In this document: in pieces, positions 1 through 64,000 of the stretch | Layout of the letters: each line of letters begins with the position of its first letter | Numbering within the stretch: the stretch's first letter is position 1 | Assembly (NCBI RefSeq): GCF_033115175.1 | Contig: NW_026909196.1 | Span: 8,246,001-8,310,000, forward strand | Direction: 5' to 3' | Length of the DNA stretch: 64,000 nt | From: Lepus europaeus | Lineage: Eukaryota > Chordata > Mammalia > Lagomorpha > Leporidae | Position numbers and translations under genes: made by a program | The notes under the pieces: generated by a model | The model's database searches: none | What the model saw: the letters and a program-made list of their open reading frames with translations, nothing else | What the model was told of the DNA's origin: nothing

Positions 1-690
1 CTCCAAAACCATTTTCACTGTGATTTTCTCGGTCCATTACTTATGAATTCCATACCACTTTGTCCGGATATGGATGGATGAAACCAGAAATATCCGGTTG
101 TGTTTTGGCTAACTCAATCCCCGATGTTGCTACAGCCTCTGTGTTTGTGTTTTCTGGATATTTTCCATGGACTTTATTGTTTTGAATGTTTTTTTCATAG
201 AACATTTAATTTTGTACCGTAGAAACACAAATAGGTTCAACGTGGGGACACCAGCTCTACACATTCCTGTATTCCAGGGAGAAATCTAGAGGAACTGCAG
301 CAAACAAACATGATATTTCTGTTTGTATAGATGACATTTTATGCACTTGCCTAAAGAAAAGATTTTGCTTTTCTCCAAAACAATTTTTACTGCGATTTTC
401 TCGGTCCATTGCATACGAATTCCACACCACTTTGTCCGGATATGACTGGATGAAACCAGAAATATCCGGTTGTGTTTTGGCTAACTCAATCCCAGATATT
501 GCTACAGCCTCTGTGTATGTGTTTTCCGGATATTATCAATGGACTTTATGGTTTTGAATGTTTTTTTTATCAGGGAACAGTTAATTTTGTACCGTAGATA
601 CAATAATTGGTTCCATACGGAGACACCAGCTCTACACATTCATATTTTCTAGCGAGAAAGCTAGAGGAACTGCCGCAAACAAACACGATA
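1..690. repeat. 372-bp tandem repeat (two units; second split by ERV A)
   Basis: The sequence starting at position 1 recurs at position 373 with a period of 372 bases; the two units are close copies. The second unit is interrupted at 693 by ERV A and its last ~60 bases resume at 5909-5971. Because the window starts inside the array, more units may lie to the left. Each unit contains several TATCCGG-type words. No coding potential is visible. I do not recognise it as a named satellite. Confidence 0.8.
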
Positions 691-693
691 TTG

Positions 694-1125
694 TGTCGGA
701 GGCCACCCGACAAACCACATGGAGACACGCATCACTCAGTCAATTCATCACCACGTTTATGGCCTCATCGCGTTCCAAGCCATAGTAGGGGGCCCGGCGA
801 TGAGGGACTGGAGGCAGTCTCCCTAAGGAAACCCTTCAGTCTCCAGTAGCAAGCACCAAGAAACACAAGGATATATACCCCAGGCCCCATACAGATAACA
901 TTCATTGTGTGCAATCATGCATAGCACAGGAACAGAGCAAGTTTACAAAGTAGCAATGATCAGGGTACAAGCTCTGCAGATAGTGCAAAGAACATCATAA
1001 ACCTTCATCAGAAGTCACATCCTGCCTGCAGGAATATGGGACGAAAAGTCTTGGAAACAGGATTAGATAAGGGACAGCCTCAGCCTGCTGCATCTCATGT
1101 CGGGCCAGGGCCACTGGCCCCGACA
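694..1125 (-). repeat. ERV A 3' LTR
   Basis: This is the 3' LTR in the minus-strand sense, 432 bp. A TATA-like run (TATATA) lies near 870-878. The poly-A signal present in the other LTR as AATAAA is CATAAA here (minus strand of 756-761), so this copy has lost the canonical signal. The U3 end on the minus strand starts with a near-perfect inverted repeat (TGTCGGGGCCAG and CTGGCCCGACA) that could form a terminal hairpin. Confidence 0.93.
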
Positions 1126-1138
1126 TCTCCCCCTTCTT
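1126..1138 (-). promoter_or_regulatory. Polypurine tract of ERV A (active position)
   Basis: The minus strand reads AAGAAGGGGGAGA immediately before the TG of the 3' LTR. That is the position and composition of the plus-strand primer of reverse transcription. Confidence 0.85.
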
Positions 1139-1260
1139 GTTTGTACAAGAGTGGCCTGGTGTTTATGGTAACCGGTGTCTACACTGTCCAGAGGGCCGCG
1201 GGGGAGGATCCATCCCCCACAAGTCCCTCGCGTTAAATGCTGAATGGCGTGGACTCATGC

Positions 1261-1373
1261 CTGTCTTAGGTGCCCCGCAGCGCTTACTCTGCTTACCCGT
1301 CATCAAGGATATAGGAAGCATGTCCTGCCCTCTGTCTTAGGTTGCTAGAGAAGCCTGCGAGTGCTTACCCGTC
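1261..1373 (-). promoter_or_regulatory. CTE-like RNA export hairpin, copy 3
   Basis: The minus strand has GACGGGTAAG (1364-1373), ACCTAAGACAG (1332-1342), GACGGGTAAG (1292-1301) and ACCTAAGACAG (1261-1271). These are the two strands of each TAP/NXF1-binding internal loop of the type D retrovirus constitutive transport element, in the same order. The arms between them (1343-1363 and 1272-1291) can pair over 15 base pairs (one G-U) with two single-base bulges, giving the rod with two rotated loops known from CTEs. The role in export of unspliced RNA is inferred from that likeness. Confidence 0.85.
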
Positions 1374-1629
1374 GTTGACTACCGGTCCACCCTAAGAACA
1401 GTGTAGGAGCAAGCGGTCAATGAGGCAGTTAGGAAGAGAGAGACCGAGGCTTCCACGGCATATCACATACTGCAGCCCCCTGTTTTAGAGTGTCCTAGAG
1501 GGTATGTACTGTCCTTTTGATAGCCTCTCTGTTTGCACACATTGGAACGGTGGGAACGTTTGGTTGTATTACTTCACATCAGTCTACAGGCAGGCAGAAG
1601 ACAGAGGTTGTGGGGGCTGGCTCCCCACA
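1374..1629. other. Unassigned ERV A interior, with LTR-like start at 1629
   Basis: No reading frame was recognised. On the minus strand a TGTGGGGAGCC-type start sits at about 1629, just after the polypurine-like run at 1631-1645. This looks like the first bases of another LTR U3 region, cut short before CTE copy 3. Confidence 0.4.
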
Positions 1630-1630
1630 G

Positions 1631-1645
1631 CTCCCCCTTTTTTTA
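1631..1645 (-). promoter_or_regulatory. Second polypurine-tract-like run inside ERV A
   Basis: The minus strand reads TAAAAAAAGGGGGAG, followed after one base by TGTGGGG. It lies 16 bases downstream (minus sense) of CTE copy 2, so the order CTE, purine tract, TGT repeats that of the real 3' end. It is probably a relic of an older proviral 3' end. Confidence 0.6.
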
Positions 1646-1660
1646 CTTTAGGACCAGCGC

Positions 1661-1785
1661 CTGTCTTAGGCGCCCCTGAGCGGAGTGGCAGCTTACCCGT
1701 CTTTGCCAGAGGGTCAACTTGCATGAGCAGTTTCAGCCCTCCGCTGTCTTAGGTTGCATGCCATCCCTCAAGGCACTTACCCGTC
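1661..1785 (-). promoter_or_regulatory. CTE-like RNA export hairpin, copy 2
   Basis: The loop words occur on the minus strand at 1776-1785 (GACGGGTAAG), 1744-1754 (ACCTAAGACAG), 1692-1701 (GACGGGTAAG) and 1661-1671 (GCCTAAGACAG, one change). The spacer arms 1755-1775 and 1672-1691 can pair over 16 base pairs with three single-base bulges. Their sequences differ from those of copies 1 and 3, yet pairing is kept, which argues for selection on structure in the parent viruses. Confidence 0.85.
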
Positions 1786-1790
1786 TCTGG

Positions 1791-2194
1791 CTACTGGTCC
1801 AAGAAACTAAGAAACACCTGCTGTATTGCAGAGGAGGGGGGTTTTGTAGCGATGACTTCGAATGGGGACCAAATATCTGTGTCCAGTTGTGTTAAGAACC
1901 CAATCTCTTGCCGTAGTTCACGCAGCAAACGAGTGAAATTACTATCCCAGGTATGGTTTAAGGTGGCACCTAAAGAGCGAGACAAATTAGCAAGACGAGT
2001 ATAGTTATGCCAGGTAAACGGAGTAGCGCAAAGCACGACAGATTGAACCAAGCAGGGGGTTCCCCACATCCCCGTCTAAGATTCAGTTCTTCCTGGAGAA
2101 CGTTGACCCGTTGGTTTAGTAATAAGATTCCTGAATGGATATGCTGATCCACTGCCACTCGGAGCGTTCTTGTTTGATCATTCTTCTGGAGCAT
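1791..2194 (-). pseudogene. Env transmembrane-subunit fragment, class II type
   Basis: Two overlapping minus-strand frames (2194-1970 and 2069-1791) together give a heptad-rich stretch, then cysteines, then a segment with LCATPFTW and several N-glycosylation sites. This is the layout of the ectodomain of a betaretroviral transmembrane protein. A frameshift separates the halves near 2050. It is a different envelope lineage from the CX6CC fragment at 2522-3197. CTE copy 2 follows it directly. The family call is by eye and moderate; not functional. Confidence 0.5.
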
Positions 2195-2282
2195 GGGAAT
2201 AGGTGACCTTTTTTCCTTTCAGGAATTTCACAAGCCAAGACTGACCTTGACTTGTCTATGACTTGTTTATGGGCTGCCTACA

Positions 2283-2296
2283 TCTCCCCCTTTTTT
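2283..2296 (-). promoter_or_regulatory. Third polypurine-tract-like run inside ERV A
   Basis: The minus strand reads AAAAAAGGGGGAGA directly followed by TGTAGG at 2282-2277. The same GGGGGAGA then TG arrangement marks the true 3' LTR at 1126/1125. It lies 20 bases downstream (minus sense) of CTE copy 1. Confidence 0.6.
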
Positions 2297-2315
2297 ATTT
2301 AACTGAGAATGGCCT

Positions 2316-2428
2316 CTGTCTTAGGTTGCCCTCAGTCATCTCTGTCCTTACCCGTCATTGGTAACTCTGGCAGCTTGGCCTAGAGCCCTGTCTTAGGTTG
2401 GTACAGGATGCTGAGCATCTTACCCGTC
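2316..2428 (-). promoter_or_regulatory. CTE-like RNA export hairpin, copy 1
   Basis: Loop words on the minus strand are GACGGGTAAG at 2419-2428 and 2347-2356, and ACCTAAGACAG at 2388-2398 and 2316-2326. Arms 2399-2418 and 2327-2346 can pair over 13 base pairs with two bulged A residues. The flanks add an outer GAATGG/CCATTC stem. The apical part can close through a short CTCT/AGAG stem. All four loop strands match the type D retrovirus CTE consensus as I know it. Confidence 0.87.
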
Positions 2429-2521
2429 TCTGAGTACCATTCCAGCCCAACATTAGGTGAGAGATGAAACATACAGCCAAATATTAATTATTTGTGATTA
2501 CAAATAATGATGAATGTCAGT

Positions 2522-3197
2522 TCATACAGACTGTAGCCAAGTCAGCATAAAATGCAGAACACACAGAAAACATCCCATACCAAGTAGGAAAAGCAGTAGT
2601 GGTCCAGTCAACATTAATAACCAATGAATCCATTGAAACCCTCCAAATGTTAGGGGGTTAGTAATAAACATGTTTTGTATTTTACTCTTAAGTTTATCAA
2701 TAACAGACTCTATATATGGCACATTGTTAGTAATGTTAAAACAACATTTTCCTGTTACAGATTTACAACTTATATGATCTTTTAACATCAAGTAATTGTT
2801 AGCTGCATGGTTTAAAAGTACTCCTGAGTGAACTTGATCCAATGTTTCGGCTATATTGGACAGTCCAGTAGCAGTAAGATTAATTGTTTTGGTCACTGAA
2901 TATGCAAGCCTTCGCAGTCCACGGTTATTTCCAAAGGCCAGTCCAGGAACACTTACTACTGGTACAGCCATGGCCAGGGCAATGTCCTCTCCTATTAGGA
3001 TGACATTGCCATTACAGTCTTTAGGTGAAGCATGTTGCCGATGCGCTCTATCCGCCACTGTAAATACAGATGTCAGCATCGGGGCCACACAGTCCAGGGA
3101 GCAATTGCAGAAGTTATCAGAGGCTAACGATGTGAAGGCATATTTGCTACATAAAAAAACCCACCCCTTAGGAGTCCATGTCCCATACCAGTATTAG
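2522..3197 (-). pseudogene. Env SU-end/TM fragment with CX6CC motif
   Basis: One open minus-strand frame runs from about 3197 to a stop at 2522 (225 codons). It shows a cysteine-rich end of a surface subunit, a hydrophobic stretch like a fusion peptide (ALAMAVPVVSVPGLAFG), a helical region, the CX6CC motif CKSVTGKCC (minus strand of 2741-2767), and a C-terminal membrane span (LLMLTGPLLLFLLGMG). CX6CC is typical of gammaretroviral and type D envelopes. The upstream surface subunit is missing and no start is in context, so it is a remnant. CTE copy 1 follows about 90 bases downstream. Confidence 0.65.
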
Positions 3198-3719
3198 ATT
3201 AGGTGTATATCATTGATTGGCGATAGGATCCCTTTATTGTACCGATTGTAAAACCTTAATAACTTGTGCAGGCTGTGCACTCCGTAACTTGTCATTTTAA
3301 TTTTTACTCAATCCTGAGCAGAGAGCCCATTCCTTTGCCAAAGAGGCGAACTGAGGGTCTTTCCAGCCAGGAACATCACAGGTTACACATGTAACTTTAG
3401 TTTTTCTTTTAAAGAAAGGCATTGCTTTGTATACTTGTAGATTCTGTTGACTATACCAATTTGTGACAGCAAATTGTTTTTTAGCTGTCTGCTGTGCACA
3501 GACTTAGTTACTTTTAGTTTAATCTGCAAGAAATACGCTGCAAGCCTTATAGTGCACACTAAAGTTATTTAGAGGAAAGATGGTAAAGGAGTATAGATTA
3601 ACAGAATGTTGCAATAAACATGGCTCCATTGCTTTAATAATACTATAGCAAGACAGTCCACTGATTCCTGTTGGGAGGGCCTGAGGCTGGCCCCGCTTCC
3701 AGTTTTCTAAACTCTGTTT
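3198..3719. other. Unassigned ERV A interior
   Basis: This is AT-rich retroviral interior with no frame longer than about 60 codons that I can place. Short minus-strand stretches look coding but could not be matched to a family. Confidence 0.3.
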
Positions 3720-4092
3720 TTTAATGAATTACCTTTTTTATCAGTTTTGGAGTGACATTTATTGGCCCAATGCCTTCCCCTTTAGCACTGGGGGAATATA
3801 CCAGGAGGAGCCTTATTTTGATTTTTGACTTTTGGACAATTTTTGTACATGTCCCTGCTGTCCACATTTATAGTACCCTCATTTATTAGGTAGTCCTCCT
3901 TGATGATTTTTGTAATGACATACCATGTAGAGCGGCAGGTTCTGAATGTCCTGTTTTTAAGTGAATCCATTTTGCTAATCCCTCATCAAAGGAACTGTCA
4001 CAGAACACCTCAGTCATAGTAGCCAATTGATTCATGTTTACATTGTACTCACGTTTAGCAGAATTTATAGTGCCGTGGGCATCACTAAGCAA
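3720..4092 (-). pseudogene. Gag fragment (capsid end and nucleocapsid)
   Basis: The minus strand between about 4092 and 3720 contains, over shifted frames, a capsid-like end followed by nucleocapsid sequence. The second zinc-knuckle shape is visible near 3750-3790, with C, then RGRHWANKC, then a CHSKTDKKGN-like tail typical of class II Gag; one codon after the first C is a stop. It is broken by stops and frame changes. It lies downstream (minus sense) of the glycoprotein-like segment, the reverse of normal retroviral order, which supports a rearranged interior. Confidence 0.5.
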
Positions 4093-4132
4093 TCTTCACA
4101 AAGCACCGGAAAAGAATCCATACTGAGAATCA

Positions 4133-4560
4133 GACATTATTAGTAATCATTACAGGCATGTTTAACATGTAGCTTGACTGTGTGTTCCCCTGGGATGAAG
4201 CAGCAGCAGCAGAGGCTTGCTCCGGCTCCCTCTCAAAGCCCCAAGGACAAGGGTGGCTCATTGCCAAGATTTTAGGCAAGCAGTGCATCCCGTCCCGGAT
4301 CTTGGCCAGAGAGCCAAGACATGAAGCATGCCCACCTGTTTATCAGAAACATTCCTTTATCCTCCTCCCCAGGAACTGGCCAGGCTCCCAAGGAGCAGGA
4401 GAAGGTCATTTGGCAACAAAGTTACTTGTCCACCAGAGCTGAACCTAGATACAAGCCTCTTTATTTTAAAAATTTGTCCTTACATTTGGCCCTAGGGCTG
4501 CATTGAGAGGTAGACATAATTAACACATTATAAGAATACAATACAAATTTTTCATACAAG
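4133..4560. other. Unassigned ERV A interior, possibly an LTR piece
   Basis: GC-richer than its neighbours. The minus strand has AATAAAG at about 4460 followed by a C/T-rich stretch, which resembles the R/U5 part of an LTR, but no matching second copy is in the window. No coding frame recognised. Confidence 0.25.
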
Positions 4561-4574
4561 TATATATCCAGCAA

Positions 4575-4932
4575 TCAAACACAATAATACTCAATGTGTT
4601 TTAAGGGTAAATTGAAACATAACTGAGGGAGAATAGCTTCTTGGGCACCCATGTCAAGGACATAAAAAACAGTACCATTCCAATACAACAACTCAAGCTG
4701 CTGCAGACAGCCTGAGAACTGGCTAGACAATCCCATGGCATGGAGATCTGAGGCATTGATACTTGTTAAACAGACATGTTGAGGCGCACACAATCCAATT
4801 AACAAATGCGCTAACATTTTGCATTACTCTGAAATTAGTGATTTGGGTTTCATTAAATATTTGTAACATCTCTTTTTGATAAGACAACAAATTTTTTAGC
4901 GGATGGAACATGGTGGGTAACCATTTAGCCAT
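4575..4932 (-). pseudogene. Glycoprotein-like ERV fragment
   Basis: Two overlapping minus-strand frames (4932-4723 and 4817-4575) read as a cysteine- and asparagine-rich protein with N-glycosylation sites (NVS, NAS, NGT), typical of a viral surface glycoprotein. A frameshift joins them near 4790. A further short piece at about 5160-5010 may be its upstream part. I cannot name the family. It sits in the position where gag should be. Confidence 0.3.
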
Positions 4933-5435
4933 AATGATAGTAGCCTCTTACTATCTGTAATTGTTACATTTTTGTAGGTTTGTGCAATCTTAACTACTTG
5001 TGGCATATTTTGATTTACATTTTTTTTAAAGCCAACCACGCATAATCTGCCCAAGCATTCCTATCAATAATAAGGGTAGAGTTAGTACATAATACAAAAA
5101 TAGAATGGGTAGTCCGGACACTTTGACACTGCTTGCTTTGTTTCTTTAAATGCGCATTTTCCATAGTTATGGCTTAGAGGGGCTCCTGAGAAATTTTTTG
5201 TCTTTTAAGTCCTACACGTGCCAATTGCTCCCTCCTTTCTCCTGCAACCGGCGTCCCGGGAGCTTTTAACAAGGCCTTTATATCCTTGTCACATTTAGAT
5301 GTGACTGTATATTCCCCATGGGCAATAGGAGAGGCTCCCCGGGCAAGCCCTAGTCTGCCACGCCCTACTCGTGCTTATGTGCCTCCCTTTTAATCCCTAC
5401 GGCCTGCTACCGCCGCAGCCTTCCCTCTTACAGAG

Positions 5436-5446
5436 GCTTACCTGTG
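5436..5446 (-). promoter_or_regulatory. Likely major splice donor of ERV A
   Basis: The minus strand reads CACAG then GTAAGC, a good donor, about 30 bases after the 5' LTR. Retroviral leaders carry the donor for subgenomic RNA here. Confidence 0.6.
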
Positions 5447-5456
5447 GATGAGATGA

Positions 5457-5474
5457 ATCCGAGTCACGGCACCA
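5457..5474 (-). promoter_or_regulatory. Primer-binding site, tRNA-His type
   Basis: Two bases after the 5' LTR the minus strand reads TGGTGCCGTGACTCGGAT. This is complementary to the 3' end of tRNA-His over all 18 bases as I know that tRNA. Type D viruses and lentiviruses use tRNA-Lys, so this separates ERV A from them. Confidence 0.85.
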
Positions 5475-5476
5475 GC

Positions 5477-5908
5477 TGTCGGAGGCCACCCGACAAACCA
5501 CATGGAGACACGCAGCACTCAGTCAATTCATCACCACGTTTATTGCCTCATCGCGTTCCAAGCCAAAGTAGGGGGCCCGGCGATGAGGGACTGGAGGCAG
5601 TCTCCCTAAGGAAACCCTTCAGTCTCCAGTAGCAAGCACCAAGAAACACAAGGATATATACCCCAGGCCCCATACAAATAACATTCATTGTGTGCAATCA
5701 TGCATAGCACAGGAACAGAGCAAGTTTACAAAGTAGCAATGATCAGGGTACAAGCTCTGCAGATAGTGCAAAGAACATCATAAACCTTCATCAGAAGTCA
5801 CATCCTGCCTGCAGGAATATGGGACGAAAAGTCTTGGAAACAGGATTAGATAAGGGACAGCCTCAGCCTGCTGCATCTCATGTTGGGCCAGGGCCACTGG
5901 CCCCGACA
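5477..5908 (-). repeat. ERV A 5' LTR
   Basis: 432 bp, paired with 694-1125. It keeps the canonical AATAAA (minus strand of 5539-5544) and the TATATA box near 5653-5661. Differences from the other LTR were counted at five single bases. Confidence 0.93.
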
Positions 5909-5971
5909 ATATTGCTGTTTGTATAGATGACATTTTATGCACTTGCCTAATGAAAAGACATTGCTTTTCTC
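5909..5971. repeat. Remainder of second 372-bp repeat unit
   Basis: The sequence following ERV A matches the last ~60 bases of the first unit (about 310-372), confirming that the provirus landed inside the tandem repeat. Confidence 0.8.
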
Positions 5972-6256
5972 TTCCAGGATCCAGAGCAGGAGGAGCAGGT
6001 CCTGATTTGCTCCAAGCAGAGGTAGTTCTTGATTCCCTGTGTATAGGAGTCAAACCTTGTTAAGTTGTCACATCCAGAAGCCATCACAGAGGGACTGTGG
6101 GTGCTGCGGAGTAACCTGCAGAGGCATGTAACCAAAGGTTCAGAGGACTGGGTGGCCGTCAAGCTATATAGACACTTCACTTGAGGACTAATGAGGGCTT
6201 GATTTCCAGGGAAGACAAAACAGCTGATAAAATCTTAAACAGCATCCAGTTTCTTT
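5972..6256. other. Short non-repeat stretch between the two proviruses
   Basis: 285 bases of ordinary-looking sequence; I see no gene, repeat or RNA here. Confidence 0.5.
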
Positions 6257-6868
6257 TGAAAGAATTAGGCTGGTTAGGTTTAAGATGGAGTTGCTTGAGC
6301 TAACTGCATATTGTTCTGCTTCTGTGCAAATTGGCTGGGCTTGCAATAATTTTTGCAAGAAATAAAAATGCTTTCATAAGATAGCTGAACTTTAGCTGAA
6401 CTTGCAGTATGTAATCGTTTTTGTAACCGTTTTAGGAACTATAAAGGCAGAAGTTAACAAAAAATTGTACCCAACCTATGTCCTGTTTTAACACCACAAG
6501 TTATTACACACTACATTGACCCCTGCCCTTGCTTGCTCAAGCTAGAAATGAAAACCACAAGGCACGTACAGCATGTAACTTCTTCCCTTTTACCCTGGAA
6601 ACCCCCTTCTTACCCTGTAATCCTTTAGGTTACCAAATGAAATTGTAACACTGTGGAAATATGCTAGTGTTGTGGTTTTAAGCCTTAAATACTCTGTGAA
6701 ATTGATGATCGGGGCCGCTCTCTCTGCACTGCACTAGAGGGTGCTGTTGTGTTGTTGAGACGGCCCATTTGCAAATGCAATAAACTTCCTCTTGCTCTTG
6801 CAGCGATTGGAGTGGAGTCTGTGTTTCTGGGGTCCGGATTGTGGGACACCTGCTTAAGGGGTCTTACA
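6257..6868 (+). repeat. ERV B 5' LTR
   Basis: 612 bp, starting TGAAAG and ending TTACA. A TATA-like TTAAATA lies near 6685 and AATAAA at 6779-6784. The paired copy is 11823-12434. Confidence 0.93.
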
Positions 6869-6873
6869 TTTCT

Positions 6874-6891
6874 TGGGGGCTTGTCCGGGAT
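6874..6891 (+). promoter_or_regulatory. Primer-binding site, near tRNA-Pro
   Basis: TGGGGGCTTGTCCGGGAT follows the LTR by five bases. It differs at one base (T for C at position 9) from the tRNA-Pro site used by murine leukemia-type viruses. Confidence 0.85.
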
Positions 6892-6926
6892 TCAGACCCC
6901 CCCAGATTCACCCTCCATCTCCCAAT

Positions 6927-6937
6927 CGGAGGTAAGT
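6927..6937 (+). promoter_or_regulatory. Likely splice donor of ERV B leader
   Basis: CGGAG then GTAAGT gives a consensus donor at 6931/6932, 63 bases after the LTR. It would serve the env message. Confidence 0.65.
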
Positions 6938-7239
6938 CTCTTCTGTTTCGTGTATTTTTGTGTGTTTCACTGTCCATTTCCCCGGGGCGCCTGGCGTACC
7001 GGTGTTTATGTTTACAGGTGATAAGAGCCAGTAGTAGGTAAGGACAGACGTGTCCGGACCCCTGGCTCAAGCCCTGGAGGACGCTCCAGCGGTGTTCTGG
7101 GAGAGGGCTGGTTAGGCAGCCGCTCCCATCGGAAGTTTTGGTTTCAGTTTTGTTTCGTTCCATTGTCACGCGCAGTATGATTGTGTGTTTTGTAATTACA
7201 TTCTGTGTTATGATTATGATTTACTTTTTCTTTCCCAAT

Positions 7240-8244
7240 ATGAGACAGGGATTAACCACACCTTTAAGCCTTATTTTAGATCATTGGAAAGAGGTCCAAG
7301 AACGGGCCCAAATCTTGTCCGTGAAGGTGCGAAACCAGGTGCAAAATCCCCCAAATTGGGTAAAACCTTTTCTTTTCTCCAACAGGGTGGTGGCGGAGCT
7401 CAATCCTGCTGCTCCCGTCACCGCCCTAAAAATGAAGCCCAGCCCTGAGTTGCCAACGGCCACCCCGGCGGCGGAGTCGGGCCCCAAACCCACTCCGCCC
7501 CTATCTGTGACACCTCTAGACCCACTTTTGCAGGCCCTCCTGACTACGGAAGAAAGACAACGAGTTCTCACGGAAGCTCGGAAGAGCGTTCCGGGGGACA
7601 ATGGTCAACCCACCCAACTGCCAAACGAAATTGATGCAGCTTTCCCGTTAACCAGACCAGATTGGGATTTTAATACGGCAGCCGGTAGGGAACGACTCCG
7701 TCTCCATTGCCAGATTCTCCTGACAGGTCTCAAAAGGGCAGGGAGACGCCCTACTGATTTGGCTAGGGTAATCCAGGGTAAGGAAGAGACCCCAGCGGGG
7801 TTTCTGGAAAGGTTAGCTAAAATCCTGGTCACCGCAGTGAGCAAATTAAACAGACAAGATAGGTCATGTTACGGTAGAGGTCAGACAGGGAAATACCCGG
7901 GAGATAATAATAGACCACGGAAAAGACCACGGATAGAACGAGACCAGTGTGTGTACTGCAAGGAGAGAGGACACTGGGCCAGAGACTGTCCAAATAAAAA
8001 TGTCACCAGAGAAAAGAAGGAGGACGGTGTGGGGGCCAGTGAGGCCCTACTGAAACAGCTGAAACAGGAGCTGTCCCTGCTGCCCCTAACGGAGCCTACC
8101 ATCACCGCCAACTTTAGCCTCTTTGCTCCCTTTGGCAGTGGCTGCCCGATCAGCGGGCAGAGCCAGCTGAGGGGGGCCTTTGGAAGTGGGGCGCTGCCTG
8201 CCCACTGGCCCCGACTACTACTCCCAGCTGCTTACCAAGAATAA
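7240..8244 (+). pseudogene. gag: Gag remnant (matrix, shortened capsid, nucleocapsid)
   Basis: An open frame from 7138 to 8244 contains Gag from the ATG at 7240. The matrix start reads [16 protein letters not shown], where the usual glycine at position 2 (the myristoylation site) is arginine. A proline-rich middle follows, then a capsid segment, then a basic region and one zinc knuckle, [14 protein letters not shown] (7948-7989, CX2CX4HX4C). The product is about 335 residues, well short of the usual 500 or more, so much of capsid is deleted. The frame then runs out of register into pol-derived sequence after about 8110. The 34 codons before 7240 are leader read-through. It is unlikely to form particles. 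Confidence 0.8.
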
Positions 8245-8600
8245 CCTGAGTAACCCTGAACGTATTCGGTTTGAAACAACGACCTCCCTCGATCCCGCCA
8301 CGCTGCTACCGGAACCAGGAGACCAAAACGCAGGTCAGTCATAACTGCCAACAGGTGCTGGCCGAAGTCCATGGGGCCCGAGAGGACCTGACAGATCGGC
8401 CCCTACCAGATGCTGAGTACACCTGGTATAATGAAGACAGCAGCTTCCTCCATCAAGAAGCCTTCCCGACCAAGGAAGGAACCGCACTAATATTTCCCCG
8501 ATTTGGACTACCAAAAGGTCCTGGGGTCAGACAACGGACCCGCTATCGTCTCCCGGGTGAGTCAGTTGGTGGCCAGGGTGCTGGGGATTTAGTCAGGTAA
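8222..8600 (+). pseudogene. pol: Pol remnant: reverse transcriptase end and RNase H start
   Basis: The start reads in one frame (LLTKNN, NPERIRFET, DPATLLPE), then shifts near 8325 to a frame with HNCQQVLAEVHG and DRPLPDAEYTWY. These are the connection region and the start of RNase H of gammaretroviral Pol. Protease and the catalytic part of reverse transcriptase are missing. The frame ends at 8600. Confidence 0.7.
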
Positions 8601-8602
8601 AA

Positions 8603-8707
8603 CGTATGAGCAGAACAATTAAGGAGACCTTAGCTAAATTAATAGTGGAGACTGGCACTAGGGACTGGGTCAAGTTGCTGCCGATGGCTTTTTTGAAGGC
8701 TCGTAAT
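8603..8707 (+). pseudogene. Integrase fragment, first arm of a duplicated segment
   Basis: Codons here give [18 protein letters not shown] and a following PMAF, part of the integrase core-to-C-terminal region. Nearly the same segment recurs at 9362-9458 with about 15 percent base difference. The two arms enclose unrelated sequence. Confidence 0.65.
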
Positions 8708-9361
8708 ATTACTGTTGCTAGACTTTAATTGTCCGAGGACTAACTCTGGAAAGGAGCTAAAGTTAACTATCTGTTTTAATTGACTGAGTGTTTTGCAGTA
8801 GTCCTGATTGATCTGGCTTTGTTAGTCTTCTGGTGAGGTAAGAAGAGCCAACCAGGCTCTATGGAAAACATCAAGTATAAAAGTGTGTACTTGGTAAAGA
8901 ATGTTGTTAGTAAGAAGGGCTAAAAAGAAAAGAGCTTTTTAAATAAGGAAAGGACATGGTTTGTAAGAATGACTTTATCCTGATGGCTAGTTTACTCTAG
9001 ACTGGAATGGAAATGGTAAAATATTTAAAGTAAGTTGAAGAGGGTGAGTGAAAGTTACAAAAAATTATAAAAATAAAAAAATGATGGGAGGCCGGCACAG
9101 TGTTCCTAAGGCTACTGTCACATACCATAAGACAGATAGCAAGAGAAAATACCCAGATCTCCCTCGACGCCCATATGCCAGCTGTGAAGAAGTTACGGAA
9201 GACGGAACTCCATCCATAATCCCAAAATTTTGGGTATTCCGCTTGAGGGAAAATGTTAGGCAGGAAGCCAGTTGTGAGCTTATGTGTGTGTGACAGGCCT
9301 AAAGATAAGGCATTTATATGCATCTGCATCTCAAACACCCTGCTCCCCTCCTTTGTTTCAA
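8708..9361 (+). mobile_element. Foreign insert within ERV B pol
   Basis: About 650 bases without gammaretroviral pol content sit between the two integrase arms. From 9254 the insert reads as the start of an LTR (TGTTAGG). That LTR shares a 20-base identical word, ATATGCATCTGCATCTCAAA, and a GCTTATGTGTGTGTGACA word with the LTR-like repeats at 61.1-63.5 kb (there on the minus strand). The bases before 9254 include a purine-rich GAGGGAAAA, so 8708-9253 may be the 3' interior of that other ERV. Confidence 0.6.
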
Positions 9362-9900
9362 AACAACAATTAGGGAGACCTTAACTAAGTTGATAATGGA
9401 GACTGGCACTAGAGACTGGGTTGAATTGCTGCCAATGGCTTTGTTTAGGGCCCGCAAAACACCTTCTGTATGTGGACTAACATCTTATGAAATATTGTAT
9501 GGAGGCCCTCCACCCGCGGCAGATTTGTTGGGACCCAGTATTGACTCTTTTGCAACATCCCCTACTTTGCAGACTCGTTTCCGTGCCTTGCAGCTGATTC
9601 ACAAGCACATAGGGAAGCAGCTGGCTGCCGCATATCAGTCCAAAGGCCCCGTGCTCCCACACTCGTTCCAGGCTGGGGACACCGTCTACGCCACGCTGGA
9701 AAGGACCTTACACAGTACTACTGACCACACCGACGGCGGTAAAGGTGGACGGAATCGCCGCCTGGATTCACGTGTCGCACGTCAAGAAAGCAGCAACTGA
9801 ACAGAGTCAAGGGACAGGCAGCCCTGCCGACAAGCCGACACCGGAATGGAGACTACAACGCACTCAAAACCCCCTCAAGATAAGACTATTTTGCTCTTAG
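9362..9900 (+). pseudogene. pol: Integrase C-terminal remnant
   Basis: The frame 9318-9800 carries the integrase region [18 protein letters not shown], then SVCGLTSYEILYGG and [17 protein letters not shown] from the C-terminal domain. A frameshift near 9716 moves the natural continuation ([17 protein letters not shown]) to another frame, which stays open past the env ATG at 9846. A pol/env overlap is normal for gammaretroviruses. The catalytic residues upstream are lost. Confidence 0.75.
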
Positions 9901-11765
9901 TATTCTTTTTCAGCATGGTTGTAGTAAACTCAAGTCCTCATATCCCTTATCATATTACTTGGCAGCTTATTAATTTAAGAACCGGAGCAATTGTCAATAG
10001 CACCTCTGGTTTTAATGTTCTTAGTGATTATTTTCCTGAATTGTATTTTGACCTTTGTCAACTTTTTGATGCTGATGATGTATGTGTTGGGAAGGGAGGA
10101 ACCTATGTCTGTCCCGGGGGAAAGAATGGAAAATCCCTTCCTGGTTGCGGGGGCCCCAAAGTAGGATACTGTGAAAAATGGGGATGTGAAACCACTGGAA
10201 GTGCACACTGGAGACCCTCCTCTTCATGGGACCTGATTACTATCGGGGCGGCTCCAGGTATAATATTTAGTAACTGTGGGGGTAGGGACTGTAGTACTTG
10301 TATAAATGGGACGTTGGGTAGGTGTCACCTCCAGATCCTTCGCTTCACAGATAAGGGAAAACAGGACAAATGGGTCGGGCCTAAGTCATGGGGCATATAC
10401 TTGTATAGACCGGCCAGAGACCCCTTTGCCCTATTCGCCTTGAGCCGGACAGTTACTGTCGCAGCCGTATCGGTTGGACCAAATAAAATATTAACAGATC
10501 AGAGGAGCCCAACCTCCCCACACTTTGCAAAGGGGAAATCTCTTGGGCAGGTACTTGTCAGAAATCGGCCCAGTCAGACGCCTGCCAGCAGTCAGTCCAG
10601 TCTGGCTTCCCCGACAACCGTTTTCCCGAATAAGCACGTAGTAGCAACGCCTCCTCCGCCCGGCCCCGAAAATTCCTCCTTACCCGGAACGGGGGATAGG
10701 CTCCTCAACCTAATACATGGGGCCTTCCAAGCATTGAATGGCTCTGACCCCGATAGGATCCGGGATTGCTGGCTGTGCCTAGCCTCACCTCCCCCTTATT
10801 ATGAGGGAGTAGCTGTCGTTGGAAATTGGACCAACCATACCAATGTCCCTCCCCAGTGCTCCAATCTGCCATCCCACTGACTAACTCTTACAGAAGTATC
10901 AGGACAGGGACTTTGCGTAGGCTCCATTCCCCCTCAATATCAGGGCCTCTGTAATAAAACTATGACTCTCAAACCAGGCACCTATTATTTAACAGGACCA
11001 AATGGGACATTTTGGGCATGCAATACAGGCCTAACCCCCTGCTTGGCAGGACAAGCTCATAATCGAACTCATGAATGGTGCGTCATGGTTGAAGTATGGC
11101 CTCGGGTCACACTACATGACCCTGAGGAAGTCTACCGACAATATGAGGGAAACCTCCGGCTCCCTAGGGAACCCTTATCCATAACGCTAGCCCTCATATT
11201 GGGAGGACTCACAGTCGGGGGCATCGGAGCAGGCATAGGTACCGGAGCCACTGCTCTGTCAAAGACAAATCAGTTTCACCTGTTACAGCAAGCTATGCAT
11301 TCAGATTTACAAGCTTTAGAAGAATCCGTCAGTGCCTTGGAAAAGTCCTTAACTTCACTTTCCGAGGTAGTATTACAAAATAGAAGGGGGCTGGACCTGG
11401 TATTTTTAAAGGAAGGGGGACTCTGTGCAGCCCTAAAGGAAGAATGTTGTTTCTATGCGGATCACACTGGAGTGGTCAGAGATAGCATGGCAAAATTAAG
11501 GGAAAGACTAAAACAACGACAGAGCCATTTTGAGGCAGGACAGTCATGGTTTCAGAGCTGGTTTAACTCATCCCCTTGGTTAACAACCCTAATTTCCACC
11601 ATCACAGGACCTTTAATAATATTACTTTTAATTTTAACCTTTGGGCCCTGCATAATAAATAGGCTTCTTCAGTTTATTAAAAGTAGATTGTCTATCACCC
11701 ACGCCTTGGTCCTGACCCAGCAGTACCAAAGTTTAAAAACGGAGGACATAGAAGAAAAATTTTAG
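9846..11765 (+). pseudogene. env: Env glycoprotein, open except for one in-frame TGA
   Basis: One frame runs from ATG 9846 to the stop ending at 11765 (about 639 codons) with a single TGA at 10878-10880. Visible parts in order: signal peptide ([13 protein letters not shown]), surface subunit, CWLC motif (10767-10778) that in this family bonds to the transmembrane subunit, minimal furin-type site RLPR near 11158-11169, hydrophobic fusion peptide, immunosuppressive-type region with CX6CC (CAALKEECC, 11424-11450), membrane span ([17 protein letters not shown]), and a tail with YQSL. As it stands, translation gives a truncated surface subunit. Preservation is far better than gag-pol. Confidence 0.85.
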
Positions 11766-11804
11766 GATGCAGGTATTCCTTAAATTTTAAGATTAAAATT
11801 TGCC

Positions 11805-11822
11805 AAGAAAAAGAGGAGGGAG
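11805..11822 (+). promoter_or_regulatory. Polypurine tract of ERV B
   Basis: AAGAAAAAGAGGAGGGAG, all purine, ends directly at the TG of the 3' LTR. Confidence 0.85.
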
Positions 11823-12434
11823 TGAAAGAATTAGGCTGGTTAGGTTTAAGATGGAGTTGCTTGAGCTAACTGCATATTGTTCTGCTTCTGTGCAAATTGG
11901 CTGGGCTTGCAATAATTTTTGCAAGAAATAAAAATGCTTTCATAAGATAGCTGAACTTTAGCTGAACTTGCAGTATGTAATTGTTTTTGTAACTGTTTTA
12001 GGAACTATAAAGGCAGAAGTTAACAAAAAATTGTACCCAACCTATGTCCTTTTTAATACCACAAGTTATTACACACTACATTGACCCCTGCCCTTGCTTG
12101 CTCAAGCTAGAAATGAAAACCACAAGGCATGTACAGCATGTAACTTCTTCCCTTTTACCCTAGAAACCCCCTTCTTACCCTGTAATCCTTTAGGTTACCA
12201 AATGAAATTGTAACACTGTGGAAATATGCTAATGTTGTGGTTTTAAGCCTTAAATACTCTGTGAAATTGATGATCGGGGCCGCTCTCTCTGCACTGCACT
12301 AGAGGGTGATGTTGTGTTGTTGAGACGGCCCATTTGCAAATGCAATAAACTTCCTCTTGCTCTTGCAGCGATTGGAGTGGAGTCTGTGTTTCTGGGGGTC
12401 CGGATTGTGGGACACCTGCTTAAGGGGTCTTACA
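11823..12434 (+). repeat. ERV B 3' LTR
   Basis: 612 bp, paired with 6257-6868. It keeps AATAAA near 12344. Followed by the target duplication cttt. Confidence 0.93.
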
Positions 12435-12438
12435 CTTT

Positions 12439-13204
12439 CATTCTCTCCACACAAGAATCTGAACTGCTCTCACACCATATCCATTAACACATGTGGCATT
12501 AGAGCTCTGCTAATGCTTTTTCCTGAACACAGAGTAACAAAATAATAGTAAAAAACTTTCTATCCTGGAAACCAATACTGGGCCTAAAATGAATGATTTT
12601 TGTAGTGTCATCCAGGGCAGAACCAGGGGCTAAGCACAGTGCTGGTCACCTACAAAGGTCTTTTGTTAGAAGTGACAACCAGTTTAGAACAAAAAGTTAA
12701 AAAATATATCCCTTACATAAAACATCCCATCTGTATTTCAGAGCTTTCTGTAGAAGTCCTAACTCAGTGTGTAAAAATGGGTAAGACCTTGATTAACAAG
12801 CCAGCTTGCATAATTTTCTATTAGTTTCATTGAAGACAAAGGATCATCTCTTGTGTACCTAAACTTGTTCAGCCAGTTCTCTATTTTGTTTTTATGTGTT
12901 TGTCAGAAGAGAACAAACTGTTAGTGTATCACCAAAAAAACCAATATACTTAGTGTAAATGAAAGCTTAACCCCAAACAATCTTATCAGAGATGCTCATG
13001 TTCAAGCACTATTCCTTCTGCATGGTCCTTCCTGTCCCTTTTCAAGAGTCAAAGGAACATGCCCTCCTTTGAAAGTTGTTTTGTATCTGAAGTGATGAGA
13101 GTTTTAGGCAGGTAAATATAGGATTATAAGGACCAGTTATCTCATGATCCCTTTTCTCTTTCCTTCCTCCAGCTGAATCTTCACACTTATGTATATTCTT
13201 CTAG
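12439..13204. other. Intergenic or intronic sequence
   Basis: About 770 bases of AT-rich sequence without recognisable repeat or gene. It leads into the small ATG exon at 13205. Confidence 0.4.
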
Positions 13205-13228
13205 GGGAAAAAAATGAGCACATACCAG
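13205..13228 (+). CDS. Likely first coding exon of the KRAB zinc-finger gene (MSTYQ)
   Basis: A polypyrimidine run ending TTCTAG precedes 13205. The exon carries an ATG at 13214-13216 coding MSTYQ and ends CAG then GTGAGT at 13229. KRAB zinc-finger genes often place the ATG in a tiny exon before the KRAB-A exon. Here the phase is exactly right: MSTYQ joins [10 protein letters not shown] of the KRAB-A exon at 24821 in phase 0. The intron would be 11.6 kb. The link is inferred from phase and family habit, not from a transcript. Confidence 0.6.
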
Positions 13229-13788
13229 GTGAGTTCACGTTTTAATAACCAGTGTGTTTTACAGTAAATTTCATAAGAGTTTCTATGTCAGTATATTTAC
13301 ATGGACAAGTAGAATAGAAATGGACCAGACACATACATAGAAGATACTCTTCTAGAAACAAACAGGTGACTAGAAGAGCAAGGGTGGCATGCAAGTAGAT
13401 GCAGGGTTTTATATCTGCATTACAAATTTTACCAAATCAAACTCCAAATTATTTCTGACATTTTTGATAGTCTTAGCAGAATGGCAGACTGGAAATGATA
13501 TGGGAAAAAGTTAAAAGGTTTACATTGATGAGAAAGATAAAGCAAACCTCTTCCTCATGAGATATAATCATGAACACAAACGTGTTTGTTGTTCTTCAAG
13601 TGGTTGTTTAAATTAACTTGCTGAAATAACAGAATGTAACATCTACTTGTTCTTCATAGAAATAGAAAATGTAATGTTAAATGCAAACTTGCTCAGTACT
13701 GTTTTTCAAGAACTGAAACACAGTAATTAAATTAGATTTGTTTCCTACGAATCAACTGACTGTCCTGAAAATTACTCTCCATAAACAT

Positions 13789-14128
13789 TTTTCTTTTTGA
13801 CAGGCAGAGTGGACAGTGAGAGAGAGAGAGACAGAGAGAAAGGTCTCCCTTTGCCGTTGGTTCACCCTCCAATGGTCACCGCGGCTGGTGCACTGCGGCC
13901 GGCGCAGCACGCAGATCCGATGGCAGGAGCCAGGTGCTTCTCCTGGTCTCCCATGGGGTGCAGGGCCCAAGGACTTGGGCCATCCTCCACTGCACTCCCT
14001 GGCCATAGCAGAGAGCTGGCCTGGAAGAAGGGCAACCGGGACAGAATCCAGCGCCCCGACCGGGACTAGAACCTGGTGTGCCGGCGCCACTAGGCAGAGG
14101 ATTAGCCTAGTGAGCCGCGGCGCTGGCC
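13789..14128 (-). repeat. C-SINE (lagomorph), minus strand
   Basis: Poly-T/pyrimidine end on the left, GCCGCGGCGCTGGCC-type head on the right. Target duplication ataaacat at 13781-13788 and 14129-14136. Well preserved, so young. Confidence 0.95.
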
Positions 14129-14502
14129 ATAAACATGTTGAGTACCCATGATACTCAGACTGTTCAGCAGATGATCTATAATTCTGGCTTTCTCAAATGT
14201 TCCCACAATTTTCATTCAACTTCAAATATCTCTGATGCCTTGGTGTCTTTTCACACTTGCCTAGAATCTCCAGTGACCTAAACTAGATTACAATCAAATC
14301 AAGTGAATGTTGTCTTGTCCTTTCTTTACTTGACTTTACTATAACACTAGCCTGTACTTCTCACTCTGCCCTTCTGGAAAGTTCTCTGAGAGTGACACTA
14401 TCAGCCCTTATCTTCTTTTATCATTTCACTTAAATCATCCTGTTTTCATCCTTGGCCCTTTGTCTTCTTTACTTTGACTGATTTCATCCTCTCACTTTTT
14501 TC

Positions 14503-14904
14503 TACAGCTTTATTGGGTTTCAATTCACCCATTTAAAGTATAAAGTTCAGTGATATTTTTTAGTATATTCACAAATATGGGCAAAAATCATCAGAGTCAA
14601 ATCTAGAACATTTTTATTTCCTTAAAAAGAAACTATATACTTTAACTAACATTCCATTGTGTTGTAGCTCCAAGAAGTCAATAAACTCCTTTCTTTAGAT
14701 TTGCTGAACCATTTCATTAGTTCTTGTAGGACAGTTTTCTTGTGATTAATTGTCTATATTTTTCTTCATCTGAGAAGGTATTAATTTCTCTGTTCTTGCT
14801 GAATATAGAGGATTGTGGGCTAATAATCCTTTTCTTTCAGCACTTTGAATATGTCATCCCGCTGCCTTCTACTTTCTATGCTTTTTCATTAGAAACCATT
14901 TTTT
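14503..14904 (-). repeat. Ancient L1/HAL1 fragment, antisense (part 1)
   Basis: The stretch with GCTTTATTGGG, CACCCATTTAAAGTATA and, further on, TTTCAGCACTTTGAATATGTCATCC matches the antisense of old mammal-wide L1/HAL1 sequence. It continues at 16680 and again at about 17713 after two younger L1 insertions. Confidence 0.6.
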
Positions 14905-16679
14905 TATTTTTATTTTATTTTTTTAACTTTTATTTAATGAATAAAAATTTCCAGTGTACAGCTTATGGATTACAATGGCTTCCCCCTCCCATAACTTCCC
15001 TCCCACCCGCAACCCTCCCCTCTCCCTCTCCTTCTCCCCTTCCATTCACATCAAGATTCATTTTCAATTCTCTTTATATACAGAAGATCAATTTAGTATA
15101 AAGATTTCAACAGTTTACACCCACATAGAAACACAAAGTGAAACATACTGTTTGAGTACTAGTTATAGCATTAAATCAAAATGTACAGCACATTAAGGAC
15201 AGAAATCCCACATGAGGAGCAAGTGCACAGTGGCTCTTGTTGTTGACCCAACAAATTGACACTCTAGTTTATGGCGCCAGTAACCACCCTAGGCTGTCGT
15301 CATGAGTTACCAAGGCTATGGAAGCCTTCCAAGTTTGCTGACTCTGATCATATTTAGGCAAGGTCATAAAAGACAGGGTGAGGATAGTAACCAATGATCC
15401 TAAGAGTGGCATTTACCAGGTTTGAACAATTATACAGCATTAAGTGGGGAAGAGGACCATCAGTACACACAGGTTGGGAGTAGAGCCATTGGTGGTAGAG
15501 TTGAGGTTATGATTACAAGGAATGAGGCCCAAGTGTGCTAGACAGGGTCTAGAACAAAGGACAGAGTCATATTAGAGCAGCTAAGAAAGGTGCTGTCTAA
15601 GCTACAATTAAGTTTTCTGATTGAGAGGCAAATAGAACCTGATAGAAGGGGCTGATAATAATCTGTTGGGCTTTAGGCCTTGAAAGTTAAGAGGCCCAGG
15701 CCTATCTATCTATTCACATGGGGTATATCCTAAGAGAGGTGTGAACCTCCTAGGGGAAGGCACTCTGTTGACTTTCATTACTTGGCTGGGCTAGGAGGAG
15801 AGCTGGCCAGGTAAAGGCAGGTGGCATCTCTAGCAAGAAATTTACAGTTCTGCCTCCAATGTTGCTGACCCTACTTGACCATACCCTCAGCTGCAGTGGT
15901 CACTTTGGAAGTTGGGCTGAGTGAAGGGCTTTTCAGCTTAGAGCCAATAAGATCTGTGGCTCTGACCTGGGCATCTTCGACTCCAGGGCAGGTCCATTTC
16001 CAGTGATCCAACTCTTGGCAGAGCTGCCAGCGCTCTTCACAAGCCTGACTTCTGCTGAAGCCCAGGCTTACCACATTGAAAGCACTGCAGTGGACTGGCC
16101 TGTTGGATCTCCTTGAGGGCAGATCACTGTACAGAACAGCCATTAATAGGCCTGCCACCCATTGCTTCTGATGCCTAGCTTTCTTTTCCTCCTGGTTTCT
16201 GTTAAAGCAGACCAGAGGATGCAAGTCAAGGGAGTGCCCAAGTCCCATCTCTAATCTTCTGTGGCCTGAACTACAAGTCTATAGTCACAGGCATGTTCTG
16301 TAGTAGTTTTTTCTAAGGCAGACAATGCCCATGAGGAAAATTATATTCTCACTTTAAAATTTTCTTTCCCTTTGGTCTGAAAGGGAGGTTTTTTCTACTT
16401 ACTGTATACTTCACTGATGGCGAAGTGAATCTAGCTATGAATTATTAGTTAAGTTCTTATTTTGGCTATGCTATTACAGAAAAATGTTAGCCATCTCTTT
16501 TATAAGGTCTAAAGATTAAATTGGGCATCCTACAGATTCCTTCATAATAGAATCTAGTTTCCTACCTTGAAGAGAATAGAGAAATGAAAGAACAAGTTGG
16601 GCTTAGAATAGAGAAATGAGGAGCAAGTCCTAGATCGCTTGCTGAAAATAGCAATATGCCATGAATACTTAGCAAACAG
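14905..16679 (-). mobile_element. 5'-truncated L1 with a long variant 3' UTR, antisense
   Basis: The left end is the antisense 3' end of a rabbit L1 (AAACTTTTATTTAATGAATA, then the C/T-rich tract). A 16-bp target duplication, ttagaaaccatttttt, at 14889-14904 and 16680-16695 shows the whole 1.77 kb entered as one piece. The part from about 15365 to 16679 does not resemble the 3' UTR of the full-length L1 at 32-39 kb, so this belongs to another subfamily with a different upstream 3' UTR. Confidence 0.75.
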
Positions 16680-16868
16680 TTAGAAACCATTTTTTAAAAA
16701 TATGATGTCATTTCTCTCTTGCTGCTTTTAAGAGTATCTGTTTGCCTTTGACTTTTTAACACTTTATCATGTGCCTAATTGTAGTTATCTTAACTCCAAG
16801 ATTATCCCACTAGAGATTTATTGAGCTTTGTGAGTATATAATCATGTCATCAAATTTAGGAACTTCTT
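16680..16868 (-). repeat. Ancient L1/HAL1 fragment, antisense (part 2)
   Basis: Reads CTCTCTTGCTGCTTTTAAGA and TTATTGAGCTTTGTGAG, the antisense continuation of part 1, then is cut by the next L1. Confidence 0.6.
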
Positions 16869-17712
16869 TTTTTTAATCTAAAGATTTTTTTAAAACTTTT
16901 ATTTAGTACATATAAATTTCCAAAGTACAGTTTATGATTACAATGGCTTTCCCCCCTCCCCATAACTTCCCTCCCACTTGTACCCCTTCCATCTCCCGCT
17001 CCCTCTCCCATTCCATTTACATCAAGATTCATTTTCAATTATCTTTATATACAGAAGATCGATTTAGTATATATTAAGTAAAGATTACATCAGTTTGCAC
17101 CCACACAGAACATAAAGTGTAAAATACTATTTCAGTACTAGTTATAGCATTAATTCACATTGGACAAATAATTAAGGACAGAGATCCCACATGAGGAGTA
17201 AGTGCACAGTGACTCCTGTTGTTGACTTAACAATTTGACACTCTTGTTTATGGCGTCTGTAATCTCCCTAGGCTCTAGTCATGAGTTGCCAAAACTATGG
17301 AAGCCTTTAGGGTTCACCGACTTCGATCATATCTGACAAGGTCACAGTCAAAGTGGAAGTTCTCTCCTCCCTTCAGAGAAAGGTACCTCCTTCTTTCATG
17401 GCCCCATTCTTTCTACTGGGATCTCACTCACAGAGATCTTTCATTTATGTCCTCTTTCTTTTTTTTGCCAGAGTTTCTTGACTTTCCATGCCTAAAATAC
17501 TCTCATGGGCTCTTCAGCCAGATCCAAATGCCTTAAGGGCTGATTCTGAGGCCAGAGTGCTGTTTAGGACATCTGCCATTCTATGGTCTGCTGTGTATCC
17601 CGCTTCCCATGTTGGATCATTCTCTCCCTTTTTAATTCTATCAGTTAGTATTAGCAGATACTAGTCATGTTTGTGTGATTCCTTTGACTCTTAGACCTAT
17701 CAGTGTGATCAA
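16869..17712 (-). mobile_element. 5'-truncated L1, antisense
   Basis: Antisense rabbit L1 3' end: poly-T, then AAAACTTTTATTTAGTACAT, the pyrimidine-rich tract and the 3' UTR up to a point matching about 38,150 of the full-length L1. It lies inside the older L1/HAL1. Confidence 0.85.
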
Positions 17713-18294
17713 TTCTTAACCATTATTTGCCCACTGCCAGACCTTTTCTCACTCCCTCTCCGATGTGCTCATTATGCTATCCACAGCTCTTTTTTTTTAC
17801 CTTTTTTTCCCAATCTGTTTCTCAGGCTGCATATTCTCACTGACTGTTTTATCTAGTTATTCATCCTTTAGTACTCAACCTTTTGACAGATTTTTTTGTT
17901 GTATGAGATTTTTTTGTTTCAGTTATTATCCTTTTCAACTCTAAATTTTCTGTTTAGTTCCTTTTTATAATTTCTGTCTGCTAATTGATACCTTTTATTG
18001 AATGAAATACTGATCTCATACTGTGCTTTAGCCTCTGACATATCATTTCCTCTAAGTCTTTGAGCAATATAAAAGAGCTGAATTAAGTCCTTGTATAGTT
18101 AAGTCTATTGTCTGCTTCTTCAGAAGCAGTGTCTATTGATTACCCTTTCTTTTCCTGCATGTAGGTTATAATTACTTATTTACTTTTAAAATAATTTTTG
18201 TTGCAAACTAGATATTTTAAATAAAATCATGTGGCTATAGTCACCATACTGTGCAACAGAATATCAGAACTTATTTATTCTTTTAATTTTCTTA
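17713..18294 (-). repeat. Ancient L1/HAL1 fragment, antisense (part 3)
   Basis: Contains TTTCTGTTTAGTTCCTTTTT and TTGCAAACTAGATATTTTAAATAA, characteristic of the antisense of old L1/HAL1. It completes the element split by two later insertions. Confidence 0.6.
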
Positions 18295-18600
18295 GATTAT
18301 TTTATTTATTTGAAAGACAGCAAGACAGAGAGAAGGAGAGACAGAGAGAAGAGATCTTCCTTCTGCTGGTTCACTCTCCAAATGGCTGCAATGCCCAGGT
18401 GGGCTAGATCAAGGCCAGGAGCCAAGAATTCTATCCAGGTCTCCCATGTGGGTGGCAGGGGCCCAAGTGCTTAGGCTATCCTCTTTCCCAGCTGTATTAG
18501 CAGGGAGCTGGATTGAAAATGAAGCAACCAGGACTCAAACTGTTACTCTTATATGGCATCGCAGGTTGCGATGTAACCTGTTGTGCCACAATGCCTGACT
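18295..18600 (-). repeat. Older C-SINE, minus strand
   Basis: Begins TTTATTTATTTGAAAGACAG and ends near GTTGTGCCACAATGCCTGAC; more diverged than the copies at 13.8 and 19.0 kb. Confidence 0.85.
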
Positions 18601-19039
18601 TTATTTCCCTTTTCCAACTGAAACAGTATCCTCATTGACCAGAAAGGTTGTTGTTGAATAATTTTTAAAACTAACTCTGTAGAACCTATATTTCTTGTTA
18701 TTTTTAGTAGCTGAAGTCTCTATAGAAATTTCCTGAAATGCTTGAACAGTAAGTTTCCTAGTCTATGCTAGGGGGCTTTCTGCAAGTTGGGCATTCCTTC
18801 AGCAGTCATCAGGCAATTTACTACTTTGCTAGCCTTGATTTCCTGCTTACTTCAAACCTTGAGGTCACCCAGAGGTGACAGCTTCAAGCTTTCTCACATC
18901 TTTCCTGAGCAAGCTGACAGCTCTGGGCGTTATGTTCAGTGCTGTTCATTTAGGTGGCCACCTACAGTCTCAGGAGTGTATCAGAACTATTCAGAACCTT
19001 TATGAATATCTCACTCCTCAGATTTTCCTTTTAGTTTTT
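18601..19039. other. Probably the 5' end of the old HAL1/L1
   Basis: No gene. The sequence may continue the ancient antisense element on both sides of the SINE at 19040, but divergence is too high to be sure. Confidence 0.3.
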
Positions 19040-19361
19040 TTTTTTGGACAGGCAGAGTGGATAGAGAGGACCAGAGAGAAAGGTCTTCCTTTTCGCCGTT
19101 GGTTCACTCTCCAATGGCCGCTGCAGCCGGCACATCGTGCTGATCCGAAGCCAGGAAGGAGCCAGGTGCTTTTCCTGGTCTCTCATGCGGGTGCAGGGCC
19201 CAAGGACTTGGGCCATCCTCCACTGCCTTCCCGGGCCATAGCAGAGAACTGGCCTGGAAGAGGGGCAACTGGGATAGAATCCAGTGCCCCAACTGGGACT
19301 AGAACCCTGTGTGCCGGCGCTGCAAGGCGGAGGATTAGCCTGTTAAGCCACGGCACCGGCC
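19040..19361 (-). repeat. C-SINE, minus strand
   Basis: Poly-T on the left, CGGCACCGGCC head on the right. Target duplication ccttttagttttt at 19027-19039 and 19362-19374. Confidence 0.95.
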
Positions 19362-19899
19362 CCTTTTAGTTTTTGATGAGCTGTTTTTTGTTATCCACCA
19401 CCTCAGGTTGCTGGTTGCTCAGTTAAACAATTACCTTTAAATGTTTTGAACAAATGCCTCTAAGGATTGGGCCTCTTCATACCAAGTGAGCTCTGATTAG
19501 TTCAAATAGTCTTATAGGTAAATTCCTCCAAAGAACCATCATCCACGTCAGATAATGGCAGTGTTCTGGGGCTAAAGCTTTGACAGAACCATAACCCAGT
19601 TGACTTATTTCACAGTGTGGTTTTTCAAAGCTACCATGCAGTTGGAGAGAGAGGGATGGGTATAGGACAAGTTAAAATGCCATTGAGGCACTTTGACCAT
19701 TTTGAGTAGCTATTTTTCTGGTGTATATATGTTCCATAGATTGTACAGGCCTTTAGTTAGCTTTATGTGTTCTGAAAAAGTTGATTCTATAATTATTGTA
19801 AATTTTTCACTGATATGTGGGACAGAGAATTTTCTCAGAGACCTGAGCTTCTGCTTGCAAATTGCTGTGAAGCCTTAGGGTACAGCCCAGTTTGACCCC

Positions 19900-20999
<1,100 letters not shown>

Positions 21000-22711
21000 A
21001 TCCTAAGGAAAAACTTAAAAAAAAAAAGTACTGTAAAATGAAATTTCTACTCCATCATTTTTACTTTTTTTTAATAAAGATCAGTTCTATGGGTTGTAAA
21101 GATACATTGAGATAGATTTAAGGAATATTTTAATGAATCAATATATCCATGTATATATGTGAACCTTTTCCTATTATATTCTCTAAGTAGACACTTTATT
21201 TGTTATGTTACGGTTGAGCCAAAACAGTTAATCTTTGCATTTAAAGCAAACTACTGTGTTTTTCACATTTTATTGAGCCCAATAATTCTTTCCACAAGTA
21301 GACAAGCAAGGAAAAATTGTTGTACATTTTATGTTTCACATAGTTTAATCAGAGTGAGAACAGTTACTCAGTTGAAAACTTTTTATGCAGTAATGTATTG
21401 TTAGCCCAACAGATGTTCTATATCTATCCCTTATTTCATGATCTTCAAGGAGTTATACCTATAATAATTACATAAAAAAGGGGAAATGGAAAATAAACAC
21501 TGGACAACATGTGTACAAAATTCCCTCCCTACTCCTGTTATTTTACATGAGTGCTAATGTGTTTTGGCAAATAAGTTTTCAGTTGGGGCCTGCTAAGACA
21601 TGACAGTATTCATGAGTTATATCTTATATCTTATTTGGTTCTTGAACTTGTGGAATGCAGGATTCATATGTATTTTCAGTTTTTATTTTTTCCTCAAGTA
21701 ACACCAGTACTGCTTCACTATGGCCATCACTAGCTAATTTTTTTATATTTTCATAGTTCAGACTGGTGAAGATATTTGTGATTGAAATGCCAGATCCTGA
21801 AAGGGGCTAAATCTACTTTGAAATGAATCTGCAATCAGGATTTCAAAGCTTTTCTGATCATTTTAGTGATCTTTTATGACTAGACTTTTTCAGAAGTACT
21901 ACATAAAGAATTTTAGCATGTTTTTATAAATGCACAAATAAATGTAAGTACAGTGAGGTCCCCTACTATTTTATTAAAATAGCTTAAAATTTATAACAAA
22001 AATGAATCATTGTCATTAATATGTTAGTTAAGAACACATAAAGCTCATATTTGTTAGACTTACAAAATTATTTAAATGTATTTGCCTTTTATTTAACTCT
22101 ATTTAATAAAATGTATAAGTTAGCTAATCCCTGTTCTCTGATTTAAATCATTTTAAAAATCTTATCCCACCTCCTAAAACAAAAAGTTTTAATCATAAAT
22201 AGAAATTTAAGATTGTCAACCCTGTTTTTCAGAAGGATGACTGTTAATTGCACACAAACAACATGAAATGCATTTCCCCCTAGTTCTAATATTTCAGTCA
22301 AAATTCAGACTAACAGTGGCTAAGAGATAGGTCATTCACTTGCTGAGGTGCTCCAGTTCTTAAACTTCAGCTTCAAATTAATTAATGACCATGAAAAGAT
22401 GCAATAATCTACTGTTTTTCCCACATTGTCAAACAATCCATGACTTTATCGTAATTAGAATCAGGCCATATTTAAGAAGTATTATGGTTCACAGAATTTT
22501 TTAAATGTAATTAAAGGGAAGTGACATACATCTTTTGGGCCTTAGTGTGAGGAGATGAATCTAAAAATACTCCTAGTTGTACTTCTTTCTATTTAATTTT
22601 GTAAAATCTGTACAAAAGAAAATCATGAAATTACCTTAGTTGCTTTGTCATAAAAACCATTTGGTTGTATGGTAGCTATTACATAGCAAAATTTCTTCAA
22701 TTAACAACTAA
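21000..22711. other. AT-rich stretch, possibly retrocopied 3' UTR of GOLM2
   Basis: No gene and no recognised repeat. It follows the GOLM2 pseudogene stop directly and has an AATAAA at about 21073. No clear poly-A tail or target duplication was found to mark the retrocopy end. Confidence 0.35.
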
Positions 22712-23062
22712 GAATTTTTTTTAAGTTTTATTTATTTATTTGAAAGGCAGAGTTACAGAGAGAATGGAAGAGACAGAGAGAGAGAGAGGTCTTCCATTTA
22801 CTGGTTCACTCCCCAAATGGCCACAATGGCCAGAGCAAGGCTGAGCCAGGCTAAAGCTAGGAGCCAGGAGCTTCATCCTGCACTACCATTTGGCTGTCAA
22901 GGGCCCAAGTGCGTGAGCCCTCTTATGTTGCATTTCACAGACCATTAGCAAGGAGTTAGATTGGAGCTAGAGCTGCTGCCAGGGGGTTGAATTGGTGGCC
23001 ATGTGGGTGCTGGTGTCACAGGTGGCAGCTTTACTACACTACAACACCAGCACCAGCAGCCT
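22712..23062 (-). repeat. Older C-SINE, minus strand
   Basis: TTTATTTATTTGAAAGGCAG tail-side start and CAACACCAGCACCAGC head; diverged. Confidence 0.85.
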
Positions 23063-23130
23063 AGACATTTCATAACTGGAGAAATCCCAGACTAATTGAT
23101 AATATTTTTGACCGTATTAACTATGTGAAT

Positions 23131-23390
23131 CTTTTAAAAAAATATTTGTTTATTTGAAAAGCAGAGTTAGAGATGGAGGAGGCAGAGAAAGATCTTCCAT
23201 CTGTTCACTCCCCATTTGGCCACAACCACTGGGGCTGGGCCAGGCCAAAGCCAAGAGCTTCTTCTAGGTCTCCCATATGGGTGTCAGGGGCCTGGATCAG
23301 AAGTAGAGCAGCTGGGACACTTACTGGCACCCATATGGGATGCCAGTGTCACAGAGGATTGCTTAATCTCCTATGCGACAACAACTACCC
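23131..23390 (-). repeat. Older C-SINE, minus strand, partial
   Basis: AAATATTTGTTTATTTGAAA start, middle shortened, ends near CTATGCGACAACAAC. Confidence 0.8.
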
Positions 23391-23549
23391 TATGTGAATC
23401 AACATTCTACAATCTGTTTTAGACATACTGTTTTTATGTTTTACTTCTGCCTTAAGCTTTCAGGTTTTCTTGATGTATTTTTTGCCCTAATTTAGTGTTA
23501 AGTTGATGGAAATCATCTCTTGCTGGGTTCTGATAAATTAAAAATTGAA

Positions 23550-23825
23550 AAAAGAGGCTATTTATCTCTTTATGAAAGACAGAATCTTCCATCCACTGGT
23601 TCATTCCTCAAATGGTTGCAACAGCCAGGAGCCAGGAACTCCATCCTGGTTGCCCACATGGATGGCAGGGACCCAAGTGCTTGAGCCATTGTCTTCTCTC
23701 TTCTAGGTGCATTAGCAGGAAGCTGGATCAGAAGCAGAATACCCAGCACTCAAACCTGAACTCTAGTATGGAGTGTAGGCATCCTAAGTAGCGGCTTAAC
23801 CTGATGGACCACAACATCCACCCCT
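23550..23825 (-). repeat. Older C-SINE, minus strand
   Basis: Recognised by CTTCCATCCACTGGTTCATT and GGCTTAACCTGATGGACCAC; heavily diverged. Confidence 0.8.
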
Positions 23826-24164
23826 GAAGTCATCTGGAATCTTTTCTTTAATTTTTCTTTAATTTGTGGCTTGTAATTTTTTCTTCCAGCGTCTTTAATA
23901 TTCATGATTCCTTGAATGGTGTTTTGCTACTTTTCTTTTCTCAATCCCCTTGTGTTCAAGGAAGTTTCTGTCTCTAATAACTTCAATTTCCACCCAGATG
24001 GGCAATGATTCTCAAATTCTGTCCTCATCCTAGAGCTTCCTTCTGCATTCTGAAATAATGTTTCCTGGCAATTCTGCCTTATTTTCCAGAGAATCTTAAT
24101 GTTTCCATATGAACAGTTCTGTCTCACTAAAACTTTTTTAAAAAAATGTAAAATGTCATCCTAC

Positions 24165-24416
24165 TTTAAAACATATTTTATTTACTTAAAAGGCAGGGTG
24201 ACAAAGAGAAAGGGAGAGACAAAGAGAGAAAGAGATCTTCCGTTCTTTGGTTCACTCTCTCAAATGGCCGCTACAGCCAGGGATAGGCCAGGCTGAAGCC
24301 AGGAGCCTCAGACTGAGTGTCCCGTGTCGGTGGCAAGAGTCCAACCAAGTATGTGGGCCATCATCTAGTGCTTTTCCAGGCACATTAGTAGGGAGCTGGA
24401 TTAGAAGCAGAACTAG
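24165..24416 (-). repeat. Older C-SINE, minus strand, truncated
   Basis: ATTTTATTTACTTAAAAGGC start. It is cut at 24416, where a younger plus-strand C-SINE begins; its head does not reappear after that copy. Confidence 0.8.
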
Positions 24417-24749
24417 GCCGGCACCGTGGCTTAACAGGCTAATCCTCCACCTTGCGGCACCGGCACACCAGGTTCTAGTCCCTGTTGGGGTGCCGGATTC
24501 TATCCCGGTTGCCCCTCTTCCAGGCCAGCTCTCTGCTATGGCCCGGGAAGGCCTTGGAGGATGGCCCAAGTCCTTGGGCCCTGCACCCGCATGGGAGACC
24601 AGGAGAAGCACCTGGCTCCTGGCTTCGGATAAGCGAGATGCGTGGGCCTCAGCAGCCATTGGAGGGTGAACCAACGGTAAAGGAAGACCTTTCTCCCTCC
24701 CTCTCTCTCTCTCTCACTGTCTAACTCTGCCTGTCAAAAAAAAAAAAGA
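24417..24749 (+). repeat. C-SINE, plus strand
   Basis: GGCCGGCACCGTGGCTTAAC head, then the standard body, (TC)n and a poly-A tail. Young. With the copy at 24165-24416 it makes an inverted SINE pair only 75 bases upstream of the KRAB-A exon. Confidence 0.95.
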
Positions 24750-24793
24750 GTACATAGGAAAAGTAGTGATTTTTCAAAGATTTCCAATTCTAA

Positions 24794-24976
<183 letters not shown>

Positions 24977-25007
24977 TAGAATATATATCCTTTCTTTTTC
25001 TGTTAAC

Positions 25008-25326
25008 TTTTTTTAAAAAAATATTATTTATTTATTCGAAAGGTAAAATTGGAGAGAGGGAGAGGCAGAGGCAGAGAGCAAGAAGTCTTCCATCTGCTGA
25101 TTCACTCCTAAAATGGCCACAAAGGCCAGGGCTGGGCCAGTGCAAAGCCAGGAGTCAAGATCTTTGTCCTAGCATCACACATGGGTGCAGGGGCCCAAGC
25201 ACTTTTCCAGGCACATTAGCACAGAGCTGGATCAGAAGTGGAGCAGCCAGGACTAGTTCTAGTACCCATATGGGATGCCAGCACTTTAAGCGACAGCTTA
25301 ACCTGCTATGCCACAATGTTGGCCCC
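25008..25326 (-). repeat. Older C-SINE, minus strand
   Basis: ATTATTTATTTATTCGAAAG start, TGCCACAATGTTGGCCCC head; lies in the intron between the KRAB-A and KRAB-B exons. Confidence 0.87.
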
Positions 25327-25531
25327 AATATACATCCTTTTTAAAAATTATCATGACATATGGGCCCTTATAGAGATGAATATTGTACTGGCTTTGAATT
25401 AAGAGGTCTAAGGTTAAGAGACAAAAATGATGGTTTTATCCCATTGAAAACTTTGCCATGTTTTTGAATCTTCAGAATCCCAAAAGCCCATGAATCTCAT
25501 CTATATATATTCTCAATTATTCTGTTTATAG

Positions 25532-25627
25532 GATATTGTGTTACCAAACCTGATGTGATATTCAAATTGGAACAAGGTGAAAAGCTGTGGTCCTTGGAGG
25601 ACAAATTGCTAAACCAGCAGGAACCAG
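25532..25627 (+). CDS. KRAB-B box exon
   Basis: 96 bp between a TTTATAG acceptor and a GTGAGT donor. It reads GYCVTKPDVIFKLEQGEKLW, then SLEDKLLNQQEP, a typical KRAB-B box (KP..I..LEQGE.LW). The phase joins the KRAB-A exon exactly. KRAB-B strengthens binding of KRAB-A to the corepressor. The exon is open. The following exon in a normal gene would hold the spacer and zinc fingers; here that region is degraded (29794-31090). Confidence 0.87.
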
Positions 25628-25689
25628 GTGAGTGAACACTGACAGAAAGAGATCTGGGGTTGTTTGATCTTAGAAGAACACTTTTGTTA

Positions 25690-26400
25690 GTTTATTTTTT
25701 TAATTATTGAAATAGTTATTGAAATATAATGCATGTATCATATACTTCCTTATTTAAAGTGCAAAGTTCAGTGACTTGGCATATGCACAAATTTATACAA
25801 ACATCACCACAGTCAATTTTCATCACTTCCGAAAGTAACCTGTATCTTTCAGTTATCACCCTTCTAATCCCTAGCCTCTCTGGTCCTAAGCAATTACTAA
25901 TGTCCTTCTGTCTCTACATTTGCCTATTCTGGACATTTCATATAAATGGAATTATATAACATTTGATCATTTATTACTGGTTTCTTTTGCTTAGTTTACA
26001 AGATTGATATGTATCAGTACTTCATCCTTTTGTGGCCAGATAATATAACACTGTATGGACATACCACATTTTGTTTGCCTATTCATTAGCGATTTGCCTT
26101 TTGGCTGTTGTGAATAAAGCTGATATAAACATTCATTTACATGTTTCTATATGGATATATGTTTTTATTTTTCTTAAGTATATACTTAGGATGAAACTGC
26201 TGGGTGATACAGCACCTCTTTGCTTATATCTTTGAGGACCTAATTTTTCTGATTTATACACATCCTCACCATAGTAGGAGATTTTATTCCAACCATTCTT
26301 ATGGATATTAAGTGGTCCCCTTGTGGTTTTGATTTATATTTCTGTTAGTCTGCTGGAGCTTTCATAATAAAATACCATAAGCTGAGTGGCTTAAACAACA
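25690..26400 (-). repeat. Ancient L1 fragment, antisense
   Basis: TCTGGACATTTCATATAAAT, then CATACCACATTTTGTTTGCC and GTGAATAAAGCTGATATAAA are antisense landmarks of old mammal-wide L1 3' regions. Confidence 0.7.
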
Positions 26401-26485
26401 GAAATGTATTTCTTACAGTTGTATAGGCTGAAATTCCAAGATTAAGGTGCCAGTAGGTTGATTTCTGATAAGGCCTCTCTTTTTC

Positions 26486-26820
26486 TTTTCTTTTTGAAAG
26501 ACTTTATTTATATATTTGAGAGGCAGAGTTACAGATGGTGAGAGGGAGAGACAGAGAGGAAGGTCCTCCATCCATTGGTTCACTCCCCAAGGGGCTGCAA
26601 TGGCCAGAGCTGAGCCAATCCAAAGCCAAGAACCAGGATCTTCCTCCAGGTTTCCCATGTAGGTGCAAGGGCCCAAGTACTTGGGCCATCTCCCACTGCT
26701 TTTCCAGGCCATAGCAGGGAGCTGGATCAGAAGAGGAGCAGCTGGGACTAGATCCGGCGCCCATATGGGATGCTGATACTGCAGGTGGAGGATTAACCTA
26801 CTGTACCATAGCACCAGCCC
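26486..26820 (-). repeat. C-SINE, minus strand
   Basis: TTTATTTATATATTTGAGAG start, CCATAGCACCAGCCCC head, flanked by aggcctct-type repeats on both sides (about 26471 and 26822), a likely target duplication. Confidence 0.9.
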
Positions 26821-27071
26821 CAGGCCTCTTTTTCAATTCTACAGTCACCTTCAGACTGTGCCTTCATATGGCCTTTTCCTTATGCACATGCAGTTGAAGA
26901 GAAAGAATATCCTAGTGTTTCTTCCTTTACTTACAAGAACTCCTGTCCTGTAAGTTAAACCCCACACTTATGACCTCATTTAAAACCATACTTCCTCATT
27001 ACACATGAGGGTTAGGGCAATAACATGAAATTGGGGAGGAGACATAGTTCAGTCCATAAAAATCTACTGGA

Positions 27072-27399
27072 TCAGCCAGTACCATGGCTCACTTGGCTAG
27101 TCCTCTGCCTGCGACACCGGCACCCTGGGTTCTAGTCCCGGTTGGGGCGCCGGATTCTGTCCTGGTTGCTCCTCTTCCAGTCCAGCTCTCTGCTATGGCC
27201 CAGGAAGGCAGTGGAGGATGGCCCAAGTGCTTGGGCCCTGCACCTGCATGGGAGACCAGGAGGAAGCACCTGGCTCCTGGCTCGGATCAGCGCAGCACAT
27301 TGGCCGTAATGGCCATTTGGGGAGTGAACCAACAGAAGGAAGACCTTTTTCTCTGTCTCTCTCTCTCTCACTGTCTAACTCTGCCTGTCAAAAAAAAAA
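27072..27399 (+). repeat. C-SINE, plus strand
   Basis: Head GATCAGCCAGTACCATGGC, standard body, poly-A. An aaaaatctac target duplication flanks it (about 27059 and 27393). Confidence 0.92.
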
Positions 27400-27879
27400 T
27401 CTACCTGATCACTTAGGACAGCAGTGACCTTTTTATATGCATATTAGCCTTTGTCTATGCTATTAAGCAATCTTGGGAATTTTCAAGTTACATTTTTAAA
27501 TTATTTATTAAAAGAAAGTAAAATTATCAGAATTATTAGGAATAAAGCATACTTACGGAACATTTTTGTTATGGAGAAATATAAATAAAGGGCATAACAT
27601 AAAGGTTGACATAATTTACATCAAGTCTATCTTCCAGTCAATGCAAATAATTGGATTAGTTGAAAACAATATCTCTAAATAAGTGACTTAGAAAAATTGT
27701 AATGAAAGATGTTGAATTAATAAAATAATTTAGGACTCATGTCCTGTTATTAAGATTTTAACTTAGGGAATAAGTGCATTAAATGAAGAGTCCCTTTTAG
27801 CTCAAGAGCACAGATTAGAGAAAACCTTTAAGTATTTTAATGACTAAACCGAAAAGTACGCCAGTGTTCATAAAATAAT

Positions 27880-28275
27880 GGAAAGAGAATTGGAAATGAA
27901 AAAAAAACTGGTTTTAAATTGGAAATGGCATAGAAAATTAATTAATTAAAAAATTATGTAGGATCTCTGTATTTAATGTGCTGCACACTATTATTTAATG
28001 CTATAACTAGTACTCCAATAGTATTTTTTAAATTTTGTGTTGCTATATGGGAGCAAACTGTTGAAATCTTTACCTAATATATACTAAACTGATCTTCTGT
28101 ATATAAAGAGAATCGAAAATGAATCTTGATGTGAATGGAAGGGGAGAGGGAGCGGGAAAGGGGAGGGTTGCCAGTGGGAGGGAAGTTATGGGAGGGGGGA
28201 AGCCATTGTAACCCATAAGCTGTACTTTGGAAATGTGTATTCATTAAATAAAAGTTTAATAAATAAAAAAAAATA
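27880..28275 (+). mobile_element. 5'-truncated L1 3' end, plus strand
   Basis: Matches the last 350-400 bases of the full-length L1 at 32-39 kb, including GAATGGAAGGGGAGAGGGAG and the TAAAAGTTTAATAAATAAAA tail. Its start lies within the duplicated part of the 3' UTR, so it belongs to the same subfamily. Confidence 0.88.
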
Positions 28276-28828
28276 ATGGAATTCTAACGACCTAAAACTC
28301 AGTAGAATTAGGAACTCATACTGTCTCCTCAAATAAGGAACTCATAACTCTGTCTCACCTGAACATTAAATAAACACCCCTACAGAAGGTATTAGTGACA
28401 TTTTTATTAAAGTGGACCATACATTCCATTGTATGCCATCTGCAAAAAACAAACCTTTCAAGTTCCTACAAAATAATCATACAATATTGAAAATATAAAT
28501 TTTAAAGAGAGAATCACCACAAATATTACTTGAACATAGTTTGTAAAATCTAGAAATTAATAATTGAGTAAACAAAAACACATGAAAAAAATTTCTAAGT
28601 TATCTTTTAAACATTGTATAAAAGGAAATCAAAACCAAATTTATGTAATACTTAAGAAATTATAAATGTAACTGCAAATTAGAAACCTTCAAATGCAGCC
28701 AAATTAGTGAGCATTGATTAAGCAGGAACAGTAACAAAAGTACATTGATGAAAACAGAAGACTTTGAAAGTAGAATCAGAAATTATTACATTGTAAACTG
28801 AGAAACAGAATGTTCTTAGAATAAAAAA
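28276..28828. other. AT-rich intronic sequence
   Basis: No gene or repeat recognised. Confidence 0.4.
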
Positions 28829-29165
28829 TGAGCTGACATTGTTGTGCAGCAGTAAAAGCCACCACCTGCAACACTGGCATCCCATACAGGTGCTGGTTCA
28901 TTTCTCAGCTGCTCCTCTTCCAAACCAACTCCCTACTGATAGCTTGGGAAAAGCAGTGGAAGATGGCCCAAGTGTTTGAGCCTCTGCTACCCATCCAGGT
29001 GGGAAACCCAGATGAACCTCCTGGCTCTGAGCTTCCACCTGGCCCAGCCGTCACCACTGAAACCATCTGGGGAGTGAGCCAGCAGATGGAACATGTCTCT
29101 TTCTCTGTCTCTCCCCCTTTCCTTGTAATTCTGAATTTCAAATCAGTAAATGTGTTCAAAAAAGA
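28829..29165 (+). repeat. Older C-SINE, plus strand
   Basis: TGTTGTGCAGCAGTAAAAGC head region, AGATGGCCCAAGTGTTTGAG body, TTTCAAATCAGTAAATGTG tail. Confidence 0.8.
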
Positions 29166-29610
29166 ATAAAAAACAAAAAATAGATGACAGACAAAAAAAG
29201 GAATCATCTACATATCTATCCTTAAACTATAATCTTGATTAACTTATTAATTAGAATTAGGTTTTGGAATTAGGCAGTTTTCTTATCTTCTTTATTGATT
29301 TAAAAATGACCTTTTTAATCCTCACAAAACAAGTATTGAAGCATTTTAAGGGGCTATGTTGAATTTATAAATCAAATTAAGGAGAATTGTCATCTTAGAA
29401 TTTAGAATTTAGTTTCCCAGTCCATAAACAAAATATACCTCCCACTTATTTAGGATTTCTTTCATTAATGTCTTGTGGTTTTCAGTATACTATACCAAGG
29501 CTTTGGTGCTATGATAAATGATACTGTTTCTCTCATTTCAGATTCCAGTTGATTTGTTCACAGGTGTAAGATTGTTTGTAGACCACATATTCTGCCCTTG
29601 TTAAAAATTC

Positions 29611-31090
<1,480 letters not shown>

Positions 31091-31494
31091 AGAATTTGGG
31101 AAGTCCTGAATTAGTTCAAGTGTTATTAGGTAACAGAGAGTGGGGGAACTCATGTCATGAAGATGGATAAATGGTGCTACATAACAAACATGGTAGAATG
31201 CACAGTGAAAGAAGCTTGAGCACGGAACTGGATTCTCCATTTTACATCTTTACAAGTTGGTTTTCTTTTTTCCCATGCATTAAGTTTGTAGTCTGTTGAG
31301 CTCTTACAGCTGTAGTCTATTAAATGCATATATTTGATCAATTCTTTGTCCAAGTAGGTTGAAATCTTTTGCATATATGTCCAAAAACTAGAAGGGATCA
31401 ACTTATTGTATGTGAGAGACTTAACATGAGGAGAAAACTTTGTATTAACATCTTGAATAGTCAGAAGCCTTCTTTAAAAATCAGGGAGGTTTAG
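31091..31494. other. Downstream flank of the zinc-finger exon
   Basis: Probable former 3' UTR; no coding sequence or repeat recognised. Confidence 0.35.
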
Positions 31495-31775
31495 GGGTAG
31501 GCCTTGTCATGCAGTGGGTTAAGCCACTGCGTGGGATCCTGGCACCCCATATAATAGCCTGCTCAAGTCCTGTCTGCTTGCAATCCTGCTCCCTGCTAAT
31601 TCTCCTGGGAAAGCAGCAGAAGATGGCCCAAGTGTTGGGCTGCTTTCTCCTACACAGGAGACCCAGATGGAGTTCCCAGCTCCTGCCTTTGGCCTTGCCT
31701 ATCCCTGGCCATTGCAGCCATCTGGGGAGTAATCCAGTGGATGGAAAAAATGTTCAATAAATATATCTTTTAAAG
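31495..31775 (+). repeat. Older C-SINE, plus strand
   Basis: GCAGTGGGTTAAGCCACTGC head, AGATGGCCCAAGTGTTGGGC body and a short A-rich tail. Confidence 0.85.
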
Positions 31776-32071
31776 AATCAGGTAGGACTCAGGGAGAACA
31801 GAAGACTTTATAAAAGTGAGCTGCATTAAACATCAAGTAATTATAGTAAAATTCTATATGTTGTATAAATGACTTTTTTTCCACCTGTTTTCAGAAAATA
31901 ATTTTCTGAGAAGATTTGTCAATCTCAGAATCAAGGATAAAATTACTAAGAACTGATGTACTAAAACAAGTACTTTCATATGATATCAAAAATTCTATAT
32001 AAAATTACAAGAAAATACTTACAGACAAATTCACTGTAAAAAAGTCTTTAAAGTGAAAAAAAATCACTTGA

Positions 32072-32582
32072 GGGGGCGGAGCCAAGATGGCGGATAGTGA
32101 GGACATGCGCCTTAGTTTGGGAAAATAAAGTTTCATAAAAGTGGAATTACTGTAGCCTCAGGAAAAGACTCAAGAAAAAAACTGCAGAGGAAACGCTTCC
32201 GGATCTAGTGGATGTGAAACAGAGGACTTACAGGGAGCCCACCGCGTGGAAAACCAACCAAGACGAGCCGAGCGGCGGGAGACGAGCCAGAGCCACAGAA
32301 TCTCGCCAGCGTGGGAACCGGAGGGGGGTAAGACAAAGACCTCAGAAACCTGAGACATTGGGGGGGGGGGACAAGGGCCTCTCCCTTCACTCACCAAGCA
32401 AAACAAAGAGCACCGCGATTTTACATATGTAAAGAGCAGCCAAACTCAGTAACTTTAGCGAAACTGGAGAACACATTGAGGGCTGCATAAACTCGTTGTG
32501 TGGTCCCAGGGGTAGATAAAACGAATACTCACAGAGGCCAGATTTCAACTACCCTCAACTCCACTCCCAACTGAGTCAAAAA

Positions 32583-32614
<32 letters not shown>

Positions 32615-32870
32615 CCAGCAAGGAGCAAGTGAGTGAGCAATCTGGGAGAGTGTCTCTTTACACAGCCTTAAACCTGAAGAATCAAGCATAGCTCTCTGGC
32701 CACACCCATCACAGTCCCTAAGGCTCCAACAAAGCAGACAGCTCACTTAGAGGAATAGTATAACGAGAAAAAAAAACACCACAGCAAAAAAAAAAAAAAC
32801 ACCATAAGTTATCTCCAACATGCCAAACAACAAACATAGAAGCTGAGGTAACAAGAGCAAGGAAGACACT
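32072..32870 (+). promoter_or_regulatory. L1-1 5' UTR with internal promoter and (GA)n tract
   Basis: GC-rich start, a short G run near 32360, and an (AG)n tract at 32592-32613. L1 5' UTRs hold the internal RNA polymerase II promoter. The same UTR on L1-2 carries a much longer (AG)n (59605-59657). Confidence 0.75.
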
Positions 32871-33857
32871 ATGACGCCCCCAAGTGAACAAGACACGCCA
32901 ATGCAAGATTATGAAGATGAAGAGATAGAGGAAATGCAAGAAGCAGATCTCAAAAAATTGATAAGAACATTAAGAAGTTCTCAAAAACAAATTCTTGAAC
33001 TACAGAAATCCTTAATGGACAAGATAGAAAATCTCTCCCGTGAAAATGAAATATTAAGGAGGAATCAAAATGAAATGAAACAACTAGTAGAACAGGAAAC
33101 TGAGATAGTGACAAAAAACCACAAGGAAATGAAGAACTCAATAGATCAAATGGCAAACACATTAGAGAGCCTTATAAACAGAATGGGTGAAGCAGAAGAG
33201 AGAATATCGGAATTAGAAGACAGAGCACAGGAAAGGAAACAGTCAAATCAAAGAAAAGAAGAAGAAATCAGAAATCTAAAAAATACTGTCAGGAATCTAC
33301 AGGATACTATTAAAAAACCCAACATTCGGGTTCTAGGAGTTCCTGAAGGCATGGAGAGGGAGAAAGGATTAGAAGGCCTTTTTAGTGAGATACTAGCAGA
33401 AAATTTCCCAGGTTTGGAGAAGGACAGAGACATCCTAGTACAGGAAGCTCGTAGAACCCCCAATAAACATGATCAAAAGAGATCCTCACCACGGCACGTC
33501 GTAATCAAACTCACCACAGTGAAACACAAAGAAAAGATCCTAAAATGTGCAAGAGAGAAACGCCAGATTACTCTCAGAGGATCTCCAATTAGACTTACAG
33601 CTGACTTCTCATCAGAAACCCTACAAGCCAGGAGAGAATGGCGAGATATAGCCCAGGTACTAAGAGAGAAAAACTGCCAGCCCAGAATATTATATCCTGC
33701 AAAGCTCTCATTTATGAATGAAGGTGAAATAAAGACCTTTCACAGCAAACAGAAATTGAAAGAATTTGTCGCCACTCATCCAGCCCTGCAAAAGATGCTT
33801 AAAGATGTGTTACATACAGAAACACAGAAACACGGTAACCAATATGAAAGAAGGTAA
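32871..33857 (+). CDS. L1 ORF1 protein (intact, 328 residues)
   Basis: Open from ATG 32871 to TAA 33857. Residues ~1-45 are acidic, ~45-145 form a long heptad coiled coil (trimerisation, with ENLSRENEILRRNQNEMKQL), ~150-240 are the RNA-recognition-like domain (IRVLGVPEG, then a basic RHVVIKLTTVKHKEKILKCA stretch), and the rest is the C-terminal domain (RREWRDIAQVL, ILYPAKLSF, F.S.QKLKEF). It is an RNA-binding nucleic-acid chaperone that coats L1 RNA in cytoplasmic particles. Length fits the family. It is the only long, wholly intact frame of a known family in the window. Confidence 0.92.
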   Translation: MTPPSEQDTPMQDYEDEEIEEMQEADLKKLIRTLRSSQKQILELQKSLMDKIENLSRENEILRRNQNEMKQLVEQETEIVTKNHKEMKNSIDQMANTLESLINRMGEAEERISELEDRAQERKQSNQRKEEEIRNLKNTVRNLQDTIKKPNIRVLGVPEGMEREKGLEGLFSEILAENFPGLEKDRDILVQEARRTPNKHDQKRSSPRHVVIKLTTVKHKEKILKCAREKRQITLRGSPIRLTADFSSETLQARREWRDIAQVLREKNCQPRILYPAKLSFMNEGEIKTFHSKQKLKEFVATHPALQKMLKDVLHTETQKHGNQYERR

Positions 33858-33925
33858 AGGAAGGAAACCTCACAGCAAAAGATCACAAGAATCTCAAACC
33901 AGATATTAGAAAATATCTTTGGCAA

Positions 33926-36900
33926 ATGGCAGGGCAAAGTTACTCCTTCTCAATAGTCACATTGAATGTTAATGGCTTGAACTGTCCAGTTAAAAGACAC
34001 CGATTGGCTGATTAGGTTAAGGAACAATACCCATCTTTTTGCTGCTTACAAGAAACTCATCTTTCCAACAATGATGCATACAGACTGAAAGTGAAAGGCT
34101 GGAAAAAGATATACCATGCCAACAGAAATGAAAAAAGAACGGGCGTAGCCATCTTAATATCAGACAACATAAACTTTACCACAAAAACTGTCAGGAGAGA
34201 CAAAGAGGGGCACTATATAATGATTAAGGGATCCATTCAACAGGAAGATATAACAATTATCAATGTATATGCACCTAATCACAGGGCACCAGCTTATTTA
34301 AAAGACTTGTTAAGGGACTTAAAGGGAGACTTAGACCCCAATACAATAGTACTGGGGGACTTCAATACTCCACTCTCAGAGATAGACAGATCAACAGGAC
34401 AGAAGATCAACAAGGAGACAGCAGATTTAAATGACACTATAGCCCAAATGGATCTAACAGATATCTATAGAACATTTCATCCTACATCTAAGGACTTTAC
34501 ATTCTTCTCAGCAGTACATGGAACCTTCTCTAGGATTGACCACATACTAGGCCATAAAGCAAGTCTCAGCAAATTCAAAAGAATTAGAATCATACCATGC
34601 AGCTTCTCAGACCACAAAGGAATGAAATTGGAAATTAGCAACTCGGGAATCCCCAGAGCACGTGCAAACACATGGAGATTGAACAACATGCTCCTGAATG
34701 AACAACGGGTCATAGAAGAAATTAAAAGAGAAATCAAAAATTTTCTGGAAGTAAATGAGGATAACAGCACAATTTACCAAAACCTATGGGATACAACAAA
34801 AGCAGTGTTAAGAGGAAAATTTATATCAATAGGTGCCTACATGAAGAAATTGGAGAGGCACCAAATAGATGAGCTTTCAAGTCATCTCAAGGATCTAGAA
34901 AATCTGCAGCAAACCAAACCCAAACCCAGTAGAAGAATGGAAATAATTAAAATCAAAGAAGAAATCAACAGGATTCAATCCAAAAAAAAAAAAAACAATT
35001 ACAAAAAATCAGCCAAACGAGGAGCTGGTTTTTTGAAAAAAATAAACAAAATTGACACCCCATTGGCCCAACTAACTAAAAAAAAGAAGAGAAAAGACCC
35101 AAATCAATAGGATCAGAGATGAAAAAGGAAACATAACAACAGACACCACAGAAATAAAAAGAATCATCAGAAATTACTACAAGGACTTGTATGCCAGCAA
35201 ACAGGGAAATCTATCAGAAATGGACAGATTCTTGGACACATACAACCTACCTAAATTGAGCCAGGAAGATATAGAAAACCTAAACAGACCAATAACTGAC
35301 ACAGAAATTGAAACAGTAATAAAGGCCCTCCCAACAAAGAAAAGCCCAGGACCAGATGGATTCACTGCTGAGTTCTACCAGACATTTAGAGAAGAACTAA
35401 CTCCAATTCTTCTCAAACTATTCAGAGCAATCGAAAAAGAGGGAATCCTCCCAAATTCTTTCTATGAAGCCAGCATCACCTTAATTCCTAAGCCGGAAAA
35501 AGATGCAGCATTGAAAGAGAATTACAGACCAATATCCCTGATGAACATAGATGCAAAAATACTCAATAAAATTCTGGCCAATAGAATGCAACAACACATC
35601 AGAAAGATCATCCACCCAGACCAAGTGGGATTTATCCCTTGTATGCAAGGATGGTTCAACGTCCGCAAAACAATCAACGTAATACACTACATTAACAGGC
35701 TGCAGAAGAAAAACCATATGATTCTCTCAATAGACGCAGAGAAAGCATTTGATAAAATACAACACCCTTTCATGATGCAAACTCTAAGCAAACTGGGTAT
35801 GGAAGGAACATTCCTCAATACAATCAAACAATATATGAAAGCCCACGGCAAACATCCTATTGAATGGGGAAAAGTTGGAAGCATTTCCACTGAAATCTGG
35901 TACCAGACAGGGATGCCCACTCTCACCACTGCTATTCAATATAATTCTGGAGTTCTAGCCAGAGCTACTAGGCAAGAAAAAGAAATTAAAGGGATACAAA
36001 TTGGGAAGGAAGAACTCAAACTATCCCTCTTTGCAGATGATATGATTCTTTACTTAGGGGACCCAAAGAACTCTACTAAGAGACTACTGGAACTCATCGA
36101 AGAGTTTGGCAAAGTAGCAGGATATAAAATCAATCCACAAAAATCAACAGCCTTTGTATACACAGGCAATGCCACGGCTGAGGAAGAACTGCTAAGATCA
36201 ATCCCATTCACAATAGCTACAAAAACAATCAAATACCTTGGAATAAACTTAACCAAGGACGTTAAAGGTCTCTACGATGAAAACTACAAAACCTTACAGA
36301 AAGAAATAGAAGAGGATACCAAAAAATGAAAAAATCTTCCATGCTCATGGAATGCGAGGATCAATATCATCAAAATGTCCATTCTCCCAAAATCAATTTA
36401 TACATTCAATGCAATACCAATCAAGATACCGAAGACATTCTTCTCAGATCTGGAAAAATTAATGCTGAAATCATATGGGGAGACAGAAGACCTCGAATAG
36501 CCAAAGCAATCTTGTACAACAAAAACAAAGCCGGAGGCATCACAATACCAGATTTCAGGACATACTACAGGGCAGTTGTTATCAAAACAGCATGGTACTG
36601 GTACAGAAACAAACGGATAGACCAATGGAACAGAATAGAAACACCAGAAATCAATCCAAACATCTACAGCCAACTTATATTACATCAAAAATCCAAAACT
36701 AATCCCTGGAATAAGGACAGTCTATTCAATAAATGGTGCTGGGAAAATTGGATTTCCATGTGCAGGAGCTTGAAGCAAGACCCCTACCTTCCACCTTACA
36801 CAAAAATTCACTCAACATGGATTAAAGACTTAAATCTATGACCCGAAACCATCAAATTATTAGAGAGCATTGGAGAAACCCTGCAAGATATAGGTACTGG

Positions 36901-37757
36901 CAAAGACTTCTTGGAAAAGAACCTGGAAGCACAGGCAGTCAAAACCAAAATTAACTACTGGGATTGCATCAAATTGAGAAGTTTCTGTACTTCAAAATAA
37001 ACAGTCAGGAAAGTGAAGAGGCAACCCACAGAATGGGAAAAAATATTTGCAAACTATACTACAGATAAAGGGTTGATAACCAGAATCTACAAAGAAATCA
37101 AGAAAATCCACAACAACAAAACAAACAACCCACTGAAGAGATGGGCCAAGGACCTCAATAGACATTTTTCAAAAGAGGAAATCCAAATGGCCAACAGACA
37201 CATGAAAAAATGTTCAAGATCACTAGCAATCAGAGAAATGCAAATCAAAACCACAATGAGGTTTCACCTCACCCCAGTTAGAATGGCTCACATTCAGAAA
37301 TCCACCAACAATAGATGCTGGAGAGGAGGTGGGGAAAAATGGACAGTAACCCACTGTTGGTGGGAATGCAAACTGGTTAGGCCACTATGGAAGTCAGTCT
37401 GGAGATTCCTCAGAAACCTGAACATAACCCTACCATACAACCCAGCCATCCCACTCCTTGGAATTTACCCAAAGGAAAATAATTTGGCTAATAAAAAAAG
37501 CCTTCCACACATTAAAGTTTATTGCAGCCCAATTCACAATAGCTAAGACCTGGAACCAACCCAAATGCCCATCAACAGTAGACTGGATAAAGAAATTATG
37601 GGACATGAACTCCATAGAATACTATACAGCAGTAAGGAACAATGAAACCCAGACATTTGCAACAAGATGGAGGAATTTGGAAAACATCATGCTGAGTGAA
37701 TTAAGCCAGTCCCAAAGAGACAAATATCATTTGTTTTCCCTGATTGGCGACAACTGA
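33926..37757 (+). pseudogene. L1 ORF2 (endonuclease/reverse transcriptase), broken
   Basis: The expected ORF2 span is 33926-37757 (3.83 kb). N-terminal endonuclease landmarks are visible (LNVNGLN, NVYAPN, LGDFNTPLS, SDHKGMKLE), then reverse transcriptase with [15 protein letters not shown] and the catalytic FADD at 36030-36041, then the cysteine-rich end ([19 protein letters not shown]). Damage: TAG at 34013-34015, a frame change in the A-rich run near 35090, a damaged GTRQG-type region near 35920 with local frame loss, a frame change near 36320, TGA near 36839 and further stops before 37013. Not able to make full ORF2 protein. Confidence 0.92.
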
Positions 37758-38672
37758 GCACCAAAGGGGAAACCTGTTGAAGTGAAATGGATACTATAAG
37801 AAACAATGACCTGATCAGCTCTTGTCCTGACTCTAGATGTACAATGTAATACTTTATCCTTTTTAGTATTTATTGTTGTTGTTGTTGTTGTTCTAGTACT
37901 AGTGGTTGAACTCTGTAATTAACACACAATTATTCTTAGGTGTTTAAATCTTAACTGAAAAGTGATCCCTGTTAAATATAAGAGTGGAAAAAGAGAGGGA
38001 GGAGATGTACAATTTGGGACATGCTCAATCAGACTTGCCCAAATGGTGGAGTTATAAATATGCCAGAGGATTCCAATGCAGTCCCCTCAGGGTGGCATGT
38101 ACCGATACCATCTCACTGGTCCAAGTGATGGGTTTCAGTTCACAATTGATGGCTCTGATAGGTCTGGGAGTCAAAGGGATCACACAGGCAAGACAAGTGT
38201 CTGCTAATACTAACTGATAGAATCAAAAAGGGAGAGAAGGATCCAGCATGGGAAGTGGGATACACAGAAGACTCATAGAATGGCAGATGTCCTAAGCAGC
38301 ACTCTGGCCTCAGAATCAGCCCTTAAGGCATTTGGATCTGGCTGAAGAGCCCATGAGAGTATTGTAGGCATGGAAAGCTAAGATACCATGGAAAAGAAAA
38401 AAAAGAAGACCTAAATGAAAGATCTCTGCGAGTGAGATCCCAGTGGAAAGAACGGGGCCATCAAAGAAGGAGGTACCTTTCTCTGAAGGGAGGAGAGAAC
38501 TTCCATTTTGACTATGACCCTGTCGGAATAAGATCAAAGTCAGAGAATTCTAAAGGCTTCCATAGCCTTGGCAACTCATGACTAGAGCCTAGGGAGATTA
38601 CTGACGCCATAAACAAGAGTGTGAAATTGTTAAGTCAGCAACAGGAGTCATTGTGTACTTACATCTCATATG

Positions 38673-39085
38673 GGAGCTGTCCTTAATGTGTTGTCTAATG
38701 TGCAGTGATGCTATAACTAGTACTGAAACAGTATTTATACACTTTGTGTTTCTCTGTGGGTGCAAACTGATGAAATCTTTACTAATCATATACAGAATCG
38801 ATCTTCTGTATATAAAGATAATTGGAAATGAAAAAAAACCAAACAAACAAACCTGGTGTTAAATTTGAAATGGCATAGAAAATTAATTAATTTTAAAAAA
38901 ATATTATGTAGGATCTCTGTCTTTAATGTGCTGTACACTGTTATTTAATGCTATAACTAGTACTCCAACAGTATTTTTTTTTACTTTGTGTTGTTATATG
39001 GGGCAAATTGTTGAAATCTTTACTTAATATATACTAAACTGATCTTCTGTATATAAAGAGAATTGAAAATGAATCTTGATGTGAA
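38673..39085 (+). repeat. Tandem duplication in the L1-1 3' UTR
   Basis: The segment with ATGCTATAACTAGTACT through CTTCTGTATATAAAGA occurs at about 38708-38820 and again at about 38950-39060. The truncated L1 at 27880 has the second copy preceded by the same linker, so the duplication marks a subfamily. The antisense L1s at 14.9, 16.9, 53.3 and 62.4 kb have only one copy. Confidence 0.75.
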
Positions 39086-39195
39086 TGGAAGGGGAGAGGG
39101 AGCGGGAAAGCGGAGGGTTGCGGGTGGGTTGGAGGTTACTTTGGAAATTTATATTCATTAAATAAAAGTTTAATAAATGAAAAGAAAAAAAAAAA

Positions 39196-41907
39196 CCTGA
39201 CTCTTGATGGACAGTATCCCTGGACAATAAGAAGTTTTGAAGATGACACAGCTGTGCACTTAACTCTAAGTCAGGCTCATACACTCAGAGAAGACCAGGG
39301 TGACAGGGACACTGGACACTGCAGCCTTCGTGCCAGGCCTAAATAAATGGGCAGAGCAGCAAAGAAACAGGCCCTTGAAGGGAAAAGACAGAATGTGGCA
39401 CCAAGGTGGCAGCCTAGGGGCAGTGTGGGATGCAGGGCTAAGGAAGTGCTAGGTGAGGGCTGAGCGACTTTCCCAGGAAGACCAGGCCTTGGGAAGCCCT
39501 GGGCTCCTCCATGTGTTTTGAGCAGGGGAAAACTCATCGCTGAGGAGCCATGTATCTGATCCCAGGCTGTGGATGGGTCTTAGGTTGTTGCTGCCATGGC
39601 CAGGGTGGAACGGGTAAGAGAGGCATATCCTGGAGCCTGAGGCAGGGAGGGGCTGTAGGGGCAGGCACATCTTCTGTTCTTCCTTGTTCACCTCCCGGGT
39701 CACAGCAGATGGTAGAGTTGGAAAGAACTGATAGGTGGGGCCACCACCTAACACGGAGGGAAGAAGCCATTTCCCAGAGAGTCTTTGCTCTCCCGGGCTT
39801 CCTCAAACCCAGACCAGGTCATTAGGGGCTGTATAGCCAGCTGCCTTGTGATCCAGAGCAGGGGTTAATCCAGGCTACTTCTGTCCCCAAAATCATGGGG
39901 CGATTGTCTCAACCTCATCCATGAGTGCTGCACTGAGGGCCACAAGAGCACATGAAGGGGTGTGGATTCCTGTCCTGCCAGGCCCACACACCTCATGTAA
40001 CCTATGTGCCTGCTAGTATGAGTGAGCTGCCCCATGGGGCTGGGCTCTCTGCATTCTTCCACTCTCACCACCAAAACAGCCCAGCAATGTATGGTGGGAA
40101 AATTGAGGGACACCTGGTGGCATCTCAGTGCAGCAGGCATGCCATGAGGTGACAGTGACAAAGACACGAACTAGTATTTTGTGCTTCAGACGAGGAGTTT
40201 CTAGTCCTGGGGGTCTTGGAGCATGTGCATCTTGGGCACACAAGTGTAATGCAACAGAAGAACACGTGAGCATCCTAAAGCAGAAGAGAGCTCACCCTCC
40301 CCTGTGTGTGCAGTGAGGAGGCAGCCTGAGCTGGAGCCCATGAGTCTGGGCATAAGCTGCTGGGTCCCTAACTTCTGCAGAGCCAGTGGTGACCACAACA
40401 GGCCAAGGTGCTGGAAGGGCTGAGCTGCTGCTAAGAGTGACCCCTGCATCCCTCAGGAGTGGGTGTCCTTGCGATTGGCACTATGGGCAGCTGCAGGCTC
40501 CTGACCCACATGTGCTGTCCCTGTGCTTTTTGTCAGCAGAGCCGGTGTTACCAGCATGTGGACCAGGTGCCGGTGCAGAGGATTTCCCAGTGCTTTGTGC
40601 CTTAACCTCTTGTCAGTGGCCAGGACAGAGTCCTTGTTCCTGCTCTGGACAGTCTGGGTTCTGACAACTTGGACTCCTACACTGGTGGCGGTCAGCTGTG
40701 CTCCACTGCCCACTGGCAAGGATGACTGCCTGTGCCCGACACCTAAAGCACCATTGAGGAGTAGCAGGAACAGAGCAAGAAGGGACAGCTGGGTCAGCAA
40801 TGCTGGTATGGGGCCTGTCAAAGGACAGGAGGTTGCACCCCCAGGAGTCCCAGTTCAAGTCATTGCAGGGGCAGCAGTGGAGTTGGGGACCTCAGGAAGA
40901 TGGACAGGCAGGTAGGGGGTTCCCTGTGCCATCTTGTATTCAAATAAAGAGGCCTTCACAGCTGTTCTATAATAAAATTACATCGTAGGAAAAGGAGGAG
41001 GGACAGGAAGTACAGGTTTCCTGGGACTTTGGACCTTTCCAGTAAGTGGTAGAAGGCACCTGCACCACTGGTTCATGGCACCCCTCCAAGCCCTGCCATC
41101 TCTACCTGGGCCCCAGCCCCACTTCTGGTGCCCTTTAATGAAGCCAGGGCTGAGTACCCTGACTGCTCCCACAGCAGAGCACTAATTGTGACTGGTTGGC
41201 AGGATTCTGTGATGTCACAGTCACTGAGGACTACACATCTGGGGTGTGGGGCAACCAGTGGCCAGTAGTGCATCTAATGCCAAACTGACTTGTTGTTGGT
41301 AGCATAGGCAAGAGGCATGCTTGGTAGAAGTGGACGTATTTGCAACAGAGGTCAGTGGGACTTATTCTCTGCTTGTGCTGTAATGTGGGGAAGGTTGTTC
41401 CCAAGAGGATGGCACTGGTTTCAACCAACTGTTTTCCATGTGTGATGTCACTGAGCTCTCAGTGGTACCCCTGTATGCACAACATGTACAGTCATCTCAG
41501 TCCTCACCATCTGCTGGTCACGAGTTGTGAATGTGCCTTTGTGTGAGTCCATGTTGACAACAGGTCAAAGACTAGGTGTTCTGATTAGCTGTTATCTATG
41601 GTAGGGACAATGAGGCTGGATCTAAGAGCTCCAGAGATGTGGGAGCCACGAATGGGGCAGGCAGACCCCTGTGCTTGTGCTCCCTGGAGGAGCATCCTTC
41701 TTAAAAGCAGGGGAGGTGAGACAGGGATTATCCCTGCCTCATCTTCCCTAGTCCTTGTGCTCTGTTTGAGTCATCCTCCTAGGACCTGGCCACCAGGTTC
41801 TCACCTGTCTGTGGGGCTGTCTCCCCCACCCATGGGGAAGGATCTCGGGGGCAGCACTTCCTGTGGGCTCTCCTGTACTGAGGCACTATCATGTCTGTGT
41901 TTGACAG
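39196..41907. other. GC-rich unique sequence, no gene recognised
   Basis: Many overlapping open frames on both strands reflect high GC content and carry no known motif. There are no SINEs or L1s. It lies upstream of the TBC-domain exons and may hold their promoter and 5' untranslated exons. Confidence 0.4.
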
Positions 41908-41994
41908 GAAGGATGTGAATGCCCTGAGGATCCAGAGGGCCCAGAATTAGCACTGATCATCGTCCAGTATGAGCAGGGTGCTGGGAAAAGGCAG
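41908..41994 (+). pseudogene. TBC gene exon 1 (N-terminal, tentative)
   Basis: After a GTTTGACAG acceptor, 29 codons read with ELALIIVQYEQG, like the AEIVAKYD/DIIMKYEKG segment near the start of USP6NL/TBC1D3. GT follows at 41995. Weakest of the ten blocks. Confidence 0.4.
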
Positions 41995-43936
41995 GTCTCT
42001 GCCTTGGGTGTTGTGCTTGTGAGAGCAGGACCCATCCCTCCCTGGAAACTAAGAGGAGGGAGGGTGGCTCAGCTCTCCCAGTGACTGAGCACCCTGGGCT
42101 TCTCACATGGGTCCCCTGGTGGCTCAGGGGTGCATAGAAGCGGCACTGTTTGAACCTGAAGAAGAGGACAATGAGAGCTGTTGCCTCGTCCCAGACAGGC
42201 TTGGATTCCTGCAGTGAGTCCTCCACATCCCAGCTCACCCAAGGGCAGAGATTGGTTTTAGAAACCCTCACCATGAGGCAGCACACCTGTCCCCAGGTCC
42301 TGCCCTGAGCCAAGCAGCTTTCACAAGTAAGGTAAGCATTTGCTAGAACTGAATGACCCAGCGAGTGACTTAGGACAACAGGCAAGGATGGAGTTGGATG
42401 TGGGGCTGGCACTGGGCATTCATTCTGAGGCCTGCTTCTGTTAAATAGAGGAGGCAGTCTGAGGGTCTGGCCCTGCTCCAGGGGATACAACCTGGACAGA
42501 GCTGTGTCCACAGGGTCAGAGCACCAGCCTGGCAGGTGAGCCATTGTTCAGCAGGTGTGTGAATCTCAATGGCTGTGGTAAAGGCTTATTGAGGCTGGGC
42601 CTGAGGGACAGCCAGGGGTGTGGCCCCTGGGGTTATGATCCCACAGTACAGACTAGGGTAGGGTGGATTGTAGCTATGGGCCCTCCCCCTAGGTCATTGC
42701 AGGGTGGAGTGGGACCTGGGGGCAGAGGCCAGGCTTGAAGACTGTTCCCACAGTGGTCTAGAACAGCAGATATGCCCTATGGTTGGAAGGTGGGCTTCAG
42801 TGACCAGGAAAGAAGAAGCTCCGGACTGTCTCTGGTCATGTCTCAGCAGTATGCCTTAAAACTGGGATTAGGGGGTTCTGGCTCCACATTGTGACAGAAC
42901 CGGGAGATAAAGAAGGGACCGACTGATGAAGAGATGGCCACGATCTCAGCTGACAGAGGGGTGAGGTGGGGAGCAGGCACCTCAGGAGGCTGTGCACAGG
43001 GGAAGAGGGTGGGTGAGGGGGAATTCTGGGGCAAGGGTGTTGGTCCCAGATGCCATGAACCAGAGTGCAAGCTCACAGAACTAAGCAGCCCTCAGGCCAG
43101 CCAGGCTCAGTTAATTCCAGGGTGACCTTTTTGGAGAGCTGATGTCAGAAGACAGCTTCCTCACCCCTGGGCAGCCTGTCTCTTCTCAGGAGAGCAACCG
43201 CACAGTAGCTGCTACACACCCAGGAAGATGTGCCTATGACAGGCCTGGAGACCCCTACTGACAGGAAAGTCATGTGCCTGGCCCTGGGCTCCCTGTGCTC
43301 AATGTCACCAGCCCCTTCTAGGTGTCTGCTGGCTTGATGGCCACAGCCTCCTTTCCCTTCTCAATCCCCTGGGCTGAGATGATCTTGTTGGTTTTACCCA
43401 CTAGGGAGGTAGAAATATCTGATCTTGTCACCTGTCCTCAAGTCTACTGCCCTTGCTTTCCAGTGAGCAAAAGCTGCCTGGGACAGCACCCAGGAGGCAA
43501 ACGTAAGACCAAATGCTTTCTGTGGGACAGTCATCCTGGAAGCAGAGCTGGGCAGGGGGAACGTGGGTCTCAGCAGTTGTTACATGAAGAGACATAAGAT
43601 CCTGTACATGCAGAATTTACACAGCCCCTGCTGAAATCTTAACACACTCATCTGTCCCTAAACTGAGCCACAGCTCTGGGTTCTCTGCCTGTTGACTACC
43701 ATAACCAATTAACATGATTGGGATTGCCTGACTGTAGCTCAGGGGCTCTGCCCTGAGGACAAGGTGTGCTTGGGTCAGAGGTCAGGGCACTGCTGTACTC
43801 CCAGAAGATCTGGGGCTCATGGCTTGTGCCTTTTCCAGTTCCTTCCATTTGAGTGCCCACACATTCCTGAGCTTCATCCAAAGGCCACTCTCAGAGGCCT
43901 GCACCTGAAATCACACTATTTTCTTTCCTTTTCCAG

Positions 43937-44017
43937 TGTAAACGTTATGAGTTCTACAGACTCCAAAAGTAGGTGAAAATGCTGAAAAATTATAGCAAAT
44001 ATTGCAGCAGTGAGAAG
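43937..44017 (+). pseudogene. TBC gene exon 2, with in-frame TAG
   Basis: Acceptor TTTCCTTTTCCAG, donor GTACCA. 27 codons including VKMLKNYSKYCSSEK, matching the KW..ML..WEKYK..EK stretch ahead of the TBC domain. The TAG at 43970-43972 replaces the conserved tryptophan codon just before VKML, a one-base change. Confidence 0.65.
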
Positions 44018-44440
44018 GTACCATGGAGATGAAGGCCCCTTGGGACCACTGTGAGCAGAGTTGAGATGACTGGTGCTATTGCCGTGCTAGGCACCTCCTG
44101 CATCTCAGATGCCCAGAGGAAACTATCCAGCCCCTAAGTACACAGGTCATCCACACCCCTTTCCCATACGTGAAGGACATGGTAAAAAATCTGATGTCAC
44201 TGCTGAAGACAGTTCTAGATGCAGGGCCTGGTGCCTGGTATGGAGCAGTCAGTGCACCGCAGAGCCTGTGCCTCTGAGACTTCAGCCCTCTTGTTACTAT
44301 AGGTCTCACAGATCCCCTGGCTGCTAAGACAGCATGGAGCTCCTGGCTTCCCACTCCTAATGCCACATCCTGTACAGCCTCCTCAGAGAGGGCATGTCAC
44401 CACCCACCAGAGGTTCCTCTTTCCTCTACTTTCATCATAG

Positions 44441-44537
44441 ATTCTACAAAGGAATCCCTGCCCAGGCTGGAGGGAAGGTGTGGGTCCTGATTTTGGATGT
44501 GCACAACAACAAGGCCCAGAATTTGGGCAAATACATG
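44441..44537 (+). pseudogene. TBC gene exon 3 (start of TBC domain)
   Basis: Acceptor TTTCATCATAG. Reads FYKGIPAQAGGKVWVLILDV then NLGKYM, ending before GTATGG. This is the YKGIP...R..VW..LLD motif A of TBC domains. The arginine normally between IP and VW is replaced (AGGKVW). The reading phase does not join exon 2 cleanly. Confidence 0.7.
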
Positions 44538-45673
44538 GTATGGCTCTGACTCACCTTAGGGAGCCCAGTCTGCTCAGGCCTTGTCGGGAGTCTGTGTCTC
44601 CCATGGTGGTGGTGGGGGTCTCTCATTAAGATCTTGGAGGCCTTCTCCCCATCCTGCCTACCTCTCCCTGGACACTCCTCAAGGTCTCTTCCATGTCGCC
44701 CCAGACCCAGCTGGGCCTGGACATCTGTGCTTCCTGTCTTTCTCCCTATTTGGCTTACCAGGGCAGCTTGGTGCAAGGCGGGCTGGGAGAAATTGCTAGG
44801 TTCATGATGGGCAATGGTCTCTTGGCAGGAGATCACAGTAGTGTGTGCTATAGACCCTCCCCATACTCTGTGCTAAGAAGGTCTGCACACACCTGGCCTG
44901 CCCTCCCCTAGGTCTGCTCTCACCTGGGCCTGCCCATATCTGGCCCTGCCTTCATGTGGCCCTTGCCATTGCTATTGCCAGGAGTGGCTGGTCCAATTGT
45001 CAGACTCAGTTCTCAGCTGCTGCTGGGATTTGTGGGTGCTAAGGCCTGAGTGAGCAGAGGGTTGGCAACTGCAGCTGGCTCTCATATTCACTGGCTACCA
45101 TCAGGTAGCAGGGCACAACTGGCATGGCCAACTGCGCCCTCCACTAAATCTCAAGTTTGGTGCTGGCCCTGGAGGCTGGACCTGGAGATAGTCATTGCCC
45201 AGGATCAGCTCAAAGACAAGGGCAGCTTCTTATGTCTTGATGGGCCCCTCCAGCAGGGGCAGCATTGAGGAGTGTCAGGGCGTGACTTACTCCTGTAGGG
45301 CAGGGCCTGGGGTGCCCATGAGGAAGATCTGAGGCCTGATTGGGTCCAGGCTGAGTCTGTGCAGGGAAGTATAGTATGCAGGCAGGGGGTAGTGCACAGG
45401 GCACTTACAGAGCCCCTGAATGATGCTGACCACAGGGGGTCCTCAGTGGTCTTCTCCGCAGTGATGCTGGCACATTGTGGAGGGGGGTGGTTTGTAGGCA
45501 CTAAGGTGAGTGAGGACCCATGAACCTCTCTCCTCTTGAGACCCTGAAGGGAATGAGCTTCCTGCAGAGATCTCTCTCACCAGGAAGAGCTGATGTGGAT
45601 TTGGGATACATGTGTGGCAGAAGGGGTTTTATAGTTTTAAAGGTGGTTCCTCCCTCTTGGACCTGCCCTGCAG

Positions 45674-45788
45674 GAGATGAAGGAGCAGGCCAGGCTGTGA
45701 TCAAACCAGATCCAGAAGACTGACTTGGCCATGACATCGACATTTAGAAATTACCTGATGTTCAAAAAAGATATGGAATCAAGTGATG
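45674..45788 (+). pseudogene. TBC gene exon 4, with in-frame TGA
   Basis: Acceptor CTGCCCTGCAG, donor GTATGA. Reads EMKEQARL, a TGA at 45698-45700, then SNQIQKTDLAMTSTFRNYLM and FKKDME, matching the KMKE..R....IRQIDLDV.RTFRDH.MF.DRYG region. The usual ID.D of the IDxDxxR motif is degraded to TDLAMTSTF. It joins exon 3 in phase. Confidence 0.7.
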
Positions 45789-45989
45789 GTATGAGTTGGA
45801 AGGGCCCCAGAGGATGGGGAGGAGCAAGAGTCCTGGGGTACGTGGGGTTCCTGGGAGAGACTTGGTTACAACCCTAAGCGCAGTTCATTTAAGACAGAAA
45901 ATAATGGATCCATGGGCCTCTTTTTTATTATGTATTCTTTACAAAAGACACTTTGGAGAGAATGAAATGAAAAGAAACACAATGAGAGA

Positions 45990-46540
45990 CAATATTAAAA
46001 ATGATATCTAATAAAAAGTTATATTTCTAGAATATACAAAGAATCCTCAAACTCAATAACAAGAAAGCAGTGGACAGCCTCCCAGCACCCTAGGGATACA
46101 GGCTCAGGAGGGACACTTCGTGAAAGCACACACAATTCATCCAATCGACATATGAACACACGCTTAGTACCTAAGTCACAATCGGTACCAGTACACAGCT
46201 ATTAGAAGCGATGAAATGTAACCACTGAGGATACCGGGTGCTCTTGGGAATGTGTGGTGAGCACTACTCTGGTTCATTGCTAGGAGCAGCACACAATGGT
46301 CCAGGCACTCAGCAGCACAGCAGGGCGGTTTCTCACAGATAAACACAAGCCTTCCACATTAACCCACAACACACATGTACATTTACCTGACCATTAGAAA
46401 ACAGGTGCACAGAAAACCCTCATGCAAGAATCAGTGTAGTACTCACAATCAGTGCTCACAATCACAAAACACGGGAAGCAGCCTGGATGATGTTCAGCAG
46501 GAAATTGTTAAGTAATCTCTGTTACATCTAAATCTTAGAA
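45990..46540 (+). repeat. Ancient L1 ORF2-end fragment, plus strand
   Basis: Landmarks of the L1 ORF2 3' part are recognisable though diverged: TTCTAGAATATACAAAGAAT, CTCAAACTCAATAACAAGAA, then a region like the conserved end of ORF2. Confidence 0.6.
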
Positions 46541-47100
46541 TAGCATTCAGGACAAGGCACAGGGCTCTGGGCCAACCTGAATGAATCTCAAGTACATCCT
46601 GCTAGGAGAGAAGTGTCCCTCAAAGTCTACACAGGCTGCAATCCACCCATAGGACATCTGCAAGGAGCCAAGCCCAGGGCAGAGAACAAGGCATTGGTGG
46701 CCACAGGCTTGTAGGATGTGCAGAATTTGGCCACAGAGGGCCCAGAGGAACTGGTAGGCCAGATGAACTTCTCTCTGCATGACTGAACTGGCTCTTGGAA
46801 GGCTAACTCTCCATGGCACTGAGACCCGTGGAACCCTGACACTCCCACAACAGGACACTCCCCTGTGCACCTAAAGGAAATGAAATTTCATGCAACTGCA
46901 CCCCCGAGATTTGTGCGTGTCATTGTAGACAGCTCTCACCTAAACAGTAGACTAACATGCAGGTGCCTTGAGGACATCATTGCTTATTTGTCAGAGAATT
47001 TCATGGACCCTGCATGTTGCTATCAGATCTTTTAGGCAAAGCTGCACTGAGAGCTTCAGCAGGAAAGCAAGAAGCATAACCTTTGTCTTCTCTCTTCCAG

Positions 47101-47149
47101 GCGATGGACTTTGTTTGAAATTCTAATGGCCTTCTCTGTGTACAACACT
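47101..47149 (+). pseudogene. TBC gene exon 5
   Basis: Acceptor CTCTCTTCCAG, donor GTCAGT. 49 bases reading RWTLFEILMAFSVYNT, matching Q.SLFHVL.AYSIYNT. The phase is one base off relative to exon 4 and correct to exon 6. Confidence 0.7.
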
Positions 47150-48112
47150 GTCAGTATTCCAGGATAATAATCCCAGGTCCTTTCCCAGGCTGAGTACCCA
47201 GGATGTCCCTTTTGAGAGAGTTCCCAGCCTGTGTTGAAGGTGCTTCTCCCAACCAAAACTCAGAGTCAGAAGCCCTAATGACTTCCTTGGACTCAACCTC
47301 AATTCTGGGAAGAGAGTGAAATCTGTGCTAGTCTCCAAACCTAGGAGCTTAGCAGCATTGGGATGCTCCTTGAAGTACAGGCATTCCACAAATGGAAGGA
47401 TGAGATGTACAATTTGCTGTAGTCATCAAAGTTGAGTCTGGATCCTGCTGATGCCATTGCACCCATCAGACATGTGGCAGGTGCCAAGGGCTTGAATACC
47501 ACTCCACATAGTACCACTGCCATGCTGACCCACTCAGACCTTTCCAGTGAGGGGAGCAGGTTCAGAACACCATGGGTGACCCCAGCAAGGCCTGTGTACC
47601 CCATCCTTCTGACCTGCCACTGTCAACCTTGCCTGGTGTCCTGGGGGATGGCACTCAGAAAGCCCAGGACTGTATACATAACAGACTCATGGCTCCCTGA
47701 ACAGGCCCTTGGTAGCACTTCCTAAGTTACTTTCTCCTCACATGAGACCACCAGGACATCATCTGTAGAGCACAGGGATCCAGGGGCTGCCATGAGAATG
47801 GAGCCTGGATTTCCATAGCAGACTTACCCATGCTGACATCTTGGGGGTGCATAAGTGTCCTTGCCTCTGGTCTTCCCCTTGCAATCTCTAAGCTTAGACC
47901 CTGTAGGATTCTCTCCAAGAATTTTGTTAACTGGTATGGGCTCCAATTCTTGAAGTCCTGATACCCAAGGCATCAGTGAGGCACAGTGTCTGCATTCTCA
48001 GTATTAATGGACCCTTCAGGCTGTGACAAGTCCTGCCAGAGAGCCTGGACATCCCCCGTGTGATCATCCTAGGTAGGCAGACATCACTAAAAGGTATTCT
48101 AGGTTCTTGCAG

Positions 48113-48233
48113 GTGGTGGACTATAGCCATGGCCTGAGCCATGTGGTGGCCCTATTGTTGATGTGGCTGAATGCAGAAGAGGCTTTTTGGGCCCTGGTCC
48201 AGCTTATGGAGAATCACAAGCATGCAATGCATG
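48113..48233 (+). pseudogene. TBC gene exon 6
   Basis: Acceptor TAGGTTCTTGCAG, donor GTAGGT. Forty open codons: VVDYSHGLSHVVALLLMWLN then AEEAFWALVQLMENHKHAMH. This matches the GYCQGMSQI..LLL.Y..EEDAFWALV.L core. The catalytic glutamine finger position (YCQG) reads YSHG. The phase to exon 7 is exact, completing HAMHG. Confidence 0.82.
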
Positions 48234-48874
48234 GTAGGTGGGTGGTAGTGGTGGGTCAAGTGCATATAAGTCCACAGGTGGCCACAAAGCCAAGTGACTG
48301 GGCTTTGTCCATCATTTGTTCCAGTAGGATAATCTCTCTTTGGGAGGGTTCCCTAGAAGGAATGGCTGGCAGATACCTCCTATACCGAGCCATACTCCTA
48401 ATATTCCTATCATCCAAAGACCCCACATTCTGTATGTGGAAAACTACAGGCCAATGGGTCCTGTCCTTGTCTGGTTACTGATGTCCCTACTGGCCCTTCT
48501 GCCTCATTTCTCTCTACCTAGACTACCACCTACAAAGCCACTCCCAAGGAACTTCCTGAAGGCTACAACCCCCTGTCCAGTCACACCCTCCTTACAACAG
48601 AGTGTTGGAATGGCCATGAGGCAACCAGTCTGGCTGTAGTCACCCCAGCAGTCACGAGGGGGCAGCCTGGACTGGACTGGACCCCATATATTATCCCACC
48701 TGTACCCAGCTTCAAATGTGGCCCCTCTGCCATGACCAGGTATATTCCCACATGCCCTTGTTAGTATCTCCCCTGACCTGAATTCTTGGGAAGACTCTGC
48801 ACTATGCATTTGGTTCTCTAGCCTCCCTGGAAGAGGCTCTGATGTGAGTAGGGGAGGGAGCTGATATTCCTCAG

Positions 48875-48967
48875 GTTTATACAAACTGGGTTCACCAAAA
48901 CTGGAGAGATTACAGAAACATGTAAAATATCGTACACTATGCATTCCCCTCACTAGAGAAACATTTG
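48875..48967 (+). pseudogene. TBC gene exon 7
   Basis: Acceptor GATATTCCTCAG, donor GTAAGT. Reads LYKLGSPKLERLQKHVKYRT, matching the GF..PGFPKLLRFQEHHEK stretch of USP6NL. Joins exon 6 in phase; a phase break follows. Confidence 0.72.
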
Positions 48968-49369
48968 GTAAGTAAAGCATCTTCTTGCCTCCTCCCAGGG
49001 GCTGGATAAACATGGATGCAGAGGTGGGGAATGGGAGGTACACAAATGTGTCCTTATTCCTTCTTGGGTCATGTGAGGCCATAGCCTCAACAAGGCTTTC
49101 CCTGGTTTTATTAGAGCCTACAGCAGCGTGGGCCTTTGGTTTGCTTTTCCACCACTTGGTCTGCCAGAGTTTGCATAGATTTAAGGGAGACACTCTTTCC
49201 ATGGAAGAGCGGATTGATGGACATGTGTCCCTTCAGGAATCTGCATGGCTGTGAGAGTAGATGCACCTGCTGCTTGGCTTCCTACACCCTGGAAATTTTA
49301 CTATAGGACTCAGATTAGTGGGAGTTCTAGGCAGGTCCTAGGCCCTGAGCTCCTCTGTCTCTTCTATAG

Positions 49370-49435
49370 AAGAAGGAGGAAGTATGCCTTAGGGACTCCA
49401 CTGCCCACTGGTTTACTCAGTGCCTTGTGGATGTA
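49370..49435 (+). pseudogene. TBC gene exon 8
   Basis: Acceptor GTCTCTTCTATAG, donor GTAAGT. 22 codons, KKEEVCLRDSTAHWFTQCLV plus DV, matching the L....V....Y..KWFFQCFLD motif. Joins exon 9 in phase 0 without gaps in the alignment. Confidence 0.75.
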
Positions 49436-50109
49436 GTAAGTGTCCCCAGGGACTCATCGCACAGAGAAGTTCTTGCCCTAGTTCCTGGCTCTTCTGCCCT
49501 GGTGTCCTGTGGCCCTCAGGAGGACTGAGATCTCGCAGCCCCAGCAGACACAGAAGGGTCCCTGCTGTGTACACAATGCAGGCCCTGCCCAGCAGGGGGT
49601 GGCCCAAGCTGAGACTGAGTCCTGGGGCCAGCAAGGATGTGACAGGTCCCATCAGGACATGTCTGGAGGCCTGGCAAAGCCCAGAGCCTTCCAGGAAGAG
49701 GCAGGAGATCCATAAGGCCCTGAGTGTCACAGGGTGGTGTCAGGGCAACCTGAGAATTGACTCTTTGCCCAGGTCACAGGGGAGTCTGGCATCTCCAGAG
49801 TGGTTTCTAAAGTGCACAATGCAGTTTTAGTGGCCTCCAGGGTCCTGGATGTCCTGAACAGACCTCAGTGCTCCTGCTTTCTGGGTCTGTGGCACCCTGA
49901 GTGGACTAGGATGTGGCCATTACACATGGCCCCACTGACCAATGAAATGAGTCCCCCACCCCCACCCCAATAGGAGCTCAGGACTTCTTATTGATGCAGC
50001 CTCTGGAAAGTCCCCTTGTGCTAGGGGCAGTGACACTGCACACCCACCCCACTGTGGGCTCTGCAGAGGCCTGGGTCAGTGGAATCCTCCAATGCCTGCT
50101 CTCCCCCAG

Positions 50110-50209
50110 ATGCTGTTCCCCATGGCAATAAGAATATGGGATATTTACATCCTGGAAGGTGAGCATGTGCTCACTACCATGGCCTGCACGGCCCTCAAGT
50201 TTCATAGAA
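50110..50209 (+). pseudogene. TBC gene exon 9
   Basis: Acceptor TGCTCTCCCCCAG, donor GTAAAT. Reads MLFPMAIRIWDIYILEGEHV then LTTMACTALKFHR; RIWDIYILEGE.VLTAM is a hallmark of USP6NL. The strongest block. Its one leftover base joins exon 10 as a lysine codon. Confidence 0.85.
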
Positions 50210-50583
50210 GTAAATCTTCAGGGCCCACAGAGGCCAGGGTACTGAGAATGGAAGAGCTGGGGGTTCCCTTCATGTCTCTAGTGAGCAGGGCTTGAGGGAA
50301 GGACAAGGAGTTTTGCAAGTGCTGTGTCCCCTTGGGGAGAGCGCTGTGAATTGCCCTGTTGAATCCCCACCCCAGCAACCCACAATCCACAGGGAGGAAT
50401 GGACAGGGATCCTTCCCCAGGAAGGAGCACCTAGAAATCCCTACCAGTGCTTTGCTTGACATCCAAGTGTGTCCAAGGTGGGCCTGCAGACTCTGTCCAG
50501 TGCAAGGAAAGGGATTGGAGCAGCTGCAGTTGCTGTGTCATCCCTGGGGCCCCTGCCAGCCTGACACCCACAATTATGTCTAG

Positions 50584-50755
50584 AGTGCTTGCTGAAGATA
50601 CCTGGGGACAACCTCCAGGAGTTCCTCTGGGTGACCCTGAAGCAGACCTGGGCCCTGGATGAGGATATGACTATCAGGCAGCTCCAGGTCTCCACATGTG
50701 AGCTGGGGAAGCTCCAGTGCCTCCTTCCTCCCCAAGGTGGGCCTAGCAAACAGTT
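50584..50755 (+). pseudogene. TBC gene exon 10 (end of TBC domain)
   Basis: Acceptor AATTATGTCTAG; candidate donor GTGAGT at 50756. Reads CLLKIPGDNLQEFLWVTLKQ then TWALDEDMTIRQLQVS, matching the LLKL....L.EF.Q.TLA..F..ED..I..LQ.SM end of the domain. A C-terminal tail exon beyond this was not identified with confidence; 52740-53030 is a possible but weak candidate. Confidence 0.75.
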
Positions 50756-53307
50756 GTGAGTAATTGAATTACCCCAGCCCTGGCAGCCCCACTCCAGGGC
50801 CTTCACCTCTTCCTCATCCTCCTTGTTTTACCCCTGCTCCACAGTTCTGCTTTAAGAAGCTTCTGATAGCAAGGCCAGGTGGGGCCTTGGGCAACTTCCA
50901 GACCTGCTCCTGTTGTGGGGTTCGGGGGTGGTTTGTGGGGATGACAGCCCTCCCACCACAACTCTGGGGGCAGCACTGTGGAGCTATCCTCAAACCCCTG
51001 CTTGTGGCCATCACTCCTCAACTGACCTCCACTCTGAGTTGGAGTCCAATCCTGCCTTGAGTTTCCCCACCTGGGACTGGAGCAGGGGTTCTCGGCTCAG
51101 TGCACCCAGGAGCCCTAGCACATCTTGACCCCATTCTCCACCAAGATGAGAAATGTCTCTGCCTGCCTCAGGGACCCTTTCCCTATTGACCCAACACAGT
51201 TTCTGTGCCTGATTACCACAGCTGTCTTCAGACAGAACCCTCATACAGCTGTCTTCAGACAGAACCCTCATAGGACAGGTATGGGCAGGGTTCCTGCCTG
51301 TGTGTGGGTAGGTCTAGCGGAAGGTGGGCAGTGGAAGATCCTGTGCTATGAGTGCCAAAGTCAGTTGGGAATTCAATCCTTTGTAGCCATCTGAGGAGAA
51401 CCTGGAAGCCCCAGGTACTCTGACCCCATTTGTGGGGGCCAAATTTCACCCTAGTAAATAGGGGTTGGCACAGAGGCAAGGACCCATGGCAGAATCTAGA
51501 GTTAGCTGAGTGTAAGAGTTTGCAGTCCTAGCCTTGTGCCATCAGCTTTGAGGGCACATAGAGCAGCAGGAACTGGAGCATCACCCACCTGTGGGCTCTG
51601 GTGATGAGTACCCTGTGCTCATCCCCTGCTGGGACTGCCATAAATGACTTGAGCCTGGTTCACCATGTGGAAGAGAAATTCATTTGTCAGTGTTATAGAG
51701 GCTGGCTGTGGGGACCTCAGTTGTAGGCTATTCGGGCACTGGTGAGGCACAACTCTGCTTCCAACTGTGCCTTCCACTGGGTCATCACGGGAAGAAGCAG
51801 GGAAGGCTGAGCCTCACAGTGGAAAGGGCCAGGGTTGTGCAATCAAGTAGTAGAGGCACAGGGGCAGAGGACACAGGGTATCTCTGTCACCTCTGTATAA
51901 AAAGCACTCCCCTGTCCCTGAGGGTCTGACCCAGACTTCATGTCTTCTCAAGACTCTCAGCTCATCACCTTAGTCTCAGTTCTATTCTAGCCTTTTAGGA
52001 GGGAATCAGGCACTGGTTACTCAGCCATTCCACTGTTAGGGTACAGGGAAGTCAGGTGGAGTAGGTTATGGAAACACCTCTGGGTCCTGAGTTTGATTCA
52101 GATGTCCCCAGAGATGAGTGTGTGAAGCACAAATGGTCAGGACCTGACATCTCTACTGGGCTGTCCCAAGGAGCCAGAGGTGTCTCCAAGTTCCCATGAC
52201 CCAGGTTGCACAAACACTTCCCTCTGGGGTCAGCAGCCTAGAGATGTCCTTAGCATCATACTGGGTGGTAAGGATCCCAGATCAGGATGGGGCAGGCCAC
52301 CCTGCAGACCAGACAGTGTCTGTGGCAAAGCAAACCATTTCTGTTCTCTTTCAGTTAAGGTGAGTGAGTATTGCACAAGATCCGTGAGGCTGGCACTTGT
52401 TTCCCAGAAGCACATTCCTGCACCCATAGCTCTGAAGGACAAGAAGACCACTCAGGACATGGGGATCCTGTGGGAGTAGACCAGGGGTCTAGCTTCCCAC
52501 CCAGAGGGATACATCCTCTAGAAAGTTCTAGAATCTAAGATTCCTTGAAGAAAGACACAAAGGGGGATGACAGGAGCTGTGATGGAGGCAGTCCAGAGTC
52601 CCCTTGGCCTCGGCTCTTCTATGGGGTTCTCAGCGTATCCACATGTGGCCAGTCCCTCCAAGATGCCAAGGAGTTCATGGGGGAAAGGAGGGCTGTGCCA
52701 TTGGGCAAGTTTCCCAAATATCAGAATGCCTGTCAAAGATGAAGATTGCCAGCCTCCAGAGCTGGGAAACCAGCACCACCTCCGGACCCCTTCCCCACCT
52801 GCCCTGGCATCCCTGGGACCAGGTCCCATGCAGGCTGCTCCAGCCCTGGGCTAGGGCTGAAGACTCCCCACCTGCATGATATTGTCCCTGGAAGTCCCCT
52901 GCACTTTAGGGACAGTCTGTGGCTGGGGCCTGCAGGAACCAGCCCTATGCTGAGAGAACAGTACCGGGTGCTGTCTTTTGCTAGAGACCTCCTTGCCTCC
53001 CACTGCATGGGGCAACTGGATGTTTGGAGGCTCCTGGAAGAGAGGCCAAGTCCATCATGTTCTCAGCACAGGCTGGGCAGCAGCCTGCCATGTCTCCACA
53101 CTGCAACTTCTATGTTAGTCTAATCTACACAAGATTAGACTCTTCTTGGAGGCTCATTTCCCCCTTCCTGAGCAGCCCTTCCCAGATTCTTCCTGGAGCA
53201 CAGGACAGAGCGACATTAGTAGTGCTGTGGGTACCCCCAGAATGGAATATGACAGAGCACAGACACATGATCCAGTGGGCTGTTCCCACCTCCACCCTCA
53301 AATCTTT
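50756..53307. other. GC-rich unique sequence downstream of the TBC exons
   Basis: Numerous open frames on both strands but no recognised domain or repeat apart from a 27-bp tandem duplication at 51218-51271. It may contain 3' exons of the TBC gene. Confidence 0.35.
51218..51271. repeat. 27-bp perfect tandem duplication
   Basis: The unit starting ACAGCTGTCTTCAGACAG occurs at 51218-51244 and again at 51245-51271 without change. Confidence 0.9.
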
Positions 53308-54500
53308 AAGCCTTTAACTCTCTTTTATTAAAATTTTTATTTAGTAGATATAAATTTCCAAAGTACAGTTTATGGATTACAATGGCTTCCCCCTCCCCCA
53401 TAACTTCCCACCCACCCACAACCCTCCCAGCTCCCACTCCCTCTCCCATTCCATTCACATCAAGATTCATTTTCGATTATCTTTATATACAGAAGATCAA
53501 CTTAGTATACATTAAGTAAAGATTTCATCAGTTTGCCCCACACGGAAGACAAATTGCCAACTTACTCTTTGAGCACTAGTCATTTCATTAATTCACATTG
53601 AATTAAGGACAGAGATCCCACATGAGCAGTAAGTGCACAGTGACTCCTGCTGTTGACTTAACAAATTGACACTCTTATTTAAGGCATCAGCAATCTCCCC
53701 AGGCTCTAGTCATGAGTTACCAAGGCCATGGAAGCCCTCTGAGCTCACAGACTTTGATCTTATTTAGACAAGCCCATAGTCAAAGTGAAAGTTCTCTCCT
53801 CCCTTCAGAGAAAGGTACCTCCTTCTTTCATGGCCCATTCTTTCCACTGGAATCTCACTCATAGAGACCTTTCATTTAGGTCCCTTTTTTTTGCCAGAGT
53901 GTCTTGGCTTTCCATGCCTAAACTACTCGCATGGGCTCTTCAACTCTTCAGCCAGATCTGAATGCCTCAAGGGCCGATTCTGAGGCCAGAGTGATGTTCA
54001 GGACATCTGCCATTCTATGAGTCTGCTGTGTATGCCACTTCCCATGTTGGATCATTCTTTCCATTTTTTATTCTATATTTTAGTATTAGCAGACACAAGT
54101 CTTGTTAATGTGATCCCTTTGACTTTTAGACCTATCATTATGGTCTATTGTGACCTGAAATTGATCACTTGGACTAGTGAGGTGGCATTGGTACATGCAA
54201 CATTGATGAGATTGTATTGGAATCCCCTGGCACATTTATAACTCCACCACTTGGGGAAAGTCAGCTTAAGCATGTCCCAAATTGTACATCCCCTCCCTCT
54301 CTTATTCCCACTCTTATATTTAATAGATATCACTTTTCAGTTAACTTTAAACACCTAAGAGTAATTGTGTGTTAATTACATAGCTCAACCTATCGTATTA
54401 AGTAGAACAAACAAAAGTACTAAAAGGGGTATAGTATTAAATTATACATCAACAGTGATGATAAGGGATGATTAAGTCAATGTTACTCATTGTGTCCATT

Positions 54501-57500
54501 TCACTTCATCAGATTTCCTTTTTGATGCTCAGTTGGGCACTGGCTTATTTCACTCAACATGTTTTGCAGATTCCTCCATTTTGTTGCAAATGACCGGATT
54601 TCATTGTGTTTTACTGCTACATAGTATTCTATAGAGTACATGTCCCATAATTTCTTTATCCAGTCTACTGTTGATGGGCATTTGAGTTGATTCCAGGTCT
54701 TAGCTATTGTGAATTGAGCTGCAATAACCATTAAAGTGCAGACAGCTTTTGTGTTTGCCAATTTAATTTCCTTTGGGTAAATTCCAAGAAGTGGTATGGC
54801 TGGGTTGTGTGGAAGGGTTATGTTCAGGTTTCTGAGGAATCTCCAGACTGACTTCCATAGTGGCTTAACCAGTTTGCCTTCCCACCAACAGTAGGTTAGT
54901 GTCCTTTTTCCCCCACCTCCTCTCCAGCATCTGTTGTTGGTAGATTTCAGAATGTGAGCCATTCTAACTGGGGTGAGGTGAAACCTCATTGTGGTTTTGA
55001 TTTGCATTTCCCTGATTGCTAGGGATGCTGAACATTTTATCATGTGTCTGTTGCTCATTTGGATTTCCTCTTTTGAAAAATGTCTTCTGAGGTCCTTGTC
55101 CCATCTCTTAAGTGGGTTGTTTGTTTTGATTTTGTGGAGTATCTTGATCTCTTAGTAGATTCTTGTTATTAACCCTTTATCTGTTGCATAGATTGCAAAT
55201 ATTTTTTTCCCATTCTGTTGGTTGCCTCTTCACTTTCCTAACTGTTTCTTTTGAAGTACAGAAACTTCTCAATTTGATGCAATCCCAGTAGTTAATTTTG
55301 GCTTTGACTACCGGTGCTTCCAGGTTCTTTTCCAAGAAGTCTTTGCCAGTACCTATATCTTGCAGGGTTTCTCCAATACTCTCTAATAATTTGAATGCAT
55401 CAGGTCATAGATTTAAGTCTTTAATCTATGTTGAGTGGATTTTTGTGTAAGGTGAATGTTAGGGGTCTTGCTTCAAGCTTCTGCACGTGGAAATCCAATT
55501 TTCCCAGCGACATTTATTGAATAGACTATCCTCTTCAGGGATTGGTTTTAGATCCTTGATCAAATATAAGTTGGCTGTAGATGTTTGGATTGATTTCTGG
55601 TGTTTCTATTCTGTTCCATTGGTCTATCCGTTTGTTTCTGTACCAGTACCATGCTGTTTTGATAACAACTGCCCTGTAGTATGTCCTGAAATCTGGTATT
55701 GTGATGCCTCCAGATTTGTTTTTGTTGTACAGGATTGCTTTAGCTCTTCAAGGTCTCCTGTTTCTCCATATGAATTTCAGCATCATTTTTTTTCCAGATC
55801 TGAGAACAATGTCTTCGGTATCTTGATTGGTATTGCATTGAATGTATAAATTGATTTTGGGAGAATGGACATTTTGATGATATTGATCCTCCCATTCCAT
55901 GAGCATGGAAGATTTTTTCATTTTTTGGTATCCTCTTCTATTTCTTTCTGTAAGGTTTTGTAATTCTCATCGTAGAGATCTTTAACATCCTTGGTTAAGT
56001 TTATTCCAAGGAATTTGATTGTTTTTGTAGCTATTGTGAATGGCATTGATCTTAGAAGTTCTTCCTCAGCCATGGCATTGCCTGTGTATACAAAGGCTGT
56101 TGATTTTTGTGCATTGCTTTTATATCCTGCTACTTTGCCAAACTCTTCTATGAGTTTCAGTAGTATCTTAGTAGAGTTCTTTGGGTCCCCTAAGTAAAGA
56201 ATCATATCATCTGCAAAGAGGGATAGTTTGAGTTCTTCCTTCCCAATTTGTATCCCTTTAATTTCTTTTTCTTGCCTAATAGCTCTGGCTAAAACTTCCA
56301 GAACTATATTGTTTATCAGTGGTGAGAGTGGGCAACCCTGTCTGGTACCAGATCTCAGTGGAAATGCTTCCAAATTTTCCCCACTCAATAGGATGTTTGC
56401 TGGGGGTTTTTCATATATTGCTTTGATTGTATTGAGGAATGTTCCTTCCATACCCAGTTTGCTTAGAGTTTGCATCATGAAAGGGTGTTGTATTTTATCA
56501 AATGCTTTCTCTGTGTCTATTGAGAGAATCACATGGTTTTTCTTCTGCAGCCTGTTAATGTAGTGTATTACGTTGATTGTTTTGTGGACATTGAACCATC
56601 CTTGCATACCAGGGATAAATCCCACTTGGTCTGGGTGGATGATCTTTCTGATGTGTTGTTGCATTCTATTGGCCAGAATTTTATTGAGTATTTTTGCATC
56701 TATGTTCATCAGGGATATTGGTCTGTAATTCTCTTTCAATGCTGCATCTTTTTCCGGCTTAGGAATTAAGGTGATGCTGGCTTCATAGAAAGAATTTGGG
56801 AGGATTCCCTCTTTTTCGATTGCTCTGAATGGTTTGAGAAGAATTGGAGTTAGTTCTTCTCTAAATGTCTGGTAGAACTCAGCAGTGAATCCATCTGGTC
56901 CTGGGCTTTTCTTTGTTGGGAGGGCCTTTATTACTGTTTCAATTTCTGTGTCAGTTATGGGTCTGTTTATGTTTTCTATATCTTCCTGGCTCAATTTAGG
57001 TAGGGTGCATGTGTCCAGGAATGTATCTATTTCTGATAGATTTTAGTTGCTATCATAGAAGTCCTTGTAGTAATTTCTGATGCTTCTTTTTTATTTCTGT
57101 GGTGTCTGTTGTTACATTTCCTTTTTCATCTCTGATTTTATTGATTTGGGTCTTTTCTCTTCTTTTTTTTAGTTAGTTGGGCCAATGGGGTGTCAATTGT
57201 GTTTATTTTTTCAAAGAACCAACTCCTCATTTGGCTGATTTTTTGTAATGTTTATTTGGATTCAATCCTGTTGATTTCTTCTCTGATTTTAATTATTTCT
57301 TTTCTCCTACTAGCTTTGGGTCTGGTTTGTTACAGTTTTTCTAGATCCTTGAGATGACTTGAAAGCTCATTTATTTGGTGCCTTTCCAATTTCTTCATGT
57401 AGGCACCCATTACTATAAACGTTCCTCTTACACTGCTTTTGTTGTGTCCCATAGGTTTTGGTATGATGTGCTTTTATCCTGATTTACTTCCAGAAAATTT

Positions 57501-58302
57501 TTGATTTCTCTTTTAATTTCTTCTATGACCCATTGTTCATTCAGGAGCATGTTGTTCAATCTTCATGTGTTTGCACGTGCTCTAGGGATTCCTGAGTTGC
57601 TAATTTCCACCTTCATTCCTTTATGGTCTGAGAAGCTGCATGGTATGATTCTAATTCTTTTGAATTTGCTGAGACTTGCTTTATGTGTTCAATCCTAGAG
57701 AAGGTTCCATGTACTACTGAGAAGAATGCAAATTCTTTATGTGTAGGATGAAACGTTCTGTAGATAATTGTTAGATCTATTTGCGCTAGAGTGTCATTTA
57801 AATCTGCTGTCTCATAGTTGATCTTCTGTCCTGTTAATCTGTCTATTTCTGAGAGTGGAGTATTGAAGTCCTGCATAACTATTGTATTGGAGTCTAAGTC
57901 TCCCTTTAAGTCCCTTAACAAGTCTTTGAAATAAACTGGTGCCCTGTACTTAGGTGCATATTCATTGATAATCGCTATATCTTCCTGTGGAGTTGATCCC
58001 TTAATCATTATATAGTGCCCCTCTTTGTCTCTCCTAACAGTTTTTGTGGTAAAATTTATGTTGTCCAATATTAAGATGGCTACACCTGCTCTTTTTTCAT
58101 TTCTGTTGGCATGGTATATCTTTTTCCAGCCTTTCACTTTCAGTCTGCATGCATCGTTGTTGGAAAGATGTGTTTCTTGTAAGCAGCAAATAGATGGGTT
58201 TTGTTCCTTAACCCATTCAGCCAATCTGTGTCTTTTAACTGGACAGTTCAGGCCATTAACGTTCAATGTGACTATTGAGAAGGAGTAACTTTGCCCTGCC
58301 AT
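54501..58302 (-). pseudogene. L1-2 ORF2, broken
   Basis: On the minus strand the ATG is at 58302. Endonuclease frame 58302-57613 (TLNVNGLNCPVK, QETHLSNNDACRL), reverse transcriptase frame 56994-55918 ([16 protein letters not shown] at 56206-56217) and the cysteine-rich end 55058-54501 are separated by stops and frameshifts, with a badly decayed section at 57060-57600. Not functional. Confidence 0.9.
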
Positions 58303-58370
58303 TTTCCAAAGATATTTCCTAATATATGCTTTGAACTTCCTGTGATCTTTTGGTGTGAGGTTTCCTTCCT

Positions 58371-59352
58371 TTACCTTCTTTCATATTGATGACCGTGTTT
58401 CTGTGTTTCTGTGTGTAACACATCTTTTGCAGGACTGGACGAGTGGCGACAAATCCTTTCAATTTCTGTTTGCTGTGAAAGGTCTTTATTTCTCCTTCAT
58501 TCACAAATGAGAGCTTTGCAAGATATAATATTCTGGGCGGGCAGTTTTTCTCTCTTAGTACCTGGGCTATGTCTCACCATTCCCTCCTAGCCTATATGGT
58601 TTCTGATGAGAAGTCAGCTGTAAGTCTAATTGGAGATCCTCTGAGAGTAATCTGACATTTCTCTGTTGCACATTTTAGAATCTTTTCTTTGTGTTTCACT
58701 GTGGTGAGTTTTTTTTACAACGTGTTGTGGTGAGGATCTCTTTTGTTCATGGTTACTAGGGGCTCTATGAGCTTCCTGTACTAGGATGTCTCTGTCCTTC
58801 CCCAAACCCGGGAATTTCTCTGCTAGTATCTCACTAAAAAGGCCTTCTAATCCTTTCTCTCTTTCCATGCCTTCAGGAAATCCTAGAACCGAAATGTTGG
58901 GTTTTCAAATAATATCCTGTAGATTCCCAACAATATTTTTTAGATTTCTAATTTCCTCTTCTTCTTTTTTTTGGTTTGACTCTATACTTTCCTGTGCTCT
59001 GTCTTCTAAGTCCGATATTCTCTCTTCTGTTTCACTGACTCTGTTTTTAAGGCTCTCTAGTGTGTTTGTCATTGGATCTATTGAGTTCTTCATTTCATTT
59101 TGATTTCTCTTCACTATCACACTTTCCTGTTCTACTAGTTTCTGCATTTCATTTTGATTCCTCCTTAAGATTTAATTTTCATGAGAGAGATTTTCTATCC
59201 TGTCCAGTAAGGATTTCTTTAGTTCAAGAAATTGGTTTTGAAAACTTCTAAATGTTCTTATCATAATTTTTTTTGAAATCTGTATCTTGCATTTCTTCCA
59301 TCTCATCATCTTCATAATCTTGGCTTGTGTCTTGTTCATTTGGGGGTGTCAT
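58371..59352 (-). pseudogene. L1-2 ORF1, broken
   Basis: The start corresponds to the minus-strand ATG at 59352 and the end to a TAA at 58371-58373. Three fragments remain: the coiled coil (59147-58905), the RNA-binding part (58868-58626) and the C-terminal domain (58504-58373). Confidence 0.88.
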
Positions 59353-59600
59353 AATGTCTTCCTTGATCTTGTTCCTTCGGTTTCAGTGTTTGTTGCTTGG
59401 CATTGCAGAGATATCCTTTGAATTCTTCTTCCCTCGCTGTTGTGTTTTATTCTTGTTATACTATGACTGTGTTAAGTGGACTTTTTGCTTTTGGAGAAGC
59501 CTTAGAGGCTTGAGGCTTGAGATGAGTGTGGTCAGGGAGCTTTGCTTGGTTCCTCAGGGTTAAGGATGTGCCAAAGGTGACACACTCAGGTTAGGCATGG

Positions 59601-59604
<4 letters not shown>

Positions 59605-59657
<53 letters not shown>
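59605..59657. repeat. (CT)n microsatellite in the L1-2 5' UTR
   Basis: 53 bases of uninterrupted CT repeat; on the L1 strand this is (AG)n, at the same place as the 22-base (AG)n of L1-1. Confidence 0.95.
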
Positions 59658-59659
<2 letters not shown>

Positions 59660-60482
59660 ATTTATTTATAATTTTTTTATTCAGGAGGGAAGTAACACCG
59701 CACAGCTGAGCTGAGTTTAAGTTAGTCAGCTTCCGATCTCTGCCTTCTGTGGGTATATCATTTGTCTGCTTTTTCCTCAGGACCACACAAAGAATCTGTG
59801 CTGCCCTCAGTATGGGCTCAAAATCTCCTGCAGTCTCCCACTGGGTTGCCAAGTTTATCGAATTGTAGCATTCTGGAGGGTACTCACATGAACTCTGTGA
59901 GTTCTCTCACCCACTGTTTCTTTTTTCACCACCTCAGTTCATTAGCTCCACCCTTTCACTAAGTCCTAACCTCCTGTTATTCACCCCCCCCACCCAGAGT
60001 CAGGTTTTTCTGTTTGATTGGGGGTGGGCACAGCTCTCAAGTTGTGCACAGCCCTGAGGTCACTTTTTACATAAGTCCAAAATGGCTCCTCTCTTTGTCT
60101 CCTGCTAGCCTTTGTGAGGTGGGTGGAGATAGACCATACTGGTCCCTTTTTTTCTCTCTCTCTCCTGTAGTTAGTCTGGTGAACTTTCCCCAGCGGGGCT
60201 TCAAGCCAGTTTCCCTGCCGATGTTTTGGGTTACAGAGCTCACTTCCCCTTCCAGTGCAGATGTGTAGACTCTGCTATTTGGCTTCCGTGGGTGTCCTCG
60301 CTCTCCCCACAGATCATCCATGTCACATCCACTAGATCCGGGAGAGTTTCCTCTGCAATTTTTTCCCTGAGCCTTTCCTGAGATTACTGTAATTCCACTT
60401 TTATTAACCTATCTTTTCCCGGACTATCAGTGTGTGTCCTCTCTATTCCACCACCTTGGCTCCACCCCCAAGCCTTTATCTC

Positions 60483-61111
60483 AATATTCCCTATTTATTG
60501 AATTGTTTGCTTTGAATGTAGTTGCTCCAATTTGTGGACCCCAGAGCGCAGACCTGGTGAGTGGCCAGTGACTCCACAGCACCTAACTCCAGGCTGAGCC
60601 CTGCTCAGGACACTGCAGGCAATAGCTGAAATTCACCTGTGCCCTACAATGATGCAGTCAGGAATGGGAGAGCTGCAATCACGTGTGTCTGTTACCTTTG
60701 GGACACATCAGAACAATAGGGACAATTGTGGTGGGAGGGCCTGTGGTCCCTACTGTGCTTTCCCCTGGACCTGGGCTGCCATGACTCCACCATCCATTGT
60801 TGGTCCTCATGTGTCTCTCCCAATCAACTATTCAAAAACATTCTCATTTGCAGGACAGTCAAGAAATAAATGAATGCTCTTTGGATATTGGATGATAAAT
60901 AGGAATTATCCATTGTTGGGACTATAGTTATTTTTATCCCTATCATTTAGAAGTGTACTAGATGAGATGATCTGAAGTCAGTACATGGTTTAGAGGACAA
61001 ACCATGGGTGCATATAACACATGCCTTTGGGTTTGTTAAAAACTGATGCCGTCATGGCGGACATTCTATTGCATACTCTCTGTCTTTGGATGAAAGGCCA
61101 TGGAAGCCATG
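60483..61111. other. Unique sequence, source of an inverted copy
   Basis: No gene or repeat recognised. The 42 bases 60963-61004 recur exactly in reverse complement at 62474-62515. Confidence 0.6.
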
Positions 61112-61718
61112 AGGTTCTTGTCTTCATGCAAGAAAGAATTCAAGTATGAGACACAGAGCAGAGTGATAAGGCTTTCTTGGGGATAGGGCATCCATCAGAA
61201 TGGAAGGGACAGAGAGAGAGTGTCCAGTCACTCAGACTGAGGGAGAGCAAGCTTACATGGTTGAATGGAGAGAATACACCTGGCAGGCCAGGTGGGCGGC
61301 TGAGCTGAGAGGCAGAGAGCTGAGCAGTCTGTTTGGAATCCTAGTTTTTAAAGGGAGTCTGTTTGCTCACCTCCCCCTCTCCTCAGGACAAAGGATGGAG
61401 AATTCTGGTGGAAGGGTTTTTTGGATGAAAATTAGAAAGTTCCTCCCCAGATTTGCTGGCACCATGCAGAGCAGAGGGGCTTCCCTTAGGGCATCTTGGA
61501 AGGTTTTATTGCCCCATGTTGTCAGGTCAGGTCCTGAGGAGAGAATTCTCCTGGGAGCTTTCCTTGTGAGAAGGGCTGGGACCATCTGGAAAGTTATCAG
61601 GATCTGAGCAGGACTTTGAAGTGCAAAATGCTGGGTTTCTGGAGTTTCCACAGTAGGTGCTGGTCTTTAGGCTTGTCTCATACACACATAGACTAAATTT
61701 CTGATTTCATACCTAACA
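61112..61718 (-). repeat. LTR-like repeat, copy 1 (minus strand)
   Basis: Shares TTCTTGTCTTCATGCAAGAA near its left end, TACATGGTTGA..GGAGAG..TACACCTGG in the middle and CACACACATA..CTAA..CCTAACA at its right end with copy 2 (61779-63494). On the minus strand it begins TGTTAGG. Same family as the fragment at 9254-9358 in ERV B. Family name not known to me. Confidence 0.65.
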
Positions 61719-62410
61719 CTTCTATAGCATAAGATTTTGAGATTCTCTAGTAGCTCATTTTGTTACTGGTGAATGGCAGGGTTCTTGTCTTCATGCAAGA
61801 AAGAATTCAGGAGTGAGAGAGTAGTGGAAAGTAAAGTAACAAAGTTTATTAGGGAAGGGACATCCATAAGAATGCATGGGCACCTCTCCTGACAGGACCT
61901 GAGAGAGTGCTCAGTTGCTCGGACTGGGGGGGGGAGGAGTGAGGTTACATGGTTGAGTGGAGAGATTACACCTGGACAGGCAGGCGGGTGACTCAGCATA
62001 GAGGCAGAGAGCTGAGCGTGCAGTCCAGTTAAGGCCAGGAGTTTTTAAGGAGATGGGTCTTTGTCTTCACACATCTCCTCCTGAAACAAAGAATTTTATG
62101 GATGTAAATATTATGAAGCTCCTATCTGAGTTTTCCCCTGAAGGTATCAGACAGGAGGAAACCTAGCTGGTGCTATCCTGATCTGGAGCAGGTCCAGAGC
62201 AGGGTATTTGAAATGTAGATACTGGGCTGCATCTGGAAGATTGTCAGAAGACTGTGGAAGATTGTCAGGCAGAAGGGGCAGGGACCCCCACCTGGCAGGT
62301 TATTGGGTAGAGGGGGCAGGGTAGGATGTGAATACTGAGCTGCCCCTGAAACGTTATCAGGATGACTTTGAGATGCAGATGCATATTCTGGACATAGATG
62401 TCTTTTCTTT

Positions 62411-63428
62411 TTTTAATTAAATTTTATTTAGTTTTAATTTAAACTTAATTTAATTTATTTAATTAAATATCCGTGGTTTGTCCTCTAAACCATGTACTGA
62501 CTTCAGATCATCTCACTTAATTAAACTTAATTTAATTTAAATTTAATTAATTTTTATTTAGTAAATATAAATTTCCAAAGTACAGCTTATGGATTACAAC
62601 GGCTTTTTCCCCCCATAACTTCCCTCCCACCCACAATCCTCCTGTCTCCCACTCCCTCTCCCATTCCATTCAGATCAAGATTCATTTTCAATTATCTTTA
62701 TATACAGAAGATCAATTTAGTATATATTAAGTAAACATTTCATCAGTTTGCACCCACACAGAACATAAAGTGTAAAAGACTGTTTCAGTACTAGTTATAG
62801 CATTACTTCACATTGGACAACACATTAAGGACAGAGATCCCACACGAGGAGTAAGTACACAGTGACTCCTGTTGTTGACTTAACAATTTGACACTGTTGT
62901 TTGTGGCGTCAGTAATGTCCCTAGGCTCTAGTCATGATTTGCCAAGGCTATGGAAGTCTTTTGAGTTCGCCGACTTTGATCTTATTTACACAAGGTCACA
63001 GTCAAAGTGGAAGTTCTCTCCTCCCTTCAGAGAAAGGCCCGTTCTTTCCACTGGGATCTCACTCACAGAGACCTTTCATTTAGGCCTTTTTTGCCATAGT
63101 GTCTTGGCTTTCCATGCCTACAATACTCTCATGGGCTCTTCAGCCAGATCCGAATGTCTTAAGGGCTGATTCTGAGGCCAGAGTGCTGTTGAGGACACAT
63201 CTGCCATTCTATGAGTCTGCTGTGTATCCGGCTTCCCATTTTGGATTGTTCTTTCCCTTTTTAATTCTATCAGTTAGAGCATTTGGGAAATGCTCAATCA
63301 GACTTTCCCCAAATGGTGGAGTTAGCAATGTGCCAAGGGATTCCTAATACAATCCAATCAAGGTTGCATGTAACAATGCCATCTCACTAGTCCAAGTGAT
63401 CAGTTTCAGTTCATAATTGATCATACTG
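62411..63428 (-). mobile_element. 5'-truncated L1 inside LTR copy 2
   Basis: A 17-bp target duplication, atagatgtcttttcttt, at 62394-62410 and 63429-63445 frames the insert. From about 62545 it is the antisense L1 3' UTR with a single copy of the segment duplicated in L1-1. Instead of a plain poly-T, the tail side (62411-62545) is a complex AATT-rich stretch holding an inverted 42-nt copy. Confidence 0.9.
62474..62515. repeat. 42-nt inverted copy of 60963-61004
   Basis: Exact reverse complement over 42 bases, embedded in the AT-rich tail of the truncated L1. Confidence 0.93.
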
Positions 63429-63494
63429 ATAGATGTCTTTTCTTTAGACCTTTGTCACACACACATAAGCTAATATCTGACTTCCTACCTAACA

Positions 63495-64000
63495 ATTTCC
63501 TCCAACAACGAGGATGTATTTGTCCTCCCTAAGGTAGGTTGTTGGGGACCAATAGACATTTGAGACTCAAGTTTACATCAACATTTCTACGGAAGAGAAA
63601 ATAACATCCTTTGGGTGATGCAGTAGCCATTGTAAAGGTCACTTCTAAAGGCAGAGGACAAAGCAACTTTGCTTTGGAAGGTTGTACAGTAGACCAAAGA
63701 TCCAGGCAACTGGCACTTTGATAGCCTAACTATTCTTGAAAGACATCCTGCTTCCTCACACTATACTTCCAAGCCAATGCAGTACTGATTTCAGAGTGAA
63801 TTCCAAGTGTGATTCTGAAGGCTGACATCCTTGACCAAGCAGCCAGGTTGTCACTAGAACTTAAGTCTATTATGTGGTCCATGTCAGGTAAGGGGACTCC
63901 CATAAGCTCGTCTCCAGCACTCAGGTTACAGGAATCCCGTATGAGGTGAGTGCAAAAATCCCGAGGTAAAGAACTCTTGTACACTGCTTCTCACTCCACC
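63495..64000. other. Right-edge sequence, unassigned
   Basis: Follows the LTR-like copy 2. The minus strand just before the LTR start has GGAGGAAAT, a weak purine tract. A minus-strand frame at 63984-63730 (84 codons) matches nothing I recognise. It could be ERV interior or ordinary flank. Confidence 0.3.

What the first reader, a model, noticed from the sequence alone, without database searches (positions are those of the whole stretch)
1261..2428. Three separate CTE-like RNA export hairpins in one provirus
On the minus strand of ERV A the paired words GACGGGTAAG and ACCTAAGACAG occur six times, in three two-loop sets (2316-2428, 1661-1785, 1261-1373). These are the two strands of the TAP/NXF1-binding loops of the type D retrovirus constitutive transport element (established). 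In each set the spacer arms can pair over 13-16 base pairs although their sequences differ completely between sets, so structure is conserved while sequence is not. Type D viruses carry one CTE; I know of no provirus with three. Stronger, multivalent NXF1 recruitment would help a defective genome export unspliced RNA (inference).
Basis: partly seen in the sequence, partly recalled or inferred. Interest (0 to 1): 0.88.

Follow-up and report, generated by a model that had tools for sequence, protein, structure and literature searches.

The report
Young provirus stacking three RNA-export hairpins
A family of recently active, defective endogenous retroviruses in this mammal carries three export-type RNA hairpins because its tail is built from the tail ends of three different retroviruses, each bringing its own hairpin; this makes it natural material for asking whether more hairpins mean better escape of viral RNA from the nucleus.

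Summary
In detail: the minus strand of 1261-2428 holds three two-lobed hairpins of the type D retrovirus CTE plan. A covariance model trained on CTEs of three other retrovirus families of this genome finds these three and nothing else in 64 kb (E 3e-31, 2e-22, 1e-16). Arms fit their own partners across seven families (1 of 5040 permutations). All 30 fetched copies, the window's included, keep all three; six others with both ends read have matching 6-bp target-site duplications. The tail is a chain of three 3' ends: [env TM-CTE1-PPT1-LTR1 piece], [env TM piece-CTE2-PPT2-LTR2 piece], [CTE3-PPT3-LTR3]. Close single-CTE relatives exist for modules 1 and 3, a distant relative for module 2. CTE3 moves with the primer site used: 7 of 8 fetched 5' ends have the 432-nt LTR (PPT3; CTE3 internal); one provirus and three solo LTRs have 936-946 nt (PPT2; CTE3 inside the LTR). 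Singleton substitutions are depleted in all three CTEs; shared variants are not. NXF1 binding and export advantage remain inferred. New variant of a known kind; nearest precedent SERV-K/MER11.

The parts
5909..5914 (.). target-site duplication CAATAT, 5' side
   Evidence: read; same 6 bases at 688-693
5477..5908 (-). 5' LTR of ERV A, short form, 432 nt
   Evidence: direct repeat; 5 differences of 432 to the 3' LTR
5457..5474 (-). primer binding site, tRNA-His-like (tRNA assignment recalled)
   Evidence: sequence after the 5' LTR
2525..3193 (-). module 1: env transmembrane remnant with CX6CC, 223 codons open
   Evidence: PDB sequence matches to ASLV TM and Syncytin-2; 89% nt identity to single-CTE relative L040
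2302..2441 (-). CTE1 (word-to-word core 2316-2428)
   Evidence: model R1 111.5 bits, E 3.4e-31; fold
2283..2296 (-). PPT1, polypurine tract
   Evidence: sequence; same position in L040 and L043
2160..2282 (-). start of LTR1 (TGTAGGCAGCCC...), truncated
   Evidence: match to L040 ends at 2160 and to L043 at 2162
1794..2159 (-). module 2: env transmembrane fragment of another lineage (open frame 2075-1791)
   Evidence: 35% identity over 80 columns, E 1e-13 (single comparison), to the env TM that precedes a CTE in L241
1647..1798 (-). CTE2 (word-to-word core 1661-1785)
   Evidence: model R1 63.2 bits, E 1.1e-16; fold
1630..1644 (-). PPT2
   Evidence: sequence; its use is read from the long LTRs of the C44:28422434 provirus and of L041 and L042
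1460..1629 (-). start of LTR2 (TGTGGGGAGCC...), truncated; first part of the long LTR
   Evidence: long LTR 1629-694 bounded by TSDs in L041, L042; family 3 homology begins at 1459
1247..1386 (-). CTE3 (word-to-word core 1261-1373)
   Evidence: model R1 82.2 bits, E 2.2e-22; fold
1126..1138 (-). PPT3
   Evidence: sequence
694..1125 (-). 3' LTR, short form, 432 nt (long form is 694-1629)
688..693 (.). target-site duplication CAATAT, 3' side

Best explanation
ERV A is a young, non-autonomous provirus whose 3' region is a chain of three retroviral 3' ends, each of the type D layout env end - CTE - polypurine tract - U3. Recombination, most simply template switching during reverse transcription (inferred), put the modules in series, so one RNA carries three two-lobed hairpins, six lobes in all. 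By homology of plan each lobe should bind NXF1:NXT1 directly and export the unspliced RNA without a viral protein (inferred). The three PPTs remain, and two appear to have been used: PPT3 gives a 432-nt LTR with CTE3 internal, PPT2 gives a 936-nt LTR with CTE3 inside U3. Shown: anatomy, structure, copy number, integration signatures, single-CTE relatives, two LTR lengths. Inferred: priming history, NXF1 binding, export, and that the three act together.
For: Model R1 from L001, L039 and L003 gives three hits in 64 kb and no others up to E 10, and three per copy in 30 of 30 fetched copies, one of them (L009) the window's own (19 with default filters; the other 11 gained CTE2 with filters off). 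Arm-swap test: only the true assignment, 1 of 5040 permutations. 40 matches of the whole 1.2-kb tail, the window at 100% and 39 others at 94-99%, the tool scoring only 40 of 1114 candidates. 71 exact hits to a CTE2-to-CTE3 linkage pattern, control 0, of which 70 start with the CTE2 tail. Matching 6-bp TSDs in 6 of 6 short-LTR proviruses with both ends held, plus the window; LTR pairs differ at 1-4 of about 432 sites, 5 in the window. Family 1 relatives L040, L043 and family 3 relative L239, each with one CTE in the stretch held; family 2 relative in L241. L240 joins CTE1 directly to LTR2 across the shared PPT run. Long-LTR provirus at C44 with TSD CTCAGT. Non-CpG singletons in CTE cores 23 over 322 sites against about 53 expected, 26 copies; random spacer blocks as low in 0 of 20000.
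Against: Variants shared by several copies are not clearly rarer in the CTEs (9 over 322 sites against 26 over 766; P 0.7), so the constraint signal rests on singletons alone and is not proof of function. One tested family (Ff) does not pair best with its own arm, giving 6 of 7, and the Fa arm pairing is weak against shuffles, 139 of 2000 as good. Folding z-scores are modest. L003, one of the three training sequences, is 86% identical to CTE1, so the CTE1 hit is not independent. No direct donor of module 2 was found, only a relative at 35% protein identity. The junction at 2160 could not be counted genome-wide because the machine stayed busy. Nothing here tests NXF1 binding.
Confidence: 0.82

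Rival explanations
1. Same anatomy, but the number three is a passenger effect (this rival competes only with the multivalency part of the best explanation). Recombination of 3' ends copies whatever lies between env and LTR; one CTE would do, and the extra two give no benefit.
For: Modules 1 and 2 bring their CTE together with env remnant, PPT and LTR start, and module 3 with PPT and LTR, so no separate gain of CTEs is needed. Shared variants are not depleted in the CTEs. A two-CTE form (L240) and single-CTE families coexist.
Against: All three CTEs, not just one, have fewer singletons than expected (9 vs 17.6, 10 vs 19.1, 4 vs 16.5), and 30 of 30 fetched copies keep all three.
Confidence: 0.4
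2. The hairpins do another job in the RNA, for example masking splice signals (word A resembles a 5' splice site, word B a branch point plus 3' splice site), stability, or packaging.
For: GGGTAAG and CTAAGACAG resemble splice signals (sequence; consensus recalled).
Against: [quoted passage not shown]
Confidence: 0.08
3. The triple set is a local accident: nested insertions of separate proviruses, or one duplicated locus.
For: Five of the 30 fetched copies, all on C223, share a CAATATC flank and look like duplicates of one insertion. L241 shows what a probable nested insertion looks like.
Against: 26 kinds of 3' flank among 30 copies, the five counted as one; TSDs outside the whole chain in 6 of 6; the LTR1 and LTR2 pieces are truncated, so no complete inserted provirus is present.
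Confidence: 0.02

Closest known systems
Constitutive transport element of Mason-Pfizer monkey virus / SRV (type D)
   Same: Two lobes in 2-fold symmetry in an RNA element of about 130 nt near the RNA 3' end (PMC4330390 passages), with the PPT directly downstream (PMC11379458 passages)
   Different: Three per genome with largely different arm sequences; one of them can lie inside the LTR
SERV-K/MER11 (PMC11379458, passages read)
   Same: A 3' end of another retrovirus, env remnant plus LTR-derived piece, was placed by recombination before the own PPT and supplied a tested CTE
   Different: One added module, about 1 kb of MER11-derived sequence, whose export pathway the authors did not yet know; here three 3' ends in series and three recognisable two-lobe hairpins
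Direct repeats of Rous sarcoma virus (PMC3856414, passages read)
   Same: More than one NXF1-dependent export element in one retroviral genome
   Different: 115-nt direct repeats flanking src; NXF1 does not bind them directly
Engineered vectors with 1, 2 or 4 MPMV CTEs (PMC3229575, passages read)
   Same: Serial CTEs in one RNA; more copies in packaging constructs raised particle production
   Different: Man-made copies; in one type of transfer vector more copies lowered titre

Membership tests
Type D retroviral CTE (NXF1-binding) | One hairpin with two like internal loops in 180-degree rotation | tested here: met
   word order and folds in all three sets
Type D retroviral CTE (NXF1-binding) | Stems conserved in pairing, not in sequence | tested here: met
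   arm swap 1 of 5040 over 7 families, own partner best in 6 of 7; model R1 hits
Type D retroviral CTE (NXF1-binding) | Position between env end and PPT/3' LTR | tested here: met
   CTE1 after a TM frame and before PPT1, CTE2 after a TM fragment and before PPT2; CTE3 before PPT3 here and after a TM frame and before PPT3 in L239
Type D retroviral CTE (NXF1-binding) | Loop words identical to those of MPMV/SRV | not tested
Type D retroviral CTE (NXF1-binding) | Match to a curated RNA family | tested here: inconclusive
   Rfam 15 gave no match at gathering score in the window nor up to E 1 in 1-10000; that says only that no curated model reached threshold
Type D retroviral CTE (NXF1-binding) | Direct NXF1:NXT1 binding and Rev-independent export | not testable with these tools
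   needs the bench
Provirus (integrated retroelement) | LTR pair, PBS, PPT and target-site duplication | tested here: met
Autonomous betaretrovirus | Intact gag, pol and env | tested here: not met
   longest minus-strand frame between the LTRs is the 223-codon env remnant; no Pfam domain in the six different minus-strand frames scanned

The most novel reading that the evidence does not exclude
Selection on a non-autonomous retroelement favoured stacking of NXF1 docking hairpins, and a choice between polypurine tracts moves a CTE in and out of the LTR. Long-LTR copies and solo LTRs then scatter a CTE-bearing LTR through the host genome, where it could help export intron-containing host transcripts that end in or run through it.
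Probability: 0.3. Interest if true: 0.82.

Novelty: new variant of a known kind. Interest (0 to 1): 0.62.

Why it matters
In the passages that I saw, CTE copy number was varied only in artificial vectors. Here one genome offers natural elements with one lobe (Fc), three lobes (Fb), one two-lobed CTE (families 1, 3, Fa, Fd), two CTEs (L240) and three CTEs (ERV A), the last with LTR pairs that differ at 1-5 of about 432 sites in the seven short-LTR proviruses measured. That makes it possible to test whether export-element number affects the success of a retroelement. The stack also records how retroviral 3' ends recombine module by module, and shows LTR boundaries moving as a result.

Tried and rejected
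Rfam gave nothing. Scans of IMG/VR and of prokaryote genomes with a looser CTE pattern gave 75 and 107 stretches, each with a single match as far as listed (all 75; 80 of the 107), which I take as chance and did not use. The phage collection had no match. I considered that the three sets might be copies of one another: rejected, since arms differ and the modules have different env and LTR relatives. I considered a nested-insertion origin: rejected for ERV A by TSDs outside the chain; kept as probable for L241. I considered that the long LTR might simply be the ancestral LTR: in L239 an open env frame, not an LTR2 start, precedes CTE3-PPT3 and the short LTR, so the short form has its own ancestry; its 5' end was not fetched. 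The model R1 missed CTE2 in 11 of 30 copies with default filters; with filters off all 11 were found, so this was a filter effect. A homology search with the module 2 frame found one protein without a name. Genome counts of the 2160 junction (and repeats) and of 5' LTR-PBS junctions (asked once) could not be obtained.

Full report
What was checked. Word counts, folds and a covariance model confirm three two-lobed hairpins on the minus strand. The model was trained on CTEs of three other retrovirus families of the same genome (L001, L039, L003). L003 is 86% identical to CTE1 over 114 nt, so the CTE1 hit is not independent of the training set; for CTE2 and CTE3 the nearest training match found by BLAST was 72% (L003 to CTE3). 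Up to E 10 there were no other hits in the 64-kb window.

Structure against sequence. In a first test on five families the own arms gave the best total of 120 permutations; own pairing against shuffled arms was matched by 4, 7, 8, 139 and 1 of 2000 shuffles for CTE1, CTE2, CTE3, Fa and Fd. With seven families the own arms gave the best of 5040; own partner was best in 6 of 7 rows and 6 of 7 columns; Fb was left out as too close to CTE1. Across 30 copies the arm pairs vary (7, 10 and 9 distinct pairs) and stay paired, from -13.2 to -24.7 kcal/mol.

The element. ERV A runs from 5908 to 694 on the minus strand, with 432-nt LTRs that differ at 5 sites, a PBS at 5474-5457 and the 6-bp duplication CAATAT on both sides. 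Between the LTRs only an env TM remnant is open over more than 200 codons; no Pfam domain was found in the six different frames scanned.

The stack. Each hairpin is followed by a purine tract and an LTR-like start: TGTAGG at 2282, TGTGGGG at 1629, TGTCGGGG at 1125. Module 1 matches L040 (89%) and L043 (91%), which in the stretches held carry one CTE and then their own LTR; the match stops at 2160-2162. Module 3 matches L239 (91%) from 1459 onward; there an open env TM frame precedes a single CTE3, PPT3 and the short-LTR start. The module 2 frame is 35% identical (E 1e-13, single comparison) to an env TM in L241, which also stands before a CTE with a 42-nt apical part, like CTE2, and an LTR starting TGTGGGGAGC. 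So modules 1 and 3 have close single-CTE relatives; for module 2 only a distant relative is known.

Copies. Thirty were fetched, the window's own place (L009) among them: all 30 keep the twelve words within two mismatches and all 30 give three model hits, 19 with default filters and 11 with filters off. Their 3' flanks fall into 26 kinds if the five CAATATC flanks on C223 are counted as one. The linkage pattern CTE2-CTE3 has 71 exact matches, control 0; by their visible first letters 70 start with the CTE2 tail, and the other is L240, where CTE1 is joined directly to LTR2.

Two LTR lengths. For eight copies the expected 5' end was fetched: seven have the short LTR, one (L050) showed no LTR in the stretch. 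In the six of these whose 3' end was also held, the 6-bp duplications match in 6 of 6, and LTR pairs differ at 1-4 of about 432 sites. Among the first 100 of 430 exact short-LTR starts, 10 same-strand pairs lie 4.1-5.1 kb apart; none of the 10 upstream members has an LTR2 start in the list, 8 of the 10 downstream members do; of the 80 unpaired starts 13 do. Yet the long form exists: a provirus at C44:28422434 has 936-nt LTRs, duplication CTCAGT and 9 differences, and L041, L042 and L238 are solo long LTRs with duplications. Of the first 100 of 172 LTR2 starts, 53 have no CTE2 upstream and no triple region; one of these is the 5' LTR of the C44 provirus, three are the checked solo LTRs, the rest were not looked at. 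The long provirus was picked because its pair spacing stood out, so these numbers give no rate of PPT use, and use of a PPT is itself inferred from the LTR ends.

Constraint. Over 26 copies (four C223 duplicates dropped) non-CpG singletons number 9, 10 and 4 in CTE1, CTE2 and CTE3 against 17.6, 19.1 and 16.5 expected from the spacer; 0 of 20000 sets of random spacer blocks were as low; the loop words had 7 singletons and no shared variant over 112 sites, arms and apical parts 16 and 8 over 210. With the duplicates kept, 30 copies, singletons were 24 over 322 sites against 120 over 766 (P 0.0002), shared variants 9 and 26 (P 0.7); 63 edge sites were left out. Other windows gave 0.10-0.15 singletons per site (2500-2749 and three in 694-1229) against 0.07 in the CTEs; a 39-site window at 2461-2499 gave 0.26, and windows above 2750 gave 0.32 to 0.73, probably inflated by copies that differ upstream. 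The signal agrees with selection on all three hairpins but is unexpected for mutations after insertion, so I treat it as suggestive.

Mechanism. The two-fold symmetric CTE and NXF1:NXT1 binding to either lobe are stated for type D viruses in PMC4330390 (passages); direct NXF1 recruitment also in PMC10746203 (passages). I infer that each hairpin here does the same. Serial CTEs raised particle production in packaging constructs, but in one type of transfer vector more copies lowered titre (PMC3229575, passages); a CTE and an up-regulated RTE mutant together act more than additively (PMC1363727, passages). Whether three natural CTEs act together is open. The origin is best explained by repeated 3' recombination, as in SERV-K/MER11 (PMC11379458, passages), with the shared purine run as a plausible crossover site (L240).

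In print. Ten searches of the held library listed no title or abstract start describing a natural retrovirus with three CTEs or an LTR holding a type D CTE. Several listings showed only the top of more hits, for example 20 of 166 and 12 of 219. Most subscription papers are not held, among them the 2001 paper on TAP-binding sequences cited in PMC3621094. So this is a weak negative. PMC3856414 (passages) describes the direct repeats of Rous sarcoma virus, so more than one export element per genome is known.

Noticed in passing
window 6257-12437, + strand: A second provirus (ERV B) with LTR repeats 98-99% alike, a gag frame with Gag_p30 and env frames with TLV_coat.
   Followed up: partly
window 1-692: Tandem repeat units spaced 372-375 nt (probably a host satellite) next to ERV A; C223 copies L009, L010, L011, L030 and L035 share the CAATATC flank and look like later duplications.
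   Followed up: partly
L005-L008: Family Fc has a single-lobe CTE half of about 36 nt before its PPT; by my count it makes up 22 of the 100 places listed.
   Followed up: partly
L003: Family Fb has an extra single lobe that starts 95 nt upstream of the first word of a two-lobe CTE resembling CTE1.
   Followed up: partly
L241 (C2:84039600-84043000): 3' end of an Fd provirus next to an env TM frame, a CTE with a 42-nt apical part, PPT and an LTR starting TGTGGGGAGC; probably a nested insertion.
   Followed up: partly
L053, L054 (C18:80035000-80041100): What looks like tandem provirus units sharing a long LTR.
   Followed up: no
C44:4662805-4676400: A triple copy with a solo long LTR (L238, TSD GGAGGG) 13 kb away on the same strand; the same pair spacing occurs three times in C44, one of them looked at.
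   Followed up: partly
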